NCBI GenBank assembly: GCA_903881665.1
Contig: CAIRUC010000125.1
Coordinates: 27,975-91,974, forward strand
Reading direction: 5' to 3'
DNA length: 64,000 nt
DNA from: an uncultured Bacteroidota bacterium
Lineage (GTDB): Bacteria; Bacteroidota; Bacteroidia; AKYH767-A; OLB10
In this document: piece after piece, positions 1 through 64,000 of the stretch
How positions within the stretch are numbered: the stretch's first letter is position 1
How the letters are laid out: every line of letters begins with the position of its first letter
The notes under the pieces: model-generated
What the model was told of the DNA's origin: nothing
Database searches by the model: none
The model's input: the letters and a program-made list of their open reading frames with translations, nothing else
Translations under genes and position numbers: made by a program

Positions 1-587
1 GGGTTTTCGTCGGTTGAAAAATTCTGTGTTGTTTTTAATCGATAAGAAACCACAGCTAACAAATCGTCGATAGCCCTTATCGCTTCTTGTTCTACTTTGT
101 TTTTACGCCGCTTTTCGATATAGAACTCGGGGTTAACATTGAGGGTTTCATGGCTATGCTTGATATACTCACCATAAATAATATCAAGGAGTTCGAAATG
201 CTCGATTGATTCGGTGTCTTTTTCAGCCCGGCGCAAATAGTAACGAGCTTCTTGTAACATATTACGGCTGGAAAAGTATCGATATAAAGCCATCATATGA
301 CAGGCATGAATAAATGCATCTTCCTCATAATGCAACGTCGAAAGCGCTTTGTTTACCTCCTTCAACAAGCGATTCTTTAACCGGTACCAAGGATTTTTAC
401 CTGCACTAGGATATAGCATCTGTGACAAATCATCTTCATTAGGCTCGTCGACTTTAGATTTGCGATAAGCATCGAATAATTTAAGGTCCTTTCTGTCATG
501 TTCGTGAGTGGTGCGGCCAGCAAACAACTTATAATAGCGAACCTGTTCCTTCGAAAGACCTTTGATCAATTTAGCTAAATGATCCAT
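1..587 (-). CDS. Hypothetical protein, partial (C-terminus runs off the left edge)
   Basis: Not in the supplied ORF track because it has no stop inside the window. The reverse complement from ATG at 587 reads open to base 1: MDHLAKLIKGLSKEQVRYYKLFAGRTTHEHDRKDLKLFDAYRKSK... Confidence 0.8.
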   Translation of the reverse strand, partial: MDHLAKLIKGLSKEQVRYYKLFAGRTTHEHDRKDLKLFDAYRKSKVDEPNEDDLSQMLYPSAGKNPWYRLKNRLLKEVNKALSTLHYEEDAFIHACHMMALYRYFSSRNMLQEARYYLRRAEKDTESIEHFELLDIIYGEYIKHSHETLNVNPEFYIEKRRKNKVEQEAIRAIDDLLAVVSYRLKTTQNFSTDEN

Positions 588-681
588 TTGTATTATTTTG
601 AATACGTAAGATTACTAAAAAAATCATTTCGCGCGAAGTATTTTTCTCATTAGTTTTGATTTTGACCAAGACTCGCCCTTT

Positions 682-1362
682 ATGATACGTCGCCTAAAAC
701 AACTATTAATTCTACTTTTATTCGTTATGTGTTCTATAACGTCTAAAGGGCAAATGGCTAATTTACAGATATATGCGCTTGTTAATTTTCCTGATACAGT
801 AAGCACTGGCGACTATATTCCAGTTCATGTAATTGTTTATAATGTTGGGAACACCCCTTATCAGGGCCCACTTCAAATAGCAATGGGGGCGTGGGGAACT
901 ACCACATTTCTATATTTTAACAACACCCCTATTTTGATCCTGCCGAATGATACTATTTCGTTAGTTAGCTCATTGGGGTTCTATGTCGACTCCACCTTTT
1001 TCCGCCAAGGGAATAATGTGGTAGTAGTATGGCCGTATTCGTCTCAACTTGTTACCTATACTTCCACTATTGTAAATATCTGGTATAACGACTTAACCGT
1101 TGGAATTAAAGACCCACAAACAATTAACCACCTTCAAGCATACCCTAATCCTGCGAATGATGAATTGATGATTCATAGCAGCGAGGAACTTATTGAAGAC
1201 GTAAGAATATGGAGTGTTACTGGTCAGTTAATGCAAATTAACCATTATGACGGGGGCGCAGATTTGAAGTTGTCGTTGCAGGATTTAATGGCAGGATACT
1301 ATACGGTTGAAATATCCTCTCTTTCAAAGCATGTTCGTCGTCTGAAAATAATTGTACAGTAA
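682..1362 (+). CDS. T9SS type A sorting domain-containing protein
   Basis: Signal peptide, then C-terminal YPNPANDELMI...G...MAGYYTVEISS...KIIVQ typical of a Por secretion CTD. Confidence 0.8.
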   Translation: MIRRLKQLLILLLFVMCSITSKGQMANLQIYALVNFPDTVSTGDYIPVHVIVYNVGNTPYQGPLQIAMGAWGTTTFLYFNNTPILILPNDTISLVSSLGFYVDSTFFRQGNNVVVVWPYSSQLVTYTSTIVNIWYNDLTVGIKDPQTINHLQAYPNPANDELMIHSSEELIEDVRIWSVTGQLMQINHYDGGADLKLSLQDLMAGYYTVEISSLSKHVRRLKIIVQ

Positions 1363-1382
1363 ACCAAAACAAGTGTTGACCG

Positions 1383-1423
1383 AATAACGGTCTCGGCCCA
1401 ATGGGACGGGACCGTTATCATTT
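1383..1423 (+). terminator. Hairpin terminator after the T9SS protein
   Basis: AATAACGGTC ... GACCGTTAT stem followed by a short T tract (cattttagg). Confidence 0.5.
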
Positions 1424-1427
1424 TAGG

Positions 1428-1859
1428 TTAAAGGCGAGCAATTTTATCAACGCGATTCTGGTGTCGGCCGCCTTCAAAAGTCGATTTTAAAAATGAATCT
1501 AAAATCAAAATGGCATTTGCAATAGTAACAAAACGAGCAGGAAGACATACGATATTAGCATCATTGTGTTGTCTCGCCAATTGTGAAATCTCGGGGGTCC
1601 AACATAAGGCAGCGCGAATTTGCTGATGCTTATTGGCAGCAATACAAACTCCGTTAGCGCTACCGCACAACAAAACACCCAACGAACCATGATGAGCTTC
1701 CACTGCTGTAGCTACGGCATGTGCATAATCGGGATAATCAACACTATCATTACTAAAAGTACCCTTATCCTCACAATCATAGCCGTGCTTTTTTAAATAT
1801 TCGAGAAGAGCGGTTTTCATCTCGAAACCTGCGTGATCGGAACCAATATAAAGTGACAT
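1428..1859 (-). CDS. rpiB: Ribose 5-phosphate isomerase B (RpiB/LacAB family)
   Basis: MSLYIGSDHAGFEMK, GSANGVCIAANKHQQIRAALCW motifs. Confidence 0.92.
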   Translation of the reverse strand: MSLYIGSDHAGFEMKTALLEYLKKHGYDCEDKGTFSNDSVDYPDYAHAVATAVEAHHGSLGVLLCGSANGVCIAANKHQQIRAALCWTPEISQLARQHNDANIVCLPARFVTIANAILILDSFLKSTFEGGRHQNRVDKIARL

Positions 1860-2055
1860 AATTTCTATTTTTTGAATGGGTCAAAGTTAAAGGTTATCGT
1901 AAGAAAAAACCTAAGGTTAGTCTTGAAATTTAAAAATCCCCTTCCTGCATTAATAGAAATCTGTTCCATATTGGAGTGGCGAATCAAAACACTATTCCAG
2001 CTAAATTTATGGGGATAAATAAAGGCAATGGATTTGTTAATTTTATTTGGAAATA

Positions 2056-2670
2056 TTAAGGATTACATTTTGCGTGAGGAAGGCGTTTGATGAGCTCGGT
2101 TTTATAATAACCATCAATGCCTAAACTACATAAGCTATCGGCTTCGTCTATCCGAAGAAAACCATCAGCAGAGATTATTTTTTCATTCAAATGAATTTCG
2201 GTGATTTCACCAATCACTAAAAACGTATCATTCATTCGAATAGGAATAATTTCTTTAAAAGTACATCCATACTTTATTCTACTTTCTTTCACATAAGGAG
2301 CTGGAAAAGTTTCAGAATATTCAGGCGTTAGCTGCGCGGCATCAAACTCACTCACATCTTTGGGGTATTTTGCGCTAGTATGGTGTGCAGCATCTATGAG
2401 TTCGGAGTGGATGTGATTGATGGTAAAAAAGCCAGAAGCTTGGATGTTAGCGATAGTATGTGGGGCTGCAGCTAAGGGCCGATTGATAAACCCAATAAGC
2501 GCCGGATCGGCACCTAAATGGACAATATTTGAGAAGATAGCTAGATTTGTCTGTTTTAAATGACTGATAGAGCCAATTAAACTTACACTCTTAAAGCCAC
2601 TGAGAGAGTTGATCAGATTGGCTCGGTAAAAACGATCGTAGCGGGAAAGATCGTTAGAAGAAATTTTCAT
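2056..2670 (-). CDS. Flavin reductase family protein (FMN-binding split barrel)
   Basis: GFKSVSLIGS, NLAIFSNIVHLGADPALIGFINRP pattern. Confidence 0.75.
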   Translation of the reverse strand: MKISSNDLSRYDRFYRANLINSLSGFKSVSLIGSISHLKQTNLAIFSNIVHLGADPALIGFINRPLAAAPHTIANIQASGFFTINHIHSELIDAAHHTSAKYPKDVSEFDAAQLTPEYSETFPAPYVKESRIKYGCTFKEIIPIRMNDTFLVIGEITEIHLNEKIISADGFLRIDEADSLCSLGIDGYYKTELIKRLPHAKCNP

Positions 2671-2838
2671 TTAGCGAGGTGCTTTCTTCCATAACAAGCG
2701 AAACCTATGATCGTTTCGAATTGCTTTTCAAAAGCCTACGAAGGTATCATTCTGTTTTCAAAAAAATGCTTTTCTAAAAAATTAAATATCCGATATTAAA
2801 TAATTGCAAATGTATAATGAATTGAGTATTCAAGAGAT

Positions 2839-3939
2839 TTGCCCATAAAATTTATACGATTAATGGTAAAACGAAAGCAAAACTCATCAACTGTACTTTT
2901 TCAAAATGCAGTAAATTTAATTAATGCTGCAAAAAATCAGGTTTACAAGCAAACGAATAGTATAATTGTTTTTACCTACTATTATTTAGGTAAAATAATA
3001 ATAGATTCGGAACAAAATGGAAATCAAAAGGCAATAAATGGAGATGAAACTATTATACAATTGAGCAAAAAATTAACACGCAAATTTGGAAATGGATACT
3101 CGAAAAGAAACCTTGAATTAATGCGGCTTTTTTACGTAACATATAGAGCTAGAAAAACAGAAAAAGCAATTGCGCAGACACTGTCTGCGCAATTTGAAAA
3201 TAATAAAGTAGCCATAGTAAATACATTTAAGTTATTTGTAAATCGAATGCCGTTATCATGGTCAATTTATGGTTTATTGTTACGAATAAAAAATGATGAT
3301 GAAAGATCCTTCTATGAAATAGAAACGAAACAAGGAAATTGGAGTGTGAGAGAACTGCAAAGACAAATCGACTCTGGATTATTTGAAAGATTTATTTTAA
3401 GTAAAGATAAAAAGCAAGTAAAGGCACTTGCTAAAAAAGGACAAATAATACAGAAACCTGAAGAGTTAATAAAATCACATTATATATTAGATTTTTTAGG
3501 CCTTAATGAGAAATCGGTGTATAATGAATCGGATCTTGAATGTGCTATTATAGGTAGAATTGAGCAGTTTTTACTAGAAATGGGAAAAGGGGGTTTATTT
3601 CAAGGAAGGCAATTAAGGCTAAGAAATGAATCTGATAATTTTTATGTTGACCTTGTATTATATAACAGAATTCTAAAATGTTTTGTATTGATAGAACTAA
3701 AGATCGGTAAGCTTCGTCATCAAGATATTGGACAAATGCAGATGTACGTGAATTACTTCGACCGCTTTGTAAAGGAAAGGAACGAGCGAGCAACCATAGG
3801 GATTATCATTTGTAAGAATAAAAATAATTCAATGGTTGAAATCACGTTGCCAAAAACTAATAAAACAATTTTTGCCAAGGAGTATAAACTATACCTACCC
3901 ACAAAGGCTTCATTAATAAAATTAGTGGGGGCTAGCTAA
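2839..3939 (+). CDS. DUF1016/YhcG-like PDDEXK nuclease domain protein
   Basis: Long ORF; the N-terminal region matches DUF1016 style; C-terminal FYVDLVLYNRILKCFVLIELKIGKL nuclease core. Confidence 0.85.
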   Translation: MPIKFIRLMVKRKQNSSTVLFQNAVNLINAAKNQVYKQTNSIIVFTYYYLGKIIIDSEQNGNQKAINGDETIIQLSKKLTRKFGNGYSKRNLELMRLFYVTYRARKTEKAIAQTLSAQFENNKVAIVNTFKLFVNRMPLSWSIYGLLLRIKNDDERSFYEIETKQGNWSVRELQRQIDSGLFERFILSKDKKQVKALAKKGQIIQKPEELIKSHYILDFLGLNEKSVYNESDLECAIIGRIEQFLLEMGKGGLFQGRQLRLRNESDNFYVDLVLYNRILKCFVLIELKIGKLRHQDIGQMQMYVNYFDRFVKERNERATIGIIICKNKNNSMVEITLPKTNKTIFAKEYKLYLPTKASLIKLVGAS

Positions 3940-4191
3940 AAAACAATGATTGAGGTGATGAATGGCTGATTGTGTGATAAACGGAAACAAGGCTTCATGC
4001 CGCAATTCGTTTTAATTTAAAACAATATAAGGGGATAATGTGCCGGTCTGCTAATGGGATAATGTACTAACTCTACACTCTTATACTGTTTTTAGTTTTG
4101 ATTTTCAATATATTATAAAATTATTAATTCGAAAAGGCATCAATACATAAGTTTCTGATGTATTATTGCGTTATGTATTTAAATTCTGATC

Positions 4192-4533
4192 ATGAATTAC
4201 TCTTCTGAGCTTATAAAAGGCACTTTAAAAACCATCATCCTCAAGTTGCTAAAGGATAATAGCCGCATGTACGGTTATGAAATCACACAAAAGGTAAAGG
4301 ACCTAACAGCGGGTAAAATTCAACTAACCGAAGGCGCTTTATATCCTACACTTCATGCCTTAGAAGCGGATGGTATTCTCACCACCGAAACTGAATATAT
4401 CGGAAAACGTGTACGAAAATATTACTCGCTAAGCAGCGAAGGAAATAAAGTTTCGGACGAAAAAGTAAACGAGTTTGCTGATTTCATCAATACAATGAAA
4501 TTTTTACTCGACATTAAAACCGGCATTGCATAA
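4192..4533 (+). CDS. PadR family transcriptional regulator
   Basis: LIKGTLKTIILKLLKDNSRMYGYEITQKV...LTEGALYPTLHALEADGILTTE. Confidence 0.93.
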   Translation: MNYSSELIKGTLKTIILKLLKDNSRMYGYEITQKVKDLTAGKIQLTEGALYPTLHALEADGILTTETEYIGKRVRKYYSLSSEGNKVSDEKVNEFADFINTMKFLLDIKTGIA

Positions 4534-5679
4534 ATGTATACGCTCTCGGATACTCAAATTGATTTTATACTCAACGACATTAGACGTAATGGCGTAGAGC
4601 TGGAGGACCTGCGGTCAAACCTCCTGGATCATATTTGTTGCATCATAGAGCAGAATCTCGAGGATAACGGAGACTTCGAGCAATTTTATTTCTCCACCAG
4701 AAAAATGTTTTATAAACATCATCTTAAAGAAATAGAAGAGGAAACAATATCTCTGATGACTTACAAAAACTATTACATGATGAAAAAAATAATGATAATT
4801 AGCGGAATAGTTTCCGTTGCCTTAATGACGATAGGCATCGTTCTTAAGTTTCAACATTGGCCCGGTGCTGGAGCTTGCATTGTATTGGGCGTAAGCATTA
4901 TAAGTTTAGTCTTTCTTCCTTTAATGTTCTTACTTAAAATTAAAGAACAAAATCAGTTAAAAGATAAAGCTCTTACCGGATTAGGTACGCTCTCAGCAAT
5001 ATGCTTAACCTTAGGTGTGCTCTTTAAAGTGATGCATTGGCCGGGTGCAAATATGCTATCAATTATAGCACTAGCATTTTTGATGTTTCTGTATTTACCG
5101 GTTTACTTCTTCTCCGGTATTCGGAATCCCGATACTAAAACAAATACAATCGTGAATGCAGTGCTTATTATAACTGCATGCGGCTTAATTCTAACCTTGG
5201 TTCGTTCTCCACAAGGGACCAAAATTATGGAAGCACAAATTACTGCAGATTATTTAATGATGGATAATATCCTGAAAACTGAACTGATTTTATTGAATAA
5301 ACATGCAGCGACTGATCCTCTTCTGGCAGATTCGTCCGCGGAAAAGGTGTTTACTATGTGTGAAAAAATGAAGGAGGAAATTATATTTATTGAAACCGGA
5401 AAGAAAAAAATAGATCCGAATTTAAATACATCACAGCAAATGATAGGCCTCACCGATTTCCACCAAATTATTGCTGATTATCCTAGTGTTAGCACCGTTT
5501 ACGAAGCGCTTAAAATAGCCGCCAAAGATTACAACATGAAATATACGAAAGAAGGGTTAGGCATTCATCGTATTGACATCGAGTCGCCAAATGACAAAGA
5601 CTATAAAACCTACGATGCCTTGAATCGATTAGTTAAATTGCAATTGTTTTTATTGCAGAACGAACGACAAAAGGAATAG
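4534..5679 (+). CDS. Multi-TM membrane protein with duplicated HWPGA hairpins
   Basis: LKFQHWPGAGACIVLG and LFKVMHWPGANMLSII repeated TM motifs; ATG directly abuts the PadR stop. Confidence 0.8.
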   Translation: MYTLSDTQIDFILNDIRRNGVELEDLRSNLLDHICCIIEQNLEDNGDFEQFYFSTRKMFYKHHLKEIEEETISLMTYKNYYMMKKIMIISGIVSVALMTIGIVLKFQHWPGAGACIVLGVSIISLVFLPLMFLLKIKEQNQLKDKALTGLGTLSAICLTLGVLFKVMHWPGANMLSIIALAFLMFLYLPVYFFSGIRNPDTKTNTIVNAVLIITACGLILTLVRSPQGTKIMEAQITADYLMMDNILKTELILLNKHAATDPLLADSSAEKVFTMCEKMKEEIIFIETGKKKIDPNLNTSQQMIGLTDFHQIIADYPSVSTVYEALKIAAKDYNMKYTKEGLGIHRIDIESPNDKDYKTYDALNRLVKLQLFLLQNERQKE

Positions 5680-6081
5680 GGGTTTGAGTATGTTTTTCTA
5701 TTAACAGAGGAGCTTAATTGGTCGTGGTATTTATTGGTTTTTCTGCACTAAAACTGTTCTGCTTTTAAAAGTATCCTTGAAGTACGTTTGTTGAAACACA
5801 CTTCAAGGATTTTTTTATAACCATCGGGTTTTTCATTCTCTTTTTTTATCTTTCAGGCTATTCTTTTTTTATTCATAAAACAGTCTTTCTAGTCATTGGC
5901 TAAGGGCTTTTTAAACTCGCATTAAAGCTCTTTTTTGTTAACAATCCCTTTATTTGAGCTGTTTATAACAAATTAGTAGTCAATCGAGGTGATTACACCG
6001 AATTTTAGTGCATATATTTCTGTATTTCAATTGTTTATGCTTTATTATAATCTAATCGCATTTATTCCGATATTTGCAACT

Positions 6082-7473
6082 ATGACAAAGGTTATTGTAT
6101 TTATTACACTAAGTTATTTTTCTATCCGACGAACGTTACTCTTAATCGGGGTTTGTTGCTTTGTTTCTTTTTCGTTCGCTCAAACGTCCGTTGAAAAAAC
6201 GGCTAATGGATATTCCTTTATTCGTAATGGTAGTCCATATTATGTAAAGGGTGTTGGGGGTGAAGTAAATCTCGATAAAGCAGTTGCTATTGGAGCTAAC
6301 TCCATTCGTACTTGGGGGACAGAAAACGCTCAAGCCGTTTTAGATGAGGCACAAAAAAGGGGTTTAACTGTAATGCTTGGCATGTGGCTTCAGCATGAAC
6401 GTCATGGGTTCGACTATAACGATTCAGCTAAGGTTCGGAAGCAATTTGATTTTTATAAGTCGATCGTACTAAAATACAAAGACCATCCAGCCTTGCTAAT
6501 GTGGGGCATTGGGAATGAGCTCGATCTTCAATACACCAATACGAATGTATGGTATGCCGTGCAAGATCTTGCTAAGTTCATTCACGAGAATGATCCTAAT
6601 CATCCTACCTCTACTGTTACCGCAGGACTCGACTCCAGTGAAGTGCGCCTAATCTCTGAGCATGCTCCCGATATCGATGTATATTGCGTAAACACTTACG
6701 GCGATATCGCGAATGTGCCGGCTAATATCGATAAGTTCGGGTGGCATGGGCCGTATATGATTACTGAGTGGGGATGCAATGGATATTGGGAATCGCCAAC
6801 CACTGCTTGGAAAGTTTCTATTGAGCAAACAAGCACCGAAAAAAAGCAGGTGTTTTATGATCGTTATAATAATTACATTGCAGCTTCTAAATATAAATGC
6901 TTAGGTTCTTATGCTTTTTTGTGGGGCTCTAAACAGGAGTATACCGAAACATGGTTTGGATTATTTTCGAAAGATAATCTCCCAACTGAACCCGTTGATG
7001 CGCTTGAATCTCTTTTTACGGGCAAAGATCCTGCTACCGCCGGACCTACAATCGAAAGTATATTATTAGATGGTAAAGCGGCAAAGGATAATATTCACTT
7101 GAAAGCAGGAAATAAATATAGCGCTCAAGTATTGGCTGCCATTTCGGTAAACATGAAGCGCTCCTTTTCTGATTCTTCGCACACGCTTTCTTTCCATTGG
7201 AAAATCCTAAAGGAAAGCAGCGATAAAAAAAGTGGCGGCGATAAGGAAGAGGAGGCCACAGAAGTAGATGGTGGTTTCTCGAATACGAATTCGAGCAATG
7301 TTTTTTTTCGTATTCCCGAAACTGAAGGGACTTATCGTTTGTTTGTTTATGTTTATTTGAATGGGAAAGTCGCTTATGCAAATATTCCCTTCTATGCCGA
7401 TAAAAGAACAGAAGCCGATGGTCAGTCGCGGTTTATTGAGTTTAAACGTCAGTCAATGGATTCGTTTCACTAA
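6082..7473 (+). CDS. Secreted clan-A-like glycoside hydrolase (TIM-barrel)
   Basis: The ORF opens at 5989, but MTKVIVFITL...SFAQ gives a signal peptide starting at 6082; GIGNELDLQ and MITEWGCNGYW fit the acid/base and nucleophile motifs. Confidence 0.75.
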   Translation: MTKVIVFITLSYFSIRRTLLLIGVCCFVSFSFAQTSVEKTANGYSFIRNGSPYYVKGVGGEVNLDKAVAIGANSIRTWGTENAQAVLDEAQKRGLTVMLGMWLQHERHGFDYNDSAKVRKQFDFYKSIVLKYKDHPALLMWGIGNELDLQYTNTNVWYAVQDLAKFIHENDPNHPTSTVTAGLDSSEVRLISEHAPDIDVYCVNTYGDIANVPANIDKFGWHGPYMITEWGCNGYWESPTTAWKVSIEQTSTEKKQVFYDRYNNYIAASKYKCLGSYAFLWGSKQEYTETWFGLFSKDNLPTEPVDALESLFTGKDPATAGPTIESILLDGKAAKDNIHLKAGNKYSAQVLAAISVNMKRSFSDSSHTLSFHWKILKESSDKKSGGDKEEEATEVDGGFSNTNSSNVFFRIPETEGTYRLFVYVYLNGKVAYANIPFYADKRTEADGQSRFIEFKRQSMDSFH

Positions 7474-9365
7474 TGAAAAAAACATTTTTGCGCTTCTGTC
7501 TCTTGCTAATCCTATCGGGATTAACTTCACTTCAGGGTGCGGCTCAAAATGTTATTAATACCGATTCTTCAAATCAACATATCGATTATGTAGGTCGTAT
7601 TCGTGAATTCGGAGATTTCCCAAAGCAGGCACGCTCGGTATTGCGCGACTTTTCAGTTACGGGCTATTATCGCTTTGTAACGAATTATCGCCATCTTGAT
7701 GAGTCATATTCTCATTTGGCTTCAACTCCGAATACCATTTTTGTTGGTGATGATAGTCAGATTCCTCAGTTATCATTAAACATTAGCGGCAGCGTTTCAA
7801 AAAAGACTTCGTTTGGTACCGATTTGTATATGTGGACGCCGCTTACTGGTGCCGGTCAGAAAGAAAATGTGAAAGGATTAAATCTTGGAGTAAGCTTATA
7901 TGGAACATATGTTAATGATGCCGGTGAATTTACAGTTCGAACTGGTGGTATTAATTGGTACTCATTGTCGCCGTTTACTTTTCAAACCAATAAAGGATAT
8001 GATCGCTATAGTATCTTCGAACGCAACCCTTGGGATCCTGCTACTAAGAATGTAGATGATCGCTACGCTACTTTCTATAATTCAGGAGCGATTAACCAAG
8101 ATGAGCGTTGGGGACAACAAGCGTTTCAAGGATTAATTCTCGAAGCAAAAAAATTAGCAAACGGTTTTTCGGGTGTGCTAATGTATGGTAAAACTCAATT
8201 GAATGGAGGGCTTTCTCCTTTGCCCAACAATTCATACGGGGGTAAAATTAAAAAAGAATACGGGAAGAATTTTATTAGTTTCAACACTTTCAATAACACC
8301 AGCTATTATGACTCTACTCAAAAAGAATTTTCAGGATTTAATATTGCAACCATCGAGTTTAAACAATTGCTTGGTAAATTTACGTTTAAAGGCGAAGTAG
8401 GAACAGGAAGAACATTTATTAAAGATGTTTATAACGATTGGGGAGAATTGTTTTCTGTGAAAGCTTTAACCGAAATTGCTTCACTTGTTCCTGTTGAAAT
8501 ACATGTATATCGCATAAGTGACAAGGTCATAAATAACAGCGGATCATTTATAAATACTTCTAATGACCTTTCTGCTAATGATGTTACTTCGCTAGGCACG
8601 CAACCTGTTTTGCCTGCTGTAGCTAGCGCTATGGTACCTGTAGGGCAATTAACCAATAATCGTCAAGGAATAGATCTTAACGGACAAATAAATATCGGAC
8701 GCGTAAAAACTTCTATTGGCTACACTACTTCTGCCGAGCTCGAAAATATTTCTTCTTCGATCACATATAGTCATCCAATTAACAGTTTAGCGCTAGCGCA
8801 TTTTTGGCGATGGGATTTTCCGAGTAACGTAGGGCCCTATAACAACTTATCTAAGATCTATCGTTCAGTTTACGAAACTGTTCATATCACCCAAACCGAT
8901 GCTTCAACTTTATTGCCAATCAGTAAAAAATATTTTAATAGCCTTGAGCTAAACATGAAATATAAAACATCGGTATTCGGCAAAGATTGCTATTTGTATT
9001 ATCTAGGTCAATATAGTTCGGCTCAGCCGGAGGCCTCTGCTATTACTGTGTTTAACGAAAAAGCGTATTTGCGTACATATTATCATCAATTCGAAAGTTA
9101 TATCAAGTTAACTCGTAGCATCGTTTGGTGTAGCTACCTTGGCTATGAACGAATTATTGCGAATTATAAAACAGAAACTGATGTAGTAACGAAACGCCCG
9201 AAAAATCAAACCGGAATCGGTATCGCAACTGGAGTTGATATTCGCATGAGTAAAAATGCTGGCTTGTATTTACGTCATCGTTGGATGAATTATAAAGATA
9301 CTTCATTTCAAAAAGATCGATACAATGGTTATGAATCAACAGTTGAAATAAAAATATTCTTTTAA
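7473..9365 (+). CDS. Putative outer-membrane beta-barrel protein
   Basis: Signal peptide, repeated aromatic/alternating strands, terminal EIKIFF; start codon overlaps the previous stop (TAATG). Confidence 0.65.
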   Translation: MKKTFLRFCLLLILSGLTSLQGAAQNVINTDSSNQHIDYVGRIREFGDFPKQARSVLRDFSVTGYYRFVTNYRHLDESYSHLASTPNTIFVGDDSQIPQLSLNISGSVSKKTSFGTDLYMWTPLTGAGQKENVKGLNLGVSLYGTYVNDAGEFTVRTGGINWYSLSPFTFQTNKGYDRYSIFERNPWDPATKNVDDRYATFYNSGAINQDERWGQQAFQGLILEAKKLANGFSGVLMYGKTQLNGGLSPLPNNSYGGKIKKEYGKNFISFNTFNNTSYYDSTQKEFSGFNIATIEFKQLLGKFTFKGEVGTGRTFIKDVYNDWGELFSVKALTEIASLVPVEIHVYRISDKVINNSGSFINTSNDLSANDVTSLGTQPVLPAVASAMVPVGQLTNNRQGIDLNGQINIGRVKTSIGYTTSAELENISSSITYSHPINSLALAHFWRWDFPSNVGPYNNLSKIYRSVYETVHITQTDASTLLPISKKYFNSLELNMKYKTSVFGKDCYLYYLGQYSSAQPEASAITVFNEKAYLRTYYHQFESYIKLTRSIVWCSYLGYERIIANYKTETDVVTKRPKNQTGIGIATGVDIRMSKNAGLYLRHRWMNYKDTSFQKDRYNGYESTVEIKIFF

Positions 9366-11080
9366 TGATGAACTTGAAAAGAAGCTTTGCTTTACTGGCA
9401 TCGGTTTTCATTCTGAATTCCGCAGTAGCACAGCAACAACGTATGGTTGATTTCGTGGGCGGAGCTAGATCCATCATGACTAATAATCAGTTATTAGTGC
9501 GCGACTCGCTTGCTGATACTTCTACCGTTAAAAGAAATACAGGAGGTTATGCTTTAATCGATTTAGGAGTGAATATTCGCCCGAATAGCACGACAGAAAT
9601 TTTAGGAACTTTCCGTATCCGTAACAATTACGGAGGATTTTGGGGCGCCGGTGTTACTGTTGATGTACGTGAATTATGGTTGAAAGGTATTATAGGAAAT
9701 ATCGTACGTTATCAAGTAGGAGATTTGAATCTTAAACAAACGCCGTTTACGTTTTATAATCATCATGCCGATAGATTTGATTCGTTGCCTTCGATTTTCT
9801 CCTTACAAAATGACATCGTTCGTTACGAACATTTTTATTCAAATAATACATGGCGTTCGCAAGGTGCCAATGTTAATTTCGGATTTTCTTTCTCTAGAGG
9901 GCTTGAAGAAATAAATTTTAATGCTTATACTACTCGTTTAAAAGCTTCTAACTTCAGCACGATTCCCGATCGTTTATTTTCTGGAGCTACCGTTAACGTT
10001 GTTCAAAGCAATCATTTCGAAATAAATTACAATTTGGCAACTGTATTCGACGTAAAAGGAACGGCCACCGCTACTAATAATTTTCATAATACCGTAAATA
10101 CGTTCAACACTTCTTACGGAGCAACTATTGGCGCCTTTGATTGGAAAATCAGCGGTGAAGCTGGCGAAAGTAATTATGCTTACAGCGAAGCCCCTGATAC
10201 AGCAGACCTCATTGATTACTTCATTTATGTGAAAGGTGAAATCAATTGGAAAGCCAAACATCTTTCTATCAACGGGGGATATTTAAATGTAGGTCCCGAT
10301 TTCAGAAGTATTGGTGCGCAAAGTAAAGACGTGAATTATTCGGCGCTTACAAATTATTATGAGCGTTATACCAATAGTCAAAGTCTTCGTCCTTATAGCT
10401 TATATGATTTGCTGAATAATGATGCTATTTATAATACCGAGATTTCGACTGAAACTGCACACATTGATGCAAGCGTGAATAATGTGATGCCTTATGGTAT
10501 CGCCACTTTCAACCGAGTAGGGGGATTTGTAGGCTTGAATTATTCTCATCCAAACGGATTTTATATAACAGCAACACATTTTAAGTTAAATGAAATCAGA
10601 GGACAAGGAACTACCAGTTTAAAAGATTTTACTTCTACCGAATTGAATGCATGTGTAGAGGTGAATAAATTTTTGAACTTAAAGAACACGATTAAAGTGC
10701 AAGGTGGATCTACGTATATGACAAGTGTCCGTATAGGAAATATTTCTTTAGAAGATGTGGATTTAAAAACTACAAAACACCAAGTAGGAGCAGAAGTTGA
10801 AGTATCGAAAGGATTGGATCTTCTTTTCGGTATAGTGAGTTTGAGTTCAAAAGGAAATGAGTTCATCGCCGAACGAAACATTTACACTGTTGCCGATTAT
10901 TTCAACAAAGTAGAATACAAATTGAATCAATCATTTACTGCTTACGGTATCCGTTATCGCTTCGATAGTAAAATTTATATCTGCGGATTATTCCAGCATA
11001 CGAAGTATGCCGATGGCTTCCATACAAATGTTGACTATGCCGTTGACCAATTCAGTCTCATCTATAACATGACCTTTTAA
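9365..11080 (+). CDS. Putative outer-membrane beta-barrel protein
   Basis: Signal peptide, beta-rich sequence ending LIYNMTF; TAATG coupling with the previous ORF. Confidence 0.65.
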   Translation: MMNLKRSFALLASVFILNSAVAQQQRMVDFVGGARSIMTNNQLLVRDSLADTSTVKRNTGGYALIDLGVNIRPNSTTEILGTFRIRNNYGGFWGAGVTVDVRELWLKGIIGNIVRYQVGDLNLKQTPFTFYNHHADRFDSLPSIFSLQNDIVRYEHFYSNNTWRSQGANVNFGFSFSRGLEEINFNAYTTRLKASNFSTIPDRLFSGATVNVVQSNHFEINYNLATVFDVKGTATATNNFHNTVNTFNTSYGATIGAFDWKISGEAGESNYAYSEAPDTADLIDYFIYVKGEINWKAKHLSINGGYLNVGPDFRSIGAQSKDVNYSALTNYYERYTNSQSLRPYSLYDLLNNDAIYNTEISTETAHIDASVNNVMPYGIATFNRVGGFVGLNYSHPNGFYITATHFKLNEIRGQGTTSLKDFTSTELNACVEVNKFLNLKNTIKVQGGSTYMTSVRIGNISLEDVDLKTTKHQVGAEVEVSKGLDLLFGIVSLSSKGNEFIAERNIYTVADYFNKVEYKLNQSFTAYGIRYRFDSKIYICGLFQHTKYADGFHTNVDYAVDQFSLIYNMTF

Positions 11081-11082
11081 TC

Positions 11083-12084
11083 ATGAAAAAATATTTCTTC
11101 CTTGTTTTCATTACTTTATCTCTTACTGCTTGTCGGAAAGAAAAGGATACGTATGAAGGTGTGAGTATACAAGAGCTCTATAGTGATTTTTTATTGCTCG
11201 ATAATTTTAAGGTAGATAAAGATAGCGTCGATTTCGCCAATGGCGAGAATGCTACTTTTTCGGCGAAGTTTAATAAACCCGTTAATTGGACTATCACTAT
11301 AACAGGACAAACTTCGAAAGCCAGGAAAATCATCACTGGTCAGTCGAAGACGATCGATATCAGTAACGGAAAATGGAATGGTTCTACTACCGACTTCCCT
11401 ATGTTCACAAAAGAACATTGCGTTGCGCTGCTAAAAATTGAAAATGTGGTGGATTCTTTCACAGTATCAACGAATATAAAAACTTTGAAAGTGAATCCAG
11501 GATTTGTTATAGCCGATTTCGAAAACGGATTTAATCCAGCATGGACAAAATTTGTGCAGTCGGGAGCCAACATGGACTTCAATATAAAATCTGATTCACT
11601 TTGTCCGCAAGGCGCGAAATATTTGAAGATGGCGGGTACCGTAAACTGGGATTATCTTATTGGATTAATCGATTTTCCTGCAACTGCTTATGGCACTGCT
11701 AAAACCTTCCCTTTAAATACTAACCCAGATAACGTTTATTTCAACTGCTTAATATACGGCGTACCGAATACGAATGAGTCTATTATATTATTTCAATTCA
11801 AAGAAGACGAAGACGGCAACGGAACTTATAACAATGCAACTACCGACGATCAATACGATTATCAAATTACAGTGAATTGGAGTGGATGGAAATTGATTAG
11901 TATTAAATACAGCGACTTAGTAAGCTTAAGCAACGGACAGCCTACAACACCGCATGGCAATAGCATTCACAACCCCAATAAACTTGCGAAAATCTCAATG
12001 CTTCATTTAGCAAATCCTTCAAATGGTTTTGCAAGTAGCAAACTTGATTATATCATCTTCACCGATGCGCCACTAGAACCATAA
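11083..12084 (+). CDS. Surface lipoprotein, putative glycan-binding
   Basis: MKKYFFLVFITLSLTAC lipobox; position in the glucan locus. Confidence 0.6.
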   Translation: MKKYFFLVFITLSLTACRKEKDTYEGVSIQELYSDFLLLDNFKVDKDSVDFANGENATFSAKFNKPVNWTITITGQTSKARKIITGQSKTIDISNGKWNGSTTDFPMFTKEHCVALLKIENVVDSFTVSTNIKTLKVNPGFVIADFENGFNPAWTKFVQSGANMDFNIKSDSLCPQGAKYLKMAGTVNWDYLIGLIDFPATAYGTAKTFPLNTNPDNVYFNCLIYGVPNTNESIILFQFKEDEDGNGTYNNATTDDQYDYQITVNWSGWKLISIKYSDLVSLSNGQPTTPHGNSIHNPNKLAKISMLHLANPSNGFASSKLDYIIFTDAPLEP

Positions 12085-12731
12085 TGAATAAACGTTTCTT
12101 CATCGGACTCTTCTTCTGTGCTACCATTACTCAATGTGTGGCGCAAGAGAATTCTTTTATTCATGTGAAACATCAAGGTCTTTATGAAAAAGATCGTGAT
12201 GGCGATTCGCTTGCAGTAAATGGATTTAAACAAGTCCAAATTTTTGATGAAGACATGGGCTCGGAAGTTTGGGCCTCGCCTGAAACGAATTGCGTGACGA
12301 TGAGCAAAGAAAAATCGGTGGTATTAAAAGGACAAAATTCATTGCATGTGAAGTGGGATAAAATCACAGGAGGATGCAAATGGATTGGTATCGGTTTTGG
12401 CTGGAATGAATGGTTAGCGAAAGACATGACTGGATTAATCGATCAAGCATCGGTACAATTAAAAGTTCGTGCCGTAAAAGGCTCCTTCGCTAATTTCCCT
12501 GTAGCCTTTGCCTTCGAAGACTATACCGGCGTACAGTCGTTCTGCGGATTCCAAGTAAAGCAAGCATCGGGTTTATTTAATGATAAATCGTGGACCACAT
12601 TAACTATTCCGCTAAAAGACTTTTCGTTCATTGCTAACGGTGCGGATATGGGAAAAATAAAACAATTCGTTATTCAATTAGAAGCGGATGGCGAAGTATA
12701 TATTGATGATATTCGAATAGTAAAGAATTAA
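12084..12731 (+). CDS. Secreted CBM/jelly-roll-like protein
   Basis: Signal peptide; ...KSVVLKGQNSLHVKWDK...WTTLTIPLKDF...VYIDDIRIVKN pattern typical of galactose-binding-like CBMs. Confidence 0.55.
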   Translation: MNKRFFIGLFFCATITQCVAQENSFIHVKHQGLYEKDRDGDSLAVNGFKQVQIFDEDMGSEVWASPETNCVTMSKEKSVVLKGQNSLHVKWDKITGGCKWIGIGFGWNEWLAKDMTGLIDQASVQLKVRAVKGSFANFPVAFAFEDYTGVQSFCGFQVKQASGLFNDKSWTTLTIPLKDFSFIANGADMGKIKQFVIQLEADGEVYIDDIRIVKN

Positions 12732-12738
12732 GTTAAAC

Positions 12739-14982
12739 ATGAGAAAAATATCGCTCCTTTTTTTTGCTATTTTATTCTTTGGTCAAACGTTGGCTCAAAA
12801 AGTCAATGGCATTGACATTGATGCGCTCATCAGCAAAATGACGGTAGAAGAAAAGGCGGGGCAAATGACGCAAATTGATTTAGGTGTTATTGCTGTTGGT
12901 GATATTTGTAATCTAAAAAACCCTCAACAACTCGATAAGGTTAAATTAAAGCGCGCACTATCTGATTATAAAGTAGGATCAGTTTTAAATGTTGGTTGTG
13001 GCAGTGGAACTATTGCTGTTGACAATTGGCGTTCGATCATTTCCGGCATTCATGCTGCTAATACTTCGTATAATAATGAAGTTCCTGTTATATATGGCGT
13101 TGATGCTATTCATGGCGCTAATTATTCGATGGGAGCTACTTTATTTCCACAAGAAATAGGACAAGCTGCGACATGGAATCCATCGCTAATACAACAATTG
13201 AATGCAGTAACAGCGTATGAAACACGCGCAAACGGAATACCTTGGAATTTTTCACCTGTACTCGATATCGGGCGACAGCCTTTATGGTCGAGGTTCTTCG
13301 AGACTTATGGCGAAGATGTGACGTTAGCATCAAGCATGGCGAAAGCAGCCATTATTGGTATGCAAGGAAATGATGTGAATAACGCTACCCATGTAGCAGG
13401 TTGCATGAAGCATTTCTTAGGATACAGTTTCCCTTTAAGCGGACATGATCGCACACCTGCGTGGATAAGCGATCGAGAATTAAGAGAATATTTCGTGCCC
13501 ACATTTCAAACGGCTATTAACGCTGGGGCTAAAACAATCATGATTAATTCGGGAGAAATTAATGGCACTCCCGTTCATGCGAATTATGATATCTTAACTA
13601 CTTTGCTTCGCAATGAACTCGGATTTAAAGGTGTTGCTGTTACCGATTGGGAAGACATCTATAAGCTGGTAAATGTTCATCATGTAGCTGCTACCAAGAA
13701 GGAATCAGTTAAAATGGCTATCATGGCGGGTATCGACATGAGCATGACACCTAACGACTACGAATATACCGATTGCTTAATTGCGCTCATCAAAGAAGGA
13801 AGTATTCCAATGTCGCGTATAGACGCATCCGTTCGACGAATTCTTATACTAAAAGCAGAACTCGGATTGTTTAAAAACACTATTTACCCTGCTTCACAGT
13901 ATACTAATTTTGGAAGTAAAGAAAATAGCGCTTTAAGTTACCGCATCGCTGGCGAGTCTATTACCTTATTGAAAAATGATAATAGCGTATTACCGTTAAG
14001 CAACGAAGGACAAAAAATTCTTGTTTGTGGACCGGCGGCTCAATCGCTAAATCTATTAAACGGAGCATGGACGCATACATGGCAAGGTGTTGATGATCGT
14101 TTCAATACAAAAGGGAAACTAACCATCTATGAGGCGTTGAAACAAAACATGCCTAACAACATGTTAGAATATGCGAAAGGTGCTTCATTAGATTCGCTGG
14201 TTGATATATCAGATTGCATTAACAAAGCACTTACTGCCGACAAAATAATTGTTTGCCTAGGAGAAAAGCCTTCCACTGAAATTCCGGGTAACATTAATGA
14301 CTTATCATTAACCTCGGCGCAACAAGAATTAGTAAATGCCTTACTCGAATTAAAAAAACCGATTATTTTGGTTTGCTGTTTTAATCGTCCTCAAATAATT
14401 CATTCCATCAGCAAAAATGTAGACGCCATAATTTACGGTTACCTACCGGGCGATGAAGGCGGAAGGGCGATTGCTGATGTTATCAATGGAAAAATTAATC
14501 CGTCAGGGAAATTACCATTCACCTATCCTTCAGCAGTAAATGCCTTTATGCATTACGACCATAAATCATCAGAAGAATTAGATATCGACTTTTCAAACAA
14601 TGCTTATCGTCCCGAATTTGATTTTGGCTATGGATTATCATATAGCACATTTGCTTATTCGAATTTTAGCGTTTCTAATGACACCCTATTAACCTATGAT
14701 TCATTAATGGTATCGGTGCTTGTAAAAAACACAAGTGCGTTTCAAGGGGCTGAAACAGTACAATTATACTACCACGATCAAGTCGCATCGATTACTCCTT
14801 CGGTAAAGAAATTATTAGCTTTTAAGAAGATTTCATTGCAAGCAGGAGAATCGCAAAGAGTAGAATTTACGATTCGTGCAGCTGATCTTTCATTTATTAA
14901 TAAGTCGTTGCAGCGCGTCACCGAACCCGGCATGTTTGATCTTCTGCTTGCCAATTTCAAAACATCATTCTATGTCGATTAG
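12739..14982 (+). CDS. bglX: Glycoside hydrolase family 3 beta-glucosidase
   Basis: MTVEEKAGQMTQ, GVDAIHGANY, KHFLGY, GVAVTDWEDI nucleophile region, C-terminal FnIII-like domain. Confidence 0.92.
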   Translation: MRKISLLFFAILFFGQTLAQKVNGIDIDALISKMTVEEKAGQMTQIDLGVIAVGDICNLKNPQQLDKVKLKRALSDYKVGSVLNVGCGSGTIAVDNWRSIISGIHAANTSYNNEVPVIYGVDAIHGANYSMGATLFPQEIGQAATWNPSLIQQLNAVTAYETRANGIPWNFSPVLDIGRQPLWSRFFETYGEDVTLASSMAKAAIIGMQGNDVNNATHVAGCMKHFLGYSFPLSGHDRTPAWISDRELREYFVPTFQTAINAGAKTIMINSGEINGTPVHANYDILTTLLRNELGFKGVAVTDWEDIYKLVNVHHVAATKKESVKMAIMAGIDMSMTPNDYEYTDCLIALIKEGSIPMSRIDASVRRILILKAELGLFKNTIYPASQYTNFGSKENSALSYRIAGESITLLKNDNSVLPLSNEGQKILVCGPAAQSLNLLNGAWTHTWQGVDDRFNTKGKLTIYEALKQNMPNNMLEYAKGASLDSLVDISDCINKALTADKIIVCLGEKPSTEIPGNINDLSLTSAQQELVNALLELKKPIILVCCFNRPQIIHSISKNVDAIIYGYLPGDEGGRAIADVINGKINPSGKLPFTYPSAVNAFMHYDHKSSEELDIDFSNNAYRPEFDFGYGLSYSTFAYSNFSVSNDTLLTYDSLMVSVLVKNTSAFQGAETVQLYYHDQVASITPSVKKLLAFKKISLQAGESQRVEFTIRAADLSFINKSLQRVTEPGMFDLLLANFKTSFYVD

Positions 14983-15811
14983 CAATTTAACCCGATGGTT
15001 GTTAGCCTTAAGCGCAGGACTATTGTTTTCATGTAAACAATCAGACCCTCCAACCCCCAATACTTCGGAGAAAGGAGATTTTTCATTCTCTGGTTACGAT
15101 TGGAAATACAAAAACAGTAGTGGAAATCAAGTAGGTCCCGGCCCGAATTTATTTTCATCGAGTAGCGACAATATTTGGTTAGATCAAGATAGTATGTTGC
15201 ATTTAAAAATCACGAAGCGCAACGGTCTTTGGTATTGCAGTGAAGTAATTTCTACAAAAGAATTCGGTTACGGCACGTTCATCTTCACTACACAAAGTGA
15301 CTTAACAACACTAAATGAAAAATCAATTTTCGGATTATTTTCATGGAACGACTATTCTTTCTATAATCAAGGAAATAGCGAAGTAGATATTGAATTTGCG
15401 CGATGGAACAATGCCAATGATTCGTTACTATTAACGTATAGTGTTCAGCCCGTTTGGTTCGATAATGCCTCTCCTTATGCCGAACGTACGCGTAGGCCGC
15501 AAATGCAAGTAAATAAATTAAAAACGACAAGTACACATGTCTTTCGTTGGACACCGGACTCCGTCACGTGGAAATCATACGAAGGAAGTAATTATCCTGG
15601 AATCAATTTGCTCGCTTCATGGGCATTCGATAAAACGAATCCTGCACGAACAAAAATCGAAGGGGGAATTACTTCTGCACCGATTATTATTCCTGCACCA
15701 GACGACAGCACTAATGTCCGTTTAAACCTATGGTTATTAAACGGACAAGCGCCGAGCAACGGAACTGAATCGGAAGTAGTGATTAAATCATTCCGTTACA
15801 TTCCCCTTTAA
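14972..15811 (+). CDS. Glycoside hydrolase family 16 lipoprotein (laminarinase/licheninase-like)
   Basis: Likely start MSISNLTRWLLALSAGLLFSC (lipobox) inside the 14876 ORF; catalytic ExDxE motif NSEVDIEFARW; overlaps the GH3 stop. Confidence 0.82.
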   Translation: MSISNLTRWLLALSAGLLFSCKQSDPPTPNTSEKGDFSFSGYDWKYKNSSGNQVGPGPNLFSSSSDNIWLDQDSMLHLKITKRNGLWYCSEVISTKEFGYGTFIFTTQSDLTTLNEKSIFGLFSWNDYSFYNQGNSEVDIEFARWNNANDSLLLTYSVQPVWFDNASPYAERTRRPQMQVNKLKTTSTHVFRWTPDSVTWKSYEGSNYPGINLLASWAFDKTNPARTKIEGGITSAPIIIPAPDDSTNVRLNLWLLNGQAPSNGTESEVVIKSFRYIPL

Positions 15812-15844
15812 AAACACCCTATAACAGAAACTTAAATAAATCCG

Positions 15845-17143
15845 ATGAAAAAACTATTACTCATTCTACTCATTAGTTTAGGATGGTCGATTGGCCAAGC
15901 ACAAAATGTAAATGTGACATTTCAAGTACACAGTCCAGATTCAACACCAGTTTATGTATTTGGAAGTTGGAGCAACTGGACGAACTGGCCCGGCGATTTA
16001 ATGACAGACATTGGCAATGGATATTATATAAAGTCGTTATCCATTCCGGCAAGTGCTACGCATGAATTTTTATTTGTAAATGGTGTTGGTTCAACAAAAG
16101 AAATTTTAGATCCTACATGGCCTTGCACAAATGGCAATGGACAATACACCAATCGTGTATTAACACTTGGCGCTACCGACACAACGGTTTGCAATGACTG
16201 GCAATCGTGTAATACCTGTTCGGCACCAGCAAGTAATGTAGCAGTAACTTTTCAAGTATTTCAACCTGACTCAACACCAGTTTATGTTTTCGGAAGTTGG
16301 AGTGGATGGCAAAACTGGCCTGGCGATTTAATGTCATCGATTGGCAACGGATATTATGCTACTACATTGTATTTACCATCGAGCACGGTGTACGAATATC
16401 TTTATACTAACGGTGTTGGACCTACGAAAGAAGTATTAGATCCTGCTTGGCCTTGCACAAATGGCAATGGACAATACACCAATCGTGTGCTAACATTAGG
16501 CAGTGCCGACACTTCAGTTTGCAATGTATGGAAATCATGTAACACTTGTGCGGTAGCGTCAACAACAGTAAATATAACATTTAGAGTACAGAGCCCTGAT
16601 TCATTGCCGGTGTTTTTATTCGGCAATTGGAGCAATTGGAGCAATTGGCCTGGAGACTTAATGACACCTGTTTCTGGAAATACGTATGAAGTAACATTAC
16701 CCTTAACCTCATCGACGCCCTATGAATATTTATTTGTTAATGGAAATGGCCCTACCAAAGAAATATTAAATCCTGCGTGGAGTTGTACTAATGGAAATTC
16801 ACAATACACCAACCGTGTATTTATTCCGGGAGGAAGTGATACAACGATTTGTGCAATATGGTCAACATGTAGCAACTGTTCAACATCAGGAATTACAAGC
16901 ATCAACAACAATGATGTAAAAGTAATCGTGAATAAAAAAGGAATTCGCTTTACGAGTTCGCAATATAGTGAAACCGCTTCGCTGCAAATTTTCGACGTTG
17001 CTGGAAGATGTATTTACAAGCAAGAAAAGCCGGTAGCTATCAACAACACAATTCCAATATCACTAAAAACGGGAGAAATGTATCTCATACGTTGCAATAT
17101 CAATGGCGAACCGGCAACATTTAAAGCCATCATCACCGAATAA
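15845..17143 (+). CDS. T9SS-exported protein with three tandem CBM-like E-set domains
   Basis: Three copies of VTFQV..PDSTPVYVFGSWSNWTNWPGDLM...NGNGQYTNRV, then a T9SS CTD. Confidence 0.8.
   Translation: MKKLLLILLISLGWSIGQAQNVNVTFQVHSPDSTPVYVFGSWSNWTNWPGDLMTDIGNGYYIKSLSIPASATHEFLFVNGVGSTKEILDPTWPCTNGNGQYTNRVLTLGATDTTVCNDWQSCNTCSAPASNVAVTFQVFQPDSTPVYVFGSWSGWQNWPGDLMSSIGNGYYATTLYLPSSTVYEYLYTNGVGPTKEVLDPAWPCTNGNGQYTNRVLTLGSADTSVCNVWKSCNTCAVASTTVNITFRVQSPDSLPVFLFGNWSNWSNWPGDLMTPVSGNTYEVTLPLTSSTPYEYLFVNGNGPTKEILNPAWSCTNGNSQYTNRVFIPGGSDTTICAIWSTCSNCSTSGITSINNNDVKVIVNKKGIRFTSSQYSETASLQIFDVAGRCIYKQEKPVAINNTIPISLKTGEMYLIRCNINGEPATFKAIITE
15905..16885 (+). repeat. Three tandem FGSWS(N/G)W domain repeats, about 328 bp each
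   Basis: Direct reading: PDSTPVYVFGSWSNW / PDSTPVYVFGSWSGW / PDSLPVFLFGNWSNW. Confidence 0.85.
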
Positions 17144-17173
17144 ACTTAAAAACACCTAAATAACTAAAATCAA

Positions 17174-20100
17174 ATGAAAACAAAATTACTTAGTACACTA
17201 CTTGGTGTGCTTGTGTCGGTTTTCAGTTTCGGACAAACTGCAGTAGATCTGCCTGTAAGCTTCGATGACTCAAACGTGGCATACAACCTCGTCGATTTCG
17301 GAGGCAACGCCTCTAATATTGTAACTGATCCGACAGGAGGTACCAATCTCGTAGTCCAAATCAACAAATCGAATACAGCAGCATTGTGGGCAGGAACTAC
17401 CATTGGTGGAACTGCAGGTTTTGCGAATTCAATTCCATTTGTATCGGGCACAACACGTATCTCTATGCGCGTTTACTCACCGGATGCAGGAATTCAAGTG
17501 CGATTAAAAGCGGAAGATCCTACAAACCCTACAATCAGCGTAGAAACGGAAGCCACCACCACCACTGCGAATGCGTGGGAAACACTAGAATTTAATTTTG
17601 CGAATCAAGCAAACGGAACCGCCGCTATTAACTACAACAATAACTATCAAAAGCTTTCGATGTTCTTTAACTTCGGAGTTGACGGTGCTACTGCAGGAGC
17701 AAAAACATATTATGCCGATGATATCGAATTTTTACCTGCTGTTATCTTACCAATCACGATAACATTCCAAGTACAAAATCCTGATTCAACACCTGTATTT
17801 ATTTTCGGAAGTTGGAGTGGCTGGAGCAATTGGCCTGGAACATTAATGACATCGGTAGGAAATAATACGTATACAGCCGATATTACATTGACTCCTGCAA
17901 GCAACTACGAATACTTATTCGTAAACGGAGGAACAACACCAACCAAAGAAGTGTTAAATCCTACAGATCCATGTACGAATGGTAACACGCAATACACCAA
18001 CCGCGTGATTAATACGGGATCAACAGATACAACAATTTGTTCTATTTGGAATACATGTAATTCATGTGGCGTAGTAGTTACTACACAAGTTGATCTTCCT
18101 ATAACCTTCGACGATGCCACTACGAATTATGCATTAGTTGATTTTGGCGGAAATGCAAGCACTATCGAGCCTGACCCTTCTGGTGGATCAAACAACGTAT
18201 GTAAAGTTGTTAAATCGAACACAGCGCAGTTATGGGCAGGAACAACAGTTGGTGGTCCTGTAGGATTAGCGAATGCTATTCCTTTTTCGGCAAATGCTAC
18301 TAAAATTTCGATGCGTGTATTTTCACCTGATGCAGGTATTCAAATACGCATGAAAGCAGAAGATCCTACAAACGCAGGAATTAGTGTAGAAACAGAAGCG
18401 ACTACTACAACATCAAATGCATGGGAAACATTAGTATTTGATTTCGCTAATCAGGCAAATGGAACGGCGGTTATTAACTACAATAATGTTTACCAAATGA
18501 TTTCTGTATTCTTCAACTTCGGTATTGACGGCACAACTGCAGGAACTAAAACCTATTACTTCGACGATGTTCAATTTACCGTGAAGCAAATTGACCTTCC
18601 CGTAACATTTGAAGATACTACTACCAATTATGCATTAGTTGATTTTGGCGGAAATGCAAGCAATATTGAGACTGACCCTGCTGGAGGTTCAAACAACGTA
18701 TGTAAAATTGTTAAATCAAACTCAGCGCAGTTATGGGCAGGAACAACGGTAGGTGGTCCTGCGGGATTAGCTACAAAAATTCCATTTGCAGCAAATTCAA
18801 CTAAAATTTCGATGCGCGTATTTTCACCTGATGCTGGTATTCAAGTACGCATGAAAGCAGAAGACCCTGCGAACCCAACAATTAGTGTAGAAACAGAAGC
18901 GACTACTACAACATCAAATGCTTGGGAAACATTAGAATTTAATTTCGCTAATCAAGCAAACGGAACGGCAGCTATTAACTTCGCTAATGTTTACCAAATG
19001 ATTTCTGTATTCTTCAACTTCGGAATTCCTGGGGCTTCTGTAGGAACAAAAACCTATTACTTCGACGATATTCAAATGATGCCTCCTGGCCCATCAACGA
19101 TTAACGTATCCTTCCAAGTTCAAAATCCTGATTCAACACCAGTGTATCTCTTTGGTAGCTGGAGTGGATGGAGCAATTGGCCTGGAGATTTGATGAGTTC
19201 TGTTGGTAACGGAACATACTCTGCGACTATTCCTTTAAATGCATCGACCAACTACGAGTATTTATTTGTTAACGGTAGCACACCTACAAAAGAAGCATTA
19301 AATCCAAATGATCCTTGTACTAACGGAAATACGCAATACACTAATCGTGTAATCAACACCGGAGTAACTGATACTACCCTTTGTTCTATTTGGAATACCT
19401 GTAATTCATGTAACGTGGTAGTAACAGTTCCCGTTGATTTACCTGTAACATTCGAAGACATCAATACTGTTTATGGATTAACCGATTTCGGCGGAAACAG
19501 CAGTACTATCGTTGCTGATCCTACAGGAGCATCAAACACCGTTGCTCGCGTGGAAAAAACAAATACTGCACAAACATGGGCAGGGACTACAATTGGAGGA
19601 AGCATTGGTTTTTATCATGTAATTCCTTTTGCGTCTGGCGCAACAAAAATAAGAATGCGTGTTTACTCTCCTGATAGCGGAATTCAAATCCGTATGAAAA
19701 CAGAAGACCCTTCGAACCCTACAATCAGTGTAGAAACTGAAGCTACTACTACTACTGCAAATGCATGGGAAACCTTAGAATTCAATTTTGCCAATCAAGC
19801 AAACGGAACAGCGGCGATCAACTTCGCTAATGTGTATCAGAAGCTAAGTGTATTCTTCAACTTCGGAATTGACGGAGCTACTGCAGGAACTAAAATTTAC
19901 TATTTCGATGATGTAGAATTCGGTGGTAATCCTCCTGCAGCAGTAAATTATACTTTCCGTGTTCAAAATCCTGATTCAGTACCCGTATTTGTATTTGGTA
20001 GTTGGAGCGGATGGAGTAACTGGCCAGGAACATTAATGACATCGATTGGAAATAATATGTACGAAGCAACGATTTCTTTAACAGAAAACAATAGTTACGA

Positions 20101-20521
20101 ATTTTTATATGTGAATGGCGGAACTACTCCAACCAAAGAATTATTAGATCCATCGTGGCCATGTACAAACGGAAATTCGCAATACACGAACCGTATTTTA
20201 ACTACCGGTACAAGCGACTCAACCATCTGTTCAATTTGGGCAACATGTAGTGTCTGTTCAACAGTTGGAGTAAATGAATTAAGCAATGCCGATGTAAAAG
20301 TAGTAATGCAAAATGATGGTGTTCGAATTCTATCATCAGAATTCAATCACGCTGATGAATTAGAAATAATGGATGTATTAGGAAGAACCATTTATTCAAC
20401 AACAGGAAATGTTCCTGTGAATAGTTTCATTCCTGTTAACTTCGGCAGCGGATCCGTTTATTTAATTAAATTAAAAGTAAACGGAGCAACTGCTATCTAT
20501 AAAGGATTTGCTGGAAATTAA
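17174..20521 (+). CDS. Giant modular T9SS-exported binding protein (A-B-A-A-B-A-B-CTD)
   Basis: Four VDLPV(T/S)F(E/D)D...VDFGGN(A/S)S...YYFDDV modules and three FGSWSGWSNWPG modules, then a T9SS CTD. Confidence 0.85.
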   Translation: MKTKLLSTLLGVLVSVFSFGQTAVDLPVSFDDSNVAYNLVDFGGNASNIVTDPTGGTNLVVQINKSNTAALWAGTTIGGTAGFANSIPFVSGTTRISMRVYSPDAGIQVRLKAEDPTNPTISVETEATTTTANAWETLEFNFANQANGTAAINYNNNYQKLSMFFNFGVDGATAGAKTYYADDIEFLPAVILPITITFQVQNPDSTPVFIFGSWSGWSNWPGTLMTSVGNNTYTADITLTPASNYEYLFVNGGTTPTKEVLNPTDPCTNGNTQYTNRVINTGSTDTTICSIWNTCNSCGVVVTTQVDLPITFDDATTNYALVDFGGNASTIEPDPSGGSNNVCKVVKSNTAQLWAGTTVGGPVGLANAIPFSANATKISMRVFSPDAGIQIRMKAEDPTNAGISVETEATTTTSNAWETLVFDFANQANGTAVINYNNVYQMISVFFNFGIDGTTAGTKTYYFDDVQFTVKQIDLPVTFEDTTTNYALVDFGGNASNIETDPAGGSNNVCKIVKSNSAQLWAGTTVGGPAGLATKIPFAANSTKISMRVFSPDAGIQVRMKAEDPANPTISVETEATTTTSNAWETLEFNFANQANGTAAINFANVYQMISVFFNFGIPGASVGTKTYYFDDIQMMPPGPSTINVSFQVQNPDSTPVYLFGSWSGWSNWPGDLMSSVGNGTYSATIPLNASTNYEYLFVNGSTPTKEALNPNDPCTNGNTQYTNRVINTGVTDTTLCSIWNTCNSCNVVVTVPVDLPVTFEDINTVYGLTDFGGNSSTIVADPTGASNTVARVEKTNTAQTWAGTTIGGSIGFYHVIPFASGATKIRMRVYSPDSGIQIRMKTEDPSNPTISVETEATTTTANAWETLEFNFANQANGTAAINFANVYQKLSVFFNFGIDGATAGTKIYYFDDVEFGGNPPAAVNYTFRVQNPDSVPVFVFGSWSGWSNWPGTLMTSIGNNMYEATISLTENNSYEFLYVNGGTTPTKELLDPSWPCTNGNSQYTNRILTTGTSDSTICSIWATCSVCSTVGVNELSNADVKVVMQNDGVRILSSEFNHADELEIMDVLGRTIYSTTGNVPVNSFIPVNFGSGSVYLIKLKVNGATAIYKGFAGN
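18089..19085 (+). repeat. Tandem near-identical A modules (A2, A3)
   Basis: Identical 36-mer aattatgcattagttgattttggcggaaatgcaagc at 18125 and 18626; identical attagtgtagaaacagaagcgactactacaacatcaaatgc in both. Confidence 0.85.
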
Positions 20522-20544
20522 TTATTAGGTTTTTTCTATAGTTG

Positions 20545-20575
20545 GGGTTCGCGTAACAGCGAACCCTTTTTTTTT
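20545..20575 (+). terminator. Rho-independent terminator ending the glucan locus
   Basis: GGGTTCGC-gtaaca-GCGAACCC followed by nine T. Confidence 0.92.
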
Positions 20576-21029
20576 GACTATAGATTATTGGCGATAGAGG
20601 CTGGTGCCTTTTGCGCTAACGCGGTTTACGGTTTATCCTAAAGTGTGCTTTTTCTGCTCTACTGCTGGGTTTACGAGAGGCAGCAGATTGCGAAGAAGTA
20701 AAAGATAAATTATATTTTATTCATTCATAATCAAAAGTCCGCTAAACATCAATTCGAAATTTCAATTTTCGTCAGCCCATGGTCGCAAACGATATCATAA
20801 TAACTCTTTGTTCATCGGAAATCCGCAAAACCAGCTTCATCCGTAGCCAATTAAAAAAATGCCGGCCAATTCCCTACAGCAGAAACGAATTTTTTCAGAT
20901 CAAAAAAAAATACTATGCGGCACACTGCCCTAATCCAAAATCCAAAATTCGTTTCTGCAAGGTTGCAGCAATTTCACTTCCCTCCTTTTCCACTACATAT
21001 TTGTAGCATACAATTTTAAAAAACAGAAT

Positions 21030-21644
21030 ATGAAATCTATTACACATTATCAGCTGATCCTCGACATGAGTGGCAGCATGGGTTCGGCCCGTTTCGACAC
21101 ATTAAATGCTGTAAATGCGCAAATTGAATCCATTCGTAAATCTGCACTTGAGCACCCTAATCAAGAAATTCAAACATCACTGTGTGTTTTTAATACAAGT
21201 GTTAAAACCATCTTTAATAGTCTTTCACCTCAGCAACTCCCATTGCTTACCATGAATCAGTACACTCCTAATGGTAATACAGCGTTGCTTGATGCATTAG
21301 GAATGCGTATCGTAGATTTAGAGCGTTCTATTGGCAGTTCCGATGATGTGGTTCTAGTAATTATTACCGATGGCGAAGAAAACGCCTCACAGAGCTTTAA
21401 TTACCCTCAGGTGGCAGAAACTATAGCGCGATTAAAACAAACCGAACGCTGGACATTCTCTTTCTTAGGTGCCGATATTGATGCATGGCAGATGGCGCGC
21501 AACTTAAATATTGAAAAAGAGGAGGTGGTAAGTTTTAATAAAAGTGAAATTCGCGATACCTTCAATACCGTGAATGAAAGCCTTTCAGAATATTTAACAA
21601 ATAAAGAAAGTGGGTTGAAGAATAAAGGATTATTTAAAAAATAA
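21030..21644 (+). CDS. VWA domain-containing protein
   Basis: LILDMSGSMG MIDAS motif; VLVIITDGEENAS. Confidence 0.88.
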   Translation: MKSITHYQLILDMSGSMGSARFDTLNAVNAQIESIRKSALEHPNQEIQTSLCVFNTSVKTIFNSLSPQQLPLLTMNQYTPNGNTALLDALGMRIVDLERSIGSSDDVVLVIITDGEENASQSFNYPQVAETIARLKQTERWTFSFLGADIDAWQMARNLNIEKEEVVSFNKSEIRDTFNTVNESLSEYLTNKESGLKNKGLFKK

Positions 21645-21648
21645 TGTT

Positions 21649-21694
21649 GTTGCCCCCGTAAATATCAAATACAGTTCGTATTTATGGGGGCAAC
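21649..21694 (+). terminator. Long stem-loop after the VWA gene
   Basis: GTTGCCCCCgTAAATA ... TATTTAtGGGGGCAAC. Confidence 0.6.
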
Positions 21695-21745
21695 CATTAA
21701 AATCAATTTTTGGGAGCTTCGCCCATTTTTAATATCTTTATCTCA

Positions 21746-22864
21746 ATGAACGTACATCTTATACGCAGTAAAAATGTAACCAACGACCTCTATTACGGGG
21801 TTATTGAATATTTACAACATATTACAGGGCCCGTAAATTTTCTTTCTGAAAAAGAACGTCGAGAAATCACCATTAATGATGAAATGAGAATGTTGTTGCC
21901 AGAAGATCCGGAGTTTCATATCAAATCAATTAATATGGTAAAAGAAAGTTCGCCGATGTATTTTAACCCAATTAAAACGATATCATGGAGCGACTTATTT
22001 AATACTTGTCATCAGTATCGCATTAAGAAAGGAATACCGCAAGATGATATAGTTATTTTATTAACTGAATATGGTAATCACTCTAACTGGTTTATTGGTT
22101 ACGATGAAGAGCAAGTAAATAATTATTTTGTGCATGTTGAGAATTGGGAGCACTATTTAGAGAATGATGCACGTTACCCTATAGCGTATTTAATTGCAAC
22201 GTTATTACTAAAAACAAAGTTGTTTTCGACGCCGAAAGAACTAATGGCCAATTTTCATAGCGTTAGCAAAGGGTGTATTATGGATTTTTGTCGTGATAAA
22301 ACAGAAATCACATTGAAGATGCGCACGGCCGACATTTGCCGTAATTGTCAGCAATTAATTGCGGAGCGATCCATCCCTTTTGCATTGACGCGATACACAA
22401 TAGAGATGATGGAAGACATTCGCAAGATGTTATTATTCCGTGAACGATTTGCTGTACTTCGCACTGCACTACCCTTAGTGATAAAAGGATATATGCGCAA
22501 GTTATATATTCCCGATTTAGGCAACCTGCAGATCAACTTAAGTCCAATGGAGCGATCCATTTATTTGTTGTTTATAAATCACCCTGAAGGCATACGCTTA
22601 GCCGAGATGAGCGATCACAAAGAAGAGCTGAAAAGCATTTTGAATATCGTCTCACGCAACAGCGACTTAGCGGTTATTAATTCTGGGGTTGATGAACTCT
22701 GTGCCTACAACAGCAACTCTCTCAGCGAAAAGATCTCTCGCATCCGACGCAAATTCAGAGACCTTCTCGGCGACGAAATGGCCGAGCACTACATCATTAA
22801 AGGCCCTAACGGCGAAATCAAAAAGATTGAATTAGATAGAGCGTTGGTAAAGGAGGAAAATTAA
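21746..22864 (+). CDS. Uncharacterised protein with Cys4 motif and C-terminal HPEGI domain
   Basis: The ORF opens at 21710, but MNVHLIRSK is a likely start; CIMDFCRDKTEITLKMRTADICRNC; C-terminal domain shared with the 24150-26201 ORF. Confidence 0.75.
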   Translation: MNVHLIRSKNVTNDLYYGVIEYLQHITGPVNFLSEKERREITINDEMRMLLPEDPEFHIKSINMVKESSPMYFNPIKTISWSDLFNTCHQYRIKKGIPQDDIVILLTEYGNHSNWFIGYDEEQVNNYFVHVENWEHYLENDARYPIAYLIATLLLKTKLFSTPKELMANFHSVSKGCIMDFCRDKTEITLKMRTADICRNCQQLIAERSIPFALTRYTIEMMEDIRKMLLFRERFAVLRTALPLVIKGYMRKLYIPDLGNLQINLSPMERSIYLLFINHPEGIRLAEMSDHKEELKSILNIVSRNSDLAVINSGVDELCAYNSNSLSEKISRIRRKFRDLLGDEMAEHYIIKGPNGEIKKIELDRALVKEEN

Positions 22865-23307
22865 AAAGGGAAAGGGATTTTCTACTTTATTTTTTCTAAG
22901 CCCTTTAGTATAGTTCACTATTTTGTAATTCCTATAAAGGTAAAGTTCATTATAGCTATTACAATTTAAGAATAGCGGATTGTTCTCTTTACGTCTCTTA
23001 TTTTTGACTTGTGCTTTATTATTTATCCGAATTAATTTTTAGTCATCCCTTATTCTGCTTTATAAAGAAATCTGTTTGAAAATTAACCAACGAGCAAAAC
23101 AGGAGTCTCATCTGTAAATTCAAATTTTAAAAAAGGTATGTAAATAGCTTTTGTAAATAAAATGGCCTCGTACAACTCGTCCATAAGTACTATAGGAAGA
23201 TTGGATGGAGGAACCTCCATTTTAATCGCAAATAATATCTCCTTTATCATAAAAGGAGTTGAATTCTATCAATCTTTAGCAAAAAAATAAGATTTATTTT
23301 GTTCTGC

Positions 23308-23553
23308 TTATCTGATAAAGAAAATTAGTGCTATCATCATTCCAATTGGAATTGCAAGAAAGACGATGAGCGTTACCACACACCCTTTACTAGTTCTGTT
23401 GTACACTCTATTGTAAGCCGCTTTTTTAGGATCGGTTAACCATCCCCATCCTCGAGGCGCTTTTAACCCAACAGAATGCCTTAAATATCTTTTAAAACTA
23501 GTACGTGCGGCAATACGTTTAGTAAGCGAGGGAATACGGAATCCAAATTTCAT
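23308..23553 (-). CDS. Small conserved-looking single-TM protein
   Basis: RIAARTSFKRYLRHSVGLKAPRGWGWLTDPKKAAYNRVYNRTSKGC followed by a TM helix. Confidence 0.65.
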   Translation of the reverse strand: MKFGFRIPSLTKRIAARTSFKRYLRHSVGLKAPRGWGWLTDPKKAAYNRVYNRTSKGCVVTLIVFLAIPIGMMIALIFFIR

Positions 23554-23714
23554 TCTATCAGTTTAAATTAAAACAAATCCACAAAGAAATCCCCTTTTAC
23601 ATGCTTTGTTTATGGTATTCGTGGTTACGGGTATGAAGTTAAATAAATTTATCTGTTTTCATTATTTAATAAAAAATTAAAGTAACTAGAAGGATCGTTT
23701 TGTGGAATTACCCA

Positions 23715-24083
23715 TTATTTTTTTCCGAATAACGCTAATATTGCTGGGATTATCAACATTAATACAAGCTGAAGGAAAAAGAACAAGGCGAGTACTGTCA
23801 TAAATCCATAATCACGGTTACTAACTATCCAGATAAAGTGTAAAGCACCTGAGACATATCCGCCAGCACCCCCAATAAAAAATCCTAATACTAGCGCCAC
23901 TATTAACATCGATATTTGCAATACAAAAAACACTTGCATAAAATCTCCAAAACCATCAATATCAGTAGGCAGGTATTTATTATTGTTCGACATCAACCCA
24001 ATATTGGAACAACTGGTTAATAACGTTGTTATTAATGCAAGCAGCGTAGTCATTAAAACAAGCCTTTTTATTTCTTTTTTCAT
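23715..24083 (-). CDS. Small membrane (lipo)protein, multi-TM
   Basis: MKKEIKRLVLMTTLLALITTLLTSC plus several hydrophobic segments. Confidence 0.65.
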   Translation of the reverse strand: MKKEIKRLVLMTTLLALITTLLTSCSNIGLMSNNNKYLPTDIDGFGDFMQVFFVLQISMLIVALVLGFFIGGAGGYVSGALHFIWIVSNRDYGFMTVLALFFFLQLVLMLIIPAILALFGKK

Positions 24084-24149
24084 GTTTATTTTTTTTAATA
24101 CTTACTTATATACAATCATAAAACAATTTTATTCTTTAAACGAGTGCTT

Positions 24150-26201
24150 TTACTTTTTCAAAGGAGGAAAAAGTTTTACCTTTTCTCTTGGAATCACAAT
24201 CTTCTTCGGTTCAGCATTCTCTCCTGTAATATAATAATACTTCGCTATTTCTTCGGGTAAGAAAGTACGAAATGAAGCGCGAATACGTGCTGCTTTTTGA
24301 TTTACTGAAGGATTGGTGCTATCAATTAAATCTTCGATTGATTGACGCACAGCAATGGTTGGTTCTCTTCCAGTAACTGCAGTATACAAAAAGAATAATT
24401 GTTTTCTGTGATCGGTTAAATTTTTAAAAAGAATCCCTTCAGGATGATCTAAGAAAAGTAGAAATAATATTTTGGCTAAGGGATACATAGGAATATCAGC
24501 GATCTTATAATCAGGTAATGAAATTTTATAATCCGGGTCGATTACTATTCGACTGAGTCGAGGGGCCGCTAAATGCTTTTTCAACAAAACTAAAATATCA
24601 TTCGCCACCTCGGGGTAATCTGCCTTCAGTTTTTCGGCCAACAACTCCATCAATCCAGCTACGGTAGGTGCGTGTTTGTTATTGTTAATACGATCTAATT
24701 GTTCGGAAATGGCGTTGAGTTCTTCAGCATGTGGATCGTTATCGTCTGATGGATAAATAGGGGTTATTAATTCATAGAAATATCTATCGGCATCCCAGAA
24801 TCCTTTATGTAAATTTACTTTTGAATACGCGGGGGCACCACGTGAACTTAAGTTTAGTTGATTAAAATAATCGTTTAGTTTAACCGCTAGGTTTTCGGGA
24901 GGAATTAAATTCAGCGGCAAAAATGTATATTCATCATGCTGAAAATTATCGTGATCGCTAAGTTTTCTTAATAAAATCGGATAGTCGTATACGGGAACCT
25001 CCAAAGAACGCAATAAATAATTCTCTATTTCATACTTCTCTTTAGAAAGAAAAATGTAAGTAAGAGCCTTATGCAAATCATTTTCGTTAACTTGACGAAG
25101 GGAAGGAAAGAATGAATGCAACCAAATTAATAAATTTTCGCTGATTTCAGTATTAAATGCGTTTACCTCTTGATCTAAAAAAACGAATTTGTAGCCCTGA
25201 TTCGAAAATCCTGTTACGATATCACTATAATGCTCGTGAATATACGAACGCATTTGCTCGTCACCCTTCGTTCCGATATAATAAACAGTTGAGCAATCTA
25301 AAGTATCATTTTGAATTCCTTGAGGATAATTAGTAGCATAAGAACGAAAAAAAACATCCTTAAGGACATTGACAATTCCCGAATTTCGATCATTAACCAC
25401 TTTTTGATCTACGTAAGGATTCCAATGAATTATTTTTCGATAATTTATTCCTTTTTCATTCGGAAAGCCTTGTTCCTCTAATTTATCAATATTGTTTTTA
25501 TTATCTGTAATAAATAGGGCGTTTTTAAAATCAGTATCCTCTTTAACAAATTGCTCAAACGCTTTATTCCATTCAGGGAACCAATAATCTACTTTCCCCT
25601 CTGAAGTCAGTCGATCTAATAGCGCTTGCCTTTCACTATCAATTGGTGCGGTACCATAAAGCACCAACTTAAATCGTCTCTTTTTAACGGATGCGTAAAA
25701 ATCAATGAACGACTCTTCAACGGCATTTTTATATTTCTCTTTCACGTTTTCAAATTCAAACGATTCTACTTGCCATGGAACCAGTTTAAAATAAAAAGAG
25801 TTTGTGTCTTCAATAAATTCAAAAACTTCAAATTTCCCGATTGAAATTAATTTGACCAACAATAAAAATGGCAACATCATTAACAAAACAGGAATAATAA
25901 TAATAATATGAAGCACCTGCGGCCATCGTGATTCATGGGTTAACTTACGTTTAATTCTTTTCTTATGAATTTTTTGATCTGTTAAATCAGGTCGAGTTTC
26001 TTGATTATAAATATACCCCTCGTATTGTATCCAAAAATAATCTGTAGCCGGTACAAATACCAATCTTTTCCTCTTATACATTTCAACTTGCGCCATAATA
26101 ATAACTGATATTAATAGTGAAATTAATAAAGAAACGTTAGAAACGTATAGAAATAGCGCGTATTGCATAATATGGCGAATGAATCTGCCAAAATGCCACA
26201 A
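24150..26201 (-). CDS. Uncharacterised membrane protein with C-terminal HPEGI domain
   Basis: 683-aa ORF with two N-terminal hydrophobic segments; C-terminus LFLLFLDHPEGI...RIRASFRTFLPEEIAKYYYITG parallels the 21746-22864 protein. Confidence 0.75.
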   Translation of the reverse strand: MWHFGRFIRHIMQYALFLYVSNVSLLISLLISVIIMAQVEMYKRKRLVFVPATDYFWIQYEGYIYNQETRPDLTDQKIHKKRIKRKLTHESRWPQVLHIIIIIPVLLMMLPFLLLVKLISIGKFEVFEFIEDTNSFYFKLVPWQVESFEFENVKEKYKNAVEESFIDFYASVKKRRFKLVLYGTAPIDSERQALLDRLTSEGKVDYWFPEWNKAFEQFVKEDTDFKNALFITDNKNNIDKLEEQGFPNEKGINYRKIIHWNPYVDQKVVNDRNSGIVNVLKDVFFRSYATNYPQGIQNDTLDCSTVYYIGTKGDEQMRSYIHEHYSDIVTGFSNQGYKFVFLDQEVNAFNTEISENLLIWLHSFFPSLRQVNENDLHKALTYIFLSKEKYEIENYLLRSLEVPVYDYPILLRKLSDHDNFQHDEYTFLPLNLIPPENLAVKLNDYFNQLNLSSRGAPAYSKVNLHKGFWDADRYFYELITPIYPSDDNDPHAEELNAISEQLDRINNNKHAPTVAGLMELLAEKLKADYPEVANDILVLLKKHLAAPRLSRIVIDPDYKISLPDYKIADIPMYPLAKILFLLFLDHPEGILFKNLTDHRKQLFFLYTAVTGREPTIAVRQSIEDLIDSTNPSVNQKAARIRASFRTFLPEEIAKYYYITGENAEPKKIVIPREKVKLFPPLKK

Positions 26202-26396
26202 AAACCTACGACATCATAGAAACTGCAACCTTGCAGTTTTTTTATTTATTCTATTAATAAAAGTTTCTTTGTCTCTATCAACTATCTGAAATTTATATGT
26301 GATATCTATTGGACATACGTTTTCTGGCGTAAAAATAGTTAATGTAGTGATAAACAAAGCTATCTGACCAGATGTAGGTTGCCCCCATTAAAATTA

Positions 26397-26456
26397 AACC
26401 CGCCGTTAGAGATCCCCCCTCACTTTTGAGCCCGGTTTTGGGCCGGCGGGGTTTTT
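26397..26456 (-). terminator. GC-rich structured element or terminator downstream of the J-domain-like gene
   Basis: AAACCCGCCG ... CGGCGGGGTTTTT with internal GCCCggttttGGGC; intergenic. Confidence 0.45.
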
Positions 26457-26656
26457 AAAATTTAAGGAATATCGTTAGTGAATATAGAATCGTTTTGAAA
26501 AAGGTAAGCTGTTTGATTGTTAGGGTTTTGGATTGGAGAAAGCAGAAGTGAGTATGAATATATTCTCTTCTTGAAGATGTTTTTCATATTATAAGAGAAG
26601 CTTTGCGTGCTGTGTATTATTTTGGTTTAATTATCAGCTAAAAAATTCCTCAATTA

Positions 26657-27799
26657 CTAATAATAACGTCTTTGTAGCTCGAATCTGAAACTCGAAACTA
26701 TTGCTTTAATAAAAGCATCTCTCTCCCTTTTCGGTTTGTTGAGTTGCTGTAAAGTCCTTTCGACTTTTTTGAGATCGTTGATACTAATTTGAACTTGGTT
26801 TTCGGGCTTCCAGATTTTTAATGAAAAGGCATTGTCGACATAGTTTCTTAAGAAGTTGTATTCGGGTTGGTAAAACAGTTTCGCTTCTTTGGTTTTTATT
26901 TCATCTAGTTGTTCTTTGAAAACTTTGATGTAAATTTTTAATTGCGCATCGGAAAGTTCATTGAGCCTCTCTGAACTATCGGCCATCAATTCTTGTTCTA
27001 ATGCCAGCAAAGTGAAAAGATCTTTCTCGTTATAGGCTTGATTTACCTTTTTCATGAACTCTTCTTTCTTTATTCGCTCTGTTTCATCAAGTTCTAAATC
27101 GGGATGTACCAGCTTTGCTAAACATTTGAATATCGTACTTACACTTTTCTTTTTCGCTGCTTCGATCTCTTTTTGCGCTGCTTCTTTTTTTAATTCCTTT
27201 TTGCTTTTCTTTGGACCAGTTCCGTCGAAGTGCGCTTTTTGTTTCGCTTGGTTGAGTCTGTCATTTAGCTGCGCTTTTAATTCTTCTTCACACATGTAAA
27301 AACTTAAATTACTAATATCAACATCGAGACCAATTTTCAAGTACTGTCGCTTGAGATCGGATAAACACTCTTCAAATTCTTCTTGATCTGATTCTTCATC
27401 TTCTTTATTATCGCTTTTTTCTCCATAATGCTCCAATAGCAATTCGTCGTAAATACTATTCAAATAGGAATGCTCTTTCTCTGATAAATTTTCTCCTAGT
27501 TTTTTAATTTCGCCGTACTCCTTTATTAAAAAATGAGCAAAATATACATCCCTCTTATTCCCTTTCTTATCGTTATAAGCTTCCCAATAAATATAAAACA
27601 ATTTAAGACTAATCGCTATTTGATTATCTACGATTGGTCGCAATTGAGAATCTGCTAACTTTCTTTTACTCTCAAGCATTGACTTCGTATTTTCAAAAGA
27701 GTCATTTGCCGTCCCGATTTTTAATAGTAAATCATTGAACGCTGCCTCTTCTTTCGATAAGACTTTATCTTTTATAATTATTGGAATAATTTGATACAT
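26657..27799 (-). CDS. J-domain-like protein
   Basis: STIFKCLAKLVHPDLELDETERIKKEEFMKKVNQAYNEKDLFTLLALE: HPD loop and downstream helix. Confidence 0.7.
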   Translation of the reverse strand: MYQIIPIIIKDKVLSKEEAAFNDLLLKIGTANDSFENTKSMLESKRKLADSQLRPIVDNQIAISLKLFYIYWEAYNDKKGNKRDVYFAHFLIKEYGEIKKLGENLSEKEHSYLNSIYDELLLEHYGEKSDNKEDEESDQEEFEECLSDLKRQYLKIGLDVDISNLSFYMCEEELKAQLNDRLNQAKQKAHFDGTGPKKSKKELKKEAAQKEIEAAKKKSVSTIFKCLAKLVHPDLELDETERIKKEEFMKKVNQAYNEKDLFTLLALEQELMADSSERLNELSDAQLKIYIKVFKEQLDEIKTKEAKLFYQPEYNFLRNYVDNAFSLKIWKPENQVQISINDLKKVERTLQQLNKPKRERDAFIKAIVSSFRFELQRRYY

Positions 27800-27991
27800 G
27801 ATATGACTTATGAAAGACTTGCTTCAATAAAATTTTTATCAGCGAATTTAACATATAAATCTGGTATTGGGTATTAGCTGGCCTATACCATTTATAGTTC
27901 ATCAAAATAATAAAACGACCGTCACAACCCTTCATAATAATCAGCCACATGTGCGGCTTATTCTCCGCCAATATCTTTGTGCTAATTAAAA

Positions 27992-28495
27992 TTACTTTTC
28001 CATTACCACTTCGTTTAAAATCACTTCTCCTTTGTCATCTTTGCTGATGATTAGAATACATGACGGAACCATGGTGTAAGTTGTTTTTTGGCCTTGTTCG
28101 ATGATGTATGAAAAAATGATTTTGTCTTCTTTATTTTTCGAAATGCGCGAAGGAATAATGCTCGTGATGAATTCTGTTTCTGGAACCATTACTGCAATTA
28201 CAACTTGCTTAGAAAAATCGATTGCTGTTGGTTTTCCATCTTCGCCCATCACCGTTGCCATACCGAAGATACTGTCGAACGTTGATTGCGTTTCTATTAA
28301 AGGATTCGAAATTGAATCGATTGTATTATTTACGAAATAGTTTTTCGCAATTTTAAAATCTATATTTTTCAATTCATTGTCAACATTCATAGTTGAGCTT
28401 GCGAAAGAAGTATTAGTGTCTTGACTTTTTTGTTCCTTACAAGAAAATAATGTTAAAGCAAATATAAATAATGTTAAAAACTTAAAATATTTCAT
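27992..28495 (-). CDS. Lipoprotein, hypothetical
   Basis: MKYFKFLTLFIFALTLFSCKEQ lipobox; ORF length. Confidence 0.65.
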   Translation of the reverse strand: MKYFKFLTLFIFALTLFSCKEQKSQDTNTSFASSTMNVDNELKNIDFKIAKNYFVNNTIDSISNPLIETQSTFDSIFGMATVMGEDGKPTAIDFSKQVVIAVMVPETEFITSIIPSRISKNKEDKIIFSYIIEQGQKTTYTMVPSCILIISKDDKGEVILNEVVMEK

Positions 28496-28734
28496 AACGA
28501 GAATATGATTGATTGAATGTAGAGAAGGGTAGTAAGTAAATTATTACTTTAATCTTTTTATGATCGACTCATACATTTAAGTTGTTTTGTTATCGGCAAA
28601 AGACAATAGATATTTAGGTTTCGTTTCAATTGAAAAAAGCAATGGTAGATTCTCTTTCTTCGATAGTCTGTTTTCTGTCATCTATAATCTTAAACAAGTC
28701 GGCGCAATAAAAACTATCCGATATTTCTAGGGTG

Positions 28735-29256
28735 CTAATTCTCCCCTCCCCCATCACAAATCACAATCTTCGATAACCACCTTACATTTCTGCTTCCACC
28801 TTTAATGTCTTTTGTAGAGAGTAGTAGTGTTTTGTTGGATGTTTCGCTCGCTTCTTTTCCGTCGATTTCAGTTACGATATATAAATTATTTCCAATTTCG
28901 GTATTGTACACTTCGTTAAACGAAAACACAATTTTATATCCGTCGCTGGCCACAAACAAAAAATAATATTGCCCCAGTTGACGCGAGTATTCATACTGAA
29001 ATGCCACGCTATCCAGAATACTCTTCACTAGCACGCCTTTCACCGCTTTCGCTTTGTCTTCTTTGCGGGGCGTGCAACTTACGTTGATGTCTTGTAGCTC
29101 GATGTTATTATAATTTTTTAAATCTGATAAAGTAATGGCTTTCTCTGCCATTACTTTACCTGTTATCATGAACCCTTTGGTTGAAGCATCGAAAGGGGTT
29201 TGAGCAAATATCGTTGTTGAGAATAGTAGGAAGAGGAAGAAGAATTTGAATTTCAT
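28735..29256 (-). CDS. Secreted molybdopterin-oxidoreductase-like domain protein
   Basis: Signal peptide; ITLSDLKNYNNIELQDINVSCTP...AVKGVLVKSIL resembles the sulfite-oxidase-like fold. Confidence 0.5.
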   Translation of the reverse strand: MKFKFFFLFLLFSTTIFAQTPFDASTKGFMITGKVMAEKAITLSDLKNYNNIELQDINVSCTPRKEDKAKAVKGVLVKSILDSVAFQYEYSRQLGQYYFLFVASDGYKIVFSFNEVYNTEIGNNLYIVTEIDGKEASETSNKTLLLSTKDIKGGSRNVRWLSKIVICDGGGEN

Positions 29257-29461
29257 GGGTGTTTAATTTTGAATTGGGGCGAAGCCCTGCAGTGTGTCGT
29301 ATTGTTTTTGTTTTTTTGATCTGAGTATTGATCGACTCTAGTGCAGAGTATTTTGGATTGGCTGACGCGTTTTGGTCTAACAGTGGTCTATGTTATTGAG
29401 CTTACTGAAATATCGAGTCTTGGTCATCGAGCGAAGTCGAGATGAGTCGAGATGAGGCCCC

Positions 29462-30037
29462 CTAAAAATGAAATCCGATAATTAACAACCCGATGGTTCC
29501 TAAACCGATTTCATATGTTTCATTGTTTGCTGAAGGGTCGAAAGAAGATGGATTGCGGTAGATGAAATAGGTGAAGTTTAAGCGAGGCTCTGTAGAGATC
29601 GATAATCGTTTTGAGAGGAAATACGTAGCACCAATAAACAACCCTGCTCCTACTTTGTAGTTTTGGTTGGGTTGAAAATTTCCTTTAGAATAACTTCCGA
29701 AGAAATCAGTTCCATAATAAACTTTATAGGTATTTGCTTTTAAAATCGACTTGTCGATACCTAAAGATAAATCTATATACCTTCCTTTATCGTTATCGTC
29801 GGACACTGCAAAATTTAATGCAGTGCGAAAACGAAACTTCGGTGATAGTGATCGTCGATAATAAATAGCATACGATTGCACGTCCTTCTTTAGAAACGTG
29901 AGAATACTAGTAACATCAATATCAACTTCATTTTTTGAATAGCGAGCGTCGGTGTGCGTAGAGTCTTGCGCATGTAATGTAGTCACCACAAACAGACAAA
30001 CGATTAGAATCAGCAATTTTCTCATAAGGCTCCCCAA
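29462..30037 (-). CDS. Outer-membrane beta-barrel protein
   Basis: Signal peptide, alternating beta pattern, terminal GLLIIGFHF. Confidence 0.65.
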   Translation of the reverse strand: MGSLMRKLLILIVCLFVVTTLHAQDSTHTDARYSKNEVDIDVTSILTFLKKDVQSYAIYYRRSLSPKFRFRTALNFAVSDDNDKGRYIDLSLGIDKSILKANTYKVYYGTDFFGSYSKGNFQPNQNYKVGAGLFIGATYFLSKRLSISTEPRLNFTYFIYRNPSSFDPSANNETYEIGLGTIGLLIIGFHF

Positions 30038-31116
30038 TATGGCGTCAACATCGCTTTAATATCACTTACTAATGGCGAGTGATAAATGGACGAGTTTTCA
30101 GAAGTTCCATCTTTATAGAATACAAACAACTCATTTCCGTTTCCTACATTCGCAAATCGGAGATCTCCGATTTTAACCGATTGATAAAACACTTCGAAAT
30201 TAATGGTGCTGTTTAACTGCGTAGAAGAAGGATTAATGAACGAATAATAACTGTGTGCATCCCAAGAACCGCTTACCGATAAATCTCCTTTCGTTGCATC
30301 GAAAATCACGTTGTTTAAATCTTGCTTTACATCAAATTGCTCGAAATCGTTGTTTGCAAAGGAAGCTTTTACATTGAATGTTGTTTCGCATCCGGTTAAG
30401 GATTGAAGACTTCCTGTTGCTTTAAATTGTGTTGGTGTTAATTGCGTAACAGTGAAATGATAATTGAATGGTGAGCAGAACATATCGACCACCAAATTTT
30501 GTGGACAAGGAAATCCTGTCGGATTGTATGATCCTTGCAACGCTAAACTGAAAAGTGTATTTTGATTTCGCTTTAAAGTACAATTTAAATTTGTTGGAAG
30601 ATACACCGAATCGTTATTGATAAAATATAAATTGTCGGAGTACTGTGTTAATTGCATTTGACAATCGTTGAAGCTCTGTGCCGGCGACGAAGGGAAGTTA
30701 ATAACGATTTGATTCGAGAGCGCTGTTTTTGTCCACGTTTGTGAACCCTGGTTCCATGTATAAGTACCGTACGATTGTGAGAAATTCAATTTCCATGGAG
30801 TATAAATAGAAGTAAAATCAACCAAGTTGTCGAGTTTATCTCTCAGTGTTTCCATCCATACTTTATTATTTGCAGTACCATTGCTCAATCCCGTGAAGCC
30901 ATAAAATGCCGTTGCTAAATCACCAGAATTCAAAGTTGACATACATTGAGAGATATCTGTCATAGAATTCGACAAAAACAATTTATCCTGTGAAACGGTA
31001 GTTAATTGTGCCGCTGCCGCTGTAGGATCCGATGATTTTTTACATCCGCTATAGATTATCGCAACAGAAATAAAAATAATTGCCGATGCTACATAAATTA
31101 ATTTTCCTTTTTTCAT
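30022..31116 (-). CDS. Lipoprotein, hypothetical
   Basis: IFISVAIIYSGCKKSSDP lipobox; overlaps the downstream OMP gene. Confidence 0.7.
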   Translation of the reverse strand: MKKGKLIYVASAIIFISVAIIYSGCKKSSDPTAAAAQLTTVSQDKLFLSNSMTDISQCMSTLNSGDLATAFYGFTGLSNGTANNKVWMETLRDKLDNLVDFTSIYTPWKLNFSQSYGTYTWNQGSQTWTKTALSNQIVINFPSSPAQSFNDCQMQLTQYSDNLYFINNDSVYLPTNLNCTLKRNQNTLFSLALQGSYNPTGFPCPQNLVVDMFCSPFNYHFTVTQLTPTQFKATGSLQSLTGCETTFNVKASFANNDFEQFDVKQDLNNVIFDATKGDLSVSGSWDAHSYYSFINPSSTQLNSTINFEVFYQSVKIGDLRFANVGNGNELFVFYKDGTSENSSIYHSPLVSDIKAMLTPYWGAL

Positions 31117-31370
31117 GACTTAAGCTTAAGGCGACAAAGATACTATTAAATTGATTTTGATGGGGGCGAAGCGTTTCAATGGGTAAATAGCGGAGTAGAG
31201 ACGAGACGCTGATCCGGCGTTGGCGGAGGTAGATTAAAGGCTAACGCACTTTATATGGCCATTGAGAAAATTATAGGTTATTGATGAATAAAACATATTT
31301 GATCATAATTCTCTGCGTTATCTACGGCCATTTCAAACTCTCTTCTACCGAGGCTTATCCTCCAACCAAT

Positions 31371-31404
31371 AAAAAAGCCCTGCATCTCTTCAATACAGGG
31401 CTTT
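31371..31404 (-). terminator. Rho-independent terminator for the YHYH protein gene
   Basis: On the minus strand AAAGCCCTG...CAGGGCTTTTTT. Confidence 0.85.
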
Positions 31405-31425
31405 CGAAAAATACTTAACAAAATT

Positions 31426-32793
31426 CTATTTCTGCACCACCACTTTCTTCGTTGTTAAAGTTTCGCTCCCGCTGATTTTTACGAGGTAATTTCCGCTATA
31501 AAGTGTGCGAGTGTCGAGGTAGGTGTTGGTCGCTCCTGCCGTAATAGTTGATTGTTGAACCAACTTTCCCGTTTCATCAAATAATTCTACTTTTAAATTT
31601 TCTTTATTTAATCCCATCACTTGTACAGCAATAAAATCATTGGTAGGATTTGGGAAAATAGTTGTTTTGAAGTCGTTTGTATTTATGCTTGTAACGCCTG
31701 TAGTTGGTGTGTAAACTGTTGTTGGCTCTGTTATAGTAGTAACTTTTCTATTAGCATATACTCCGTAGAATGTTGGTCCTACGGCATAAGGATATGCTGA
31801 ATTCCAATTACTATCTACTGTGCAGAAGTAACAATATATTCCATTTGGATACTCAGGTGTTTTGCAGAGTCTTCCGTTATGTGCATCTAAATAATCTAAT
31901 TGACCAGGATGCGCTATAAATTCATAGTCTTCTCTGAAATAACCTAATGGATACGTTGTGTTCACTACTGGCCCTGCGGTTACAGTCGCTCCTGTAGGGC
32001 TCGTTGTTCGTGTAGTGATGTTACGCAGTTGATATCCAGATTTCATGCGCACAATAGCTCCTATTCCGTTTGTATCGGCATAAGCGTAGGCTCCATAGAT
32101 CGGAAATCCATCGTAAGCATATCCGATTAACGGTGAATGTTGCGCGCTGTCGATGGCATATAATCCATCGGCATCATATAAATTACAAATAGTAGATACA
32201 ACATTTAAATCAAGTTTAAATGCAGAAGGGTTTTGATGGTGGTGGTAGTTGCCCATAGCCGGATGTGCTTTCGAGCAATCAAAGCCCGGCCTTTCAGCAG
32301 GCACAGCATCTCTATTCCATGGTAAGTTAGCTAATGGTCCTCCAGGACAAGGAGCATTCCCTGGGCCGCCGCATAATGCGCTTGTGGTGGAATTCCATGC
32401 TACGCCATCGCGATAATCAAATAAAGCCACGCCATTAATGAAAATACCGATGTTACCTCCAGTAGTTGCTGCTGCAGTTCCAGTATTTTGTGTAGGAGCT
32501 AAGGGAATTTTAAAAATAGCATTTTGGTTGGTTGCAACTGAAGGATTATTAAAGAATGGACCTGTAGGATACGCCGGTACTCCTGTTGTATGAACATAAA
32601 CGCCAGTTGTTGAATATTCAACCGTTTGGCAGTTTACTAAAATTCCGTTCGATTGTGCCGTAAAATTTCCGGATATATAATATGTTCCGGTAACAGAATT
32701 GTTTTGCAAAAACGAAGTGATGGCGGGATTTAATTGCGCCATACTTGACAAACCAAATAATAGAAGGGGTAACATTAAGCACTTTTTAAACAT
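31426..32793 (-). CDS. YHYH domain-containing protein with T9SS sorting domain
   Basis: HPAMGNYHHHQNP, YGYDGFPIYG-like motif (IGYAYDGFPIYGAYAY), C-terminal FPNPTNDFIAV...KKVVVQK. Confidence 0.85.
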   Translation of the reverse strand: MFKKCLMLPLLLFGLSSMAQLNPAITSFLQNNSVTGTYYISGNFTAQSNGILVNCQTVEYSTTGVYVHTTGVPAYPTGPFFNNPSVATNQNAIFKIPLAPTQNTGTAAATTGGNIGIFINGVALFDYRDGVAWNSTTSALCGGPGNAPCPGGPLANLPWNRDAVPAERPGFDCSKAHPAMGNYHHHQNPSAFKLDLNVVSTICNLYDADGLYAIDSAQHSPLIGYAYDGFPIYGAYAYADTNGIGAIVRMKSGYQLRNITTRTTSPTGATVTAGPVVNTTYPLGYFREDYEFIAHPGQLDYLDAHNGRLCKTPEYPNGIYCYFCTVDSNWNSAYPYAVGPTFYGVYANRKVTTITEPTTVYTPTTGVTSINTNDFKTTIFPNPTNDFIAVQVMGLNKENLKVELFDETGKLVQQSTITAGATNTYLDTRTLYSGNYLVKISGSETLTTKKVVVQK

Positions 32794-32844
32794 AATAAAT
32801 AGTTTTTAGGGTGAGGTTTAGTGGAATTAGACGACGACATCTAT

Positions 32845-33879
32845 TTAATCCTTCGATGAATTTAGGAATAATTCTTTAGGATAAAAGAACTTTGAATTAA
32901 ATAAAAATGTTTTATCGGTAAGCGATAGTAGAAATGCGGTGAGATCCACTTTTTCATTCGGAGAAAGTACGATGGGGGTTTTTAGTTCATCAGCAAGTGT
33001 TTTGCTTTTTTGAATACCTGAAGTATAATGATTCAACACATCTGCCATTCTTTTCATTCGTCCGTCGTGCATATAAGGATATGAAAATTCAATGTTGCGT
33101 AGTGTTGGCACTTTAAATTTAAGCGAGTCTTTCGCATTATTAGTTACACGATAACGACCATAGTCATTCAAGGTAGTATCAACGGATAGTCCGTTATTCA
33201 TGAATGAATCGTTTGTAAACAATGGTTCTTTGTGGCAAGACGAACAGTTTTTCTTAAATAATAAATATCCGTTGTTCTCTTGCGCAGTATACAATACTTC
33301 TTTACGCATCACGCTATCGTACTTCGAATTTGCAGAGATAAGCGTTAGCATAAATTGGGAAATGGCTTTTAAGGTGTTTTCTCCCGTAATGTTAGAGTCG
33401 CCGAAGGCTGCATAAAACAATTGCGGATAAATAAAAGTATGTTGCATTTTAGACGCCACTTGAACGATATTTTCGTCCATCTCTACAGGATTGCTTATTG
33501 GCGCCAAAGCTTGCACGTCGAGGTGATTAACGGCTCCATCGCGCATGAACAATTTCTGCCATGCTAAATTCATTAGAGCAGGAGCGTTTCGAAATCCAAT
33601 TTTATCTTCAATTCCATGACTTAAGGCATGATCGATATGTGTGAAGGCCGAAAACTGAGAGTGACAACTCGCGCACGAAATCATATTATTGCGCGAAAGT
33701 ATAGGATCATAAAATAAAGCTCGTCCTAATTGGATTTTGGGTGATGTTAACGCGTTTTTTGAGAAATCATAACTCGGCTTTGGGAAATTCGATGGAACTT
33801 GAAATAAATAATCATTACTTGATTGAAAGGCAAGCATAAATAACAGTAAAACATACAGAATAAGAATTCGCAATTTCAT
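32845..33879 (-). CDS. Di-haem cytochrome c peroxidase / MauG / MbnH family protein
   Basis: Two CxxCH motifs (CASCH, CSSCH), LGRALFYDPILSRNNMISCASCH. Confidence 0.92.
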   Translation of the reverse strand: MKLRILILYVLLLFMLAFQSSNDYLFQVPSNFPKPSYDFSKNALTSPKIQLGRALFYDPILSRNNMISCASCHSQFSAFTHIDHALSHGIEDKIGFRNAPALMNLAWQKLFMRDGAVNHLDVQALAPISNPVEMDENIVQVASKMQHTFIYPQLFYAAFGDSNITGENTLKAISQFMLTLISANSKYDSVMRKEVLYTAQENNGYLLFKKNCSSCHKEPLFTNDSFMNNGLSVDTTLNDYGRYRVTNNAKDSLKFKVPTLRNIEFSYPYMHDGRMKRMADVLNHYTSGIQKSKTLADELKTPIVLSPNEKVDLTAFLLSLTDKTFLFNSKFFYPKELFLNSSKD

Positions 33880-34574
33880 TATTGGTTACAGCTAAAAGAT
33901 TGGGCTACAATTTTAGAAAGTTTAATTGCTTCCTTGCATGGCGACATAATATGATTTTGTGTTGTTAAATCGATGTTATTAAAAATGTTATCGGCATCAA
34001 GAACAAGTTTGATATCACGTAGGTTCTTTACGTTGAACGTTATTGTTTGCAAAGAATTATTAGGCGATGCATATCCGCCGAGATGAAATTGAACTTCGTG
34101 ATTTCTAGTATTGCTTTTATTACTTCTTCCTTCTAACTTAAAATTGACATAACCACTTTGCCAAGTCCAGTACATGCCGTTGGTTGGATCTAAAGCTCCT
34201 CCCAATGCACCACTTACGTTCGTGATACTATCTATACCAAGATTAAATACTACTTTGTTGTATGTAGTATTTTCACTGTTCTCCATTATAAAATGATGGG
34301 TTGTTGGAATAGCCTCATCGAATAAATGAAAACTATTATGTTCTTGAAAAACAAGGGTATCATTCTTGTAAAAGCGAAAATTAGAAAGATAAAACTTCAG
34401 CACATCAATCTGAAAACTAGTATTTTCATTCATTTGGCCCGTAGTATCGGAAAGAATAAGTTCATTATTAGAAATGTTCAGATTAATACTTACTTTAATT
34501 CGATCGGATTGTGCCGATGAAAAAAGCGCTCTGCTTAACAATAAAAAAACAATAAGGCCCTTAATGCTTCTCAT
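33879..34574 (-). CDS. MbnP family protein
   Basis: LKFYLSNFRFYKND, NLGIDS, GALDPTNGMYWTWQSGYVNFKLEG. Confidence 0.85.
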   Translation of the reverse strand: MRSIKGLIVFLLLSRALFSSAQSDRIKVSINLNISNNELILSDTTGQMNENTSFQIDVLKFYLSNFRFYKNDTLVFQEHNSFHLFDEAIPTTHHFIMENSENTTYNKVVFNLGIDSITNVSGALGGALDPTNGMYWTWQSGYVNFKLEGRSNKSNTRNHEVQFHLGGYASPNNSLQTITFNVKNLRDIKLVLDADNIFNNIDLTTQNHIMSPCKEAIKLSKIVAQSFSCNQ

Positions 34575-35019
34575 TTCTTAATGGGCGCGGTCCAAATAAT
34601 TTAGCAAGATCGTTGGTTAATTTATAAAAATCAGTTAGCTGATCGGGTTTGCACATTTTTTTAATATCACTAAAATGTTTGTAATGTATTACCTCAATAT
34701 GTTCATGCTCTTTACCAAGTTCTACTATCAGAGAATCGGCTAAAGAGGTATTGTTGTCTGATTGCAAACAAGAATACAGCTGCTCCTTCAAGGACTTGAT
34801 TTTATTTTCAGAAACATTAATGTTTCCTCTATGCCACTTTATCAACTTATCAAATTCTTCTTTTTGATTGGCGTCAAAATGTAGTTTTTCTGTGAAAACT
34901 TCTCTTGGGTCTCTTTCCTTAATTCTTTGTGGATTATGCGCTATGAAGAACCATATTAAAAATAAGTTCAGGCACAATAATAAGATAGACAATACGCCAT
35001 ATAATTTTACCTTATTCAT
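34561..35019 (-). CDS. CpxP/Spy-like periplasmic protein
   Basis: Single N-terminal TM followed by a helical domain; sits between putative anti-sigma and MbnP genes. Confidence 0.55.
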   Translation of the reverse strand: MNKVKLYGVLSILLLCLNLFLIWFFIAHNPQRIKERDPREVFTEKLHFDANQKEEFDKLIKWHRGNINVSENKIKSLKEQLYSCLQSDNNTSLADSLIVELGKEHEHIEVIHYKHFSDIKKMCKPDQLTDFYKLTNDLAKLFGPRPLRNEKH

Positions 35020-35270
35020 TTGTATATAGTGTTATCAGATGTTAAATGCATTAAATTAGCGTACGATTCTAGGCTGTTGTCTGATTTAGAATAATTAATG
35101 AATGTAGCTAAATTTAAACAAAGAATTGCAATTAAAGAAAGGCTAATAACTTTAATTTGCAGACTAGAAATCATTCCAGTGTTGTCATTAGAAATGCGTT
35201 GCTTTATTCGTGTAAACAGAAAGGGGGAAACTTCTACCTTGTGAATGTTTTCCAGATTTTCGAAATTCAT
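35016..35270 (-). CDS. Small single-TM protein, putative anti-sigma factor
   Basis: 84 aa, TM segment, immediately downstream of ECF sigma; 4-bp overlap with the next gene. Confidence 0.55.
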   Translation of the reverse strand: MNFENLENIHKVEVSPFLFTRIKQRISNDNTGMISSLQIKVISLSLIAILCLNLATFINYSKSDNSLESYANLMHLTSDNTIYK

Positions 35271-35307
35271 GCTTTGGGGTTATAATTATTAGACGACATA
35301 CTTTTTT

Positions 35308-35829
35308 TTATCCTTCGGTGTTCTTAATTTTTATTGCAAGGCCCGTTTTTGCCCTTTGAATTAATGATTCGACAGCCTTAAGACTCATGTTCATTATTTG
35401 AGCTACTTCCGCTTGCGGTAATTGCTCTATTTTATGCAGAATCAATGCTGTTTTCTGCTTCTCGGGTAATCGGTTTATATGTCCAAACAAAATTTTAAGC
35501 GCCTCCTTATCTTCCATTTGGACGCCAGGATGATTAAACTCCGTTGGTGTATTTATTTCATTGGTAAAATCATCTGAAAAAAAGCCTGCAATAAAGCCAA
35601 ATCGTTTCTTTCTTTTCTTCGCTTTAATAAAATCGAGACTTTTATTTATCGTGATCTGATAAACCCAAGTAGAGATCGCAGCTTCTTCCCTAAAAGTACT
35701 TAGTGCATAAAACACAGAAACAAAAACATCTTGGGTAATTTCCTCAGCATCTTCTATGTTTTGCACATATTGTAGGGCCAAGTTGTAGACCATGTTTTTA
35801 TATCTAATATAAAGTTCTTCTAAATTCAA
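35308..35829 (-). CDS. RNA polymerase sigma-70 factor, ECF subfamily
   Basis: NLALQYVQNIEDAEEITQDVFVSVF region 2 and LPEKQKTALILHKIEQLPQAEVAQIMNMSLKAVESLIQRAK region 4. Confidence 0.95.
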   Translation of the reverse strand: MNLEELYIRYKNMVYNLALQYVQNIEDAEEITQDVFVSVFYALSTFREEAAISTWVYQITINKSLDFIKAKKRKKRFGFIAGFFSDDFTNEINTPTEFNHPGVQMEDKEALKILFGHINRLPEKQKTALILHKIEQLPQAEVAQIMNMSLKAVESLIQRAKTGLAIKIKNTEG

Positions 35830-36080
35830 TTAGGGTTAATTATTGTATGTTGATACGAAATTACTAAAATACTACCGTACAAAAATACAATCTATACTAA
35901 TCCAATAAAACAAAGTAGTTGCTAGTTGTGGTGAATTAAGCGTTTTAATAGGAGAAAAATTAGCATATCCGTTTTCATCTAACTAATAACTATTGGCCTA
36001 GTTGTTTCAAAATTAATGCGAAACCAAGAAAGAAAAAAGTTTCGCTTGTAGGTATTCAGAAAGTATTTTCGACCTGGCCT

Positions 36081-36380
36081 TTATTTTATAAACCGAAAGG
36101 CTATTAACGTAATTATAATGAATAATCCCAAGAGTGCTGACAAGAAAAATTGATTGGCATATTTTTCAAGCTTTTTTTCTAACGTCTTATTTTCTGTTCG
36201 TATTGAAACGAAAGAAAGTAAACAAGAAAATATTAAAAGAATAGCAATAACGGCTGTTAACTCATCAACAATACTAGCTTCAGAGAAGTTGGCAATATGA
36301 AAGGAGGTAATTACAAAAAGGCAGAAACCTAGCAAATTTGTACTGGAATTAAGAATATACTGAGATGTTTTATTGGACAT
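36081..36380 (-). CDS. Small multi-TM hypothetical protein
   Basis: 99 aa, three hydrophobic segments. Confidence 0.55.
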   Translation of the reverse strand: MSNKTSQYILNSSTNLLGFCLFVITSFHIANFSEASIVDELTAVIAILLIFSCLLSFVSIRTENKTLEKKLEKYANQFFLSALLGLFIIITLIAFRFIK

Positions 36381-36524
36381 AAAGCTATTTATGTTACTAT
36401 TAAAAGAGTTAGAGGGTGCTTTCTATAACTTGTTTCAATTTGTACTAACAAGTGCACGTCCCTGTGATAAATAATGTTAGAACTCTTGTTCATGAAAACT
36501 ATTTTTAAACAAACGCACTAGTTT

Positions 36525-37952
36525 TTAATCTTTCTTAAAAGTACGACTACTTCCTTTTTCGCCATTGCTTATATTTAAAATATAATTTCCTTTCGCAAAT
36601 GATTGAATGGCTACTGTACGGTTTTGTTTTCCTGCTTTACTAACGTTAAGTATATCCCCAAAAACGATTTTTCCTGCTGCATCTATAATTGTTAGTGAAA
36701 TTTTTTCTGTCGCTTTAGTAGTGAAGCGTACATTTATAATTTCGGTAGCGGGGTTTGGATAAAGTGCTTCTAAAAGGTATGCATCAGTGTTTAGTTCTGT
36801 TATTCCCGTTGTAGGTGCTGTTACAAAAGTATATTTAGGACTCCAAGGCCCTAATGCTGTTCCATCGGTGCTACGCATTCTCCAATAGTAACGTGTATTG
36901 TTGAACAATCCACTAATAAGCTGAGATGTTCCTGTTACACTTGTTAGGTTTTGTATTAGATATACGCCACTGAAAGAGGTTGCTGTAGCAACTTGAAACT
37001 GGTATGCCGCTGCGCCGTTACTAGCATCCCATAGGAAGTTTACGGGAAGTGTAATTAGAGTCGCTGAATCTGGAGGGAAAACAAGATTCGGCGACCCTGA
37101 TATAGTCGTAAAATTAGTAACAACAGAATTTAAACTTTCGTGACCGCCATTATTCGATCTTACTCTCCAAAAATACTTTGTATAACCAATAAATACTGGC
37201 GATTGAATATACGTTAATGCTGTTCGTTTGGAATAATAAATAGTGCTAAACAAAGAGTCGGTGCTAAATTCAACTGTATATAAAATAGCTTCGGGCACCG
37301 AAGACCACTGATAGGATTGTGTAGGCAAAATTCCAGTAGCATTATTAATTGGAAGCGTAGTAGATGGAGCATTAGGAATTGAATCATTTACTCCGATATA
37401 AGTCACAAACATTTCGATTTTTTGTAGCGGCACATCGTTTATATCACGAGGCGATGCAACAATTGTGTCTACCACATCCATTCCTGATGTTACACGACCA
37501 AAAACAGTATATTGACCATCTAAGAAAGTAGCATTCGCCACGCAAACATAAAACTGAGAATTAGCGCTATTCGTATCTACATCGCGAGCGGCGCCTATAA
37601 TACTCCTTAGATGTCGCACAGGACTAAATTCAGCATTCACCGTTGGTTGGTTCGGGGTTCCTTGTCCCCATGTAGAAATGGGCCCACTAATCGTATTGGG
37701 ATCTCCCCCTTGAATAACAAACCCAGGAACTATGCGATGAAATGCGGTACTATCGAATGCTAATGCACTTGCAAGACTATCAAAATTATGTACGTGATTG
37801 GGTGCAATTAAGGGAAACAGTTCAATATTGAATGTACCAAGATAATTACCTGCACGTTTCGTTAAAATTTGATACCGTGGCTTATCGATGCCTTGAGCGA
37901 CTACAGAAAGTCCTGCTAAAAGGAGGACCATTATTGAGAGTAACTTTTTCAT
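36525..37952 (-). CDS. Secreted cyclophilin-type peptidylprolyl isomerase with FnIII-like domains and T9SS CTD
   Basis: FHRIVPGFVIQGGDP, NSQFYVCVANATFLDGQYTVFGRV; C-terminal YPNPATEIINVRF. Confidence 0.9.
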   Translation of the reverse strand: MKKLLSIMVLLLAGLSVVAQGIDKPRYQILTKRAGNYLGTFNIELFPLIAPNHVHNFDSLASALAFDSTAFHRIVPGFVIQGGDPNTISGPISTWGQGTPNQPTVNAEFSPVRHLRSIIGAARDVDTNSANSQFYVCVANATFLDGQYTVFGRVTSGMDVVDTIVASPRDINDVPLQKIEMFVTYIGVNDSIPNAPSTTLPINNATGILPTQSYQWSSVPEAILYTVEFSTDSLFSTIYYSKRTALTYIQSPVFIGYTKYFWRVRSNNGGHESLNSVVTNFTTISGSPNLVFPPDSATLITLPVNFLWDASNGAAAYQFQVATATSFSGVYLIQNLTSVTGTSQLISGLFNNTRYYWRMRSTDGTALGPWSPKYTFVTAPTTGITELNTDAYLLEALYPNPATEIINVRFTTKATEKISLTIIDAAGKIVFGDILNVSKAGKQNRTVAIQSFAKGNYILNISNGEKGSSRTFKKD

Positions 37953-38081
37953 AACAGGATGAAGGTACTAAAAATTATAATGAGGCAATAAAACGTATTT
38001 GATTGATGACAATATTCGGAAGATATCCCTATTCGCCCTTTACTTCGATTATGCCTAGAGATAACGATCTATTCATCAGGT

Positions 38082-38470
38082 CTAATACAAGATGCATAAA
38101 ATCCGTTTAATATCAATAATTTCTCGGTTCTCCTTTTTTTCATCCCGATTCATTTCACGAACGGTAAAATCTGTATGTCCGACTATTTCTGCTTTAAACT
38201 TCTTCGGTAAATTTTCAAGAAGCAGTTTTATATCCTTCTTGTTTTTTCAGCAGAAAACATGTTATCTGCAAGCTCTAAAACAGAATTGGTAATGGTTTTA
38301 TTTACAGCTTGGAAATCTTCTAAAAAATTCTAATGATACTCCTTTTAATAAAGGAGTAAAAAGAGAGGAAACAGTTACTCTCGCTTCTTTAAAATCAGGT
38401 TGTCCTAATAAAATTTATTTATCAATAGTGATTACCGCTTTACTTTTTTCATTACTTAAATATAATGCTT
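38082..38470 (-). pseudogene. Decayed protein-coding remnant with an in-frame stop and frameshifts
   Basis: Reverse-strand fragments ALYLSNEKSKAVITIDK*ILLGQPDFKEARVTVSSLFTPLLKGVSLEF / EDFQAVNKTITNSVLELADNMFSAEKT / LLLENLPKKFKAEIVGHTDFTVREMNRDEKKENREIIDIKRILCILY* lie collinearly in different frames. Confidence 0.65.
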
Positions 38471-38504
38471 TTTATTCAAGTATGCTATTAGGACACTCCA
38501 AATT

Positions 38505-40091
38505 TTACTTCCCGAATTTTCTTTCCGCCAACTTGGCGGCTTCGTAAGCGTTAATAATTCCGGCAGCGATACAAAGATCTTTGTACTTTACCATAACGTC
38601 TTTTGTTCCTGGTTTCTTTACCGCTATTTCCGGACGAACAGCCGATTTCATTAATACTTTTTTCAATTGTACGGCACTCATTTGGGGGTAGTAAGAAAGT
38701 ATCAACGCAGCAACTCCTGCAGCAACCGGAGATGCCATACTGGTTCCATTTTTTGATCCGTAGCCATTATTGGGTAACGTAGATGTAATCTTCACTCCCG
38801 GCGCAAAAAGATCAACGTATTTCTTTCCATAATTAGAGAAGGTTCCAGGATTTCCATCGGCGGCATTCGCTCCTACGTCTAACCAATTTTTTCGTGCATT
38901 CCGTTTTTCTCCAAGGTAATTTGGGTTAGGGTAACGTTTCTCGACATCTAAATTCAATGATTCATTTCCTGCGGCATGTACGAGTAAAACATTTTTTGTA
39001 GCAGCGTACTTCACCGCTTCGTCTACCGCATTTTTATTATAGGGTACCGGCTTTCCAAAGCTCATATTAATAATTCTTGCGCCATTATCGGCAGCATAGC
39101 GTATCGCTAACGCAATGTCTTTATCGCGCTCATCGCCATTAGGAACAACTCTCAAAATCATTAATTGTACATTTGCTGCAACACCATCAATACCCATTGA
39201 ATTATCACGAACCGCACCTATAATTCCACTTACGTGTGTACCATGGTCGCCATCTGGTGATTTAACATGGTTGTTTCCGTAATTTTTGTCGCTTATATTT
39301 TCATAATCATCATGAATAATTTTTCGAGCGTCATAGTCCAAGTTCATATGATAATCGAGATGATCTTTATTATTTTTGTATCCTCGCTTTAATTCCAAAA
39401 CATAACTAGGATAAGTAGTGCCTTTATCCATTAAAGCAACCATTTTCTCTTTCATTTTTACTAAGAGGCTATCGGTTGTATAAAACCCTGCTACTTCTTG
39501 AACAGAAAGAGAATCTTTACCAAATTTCTTATTCATGCTCTCAATAAAACTCAACATTTTATTGAGGCGCTCATTCGTTTTCGTATACTCTGTTAATTTT
39601 TTATCATAAATCGCCTTCGCATTTAAATAGGTCTTGTATGTTTCCAATTGTGATTTAATATTTGCAGAATCAGAAAACACATTTTGATATTTTCTAACGA
39701 TACGCGTTACTTCCATATTCTCCATTACGATATCTTCGGTGCCGCTTCCTAAATAATTCCATCCATGAATATCATCTACATATCCGTTTTTATCGTCATC
39801 GATATTATTTCCAGGAATTTCGTTTTTATTCGTCCATATTTGTCCTGTTAAATCCGGATGATCAACATCGGTTCCATCATCAATAACAGCAACTATCACT
39901 CTTGATGATTTTTTATTTTTTAAAATTTTTTCGTATGCTTTATTGGCACTCACACCATAAACCGAATCGATTTGCAAATCGAGATTATGCCAATTTGAAG
40001 GAAGCTGTTGTGCAGAGGTCAATAGACTTGTAAATAACAAGGCCGGCAATAAAAGGATGTTCTTTTTCATACGTATAACAGAAGTCGACAA
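38505..40091 (-). CDS. S8 family serine peptidase (subtilisin-like)
   Basis: VIDDGTDVDHPDL, DHGTHVSGIIG, NGTSMASPVAAGVAAL. Confidence 0.95.
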   Translation of the reverse strand: MSTSVIRMKKNILLLPALLFTSLLTSAQQLPSNWHNLDLQIDSVYGVSANKAYEKILKNKKSSRVIVAVIDDGTDVDHPDLTGQIWTNKNEIPGNNIDDDKNGYVDDIHGWNYLGSGTEDIVMENMEVTRIVRKYQNVFSDSANIKSQLETYKTYLNAKAIYDKKLTEYTKTNERLNKMLSFIESMNKKFGKDSLSVQEVAGFYTTDSLLVKMKEKMVALMDKGTTYPSYVLELKRGYKNNKDHLDYHMNLDYDARKIIHDDYENISDKNYGNNHVKSPDGDHGTHVSGIIGAVRDNSMGIDGVAANVQLMILRVVPNGDERDKDIALAIRYAADNGARIINMSFGKPVPYNKNAVDEAVKYAATKNVLLVHAAGNESLNLDVEKRYPNPNYLGEKRNARKNWLDVGANAADGNPGTFSNYGKKYVDLFAPGVKITSTLPNNGYGSKNGTSMASPVAAGVAALILSYYPQMSAVQLKKVLMKSAVRPEIAVKKPGTKDVMVKYKDLCIAAGIINAYEAAKLAERKFGK

Positions 40092-40121
40092 AATTAAGTA
40101 AAAAGAAAGTGCTGAAGCAGG

Positions 40122-41330
40122 TTATATCTTTCTTAAAGTACGATAAGCAAAGATCAAACTTAAAATTGTTAGGAACGAACCCATTAAAAAAGGAACTCCG
40201 GGAAAATAAATAGAGTTCGCACGATTAGTAAAATGGGCAAACAATCCGGTCATTATTGGAGGGCCAACAATTGAGGTTAAACTAATCAATCCTGCTAACG
40301 TGCCCTGAAGCTCTCCTTGTTCATTTGCGGGTACCTGGTTTGAAATAACGCCTTGCATTGAGGGGCCTGTAATGCCTCCTAAACAATAAGGAACCATAAT
40401 AGCAAACATCATCCACGACTTCGGGGCGAAAGCAAAAAGAATAAATCCGATGGAGTATAAAGTTAGTCCAATATAAATCGATCGGTGCGCCCCTAATAGG
40501 GGTATAATAATTCTAATTAATCCACCCTGCACAATGGCAACCATTAAACCCACGAAACCCAAAGAATATCCAACCCACGCTTCATTCCATTTGAATTTTT
40601 CCATAACAAAATAGGTCCAGGTGGATTGAAGCGCATGTCCTGCAATATAAATACTCATAAATGAAAGTGACATGCCAACAAGCAATGGATATTTTTTCAA
40701 ATGAGCCAACGAACTTATTGGATTTGCTCGTTTCCAATTAAATTTTCTTCTGTTTTCTTTTGATAACGATTCGGGAAGAATAAAATATCCGTATAGAAAA
40801 TTAAGCATGGTTAATATTGCAGCGGCATAAAAAGGAATGCGTGCCCCATATTGCCCAAGTAAGCCTCCAACCACAGGACCAATAATAAAACCTAAGCCAA
40901 AAGCGGCACCAACAATTCCGAAATTTTGTGCGCGTTTTTCTGGTGTACTAATATCAGCAATATAAGCAGACGCAGTTGTGAAACTTGCACCTGTAATTCC
41001 TGCAATAATTCTTCCTACGAACAGCCATCCTATGGAAGGAGCTAACGCAAGAAATAAATAATCGATAGCGAAGCCAAACAATGAACCTAATAAAATAGGG
41101 CGACGACCAAATTGGTCGCTTAGATTTCCCAATATAGGAGCAAATAAAAATTGCGTTGCTGAATAGGCGAACATTAACCATCCGCCATATTGAGAAGCAA
41201 TGCTTAAATCGCCTCCTGTCATTTCCTGAATTAACTTTGGGAGTACCGGAACAATTATTCCGAGGCCTGTAACATCGATTAACAATGTTATAAAAATAAA
41301 TCCCAGTGCGGGATTGCGCTTCTCTGCCAT
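40122..41330 (-). CDS. MFS transporter, TetA-like drug efflux family
   Basis: [16 protein letters not shown] motif A, 12 hydrophobic segments. Confidence 0.85.
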
Positions 41331-41447
41331 AACTGAAGATAGAATGCAATAATAGGGAAAAACCTAAAACTAATAGATAGAAGAAAATCGGTCTTTCCGT
41401 TTTATTAGTATTATTAATGCAACCGACTGCTTACTCAAGAAAAAAGA

Positions 41448-42131
41448 TTATAATTTATAAACACCGGTTTTGAATGCAAACAAAACTAACCCAATACGCG
41501 ATTTAATATTCAATTTATAAAAAAGCGATTCTCGATACCCATCTACTGTGCGAATTGTAACCTCCATTTCGTTTGCTATTTCTTTATATGTCTTTTCCGA
41601 ACAGCAATAATTTAAAAAGGCAAGTTCACGCGAAGAAAGCTGACGCAATAACAACAGATCTTCATCTTTTTCGTCAGGGGAATAAGGAGTATTAAAATTC
41701 GATTGTCCAACTTTTAAGGGCAAAAGACTTTCAATAACAAGGTAATCATAATAGAAACCTTGTTGATGTACTTTCAAGAGCACTTGATGAAAATGATCGG
41801 GCGAAGCATCCTTAAATAAATAAGCGCAAGCGCCCGCATTAATCATGCTTTTTACCGTGCCGAGATCATTATTAATCGATAATGCCACCTTTCTTATCGT
41901 AGGGTACTTTTCTTCGAGCATTCTAGTAACTTGCACCCCATTCATTACGGGCATATTTACATCAATTAAAACGATATCAGGTTTTTGTTCGTTTACATTA
42001 AATAATTTGAAAAACGCTTCCCCATTAGGAGCCTCATATAAGATTTCGAAATCATTCAGATTATCAAGCAATAATCTTAATCCTTTTCGAACTAAATGAT
42101 GATCATCAATAATAACAATTTTAATCTTCAT
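41448..42131 (-). CDS. Response regulator, NarL/LuxR type
   Basis: IVIIDDHHLVRKGLRLLL; DIVLIDVNMPVMNG; LuxR HTH YKEIANEMEVTIRTVDGYRESLFYKLNIKSR. Confidence 0.95.
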   Translation of the reverse strand: MKIKIVIIDDHHLVRKGLRLLLDNLNDFEILYEAPNGEAFFKLFNVNEQKPDIVLIDVNMPVMNGVQVTRMLEEKYPTIRKVALSINNDLGTVKSMINAGACAYLFKDASPDHFHQVLLKVHQQGFYYDYLVIESLLPLKVGQSNFNTPYSPDEKDEDLLLLRQLSSRELAFLNYCCSEKTYKEIANEMEVTIRTVDGYRESLFYKLNIKSRIGLVLFAFKTGVYKL

Positions 42132-42136
42132 GCCTC

Positions 42137-42919
42137 TTATTTATCCGGAAAAACCAAAGATACTTTTATTCCATTAGGTGCACGGTTTTCAATCAAAATT
42201 TTACCCTTCATTAATTCTGCCCGCTTTTTCATATTATTTATACCTATACCCGTACCGCCATTACTAGACAAATCAATTGTATTGATGCCCTTGCCGTCGT
42301 CCTCATAAACCAAATTTACAACATTTTCGACAATGGTAACCGTTAAAAAAATAGTTGAAGCTCCGGCGTATTTAATGGTATTACTAACACACTCTTGTAT
42401 TATTCGGAAAGTGAATACTTCATTTGCTGGTGATTTAAATTTTAACTGCTCCGGAATATTCATTTGAAATGCAATGTTTCCGGAAAAAGAAAGTTTATCA
42501 AACAATCGGTTAACACCATCTTTAAATCCAACAATTGAAATGTACTCTTTATTAAGATTCTTCGAAATATTTCTGATTGAATTTAATGCAGATTGCACTG
42601 ATTCGCGCGCCTCTATCAAAGCACGATTTCTATCGTCGCTCATATTTTTATCGAGCGCATTAATTTGCATAATTGAAAACACTAGTTGTTGCCCAACATC
42701 ATCGTGTAAATCGCGGCTAAGTTCATTCATGGTGTTTTCTGCCACTTCCATTTTAGCAATGGAAACTTCGCTTTCAAGACGCGCATTTATCTGCATTATC
42801 TCGTTATCGTGTTTGATTCTTCGGTTACGACCTGTAAGCATCAAATTGAGCATTAACAGCACAACGATTAATATAAAAACGGTAATAATTACCAACAGAG
42901 AACTTATATCGCTATTCAT
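42137..42919 (-). CDS. Sensor histidine kinase (HisKA_3 type)
   Basis: ELSRDLHDDVGQQLVFSIMQ; DDGKGI; GIGINNMKKRAELM. Confidence 0.95.
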   Translation of the reverse strand: MNSDISSLLVIITVFILIVVLLMLNLMLTGRNRRIKHDNEIMQINARLESEVSIAKMEVAENTMNELSRDLHDDVGQQLVFSIMQINALDKNMSDDRNRALIEARESVQSALNSIRNISKNLNKEYISIVGFKDGVNRLFDKLSFSGNIAFQMNIPEQLKFKSPANEVFTFRIIQECVSNTIKYAGASTIFLTVTIVENVVNLVYEDDGKGINTIDLSSNGGTGIGINNMKKRAELMKGKILIENRAPNGIKVSLVFPDK

Positions 42920-42923
42920 TATT

Positions 42924-43607
42924 TTATTTTTCAGTTGCTAGTAATTGTGCTTTTTTTATTTGAGTATAAACAATGCCTATGGCAAACATTAAATGCCAAA
43001 AGGTGAACGAGCAATCGATTATATAAAAAAAGGCGTCGATCACCACATGTTTAATATAAATTGGAAAGGCGGCATAACAGGGTATAGTACACATTGCATC
43101 GATCATTGCAGGAAAGCAATACCAAAAAGCTAATAGATGAAATGGATTAATGCTTACATCTTCGAATAGTTGTTTCAAAAAGAAAAAGGCGAATACAGAA
43201 TCTAACAAGTTAAATAATATGGTTGAATAGCTATCATTATAAACTATTCCCGCCATTGAAAGTCGAATAATTGAAAAGCAATTAACCGCAACAAATGAAA
43301 TTAAAATCATTTTTTTAATCTTTGGATTGCTACTGTATTTATAATAAATATATCCCGGATATCCATACTGAATAAAATTTGTGAGATTATACCACCAACC
43401 ATTATAGTGATGCTGCATCCACAATACTAAGCCTACTAATGAAACGATTGAACTAATCGTAAACCAAACTATAATATGTTTTTCTTGTAAATTAAATTTC
43501 TTTCGATAATATAGCAGAAGAATGATGATGATAATGTTCTCGAAAATAGTTGAATAATTGCTATAATAGTCATATACGTTCATAAATCCGGAGTGCGCTT
43601 CCGGCAA
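42924..43607 (-). CDS. Multi-TM membrane protein, putative sensor
   Basis: About six hydrophobic segments; directly upstream of the histidine kinase. Confidence 0.7.
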   Translation of the reverse strand: MPEAHSGFMNVYDYYSNYSTIFENIIIIILLLYYRKKFNLQEKHIIVWFTISSIVSLVGLVLWMQHHYNGWWYNLTNFIQYGYPGYIYYKYSSNPKIKKMILISFVAVNCFSIIRLSMAGIVYNDSYSTILFNLLDSVFAFFFLKQLFEDVSINPFHLLAFWYCFPAMIDAMCTIPCYAAFPIYIKHVVIDAFFYIIDCSFTFWHLMFAIGIVYTQIKKAQLLATEK

Positions 43608-43626
43608 ATATATTCACTTCTTTTCT

Positions 43627-44379
43627 TTATGAGCAAAATGGCGGACAAGGCTTATTGGCCTCCAAATACCTTCCGCTATATTCGCCAGCAACATACGGCG
43701 CAGCAGGATTAATTAGCGGAACTCCTGTTCTATCATAAATGCTTAAGATTACTGTATAGCCGATATAGTCTGTATTGTTTTCGCCAATTCCATATTGAGA
43801 ATAGAATTTCGCAGCCAATTCTGAACTTAAATAGCCTTGTTCAATTTTAATAGAATAACCCGTAAATGTGGAAGGATTCGTTTCTATGAACCCAGGAATA
43901 TTCGCTTGTAATAAAAGCAGCATATCTGTCCACTCCATAAATCGAGAGTCAATAGCAACAATTGATGCTTGATTTTGTCCGTCTATTAACACATTTGATT
44001 TATACTCTGCAAAGCATCGCATCGCCAATGGGCGTGAAGCAATTTCAGAAAAGCTGTTTTCGGGGCTGAGGTATGAGGTTTCTTCTAAAAGACAAAAGGC
44101 GGTTGATTCGGCGGCGGATGATGAAACCGATATTATTGGGAATACTAGTGAATAATCCATGATTCCCGGCCAAAAACGAATTCCATTCAATCTGTTGCAG
44201 TTGTACTCATAAAAATACCCTATCAGCTCTTCCACTTTTATTTTAGTTGAGCTATACAAAATAATATTGTCGCCAGTATTGGGATCTAATATACTCGTGT
44301 GTACTTCGCGTTCCATTAGCATCGGTTCGATGTCTGATTGCGGTAAGGGATATGACATTGGGTTTGATTTAATTGCCAA
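43627..44379 (-). CDS. Hypothetical protein, first gene of the two-component operon
   Basis: 250-aa ORF, short gap to the next gene. Confidence 0.6.
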   Translation of the reverse strand: MAIKSNPMSYPLPQSDIEPMLMEREVHTSILDPNTGDNIILYSSTKIKVEELIGYFYEYNCNRLNGIRFWPGIMDYSLVFPIISVSSSAAESTAFCLLEETSYLSPENSFSEIASRPLAMRCFAEYKSNVLIDGQNQASIVAIDSRFMEWTDMLLLLQANIPGFIETNPSTFTGYSIKIEQGYLSSELAAKFYSQYGIGENNTDYIGYTVILSIYDRTGVPLINPAAPYVAGEYSGRYLEANKPCPPFCS

Positions 44380-44424
44380 AGAAAACGCATTGTAACCTTT
44401 AAATCAACCCGTATTTTTCACGCC

Positions 44425-44512
44425 GGGATAAACACCCCCCTTAAAAGGGAAAAACACCCCCTTTGGGACACCGGGAAAAACACCCCCCTTAAACGGGAAA
44501 AATACCCCCTTT
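44425..44512 (-). repeat. Four phased direct repeats GGGAwAAAyACCCCCyTT upstream of the operon
   Basis: Copies start at 44425, 44447, 44473 and 44495 (22/26/22-bp steps). Confidence 0.85.
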
Positions 44513-44672
44513 TTCTTGTTTTTTTACTCTGTTATTTGATTTCTACAAAGAGAACGACATCCCCATTCGTCTTGATGTGTTTATAAAAACCATTATTCGG
44601 AAATCAAACCCTTTTTGAACGGCCCTTTTCTTTTTTACTTGCCATAGTCCATGCTAACTATATTTTTCGTGA

Positions 44673-44700
44673 AAAGGCCCCGTTATTAATCGGGGCCTTT
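44673..44700 (-). terminator. Stem-loop terminator downstream of the acidic protein gene
   Basis: AAAGGCCCCG-ttattaat-CGGGGCCTTT. Confidence 0.75.
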
Positions 44701-44713
44701 CATATTTAATGTC

Positions 44714-45100
44714 TTAGTTTAATTCTGGATCTATTGAATCATCGTCAATGTCATCGTCAGAATCCTTTTCAATGGGTTCATTAACCAAGTCCATTACCAT
44801 TGATTGATAATTAACATGAAAAAAGCTGTTTAATTTTTCCCAGCCGAGGTCTTCAGGCCATTTTGATTTGTCGTCCGTCCATTCCATTAACAATAGCGAG
44901 AACCAGCCTTCGGCTCCTTCTTCCATCCATTCAAGCGCTTCATCTTCATCTTCAAATTCAGGAATTAAAAAAGACGATGCAGCATCATGTCCGCTCATAT
45001 CATCCATTTGTAATTCGAATTCTTCTCCTAGTGCGTTAGCCCAATCTACACATGCTTGTTTTGGTGTAATGACTAGTAAATCGCGATTAATAATTTGCAT
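44714..45100 (-). CDS. Small acidic hypothetical protein
   Basis: 128 aa, strongly acidic C-terminus; terminator immediately downstream. Confidence 0.65.
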   Translation of the reverse strand: MQIINRDLLVITPKQACVDWANALGEEFELQMDDMSGHDAASSFLIPEFEDEDEALEWMEEGAEGWFSLLLMEWTDDKSKWPEDLGWEKLNSFFHVNYQSMVMDLVNEPIEKDSDDDIDDDSIDPELN

Positions 45101-45226
45101 AGTACTATTTTTAATATTGGTTAATAATTTGCCCTCGTTTAATTGGTGAAATTATTTAGTTTTTATTCTCCCAACAAATCATAACCTCAATTATTATCGT
45201 TTTATTATCAAAATGACTGTACACGC

Positions 45227-47800
45227 TCATTGAGAAAAATCATAGTTCACTGCTGCCGAACCAAATGCGACCGGATTCTTACTCCATACCTCAATCGAAT
45301 TTCTGTGTTTTACAACAATGTAGTAATTCCCAGCGGGCAATATATTAGGGATGCTCGCTAATGCCTCTCCATTTTTTTTCAGATTGGCGTTTACGCTTAG
45401 CACTAATGAATACGGGTTAGTTGGCTGATGTAATTCAACCGTGACAGAATCACAAATTGTTGGATCCGCTGTAAGTCCATTGTTATACTCAACAGGCTGT
45501 AATACCTCGCTACCTAAATAAAAGCCCTGAATAAACAATCGAAGGGTAAGTATATTAAAGGTACAATTACTTGCCGTTACAGATTGAGATGTGCTAGGAA
45601 TACAATCTACCCACACCGAATAATTTCCCGTAAGCTTTGCCTCAATGCTTTGCGTGTTTGCCCCGTTGCTCCAACTATAATTTGTTCCCGCACTAGCGGT
45701 TAAAGTAACAGAATCTCCCAAACAAAAAGTAGTAGCTCCCGAGGCGGTAATGGTTGGCACTAAAGAATATTTTAAAACAATATCATCGATTCTATATTGG
45801 CAAACTGTTCCATTTTGCTTCCATTGTAAGCGCAAGTTATTAGCGGACGGAATATTTCCAATTACCGTGATATATGTCCACGTTGAACTATTGCTGATTA
45901 CGGGTACTATCAAATTAGTATAGGTTATTCCATCGGTGCTATATTGTACCAATAAAGTTGATCCATCATGTGAAGCAGGACTTCTAAATAATCCGAACGA
46001 TAATTGAAGATTTGACCTACCTATAGTATTGATTCCGGAAATAATAAAATTTTTACCGACAGTACTTGTTAAGAAAACATTAGCGCCACCGCTGGCTCCT
46101 GTATAACCCGATGACGCACTTGTAACCCTAATATCTCCCGTTCCACTCATCGTAAATGAGGTGTTCTGAAATCCATTGTTAGTTTCGTGGGTTGATATTG
46201 CAGTGGTCGCCAAGACACTTCCTATGTTTTCTTGGAATAAAACCCCTGTCGTAGACGGGGAAATAGCCGTCACTACAACTGGAGCTGAGATAGCACTGCA
46301 TCCATTTACATCTGTAACCGTAACCGTATAACTTCCTGCTGCATTAACAATAATTGATTGCGTAGTGCTGCCTTGCGACCATACATACGAAGCCCCTACC
46401 GAGGCTGTTAATTGCTGGGTGTTCCCATTACAAAGATTCACCGAACCTACGGGAGAAGTACTTGCTGTAAATCCTTGACTAACGGTAAGCGTAGCCGAAG
46501 TCATGGCGTTATTTAAATTATTAATATCGCCGCCAATCGTTGTTGAAGCATTAAAAGTATACGTGCCTGAAAAATTAAAATTATAAGCACTGGTAATAAG
46601 CACATCCATTGTGGAGTTAAATGCCAATGCTCCACTATTAATTTGTTGCGTAATCGTTTGTGTGCTGCCTGCTGGATTAGTAATATCAAGACTAATTGAT
46701 ACAGGATTGGAAGTAAAATTTTGTGTTATCGTCGAATAATTTTTTATTCGCACGGCGAGTGCTTTGTTTGATGTTGAACACGGTGTTACCATAGGAGCAA
46801 TAAATGCTGTTGCACCTAAGTCAGCAAACGTATTCGAAAAAACAAATGTAGCAACAACAGGCAAGTGATCTGAACCAGCATGTAGCGCTTCGGCCACCGC
46901 TTGGCTTACTGCAGTATTTGGCAAATGATTGATAGAATCATTGTAATGATTACCATCGTTTCCAAAGGCGGTCATTGAATTAGAAAGGTAAGATATTCCA
47001 TTTCCATCGGTTACTGCTTTTGAATATAGAATCAAGTCGAAGCGATCGTCTACCCCTCCAGTTGCTCCTCCTCCAAATGCCCGAACCCGAGTCGATTGAG
47101 TGTGATAGAAAGAATAGGTGCTATTATTCCATACACCAGTCATTCCATTAATAGGATCATAAAATTGACCTTCCTTTCCTGCCGTTATATGAAGCAACTT
47201 AACATACGCTGGTTCTGTGCTCGAATAAAAATTAAAATCTCCGCAAACAAAAAATTTCGAGCCAGTGGGTAATGCATTTGTAACTTTTCGTAAGCTATCC
47301 ACCTCGGCCGATCGCAATGTTTCATTTGCAGCTCCAGAACTTGCTTTTAAATGGGCGGCATAAATTCTTAATGTGTCGCCTGTTGCAAGATATACTAGCT
47401 TAAACTCGCTTATATCTCTAAGTGCTGTACGAATGGGCGTGTTTGAAACAAACGAAAATAATGCGGTTTTAAAGAAGATAGAATTGTCGGTATCGGGTCC
47501 ATCATTAAATACACCAGCCGAATATGTATTATTATTTACATTCATCACGCTATTCAAAAAAATATTTACTCCAAGTTGCGTGTTCATTTCTTCGGTAACT
47601 AAAATATCGGGCTGTGCGGCGGCAACAGAAATACGATAAGCCGGATTTCGAGTAGTAGTATCGGAAGCAAAAGAAGATCCGTTTGGATAATTCAACAAGT
47701 TATAAGCCATCAATTTTATCGATGATTGCGAATACCCCTTTACAAAAGTAAGGATCAAAATAAATAATATGCGACCTAGAAAGGACAACCGCTTTATCAT
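45227..47800 (-). CDS. Secreted endonuclease/exonuclease/phosphatase-fold protein with CARDB/Ig-like domains
   Basis: ORF opens at 47863 but MIKRLSFLGRILFILIL signal starts at 47800; FVCGDFNFYSSTEPAY, GSDHLPVVATFVF. Confidence 0.8.
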   Translation of the reverse strand: MIKRLSFLGRILFILILTFVKGYSQSSIKLMAYNLLNYPNGSSFASDTTTRNPAYRISVAAAQPDILVTEEMNTQLGVNIFLNSVMNVNNNTYSAGVFNDGPDTDNSIFFKTALFSFVSNTPIRTALRDISEFKLVYLATGDTLRIYAAHLKASSGAANETLRSAEVDSLRKVTNALPTGSKFFVCGDFNFYSSTEPAYVKLLHITAGKEGQFYDPINGMTGVWNNSTYSFYHTQSTRVRAFGGGATGGVDDRFDLILYSKAVTDGNGISYLSNSMTAFGNDGNHYNDSINHLPNTAVSQAVAEALHAGSDHLPVVATFVFSNTFADLGATAFIAPMVTPCSTSNKALAVRIKNYSTITQNFTSNPVSISLDITNPAGSTQTITQQINSGALAFNSTMDVLITSAYNFNFSGTYTFNASTTIGGDINNLNNAMTSATLTVSQGFTASTSPVGSVNLCNGNTQQLTASVGASYVWSQGSTTQSIIVNAAGSYTVTVTDVNGCSAISAPVVVTAISPSTTGVLFQENIGSVLATTAISTHETNNGFQNTSFTMSGTGDIRVTSASSGYTGASGGANVFLTSTVGKNFIISGINTIGRSNLQLSFGLFRSPASHDGSTLLVQYSTDGITYTNLIVPVISNSSTWTYITVIGNIPSANNLRLQWKQNGTVCQYRIDDIVLKYSLVPTITASGATTFCLGDSVTLTASAGTNYSWSNGANTQSIEAKLTGNYSVWVDCIPSTSQSVTASNCTFNILTLRLFIQGFYLGSEVLQPVEYNNGLTADPTICDSVTVELHQPTNPYSLVLSVNANLKKNGEALASIPNILPAGNYYIVVKHRNSIEVWSKNPVAFGSAAVNYDFSQ

Positions 47801-48061
47801 GAATAAAAAATATCTTTTGCTTGCAATAGTTATTGTTATTTTGTTTGCAAATCTTACAGTCATGTTGCAATCTCAAAAAACGAATCTATTATTAAGGGTT
47901 TTTAAGTATATTTAATTTTATATTCCATTAACACACGAATCCGCCTTATTTATAAGGCATTTATTCAATGAACAACTGCCAAATCAACGTTTCAATCAAC
48001 GCAAGTTAGGGTTTATTTTCAGTCCTTACAAGAAAAAAGTGGCGAATCTCGACATTGACGA

Positions 48062-49432
48062 TTACTTATGCTTCCCTATATCAATCCCTTTAATTTTTCG
48101 ATAAAGTTCAGTAGCGTATAAATCAGTCATTCCAGAAACCACATCCAGTACCTTTATAACCTTGCTGTAAGCAGAATCCTCCTCTTTAAACGGTCCATAT
48201 TGATCGGGGATTAACTGCATTACTTTTGCTTCTGGCGCCGACCTGTTTTTTTTATTTTTTACAACGGCAGGAACCCATGTACTCAATAATTCACTCATCA
48301 CATTAAACCCTGCTAATTCAATTTCAATTACTGTTGGATGATTATAAATTTTTTCGAGTGATATTTTTTCGATTTTCTTTAGTGCTTCGCAATTACCTTG
48401 AATCTCATCAATCAAGGTATTATTGTATTTTCCGGCAAGCATTTCGTCTAAGTGCAACAAATACACTTCTGCTGCTTTCATGATCAATGTATTAATTGCT
48501 CTACTGCGTAAATAACTTAGTTTTTCGTTCTCATCAAAAATCGCATTTACCACTTCATTAATTTCATTTAAATCATCTACATCACGTCCAATTTCAGAAA
48601 TCATTCCAATAATGCTTTCAATCATTAACTCACGTGTAATAATCCCTAATCGGGCAGCATCTTCAAAATCAATAATGCGATAAGAAATATCGTCGGCCGC
48701 TTCTAACAAATACACAAATGGATGACGACAATATTGAAGCGGCGATTCCTTTTCTTTTATCAATCCGAACTCGTTTACGATCGCATCAAAAACGGCCCTC
48801 TCTGTTTGAAAAAATCCATATTTTTTGAGGTGCTTTTTACTCTTCTCTATACCTATTGATTCGCAAGGATATTTAAGAATAGTTGCTAGCGTTGTTAATG
48901 TTAAACGATATCCTCCTGGTAACCTTCCATTAAATTGATTTGTTAAAATTCGTAATGCATTGGCATTGCCTTCGAAGTGAGTAATGTCTTCCCATTCTGC
49001 TTCGTTAAATAAATTTTTATCAATGGCCCCACTTAAAAAATAATGGCTGATCGCTTTCTCTCCGCTATGCCCGAATGCCGGATTACCAATATCATGTGCA
49101 AGGCATCCTGCTGCGATCACCTCCGATAAATGATAATTATAAAATTCGCGCGCTTCGTCCGTTAACAACTCCTTGCGCTCTTTTAGAATCATTCCTCCCA
49201 CCACTTTACCAAGCGATCTTCCTACAGAAGCCACCTCCAAAGAATGTGTAAGGCGGTTATGCACCAATGTGCTTCCTGGAAGAGGAAAAACTTGTGTTTT
49301 GTTTTGTAAACGTCGAAAAGGTGACGAGAAAATCAGTCGATCAAAATCGCGTTGGTACTCTGTGCGAATATCGTGGTTCGTACTGTTTTTCCCTGTTCGA
49401 CGGGTAGTATATAGTTGGTTAAGATCCATCAT
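48062..49432 (-). CDS. dgt: Deoxyguanosinetriphosphate triphosphohydrolase
   Basis: FSSPFRRLQNKTQVFP, NRLTHSLEVA, CLAHDIGNPAFGHSGE HD motif. Confidence 0.93.
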   Translation of the reverse strand: MMDLNQLYTTRRTGKNSTNHDIRTEYQRDFDRLIFSSPFRRLQNKTQVFPLPGSTLVHNRLTHSLEVASVGRSLGKVVGGMILKERKELLTDEAREFYNYHLSEVIAAGCLAHDIGNPAFGHSGEKAISHYFLSGAIDKNLFNEAEWEDITHFEGNANALRILTNQFNGRLPGGYRLTLTTLATILKYPCESIGIEKSKKHLKKYGFFQTERAVFDAIVNEFGLIKEKESPLQYCRHPFVYLLEAADDISYRIIDFEDAARLGIITRELMIESIIGMISEIGRDVDDLNEINEVVNAIFDENEKLSYLRSRAINTLIMKAAEVYLLHLDEMLAGKYNNTLIDEIQGNCEALKKIEKISLEKIYNHPTVIEIELAGFNVMSELLSTWVPAVVKNKKNRSAPEAKVMQLIPDQYGPFKEEDSAYSKVIKVLDVVSGMTDLYATELYRKIKGIDIGKHK

Positions 49433-49604
49433 AAGGCGCAGAATAATTCTCTGCGAAAATACCGTTTAAAGTGATGCGAAAGCATGTTTAAACAGCCATG
49501 CGTAGGGGCTCGCCTTCTGTTGCTCTCCACCAACTGCTCTCGTCTCAAAAGCAACGCAACCTTTACATATTATCCTCGTATACGTTGCTTCATCATTTGC
49601 AATT

Positions 49605-52052
49605 ATGATTATTTTAAAATTCGGAGGAAGTTCGGTATCGACACCTCAACGCATTACAGATGTGGCCAACATCGTTCGTTCGTTAAAAACGAAAAACAAA
49701 GCTGCCGTCGTTTTTAGTGCCTTCGGGGGCGTAACCGACGACCTTATTCAAATGTCGCTGTTGGCTTCTCGCAGAAAAGACGATTATATCGACTTGTTTC
49801 ATAAAATTCGTGCTCGACATGTTAACGCTGCTCAAGAGCTCGGTCTTAGAAAAGACAAAGCATTGCATGATTTCCTCGAGTCCACTTTTAATGAGCTCCA
49901 CGACTTATTACATGGGGTTTATCTTGTAAAAGAATTATCGTCTCGCACGCTTGACTTTATTAGTGGACACGGCGAAGTGTTATCTGCGAAAATCATTAGT
50001 CATTATTTCAACAATGTAGGAATTGGATCAACTTTCGTAGATGCACGTCAGTTAGTATGCACCGATGAACGCTTTGGATCCGCTCGCGTTGATTTCAATA
50101 CTACTAATCGCCGTATTGCCGATCATTTTAGAAAAATTAAAGGCGTTGGCGTAATCACAGGATTCGTTGGCGCCACGCAAAAGGGAGAAATGACCACTTT
50201 AGGTAGAGGCGGATCGGATTATTCAGCTTCTATTTTTGGGGCTGCATTAAAGGCTGAAGAAATACAAATCTGGACCGACGTTGATGGTGTTATGACAGCC
50301 GATCCACGTAAAGTCAAAAAGGCTTTCAGCGTTCCTTCAATGACCTATACCGAAGCAATGGAATTAAGTCATTTCGGCGCGAAAGTAATTCACCCACCAA
50401 CAATTCAACCCGCACTTGATAAAGGAATTCCATTACGGATAAAAAACACATTCCGGCCTCATGTTCCAGGTACTTTTATTTCAGTAAAGCCTGGCGACAC
50501 AAATTACATAATAAAAGGAATTTCATCGATTGATGATGTGAGTCTCTTAACAATGCAAGGTAGCGGAATGGTGGGCGTTGCGGGTATCTCGGCTCGTTTA
50601 TTTGGCGCCTTATATCAATCAAAAGTAAATGTAATCTTAATAACGCAAGGATCATCAGAACATACCATCAGCTTTGCTGTAAAACCCGATGATGCTATTA
50701 TTGCAGCAAATGCAATTGAAGACGTTTTCGCGCTAGAAATTAAAGCAAAAATGATTGAAAAAGTACGTGTCGAAAATGGACTTTCCATCGTTGCTGTTAT
50801 CGGGGAGAATATGCGTAACCAACCAGGTGTTTCGGGAAGAATGTTCCAGTCACTTGGTAAAAACGGTATTAGCGTAGTGGCAACAGCTCAAGGATCAAGC
50901 GAGCTAAATATTTCAGTTGTCATTCCTAAGAAAGATTTGCCAAAAGCGCTTAACTCATTACATCAAGGATTCTTCCTTTCCGATGTAAAAACATTGAATG
51001 TATTCTTAGTTGGGGCAGGATTAATTGGAGGTACCTTATTAAAACAAATAGAAATGCACCGTGAATATTTAAAAACTTCGCGATCAATAGAAATTTGTGT
51101 GGCTGGAATTTGCAACAGTAAAAAAATGTTGTTTAACAATGAAGGTGTTTCTGTGAAAAAATGGAAAGATCAATTGATAAACGGCGATATTTCAGATATC
51201 CCTTCTTTTATTGCCAAAATGCAAACAATGAATCTACCTCAAAGTATATTGGTAGATTGCACAGGAGGTGATGTAGTTGCTTCTTTTTATGCAAAAATTC
51301 TCGATAGCAGTATTTCAATTGTTACTCCGAATAAAATTGCAAATTCGGGGACAATGGCAAACTATAAAAAGCTTCATGAAATTGTAAAAAAACGAAACGT
51401 AAGTTTTCTTTATGAAACCAATGTAGGCGCGGGATTACCTGTTATTAACACGCTCAAAGATTTGTTAACAAGCGGCGATCGTATACTTCGTATTGAAGCG
51501 GTTTTATCAGGAACTTTATCATTTATCTTTAACACATTCGACGGTTCGATTTCGTTTAGTGAAATAGTGAAAGAAGCACAAACAAGAGGATACACCGAAC
51601 CAGATCCTCGTGTAGACCTTAGCGGATTAGATGTTGCTCGTAAGTTGTTAATATTGGCTCGCGAAACAGGAATCGAAATCGAATTAAAAGATATTAAGAT
51701 CGAGCAAATACTTCCTCCTGCTTGCGTTAAAGCAAAAACAGTAACTGAATTCTTTTCTGCGCTAAAAACGAATAACGATGTATTTAGTAAACGGGCGATG
51801 AATGCAAATGCAAAAAACAAGAAACTTCGTTTCATTGCTAAATTAGAAAATGGAAAAGCGTCTATCAGTTTACAAGAAGTAGATAGCTCGCATCCGTTTT
51901 ATAACTTATCGGGTAGCGATAATATAATTTCATTCACAACCGAACGATATCATGATCGTCCATTAGTGGTAAAAGGCCCTGGAGCAGGGGCTGAGGTAAC
52001 TGCTGCAGGCGTATTTGCAGAAATTATAAGTTTAAGTCGTTATTTCGAATAA
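49605..52052 (+). CDS. thrA: Bifunctional aspartate kinase / homoserine dehydrogenase
   Basis: MIILKFGGSSVSTPQRI; DVDGVMTADPRKV; ACT-type repeats; VFLVGAGLIGGTLL. Confidence 0.96.
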   Translation: MIILKFGGSSVSTPQRITDVANIVRSLKTKNKAAVVFSAFGGVTDDLIQMSLLASRRKDDYIDLFHKIRARHVNAAQELGLRKDKALHDFLESTFNELHDLLHGVYLVKELSSRTLDFISGHGEVLSAKIISHYFNNVGIGSTFVDARQLVCTDERFGSARVDFNTTNRRIADHFRKIKGVGVITGFVGATQKGEMTTLGRGGSDYSASIFGAALKAEEIQIWTDVDGVMTADPRKVKKAFSVPSMTYTEAMELSHFGAKVIHPPTIQPALDKGIPLRIKNTFRPHVPGTFISVKPGDTNYIIKGISSIDDVSLLTMQGSGMVGVAGISARLFGALYQSKVNVILITQGSSEHTISFAVKPDDAIIAANAIEDVFALEIKAKMIEKVRVENGLSIVAVIGENMRNQPGVSGRMFQSLGKNGISVVATAQGSSELNISVVIPKKDLPKALNSLHQGFFLSDVKTLNVFLVGAGLIGGTLLKQIEMHREYLKTSRSIEICVAGICNSKKMLFNNEGVSVKKWKDQLINGDISDIPSFIAKMQTMNLPQSILVDCTGGDVVASFYAKILDSSISIVTPNKIANSGTMANYKKLHEIVKKRNVSFLYETNVGAGLPVINTLKDLLTSGDRILRIEAVLSGTLSFIFNTFDGSISFSEIVKEAQTRGYTEPDPRVDLSGLDVARKLLILARETGIEIELKDIKIEQILPPACVKAKTVTEFFSALKTNNDVFSKRAMNANAKNKKLRFIAKLENGKASISLQEVDSSHPFYNLSGSDNIISFTTERYHDRPLVVKGPGAGAEVTAAGVFAEIISLSRYFE

Positions 52053-52053
52053 A

Positions 52054-52995
52054 ATGATAGAGAAAAAGAAAGGTATTACCGTTTTCGCTCCTGCAACAGT
52101 AGCTAATATTGCTTGCGGGTTTGATGTATTCGGTATGGCGATAGATCATATTGGAGATGAGGTAACAATAATTCCAAATAAAAAAAACATTTTACAAATA
52201 AAATCAATTATTGGAGATCATAAAAAACTGACGAAAGATGTGCAAGAGAATATTGTGGCCATTTCAATTCAAGCTTTATTAGATGCCTTAAAAAGCAATC
52301 AAGGGTTTGATATTTATTTGAAGAAAAAAATGCCGTTAAGCAGCGGTTTAGGATCAAGTGCCGCTAGTTCGGTAGCAGGATTATTCGCAGCAAACGAGTT
52401 CTTCGGAAAGCCGTTTTCGCGCGCAGAATTGGTTCCTTTTGCAATGGAGGGCGAGCGAATAGCATGCGGAACAGCACATGCCGATAACGTAGCGCCTTCT
52501 TTAATGGGAGGCATCGTTCTTTGCAGAAATGTAAGTCCTGTAGAAGTAATTGCCTTGCCAGTTCCTTCTCTATTATATGCAGTTGTAATTCACCCTCATT
52601 ACGAATTAAAAACTAGCGACTCGCGTAAGGCCTTACCTAAAAAAATTAGCATTAAAACCGCATCTTATCAATGGGCGAATACTGCAGGGTTCGTTCATGC
52701 ATTACATACTAACAACATGGATTTATTAGGACGATGCGTAACAGATCATGTGGCAGAGCCTTTTCGTAGTAAGCTCATTCCGCTTTTTGATGAAGTTAAA
52801 TTAGCTGCGCTACATTCAGGGGCGCTAGCGTGCAGTATTAGTGGATCGGGACCTTCGATTTTTGCTTTAACAAAAGGAGCTGCAAATGCAAAAAAAATTG
52901 CAGAAGCAATGAAATCCGTGTATAAAAAATCAGAAATGGGGGCCGATGTTTATATCTCAAAAATAAATAGCAAAGGTGCTAAAAAAATAAAATAA
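52054..52995 (+). CDS. thrB: Homoserine kinase
   Basis: FAPATVANIACGFDVFG; PLSSGLGSSAAS; GHMP fold. Confidence 0.96.
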   Translation: MIEKKKGITVFAPATVANIACGFDVFGMAIDHIGDEVTIIPNKKNILQIKSIIGDHKKLTKDVQENIVAISIQALLDALKSNQGFDIYLKKKMPLSSGLGSSAASSVAGLFAANEFFGKPFSRAELVPFAMEGERIACGTAHADNVAPSLMGGIVLCRNVSPVEVIALPVPSLLYAVVIHPHYELKTSDSRKALPKKISIKTASYQWANTAGFVHALHTNNMDLLGRCVTDHVAEPFRSKLIPLFDEVKLAALHSGALACSISGSGPSIFALTKGAANAKKIAEAMKSVYKKSEMGADVYISKINSKGAKKIK

Positions 52996-52998
52996 AAT

Positions 52999-54300
52999 AT
53001 GCGATTTTATTCCACTAATAGTCCGTTATCATTTACTTCTTTAGCAGATGCAATTATGAAAAGTCTTCCTGAAGATAACGGATTATTTATGCCGGAAACC
53101 ATCCCGGCTTTATCTCCTGAATTCTTCGAGAATATTGAACGTTCTTCGTTTTCTGAAATAGCATTTGAAGTAGCAAAACAATATTTATCACCTGATTTAT
53201 CATTAAAAGAAATTCGTGAAATAACAGATGATGCTATAAATTTTCCCGTGCCGCTAGTAGAATTAGAAAAGGGTACTTTTATGCTCGAATTATTTCATGG
53301 ACCTACCCTTGCCTTTAAAGATGTTGGCGCTCGATTTATGTCGAGGACAATGGCATTATTAAATAAAAATCAATCGAAGAAGTTAACAATTCTTGTTGCT
53401 ACTTCGGGAGATACGGGTAGTGCAGTTGCTAATGGGTTTTACAAAGTTGAAGGAATTGAAGTTATCATTCTTTACCCTTCGGGAAAAGTTAGTCCGTTGC
53501 AAGAAAAACAGCTCACTACACTTGGGGGAAACATAACAGCATTAGAAATTAAAGGAACCTTCGATGATTGTCAACGAATGGTGAAGCTGGCTTTCCTAGA
53601 TACATCGCTCCGTGAAAAATACCGACTAAGCTCTGCTAACAGTATTAATATTGCGCGCTTAATTCCTCAAAGTTTTTATTATTTCGATGCCTTTCGTCAA
53701 TTAAAAGATAAGTCCGCGCCCGTATATTTCTCTGTCCCAAGTGGTAACTTCGGAAATTTAACCGCTGGATTATTAGCGAAACGGATGGGCCTTCCTATTG
53801 CAGCATTTATTGCCTCTACCAATGAAAATAATAGTGTTCCTCGTTATTTGAACTCAGGAGAATACGAACCAACCCATACCATAGCAACTATATCGAATGC
53901 AATGGATGTTGGGGCTCCGAGCAACTTTGCTAGAATGAATCATCTTTATCACGAGTCAGTAGATGAAATGCGAAGCGATATTACAGGATATTACTTTAGT
54001 GATACTGATACGAGGTCAGAAATGATAAATACGTATAGTCGTTACCGTTATATGCTCGATCCACATGCCGCTGTTGGATTACTAGGATGGAAGGAATTTA
54101 AAAAGTCGGCTCCAGATCATGCGCAAGGAATTGTTCTTGAAACGGCGCATCCTACTAAATTTATTGACGTAGTTAAAGAAACATTAAACATTGAACCTGA
54201 AATTCCGAAAGCATTAGCAGATTTAATTACTCTTGAAAAGAAAAGCGTATTGATGGGTCCAGAATATGAAGGGTTGAAGTCATTCTTAATGAGTCGTTGA
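52999..54300 (+). CDS. thrC: Threonine synthase
   Basis: MLELFHGPTLAFKDVGARF; VATSGDTGSAVANGF. Confidence 0.96.
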   Translation: MRFYSTNSPLSFTSLADAIMKSLPEDNGLFMPETIPALSPEFFENIERSSFSEIAFEVAKQYLSPDLSLKEIREITDDAINFPVPLVELEKGTFMLELFHGPTLAFKDVGARFMSRTMALLNKNQSKKLTILVATSGDTGSAVANGFYKVEGIEVIILYPSGKVSPLQEKQLTTLGGNITALEIKGTFDDCQRMVKLAFLDTSLREKYRLSSANSINIARLIPQSFYYFDAFRQLKDKSAPVYFSVPSGNFGNLTAGLLAKRMGLPIAAFIASTNENNSVPRYLNSGEYEPTHTIATISNAMDVGAPSNFARMNHLYHESVDEMRSDITGYYFSDTDTRSEMINTYSRYRYMLDPHAAVGLLGWKEFKKSAPDHAQGIVLETAHPTKFIDVVKETLNIEPEIPKALADLITLEKKSVLMGPEYEGLKSFLMSR

Positions 54301-54375
54301 TTTCAAATTGTAGCGTACCTCGGCTCTCGATAATAATATTGTCAATAAGTATTCATCAACAAATAGCTGAATAGA

Positions 54376-54410
54376 AAAGCCCGATCAAATCTAATTGATC
54401 GGACTTTGTT
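54376..54410 (+). terminator. Terminator-like hairpin after thrC
   Basis: AAAGCCCGATCAA-atctaa-TTGATCGGACTTT with one mismatch. Confidence 0.65.
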
Positions 54411-54537
54411 TAATTATTACAAATAGGAATTGAGGATTTTAACCCAAATTTTTCTCACAACGAAGTATGCGCCGCTTCTCTTGGAGTTTCGAATAGTTGA
54501 TTTGCGCGGTGTAAAAAAAGCAAGAGAAAAAATTAAA

Positions 54538-54568
54538 AACCCTCTGTTATCAAACGTAACAGAGGGTT
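54538..54568 (-). terminator. Bidirectional terminator downstream of rnr
   Basis: AACCCTCTGTTA-tcaaacg-TAACAGAGGGTT with T-rich tails on both strands. Confidence 0.85.
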
Positions 54569-54592
54569 AATTTTTTCACATCGATGTATGCA

Positions 54593-56896
54593 TTATCTTC
54601 GATTTTTCTTTTTTACTTCCTTCGCAAAACCGCGAGGCTTCGATTTTTTTTCAGCGCTGCTTCTGCTATTGCCTCCTTGCGAACGAGATCCTTTATCAAA
54701 ACGGATTCCGATATCATCTTCTAATACAAAGTCGATTTGCTTTTTGAGAAGATCGGCCGATTTTAATTTAACACGTAGTGTATCTCCAAGCTGGTAGCGT
54801 TTTTTGTTGCGATGTCCTACTAGGCAATAAGCTACTTCATCAAGTTCATAAAAATCATCCTTAAGGTCTCTAACACGAATTAACCCCTCGCATTTACTAT
54901 GGATAAGTTCAACATAAATTCCCCATTCGGTAACACCCGAAATCATTCCGTCAAAAACCTCTCCTTCTCTTCCCATCAAATATTGAGCTTGTTTGAACTT
55001 AATCGACGCACGCTCTGCTTCAGATGCTTTAATTTCCATCTCCGTGCTATGTTTACATTGCTCTTCGATATCTGCTGCATCGGCAGGTTTGCCTTCTTTC
55101 AAGTAGTAATCTAATAGTCGATGTACCATCACATCAGGATATCTTCTTATGGGTGATGTGAAGTGCGTATAATAATCGAAAGCCAATCCATAGTGACCTA
55201 TATTATCGGTTGTATAAACCGCTTTCGCCATTGTGCGAATTGCAAGTTGCTCTAAAACATTTTGCTCTCTCGAACCTTTTATGTCTTTCATGAGCTTATT
55301 AATTGAGTGCGCTACTTCTCTATCTGTTCTTGTATTAATTTTATGCCCGAAGCGAGCAGCAAATAACGCAAACTTATCTAGTTTCTCTCCCGAAGGCGAA
55401 TCATGTATTCTATAAACAAAAGGATGTTCTTTTCCTGTTTTTTCGTGTAGCTTTTTCCCAACAAACTCAGCTACCTTACGATTTGCTAAAAGCATAAATT
55501 CTTCAATCAATTTGTTGCTGTCTTTGTTTTCTTTTAAATAAACATCAACGGGCATTCCGTTTTCATCGAGACGGAATTTTACTTCTACTTTTTCGAAGGT
55601 AATCGCTCCGTTTTTAAATCTTTCTTTACGCATTTTTAAAGCCAACTCTTGCATAGCAAGAATTTCTTTCTCTAATGGGCCCTTGCCTGTTTCAATAACA
55701 GCTTGCGCTTCTTCGTACGTAAATCTTTTTTGTGAATGAATCACCGTTCTTCCAAACCACTCGGCAACAACTTGTGCTTCGTCATTCATTTCGAATACGG
55801 CAGAGTACGTGAGTTTGTCTTCTCCCGGACGCAATGAACAAACATTATTACTTAGCTTTTCGGGCAACATCGGAATTACGCGATCTACTAAATAAATTGA
55901 CGTTGCGCGATCAAATCCTTCGGTATCGAGGGGTGAACCAGGATGTACATAATGTGATACATCGGCAATATGTACTCCAATTTCCATATGTCCATTCGGT
56001 AACCATTGAATCGATAATGCATCATCAAAATCTTTTGCATCGGCCGGATCAATAGTAAACGTGGTAATTTTTCTGAAGTCGCGACGTTTCTTAATTTCTT
56101 TTGAAGGAATATCGAACGGAATAGCGGCGGCTTCTTTCTCTACTTCCGTAGGGAAATGTAATGGAAAACCAAACTCTACCAAAATAGCATCCATTTCAGT
56201 GTCGTTGTCTCCGGGTTTACCTAATACTTTTACGATTTCTCCTTGTGGATTTTTTGCATCGGGCAACCATTCAATAATTTTTGCAACCGCTTTTTGTCCG
56301 TTAACAGCGCCATTTAGTTTTGATAGTGGAATAAAAATATCAACTCCGCCACCCCTATAATTTTCACTACTTAAAAAAGCAAATCGCTCGCTCACTTGTA
56401 CAATGCCCGCAAATTCATTTCTTGCTCTTTCAATAACTTCTACCACTTCACCATCGTTGCGCTGACCTTTTTTCTTAGCATATAAACTCACTTTAACGAT
56501 GTCGCCTTTTAACGCATTTAGTGTGCTTCCTTTTGCAATAAAAATATCTTCTTCAAAGTTTTCGTTGATTACATATGCATTGCCACTTGACGTAATATCG
56601 ATTTTTCCAGTAACAAAATTCTCGGTTGGAAATAAACGGTATTTACCGCGAGAACCATCTTCAAGCTCTCCTGAAAACGACATCGCGTCCAGCTCTTCCA
56701 TCACGATTACTTTCAATTCATCTTCCGAAACTTCTTCGATAAAAAGCGATGCGGCTTCATTAAAAGGGTCTTGTGTTACTTTTTTGAGTACTTGTTTATA
56801 GTTAAACCACTTACTCGGGTGTTCTTTAAAAACAGTAAGCATCGCCTGTTTAATTAATGGGCGGAAATCTGTTACTGAGGGCTTTTTCTTCGCCAT
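54593..56896 (-). CDS. rnr: Ribonuclease R
   Basis: TIDPADAKDFDDALSI, GVHIADVSHYV, HFTSPIRRYPDV, C-terminal S1 domain and basic tail. Confidence 0.96.
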   Translation of the reverse strand: MAKKKPSVTDFRPLIKQAMLTVFKEHPSKWFNYKQVLKKVTQDPFNEAASLFIEEVSEDELKVIVMEELDAMSFSGELEDGSRGKYRLFPTENFVTGKIDITSSGNAYVINENFEEDIFIAKGSTLNALKGDIVKVSLYAKKKGQRNDGEVVEVIERARNEFAGIVQVSERFAFLSSENYRGGGVDIFIPLSKLNGAVNGQKAVAKIIEWLPDAKNPQGEIVKVLGKPGDNDTEMDAILVEFGFPLHFPTEVEKEAAAIPFDIPSKEIKKRRDFRKITTFTIDPADAKDFDDALSIQWLPNGHMEIGVHIADVSHYVHPGSPLDTEGFDRATSIYLVDRVIPMLPEKLSNNVCSLRPGEDKLTYSAVFEMNDEAQVVAEWFGRTVIHSQKRFTYEEAQAVIETGKGPLEKEILAMQELALKMRKERFKNGAITFEKVEVKFRLDENGMPVDVYLKENKDSNKLIEEFMLLANRKVAEFVGKKLHEKTGKEHPFVYRIHDSPSGEKLDKFALFAARFGHKINTRTDREVAHSINKLMKDIKGSREQNVLEQLAIRTMAKAVYTTDNIGHYGLAFDYYTHFTSPIRRYPDVMVHRLLDYYLKEGKPADAADIEEQCKHSTEMEIKASEAERASIKFKQAQYLMGREGEVFDGMISGVTEWGIYVELIHSKCEGLIRVRDLKDDFYELDEVAYCLVGHRNKKRYQLGDTLRVKLKSADLLKKQIDFVLEDDIGIRFDKGSRSQGGNSRSSAEKKSKPRGFAKEVKKKNRR

Positions 56897-57031
56897 GTTA
56901 AAATTGATTATTAATTGTTTTTTACTTTTCGAAAAGTGTTTTACGAATGTAGCGGTTATTTATTCCGTTTTATTCTATGTGTTTGTAAAGAAATCATCGG
57001 TTAAATGTTAACAAATGTTTCTAAAAAATAA

Positions 57032-57054
57032 AGGCGGACCATCTAGATCCGCCT
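57032..57054 (-). terminator. Terminator downstream of folB
   Basis: AGGCGGA...TCCGCCT then T-rich on the minus strand. Confidence 0.7.
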
Positions 57055-57058
57055 ACTA

Positions 57059-57406
57059 TTATTCTTCTATGATTACTACTGCTTTTCCTAACTGACCATT
57101 TACCGGAGGATTGTATTTAGTGACGGCCACCTTACTCTTTAATACTTCTGGGTATGCCGCTTTTACTCTCTTCATAATCCTTCCCGCAACATGTTCAATC
57201 AGTTTGCTTCGGATTGCCATCTCTTCTCTTACGAGATCATGCAATACCACATAATCGGCAGTATCTCCCAGCTCATCGCTGTTTAGCGCTTTGGTGAAGT
57301 CCATTTCTAATTCAAGATCAACGGAGAATCGTTGCCCGATTTTTCCTTCTTCTTCCATGCATCCATGATACGCGTAGCATTCAATATCGTTGATGAGTAT
57401 TTTCAT
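57059..57406 (-). CDS. folB: Dihydroneopterin aldolase
   Basis: [36 protein letters not shown]; start 57406 preferred over 57433. Confidence 0.9.
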   Translation of the reverse strand: MKILINDIECYAYHGCMEEEGKIGQRFSVDLELEMDFTKALNSDELGDTADYVVLHDLVREEMAIRSKLIEHVAGRIMKRVKAAYPEVLKSKVAVTKYNPPVNGQLGKAVVIIEE

Positions 57407-59076
57407 TAGTCTTTCTTCTGTTCTTTCGCCCAAGCATCTTTAAGCGTTACGGTACGGTTGAAAACAAGATGATCAGTTGTTGAATCAATATCTGGACAGA
57501 AATATCCTTTGCGAATAAACTGGAATAAATCGCCAGGCTTCGCCCCTTTTAAGGATGGCTCTACAAATGCATTATTAATCACATGTAAACTATCTGCATT
57601 GATGTATTCTTTAAAATCTCCTTCTTCACTAGATGGATCTTCTACTTTAAACAATCGATCGTACAATCGAACTTCTGCAGTAATTGCATGCGGTATGCTT
57701 ATCCAATGAATTGTTCCTTTTACATTTATTCCGCTGTTATCGCTTCCGCTTTTACTCTCAGGAATATAACTGCAGTGTATTTCCGTAATATTTCCTTCTG
57801 CATCTTTTTTAAAATCTTCACATTTAATAATATAGGCATGTTTCAAACGAACCAAAAGCCCCGGGCCTAGTCTGAAGAATTTTTTTGGTGCATTTTCCAT
57901 AAAATCTTCGCGCTCTATCCATAGCTCTCTGCTGAATGGTAATTCACGTGTTCCTCCATGATCTTCTGCCTCCGGATTGTTTTCTCCTGTTAAGATTTCT
58001 GTTTGTCCTTCAGGATAATTGGTGATAATTAATTTCACAGGATCTAAAACAGCCATCACACGGTTAGCGCGTTTGTTTAAATCTTCACGCACACAAAATT
58101 CCAGAAAACCTACATCAATAATATTTTCACGTCGTGCTACTCCTACGCGTGTGGCAAAATTACGAATGCTTTCTGGTGTAAATCCTCTTCTTCTATAAGC
58201 ACTAATCGTGGGCATGCGAGGATCATCCCATCCACTAACATGCTTTTCGTTTACTAGCTGTAAAAGCTTACGCTTACTCATTACCGTATAGGTAAGGTTG
58301 AGACGCGCAAATTCGTATTGTTTACTAGGAAAAATGGTTAGCTGATTAATAAACCATTCGTATAATGGTTTGTGTACTTCGAACTCAAGCGTACAAATAG
58401 AATGTGTTATTTTCTCGATAGAATCACTCTGCCCGTGCGCAAAATCATACATCGGATAGATGCACCATTTATCTCCTGTGCGGTGATGGTGAGCGTGCTT
58501 AATGCGGTAGATGATGGGATCGCGCATGTGCATGTTTGGCGACGTCATATCTATTTTTGCACGAAGTACTTTTTCTCCATCTTTAAATTCACCGTTTTTC
58601 ATGCGAGTGAAAAGATCAAGGTTTTCGGCAACGCTGCGCTCTCTAAATGGACTCGACTTACCGGCTTCGGTAGGTGTTCCTTTTAAAGCAGCGATTTGTT
58701 CTGCTGTACTGTCATCAACATAGGCTAGCCCTTTATTAATGAGTGTAACTGCAAAATCATAAATTTGATCGAAATAATCAGAAGCATAATAAACATTCGC
58801 CCACTCAAAACCCAACCATTTTACGTCGGCTTTAATGCTATCTACATATTCTGTTTCTTCCTTCTCCGGATTGGTGTCGTCGAAACGAAGATTGGTTTGT
58901 CCATTGAATTGTTGAGCTAAACCGAAGTTTACGCAAATTGATTTGGCATGCCCAATATGGAGATAACCATTTGGCTCGGGAGGGAATCGCGTTAATACTC
59001 TTCCACCGTGTTTTCCATTCTTTACGTCTTCCTCAATAATTTCTTCTAAGAAATTCGGTCCTTTTTCTGTGCTCAT
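57406..59076 (-). CDS. glnS: Glutamine--tRNA ligase
   Basis: [35 protein letters not shown]-type motif. Confidence 0.96.
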
Positions 59077-59238
59077 AACTCGTTAACTAAGATCTTCTAA
59101 TTGAAATGCAAAAATACAATATGTTTCGGTCTATAATGGCTTTTTTGAGCCTATTTGATGGCATTCAACAATGATTTTGGTGGGCTATTTGCGTTTAGTG
59201 AAAAGAGTACTGAAGACGAAGAAACCAAAATTTGTCTT

Positions 59239-60783
59239 CTATTTATTCAATGCCGCTCTTCCCGCTCCAATTCTCTTGTTTACTTCTTCATTACCCAGAA
59301 GTGCAATCATGCCGAATAAATCAAGGCCACTACCTTGACCGCTCAATAATACGCGGAACATTTGTAATACATCTCCCGGTTTTAATTCTTGCTGCGCAGC
59401 AAGTTGTTCGAAGGCAAGCTTTGCGTTCTCTGCTGTGAAATCACTTACAGTATTTAATTGTGCTGGTAGTGCGGCAAAGAATGTTTTTGCTTTATCGTTC
59501 CATCTTTTAGCAACTACTTTTTCATCGTATGTTGTTGGCGATTCGAACAAACAAGTGCTCATGCCGATCATCTCATGTTCAAAATAAATACGGTCTTTTA
59601 CTAATCGAGCTGCCGCTGTAGCAAACGGCATAGTTGCACGGGCATCGTCATTCCCTAATTTCTGTTTCATTTGTAGAACAAACTTTTCTGCAAGCAATTC
59701 TTCTGGCTGTTGACGAAGATATTGTTCATTAAACCACTTTGCTTTATCGGGATCGAAGCGTGCTCCTGCTTTATGTACTCTTTCGAATGAAAAAGCTTTT
59801 ATTAATTCATCCATCGAGAATATTTCTTGCTCTGTTCCTGGATTCCATCCCAGAAATGCAAGCATATTCACAAAGGCATCCTTATAATAACCTTTCTCTC
59901 TATACCCAGATGAAATTTCTCCCGATGCAGGGTCTTTCCATTCGAGAGGGAACACCGGAAATCCTAAACGATCTCCGTCGCGCTTACTTAGCTTACCATT
60001 GCCTTCCGGCTTTAGTAGTAAGGGTAAGTGTGCATATTGAGGCATTTTATCGGCAAGGCCGAGATATTGATAAATTAAAATATGTGCTGGCGCAGATGGC
60101 AACCATTCTTCACCTCTGATAGCATGTGTAATTTCCATCATGATATCATCAACGATGTGCGCGAGGTGATAAGTGGGCATACCATCTGCTTTAATCATCA
60201 CCTTATCATCTACAAGATTACTATCGAACGACACATCGCCGCGTACCATATCTGTAAAAGAAACAGTGGTTCCAGGTTCTACTTTTAAGCGAATCACATA
60301 GGCGTCGCCGTTAGCCATTCTCTTCGCCGTTTCTTCTGCAGAAAGTGTTAAAGAGTTGGTCATTGAAAGGCGGGAATGATTGTCATATTGCCAATTATGA
60401 TTTCCAGCCGCTTCTGCTTCTTTGCGTATAGCCTCTAACTCAGCTGTTGAATCAAAAGCAATGTATGCATGACCAGTATTTATCAAATGATCGGCATATT
60501 GGCGGTAGTATCCTTTCTCTTTACGTTCACTTTGACGGTAAGGCATGTGAGGCCCACCGAAACCAACTCCTTCATCGGGAATAATTCCGCACCAAGTAAG
60601 GGCTTCAATGATATACTCCTCGGCGCCCGGCACATAACGGTTTTGGTCGGTATCTTCGATACGCAAAATAAATTGTCCATTATGCTGTTTAGCAAACAGA
60701 TAGGCATATAAAGCTGTTCTTACTCCACCCATATGGAGCGGGCCTGTAGGGCTTGGGGCAAATCGGGTCCTTACGGAAGTCAT
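59239..60783 (-). CDS. gltX: Glutamate--tRNA ligase
   Basis: RTRFAPSPTGPLHMGGVRTALYAYLFAK; GKLSKRDGDR; ORF opens at 60810. Confidence 0.95.
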   Translation of the reverse strand: MTSVRTRFAPSPTGPLHMGGVRTALYAYLFAKQHNGQFILRIEDTDQNRYVPGAEEYIIEALTWCGIIPDEGVGFGGPHMPYRQSERKEKGYYRQYADHLINTGHAYIAFDSTAELEAIRKEAEAAGNHNWQYDNHSRLSMTNSLTLSAEETAKRMANGDAYVIRLKVEPGTTVSFTDMVRGDVSFDSNLVDDKVMIKADGMPTYHLAHIVDDIMMEITHAIRGEEWLPSAPAHILIYQYLGLADKMPQYAHLPLLLKPEGNGKLSKRDGDRLGFPVFPLEWKDPASGEISSGYREKGYYKDAFVNMLAFLGWNPGTEQEIFSMDELIKAFSFERVHKAGARFDPDKAKWFNEQYLRQQPEELLAEKFVLQMKQKLGNDDARATMPFATAAARLVKDRIYFEHEMIGMSTCLFESPTTYDEKVVAKRWNDKAKTFFAALPAQLNTVSDFTAENAKLAFEQLAAQQELKPGDVLQMFRVLLSGQGSGLDLFGMIALLGNEEVNKRIGAGRAALNK

Positions 60784-60867
60784 TGTTTCACTGATTTTAT
60801 GAGAGGACAAAGATAGTGGTTAGAATAGAATATATTCTTTGTCGATAAATTTCGAAAACACATAAAA

Positions 60868-60889
60868 AAAGAGCGGTTGTCCGCTCTTT
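60868..60889 (-). terminator. Rho-independent terminator for the LRR protein gene
   Basis: AAAGAGCGG-ttgt-CCGCTCTTT followed by T run on the minus strand. Confidence 0.88.
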
Positions 60890-60893
60890 AAAA

Positions 60894-63530
60894 TTATTGT
60901 TTTACTACTCTTTTCACAAAAATTCCGTCCGGGCTTTTCACTTTCAATAAGTACATTCCACTTGGCAATTCCTGCGTATTAAGTATGACCGTTCCGGATT
61001 GTATTTGTTGAGAAAGTATCAACTCTCCTATAAGTGAAACTACATCAATGTTTCCTGAGTGTATTTGCCCAAGATTAATTTTTAGTTCTTTGGAGAATGG
61101 ATTTGGAGAAACTTGAATGTCTTGTTCGTTTAATTCATGAATACTTGTTAACGTTATTGGGTAGCAAGCAGAAGTATCAGCACATGTGCCATAACTAACA
61201 ACAACTTTATAATCTCCTGAGTAAGTCGGGTAGAACACTTGATTTGATGCCCCCGGTATAATTACACCATTAGCACAGTCAATCCATTGATATATTGCAT
61301 TTGGTAAATTACAAAATAATGTATCGGCGCTTTGATTTATCGAGGCTTGAATTGCGTTACAGTCAATAACCGTATTTGCTGTAGTATTTGTAATTACAGG
61401 AGGATTAAAATCAAAGAAAATATTTGCCGTATTGTTAATTTCTGATCCTAAGATCAAGCTATCTTTTGCTCTGATTTTATATTGTACATAGCCATGGCTA
61501 GCCGGCTCATTTGCATTACTGTCGGGAAGATTAATATTAGGGAAATCAAATGTTAAGACACCTCCATTTGTTAATTGAACTGTTGGTTCATGGCTGTATG
61601 AAAGAATTGAAAAAGTAGACCAATCAACTAGTTGACTTAGGGTATCTGTGATGTATATATTTTGAGCGGACGCTGTGCCGGTATTTTGAAACCGTACTAA
61701 ATAGGTTAGCCATCGATCGCTGTTAATTTCCATTATTCCAACCGGAGATACTGACTTATCATTTGGATCAAAACTTCCGACCACTGTAAAGCAATTAGAA
61801 ATTTGATTGTTTAACAAATTACTTTCTACTATTCCAGCATTGAGCGATGCAGAAAAACATATTTGACTGCCAAGTTGAGCGGTGCTGTCTACTTGAATAA
61901 AAAAATTGAAAGATGTATTGTATTGTGTCGCTCCGAAATCGGCGATATTGTAAATTATTGTATCCCCATTTATACTATTGGGAACAATACTTCCCGATGA
62001 AGCGCCTGCAAAATGTGCCGGACCGTTTATTGCTATTTGAACAATTCCTCCAACTCCACTACCACAATTCGCTCCAAATGTAGAAGTGAAATTACCGGCT
62101 GCAGTTTTCACTTCATTCATAAACCCTGGGCGTGGTGGAGAAGAAATGATGCTCCAAACTCCATAATCATCATTATTACAGTTTAATCCGAAGTTTTGAT
62201 TATAAAAAAGAGAGTCTGTTGCAGTAATGGTATCGAGATATGAATTCTGTCCAAGACAACTAAATTGAAAAACAGAGTATGCTGTATCTAACCCTACTTG
62301 ATACTCGCCAAGGCTATCTAACTTAAATGAATACATACCATTGGTGCCGGTATAGGTTTCTTTTAAAAAGATATTGTTTTTAAGTAGTCTAATTCGTTGA
62401 TTCGAAACACCTGTTTCAGAAACATCATATGTGCAATTAATGTTTGAGTCGAAATAAACTTTTCCGCTGATATTCCAATTTATTGAGCAATTGTTTGTGT
62501 TATTTACACTACAAAGCGGAAATGTTGACTCATCGGGTACTGAAGTAAACACCACATTTGCATAATTGGGAATACATGTTATTGATGTGTTATTAAAATA
62601 TAAGAAGTTTACCATTGAAATTACAGGCAAACAGGACAATGCCGGATTATCATTCACCGATAATGAATTTAAAGAATCCGGTATTGAATGAATTGTTGTT
62701 AACTGATTGAATGAAAAATCTACATCAGGAAACGTGTTAGGAAGATCGGGGATTTCCGAAATTTGATTGTGATCGCAAATAATTTGTGAGAGCTTGGCTG
62801 GAAACGATGGAACAGAAGTTAATTGATTGCTATTACAACGTAAGTCTGTTAGAGAGTCCGGAATTGAAGCTAATGAGGTTAATTGGTTATATGAACAATT
62901 TAAAAAAGTTAATTCATTGGGTAAAGCGGGCAGGCTTGTTAACGAATTATTATTGCAACTTAAAACCACCATGTGTTGTGGTAAGGTAGGGAGTAAAGAA
63001 ATATTATTTCCGACACAACTAAAATTAGTTAATGCTGATGGGAGAAAATCAATATTGCTTATTTGATTGTAATCGCAATTAAAAAATTTTATTGAGTCGG
63101 GAAGGGTCGTAATATGTTGAATTAAATTTGCGCTACAGTCTAATTGTTTTAATCCATTAGGGAGAATTGGTAGCGAGTCTATAAAATTATTTCCACACCA
63201 TAAATATTTTAAAGTCGAAGGAAAATTAGGAAGGTGGGATAGGTTATTGTAGTTACAAGAAAAATTTTCAAGATTACTGAAGACTTCTATTCCCGTTAAA
63301 TCTGAAATGTTATGACCTGTAACCCCAAATGCTGTTATGCTTTGTAAAACAGGGCAGCTTGCATCTATTGAGTCACCCGACATACAACTTGGGTAATTCG
63401 TTGTTAAGAACGACCTGAATGCCGTGTCAGGAATAAATACCATTTGAGAATGAACTTTATTCGCGCTCAATATAAATAGTGTTGTCAGTAAAATATTAAT
63501 TGCTCTTTTCATAAAATGATTTTTATTCAC
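60894..63530 (-). CDS. Leucine-rich-repeat protein with DUF11-like region and T9SS sorting domain
   Basis: Repeating L..LPxLPxxLxxLxCxxNxL units, then FDPNDKSVSP...VRFQNTGTASAQNIYITDTL and a C-terminal CTD. Confidence 0.88.
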   Translation of the reverse strand: MNKNHFMKRAINILLTTLFILSANKVHSQMVFIPDTAFRSFLTTNYPSCMSGDSIDASCPVLQSITAFGVTGHNISDLTGIEVFSNLENFSCNYNNLSHLPNFPSTLKYLWCGNNFIDSLPILPNGLKQLDCSANLIQHITTLPDSIKFFNCDYNQISNIDFLPSALTNFSCVGNNISLLPTLPQHMVVLSCNNNSLTSLPALPNELTFLNCSYNQLTSLASIPDSLTDLRCNSNQLTSVPSFPAKLSQIICDHNQISEIPDLPNTFPDVDFSFNQLTTIHSIPDSLNSLSVNDNPALSCLPVISMVNFLYFNNTSITCIPNYANVVFTSVPDESTFPLCSVNNTNNCSINWNISGKVYFDSNINCTYDVSETGVSNQRIRLLKNNIFLKETYTGTNGMYSFKLDSLGEYQVGLDTAYSVFQFSCLGQNSYLDTITATDSLFYNQNFGLNCNNDDYGVWSIISSPPRPGFMNEVKTAAGNFTSTFGANCGSGVGGIVQIAINGPAHFAGASSGSIVPNSINGDTIIYNIADFGATQYNTSFNFFIQVDSTAQLGSQICFSASLNAGIVESNLLNNQISNCFTVVGSFDPNDKSVSPVGIMEINSDRWLTYLVRFQNTGTASAQNIYITDTLSQLVDWSTFSILSYSHEPTVQLTNGGVLTFDFPNINLPDSNANEPASHGYVQYKIRAKDSLILGSEINNTANIFFDFNPPVITNTTANTVIDCNAIQASINQSADTLFCNLPNAIYQWIDCANGVIIPGASNQVFYPTYSGDYKVVVSYGTCADTSACYPITLTSIHELNEQDIQVSPNPFSKELKINLGQIHSGNIDVVSLIGELILSQQIQSGTVILNTQELPSGMYLLKVKSPDGIFVKRVVKQ

Positions 63531-63537
63531 AGTAAAA

Positions 63538-63572
63538 GGTTGGTTTCAACCAAATGTTTCACAAATGTGAAA
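63538..63572. promoter_or_regulatory. Two adjacent small inverted repeats upstream of the LRR gene
   Basis: GGTTG-gttt-CAACC and TTTCACA-aa-TGTGAAA. Confidence 0.35.
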
Positions 63573-63764
63573 AAGCTCTTTCGACTTGCTTTTTTTAGTA
63601 TACTTCTTCAAAACTACTATTTATTATCTAAGATTTGTCATTTTTTAATAAATCCGCCCTTAAAGAGGAAGATCGGATTTGTTTGTGCCTTGTTGTTTCT
63701 TTTTAAAATTCCTACCTTAATTCTCCCAAACACCGGAAAGGAATAAAAGCGATTATGATGCTGA

Positions 63765-64000
63765 GTTGTGATTTGATTTCATCTTGTATCTTTGAATTAT
63801 TGAAAACAACTACAATTCAGTATACCCGTCTTCGTTTTCTGTTGTGATTTGATTTCATCTTGTATCTTTGAATTATTGAAAACAACTTTAGGAATTGTGT
63901 TAACGTTTGTAGTCAAGTTGTGATTTGATTTCATCTTGTATCTTTGAATTATTGAAAACAACGTTAAAATCATTTGATGTTATAAACAATGTGTTGTGAT
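63765..64000 (+). CRISPR. CRISPR array, type II-C-like, truncated by the window end
   Basis: Three identical 46-bp repeats GTTGTGATTTGATTTCATCTTGTATCTTTGAATTATTGAAAACAAC at 63765-63810, 63841-63886 and 63917-63962. A fourth starts at 63993. All three spacers are exactly 30 bp. Confidence 0.97.

Follow-up and report, generated by a model that had tools for sequence, protein, structure and literature searches.

Whether a CRISPR array that stands at the very tip of a contig, with no cas gene in sight, is a relic of a lost system or one half of a system cut in two by the assembly is the question raised by positions 63765-64000 of the 64,000-nt stretch of Bacteroidota DNA analysed here (the window). 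That these positions are a genuine CRISPR array is plain from their anatomy: GTTGTGATTTGATTTCATCTTGTATCTTTGAATTATTGAAAACAAC occurs in three exact copies at a period of 76 bp, and the three identical direct repeats are accompanied by three different spacers, all exactly 30 bp (Table 1). The perfect repeats and 30-bp spacers of the original prediction are thus borne out, with coordinates and spacer sequences in agreement. No copy of the repeat lies in the 64-kb window outside this interval, a dinucleotide-shuffled window contains none even with three mismatches tolerated, and a search for a degenerate repeat ahead of repeat 1 gave nothing above shuffled expectation. Contig C125 (91,974 bp) ends exactly at window position 64000 (contig position 91974), and the array is unreadable further to the right because the contig stops inside it.

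Table 1. Features of the array, its promoter-like element and its flank (window coordinates)
Feature	Position	Strand	Remarks
Cas-distal array flank	63700..63764	+	63706-63732 resembles congener G006
CRISPR repeat 1 (46 bp)	63765..63810	+	intact, exact copy; probable cas-distal array end
Putative Bacteroidota -7 element TATCTTTG	63787..63794 (repeat 1)	+	repeat positions 23-30; matches TAnnTTTG
Spacer 1 (30 bp)	63811..63840	+	
CRISPR repeat 2 (46 bp)	63841..63886	+	exact copy
Spacer 2 (30 bp)	63887..63916	+	
CRISPR repeat 3 (46 bp)	63917..63962	+	exact copy
Spacer 3 (30 bp)	63963..63992	+	
Repeat 4, first 8 bp = GTTGTGAT	63993..64000	+	cut by contig end
TATCTTTG recurrences	63863-63870 (repeat 2), 63939-63946 (repeat 3)	+	

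Because no effector is visible in the organism's own genome, the subtype rests on relatives. Cas9 loci were sampled among class-level relatives and from an even sample of the phylum, the repeat playing no part in their selection; arrays were called mechanically, and the resulting compilation also takes in a few array loci of relatives found by repeat pattern. Repeats at these loci come in a shorter class of 36-37 bp and a longer one of 44-47 bp, almost always 46-47. The longer class is represented by 36 distinct repeats of Bacteroidota loci located through Cas9, apart from a few that come from companion loci in the same genomes. It has spacers of about 30 bp and, in nearly all its members, the framework GTTGTGA-N3-GCTTTCA, and the window repeat belongs to it, matching the Cas9-flanking repeats in length, spacing and framework. 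Long-repeat arrays flank cas9-cas1-cas2 in many Bacteroidota, the same family included. In one member of that family (G022) the cas9-cas1-cas2 locus is complete, its Cas1 is of type II and its repeat measures 47 bp; another (G009) encodes cas9, a type II (NMENI type) Cas1 and Cas2 ahead of an array that runs off its contig (C10). The repeat of a third (G013) differs from the window repeat at a single place in the first 32 bp (GTTGTGATTTGCTTTCATCTTGTATCTTTGAA); it stands at the end of one contig, and a different contig carries a fragment of cas9. The type II-C reading put forward from the window is therefore supported by the repeats that flank Cas9 in relatives. In G013, the 3' part of cas9 is followed (C15 2286-2555, L049) by a frame that resembles a type II Cas1 at its beginning (MIKRILYFGNPAYL); it is 89 aa long and matches no NCBIfam model, and cas1 there looks broken or truncated.

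An array of another kind, belonging to a type VI-B Cas13b or a type I/III system, is barely credible on this evidence. The invisible effector leaves room for it, as does the 5' GTTGT end that VI-B repeats have in common with it, but those repeats are 36 bp long (PMC8092290) and the window repeat is 46 bp, and it is Cas9 that 46-47-bp repeats of the same framework flank, in loci that were themselves chosen by Cas9 and so do not constitute an independent census.

Profile searches of the whole assembly (141 contigs, 3.14 Mb, completeness 99.5%, estimated contamination 3%) detected no Cas9 (TIGR01865), Cas1 (PF01867) or Cas2 (TIGR01573), so that the lack of cas genes noted for the window extends to the rest of the assembly. 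The Cas1 and Cas2 models were positive in control genomes and TIGR01865 was positive in relatives; it was taken in place of RuvC_III, which is uninformative by itself, its control having given no match. No further repeat was found on any contig of the assembly, and the repeat was likewise absent from the GTDB contigs and viral contigs searched. One other match, on contig C31, was set aside as the region 5' of an ISXO2/IS1595-like transposase frame, with promoter-like words common to both and no array; that frame (G000:C31 897-1570, L006) is apparently interrupted near its 3' end and has TTTTTGTATCTTTGATTTCATAAAACAAC just upstream. A 16-bp anti-repeat search of the same genome for a tracrRNA returned only 16-mers with one or two mismatches, near chance level, the best of which (contig C55) was rejected because it sits within a long gene; if the assembly has missed the cas half, the lack of an anti-repeat is expected. 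Either the assembly failed to capture the cas half or the strain does not have one.

The latter would make this an orphan array, in a strain that has lost its cas operon and retains either a relic or an array with no effector of its own. Both the silence of a nearly complete assembly, in which cas9, cas1, cas2 and further repeats are all lacking, and the seven congeners, in which neither Cas9 nor the repeat was found, are in keeping with such a loss. It is nonetheless unlikely. The contig breaks within the array, whose far end has thus not been observed to be empty but is simply missing; all copies are perfect and a fourth repeat is beginning, unlike a decaying relic; completeness estimated from marker genes is uninformative on accessory loci; and contigs break in arrays of this kind in other genomes as well (G009, G013, G025, G030 and G033). 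In G009 a second contig (C19) carries a cas-less half array with the same repeat as C10, which opens with an intact repeat, as in the window, and runs off the contig end. Contigs of relatives that end in II-C-like arrays (G009:C10 and C19, G013:C145, G025:C120, G030:C6, G033:C188) yield arrays that are apparently orphan. What stands in the window is very probably the cas-distal end, with the oldest spacers, of a real type II-C array that was cut by the assembly.

The side on which the cas genes would lie follows from the orientation of the repeat. All long-repeat loci with a called Cas9 frame (24/24) have the repeat pointing to the cas operon. In each of the arrays examined the repeat nearest cas is free of changes, and the one at the distal end is often degenerate, which places acquisition at the cas side. 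By this polarity rule the window would hold the old, cas-distal end, which would account for the absence of cas genes from it, and cas2-cas1-cas9 are predicted to the right of the contig end, on the minus strand. Three loci with 36-bp repeats (GTTGTGGTTTGATTAAAGATTAG...; L119, L126 and L132) have the array at the 3' end of cas9 and the reverse orientation to every long-repeat locus, their repeats pointing away from cas9.

On its left the array faces the 5' end of a leucine-rich repeat (LRR)/T9SS gene on the minus strand (60894-63530, likely ATG at 63512). The array had been placed downstream of this gene, which is wrong: the gene being on the minus strand, the array lies some 235-250 bp upstream of it. 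The intervening flank bears on a further alternative, namely that the array was joined to contig C125 by mistake. Arrays are prone to misassembly, this one stands at the extreme tip of its contig, and the estimated contamination leaves some room for foreign sequence; yet the repeat family is present in the same bacterial family (G009 and G013), and a 27-bp stretch about 30-60 bp before the array (63706-63732) is 96% identical to a sequence at the gltX locus of congener G006, which argues that the junction region is chromosomal up to that point. Such a chimera is accordingly very improbable. The G006 counterpart precedes another secreted-protein gene, a neighbour of gltX, at a position that has neither the LRR gene nor the array, and the locus is thus variable within the genus.

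If the array is indeed the distal half of a type II-C system, the question of how it is transcribed turns on the repeat itself. At 46-47 bp, these Bacteroidota repeats exceed the ordinary 36-bp length by 10-11 bp, and each copy in the window contains, on the crRNA strand, a putative -7 element that agrees with the Bacteroidota consensus TAnnTTTG, as quoted in PMC10309648. Among the 36 distinct long repeats, which are related and hence not independent in this count, the motif occurs in 14 on the crRNA strand, mostly at positions 23-24, and in none on the opposite strand, whereas mononucleotide shuffles average 2.1 and reach 8 at most. Of 36 regions upstream of genes in the window's own genome, 13 contain it in the sense direction, compared with 4 antisense and 3.5 after shuffling. 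A TTG at repeat positions 2-4 would precede the -7 box by 18 bp. Ahead of the genome's genes, however, TTG showed no enrichment at a distance of 17-20 bp from the -7 element; the candidate -33 box was therefore dropped and only the -7 element is claimed. Each repeat thus appears to carry its own promoter. The broader proposition, that 46-47-bp II-C repeats of Bacteroidota hold TAnnTTTG or a variant of it in fixed register (mostly position 23-24) and that transcription of each spacer begins in its own repeat and heads for the leader, is an evenly poised one.

In the working proposed for this locus, transcription would start within each repeat, driven by the -7 box, and run from left to right toward the leader, giving a short crRNA precursor composed of the 3' end of one repeat, one spacer and the 5' end of the next repeat. 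Paired with a tracrRNA, this precursor would direct Cas9 to cleave the phage or plasmid DNA that it matches, while new spacers would enter at the right-hand end, beside cas2 and past the contig end. The presence of Cas9, Cas1, Cas2 and a tracrRNA in this organism, together with transcription and DNA interference, is what we infer from the array and from its counterparts in relatives. The original prediction proposed a comparison of the spacers with phage and plasmid databases; searches of phages and viral contigs yielded no protospacer for any of the three. Spacer 1 has no match in IMG/VR, among the INPHARED phages or in 147 genomes (the organism's own and those of relatives, at up to 3 mismatches and outside its own array), spacers 2 and 3 have no real match among viral contigs and phages, and none of the three has an exact match in IMG/VR; the phage matches, with E values of 0.6-8, are at chance level. 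No PAM is derivable.

Against known systems, the array is closest in build to the Bacteroidota II-C systems with 46-47-bp repeats, and a Phocaeicola massiliensis plasmid bears similar repeats. Loci L036, L042 and L106 are like the window in repeat length, in the GTTGTGATTTG(C/A)TTTCA start, in spacers of about 30 bp and in TATCTTTGA within the second half of the repeat; what distinguishes the window from this group is the lack of visible cas genes and tracrRNA, the contig ending there. The II-C repeat of Neisseria meningitidis is 36 bp. That system has one promoter per repeat (Zhang et al. 2013, as cited in PMC5006608 and PMC10309648), as is inferred here, although the promoter sequence differs. 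The II-C arrays of Flavobacterium columnare and F. psychrophilum, for which promoters inside the repeats have been proposed (PMC8092290, PMC10309648), resemble the window in crRNA direction, from the array interior toward the leader, and in a promoter within each repeat, but in F. columnare the repeat measures 36 bp and the case for a promoter rests on a TTG motif, whereas the 46-bp window repeat has the full -7 TAnnTTTG. The CRISPR1 repeat of Riemerella anatipestifer, at 47 bp, shares the length class of the window, and its authors found no promoter in it (PMC5006608). Repeat-borne promoters are a known but little-documented trait of Bacteroidota II-C arrays, and the -7 TAnnTTTG would go beyond earlier work, which offered a TTG motif only or no promoter.

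In itself the finding is an ordinary further example of a Cas9-type (II-C) Bacteroidota array, one more of its kind and truncated by the assembly. Its implications are for how such loci are read: short-read assemblies break at arrays of this kind and lend them an orphan look, and the polarity rule tells on which side of them the cas genes lie. More broadly, the promoter element that may reside within the 46-47-bp repeats is a testable by-product.
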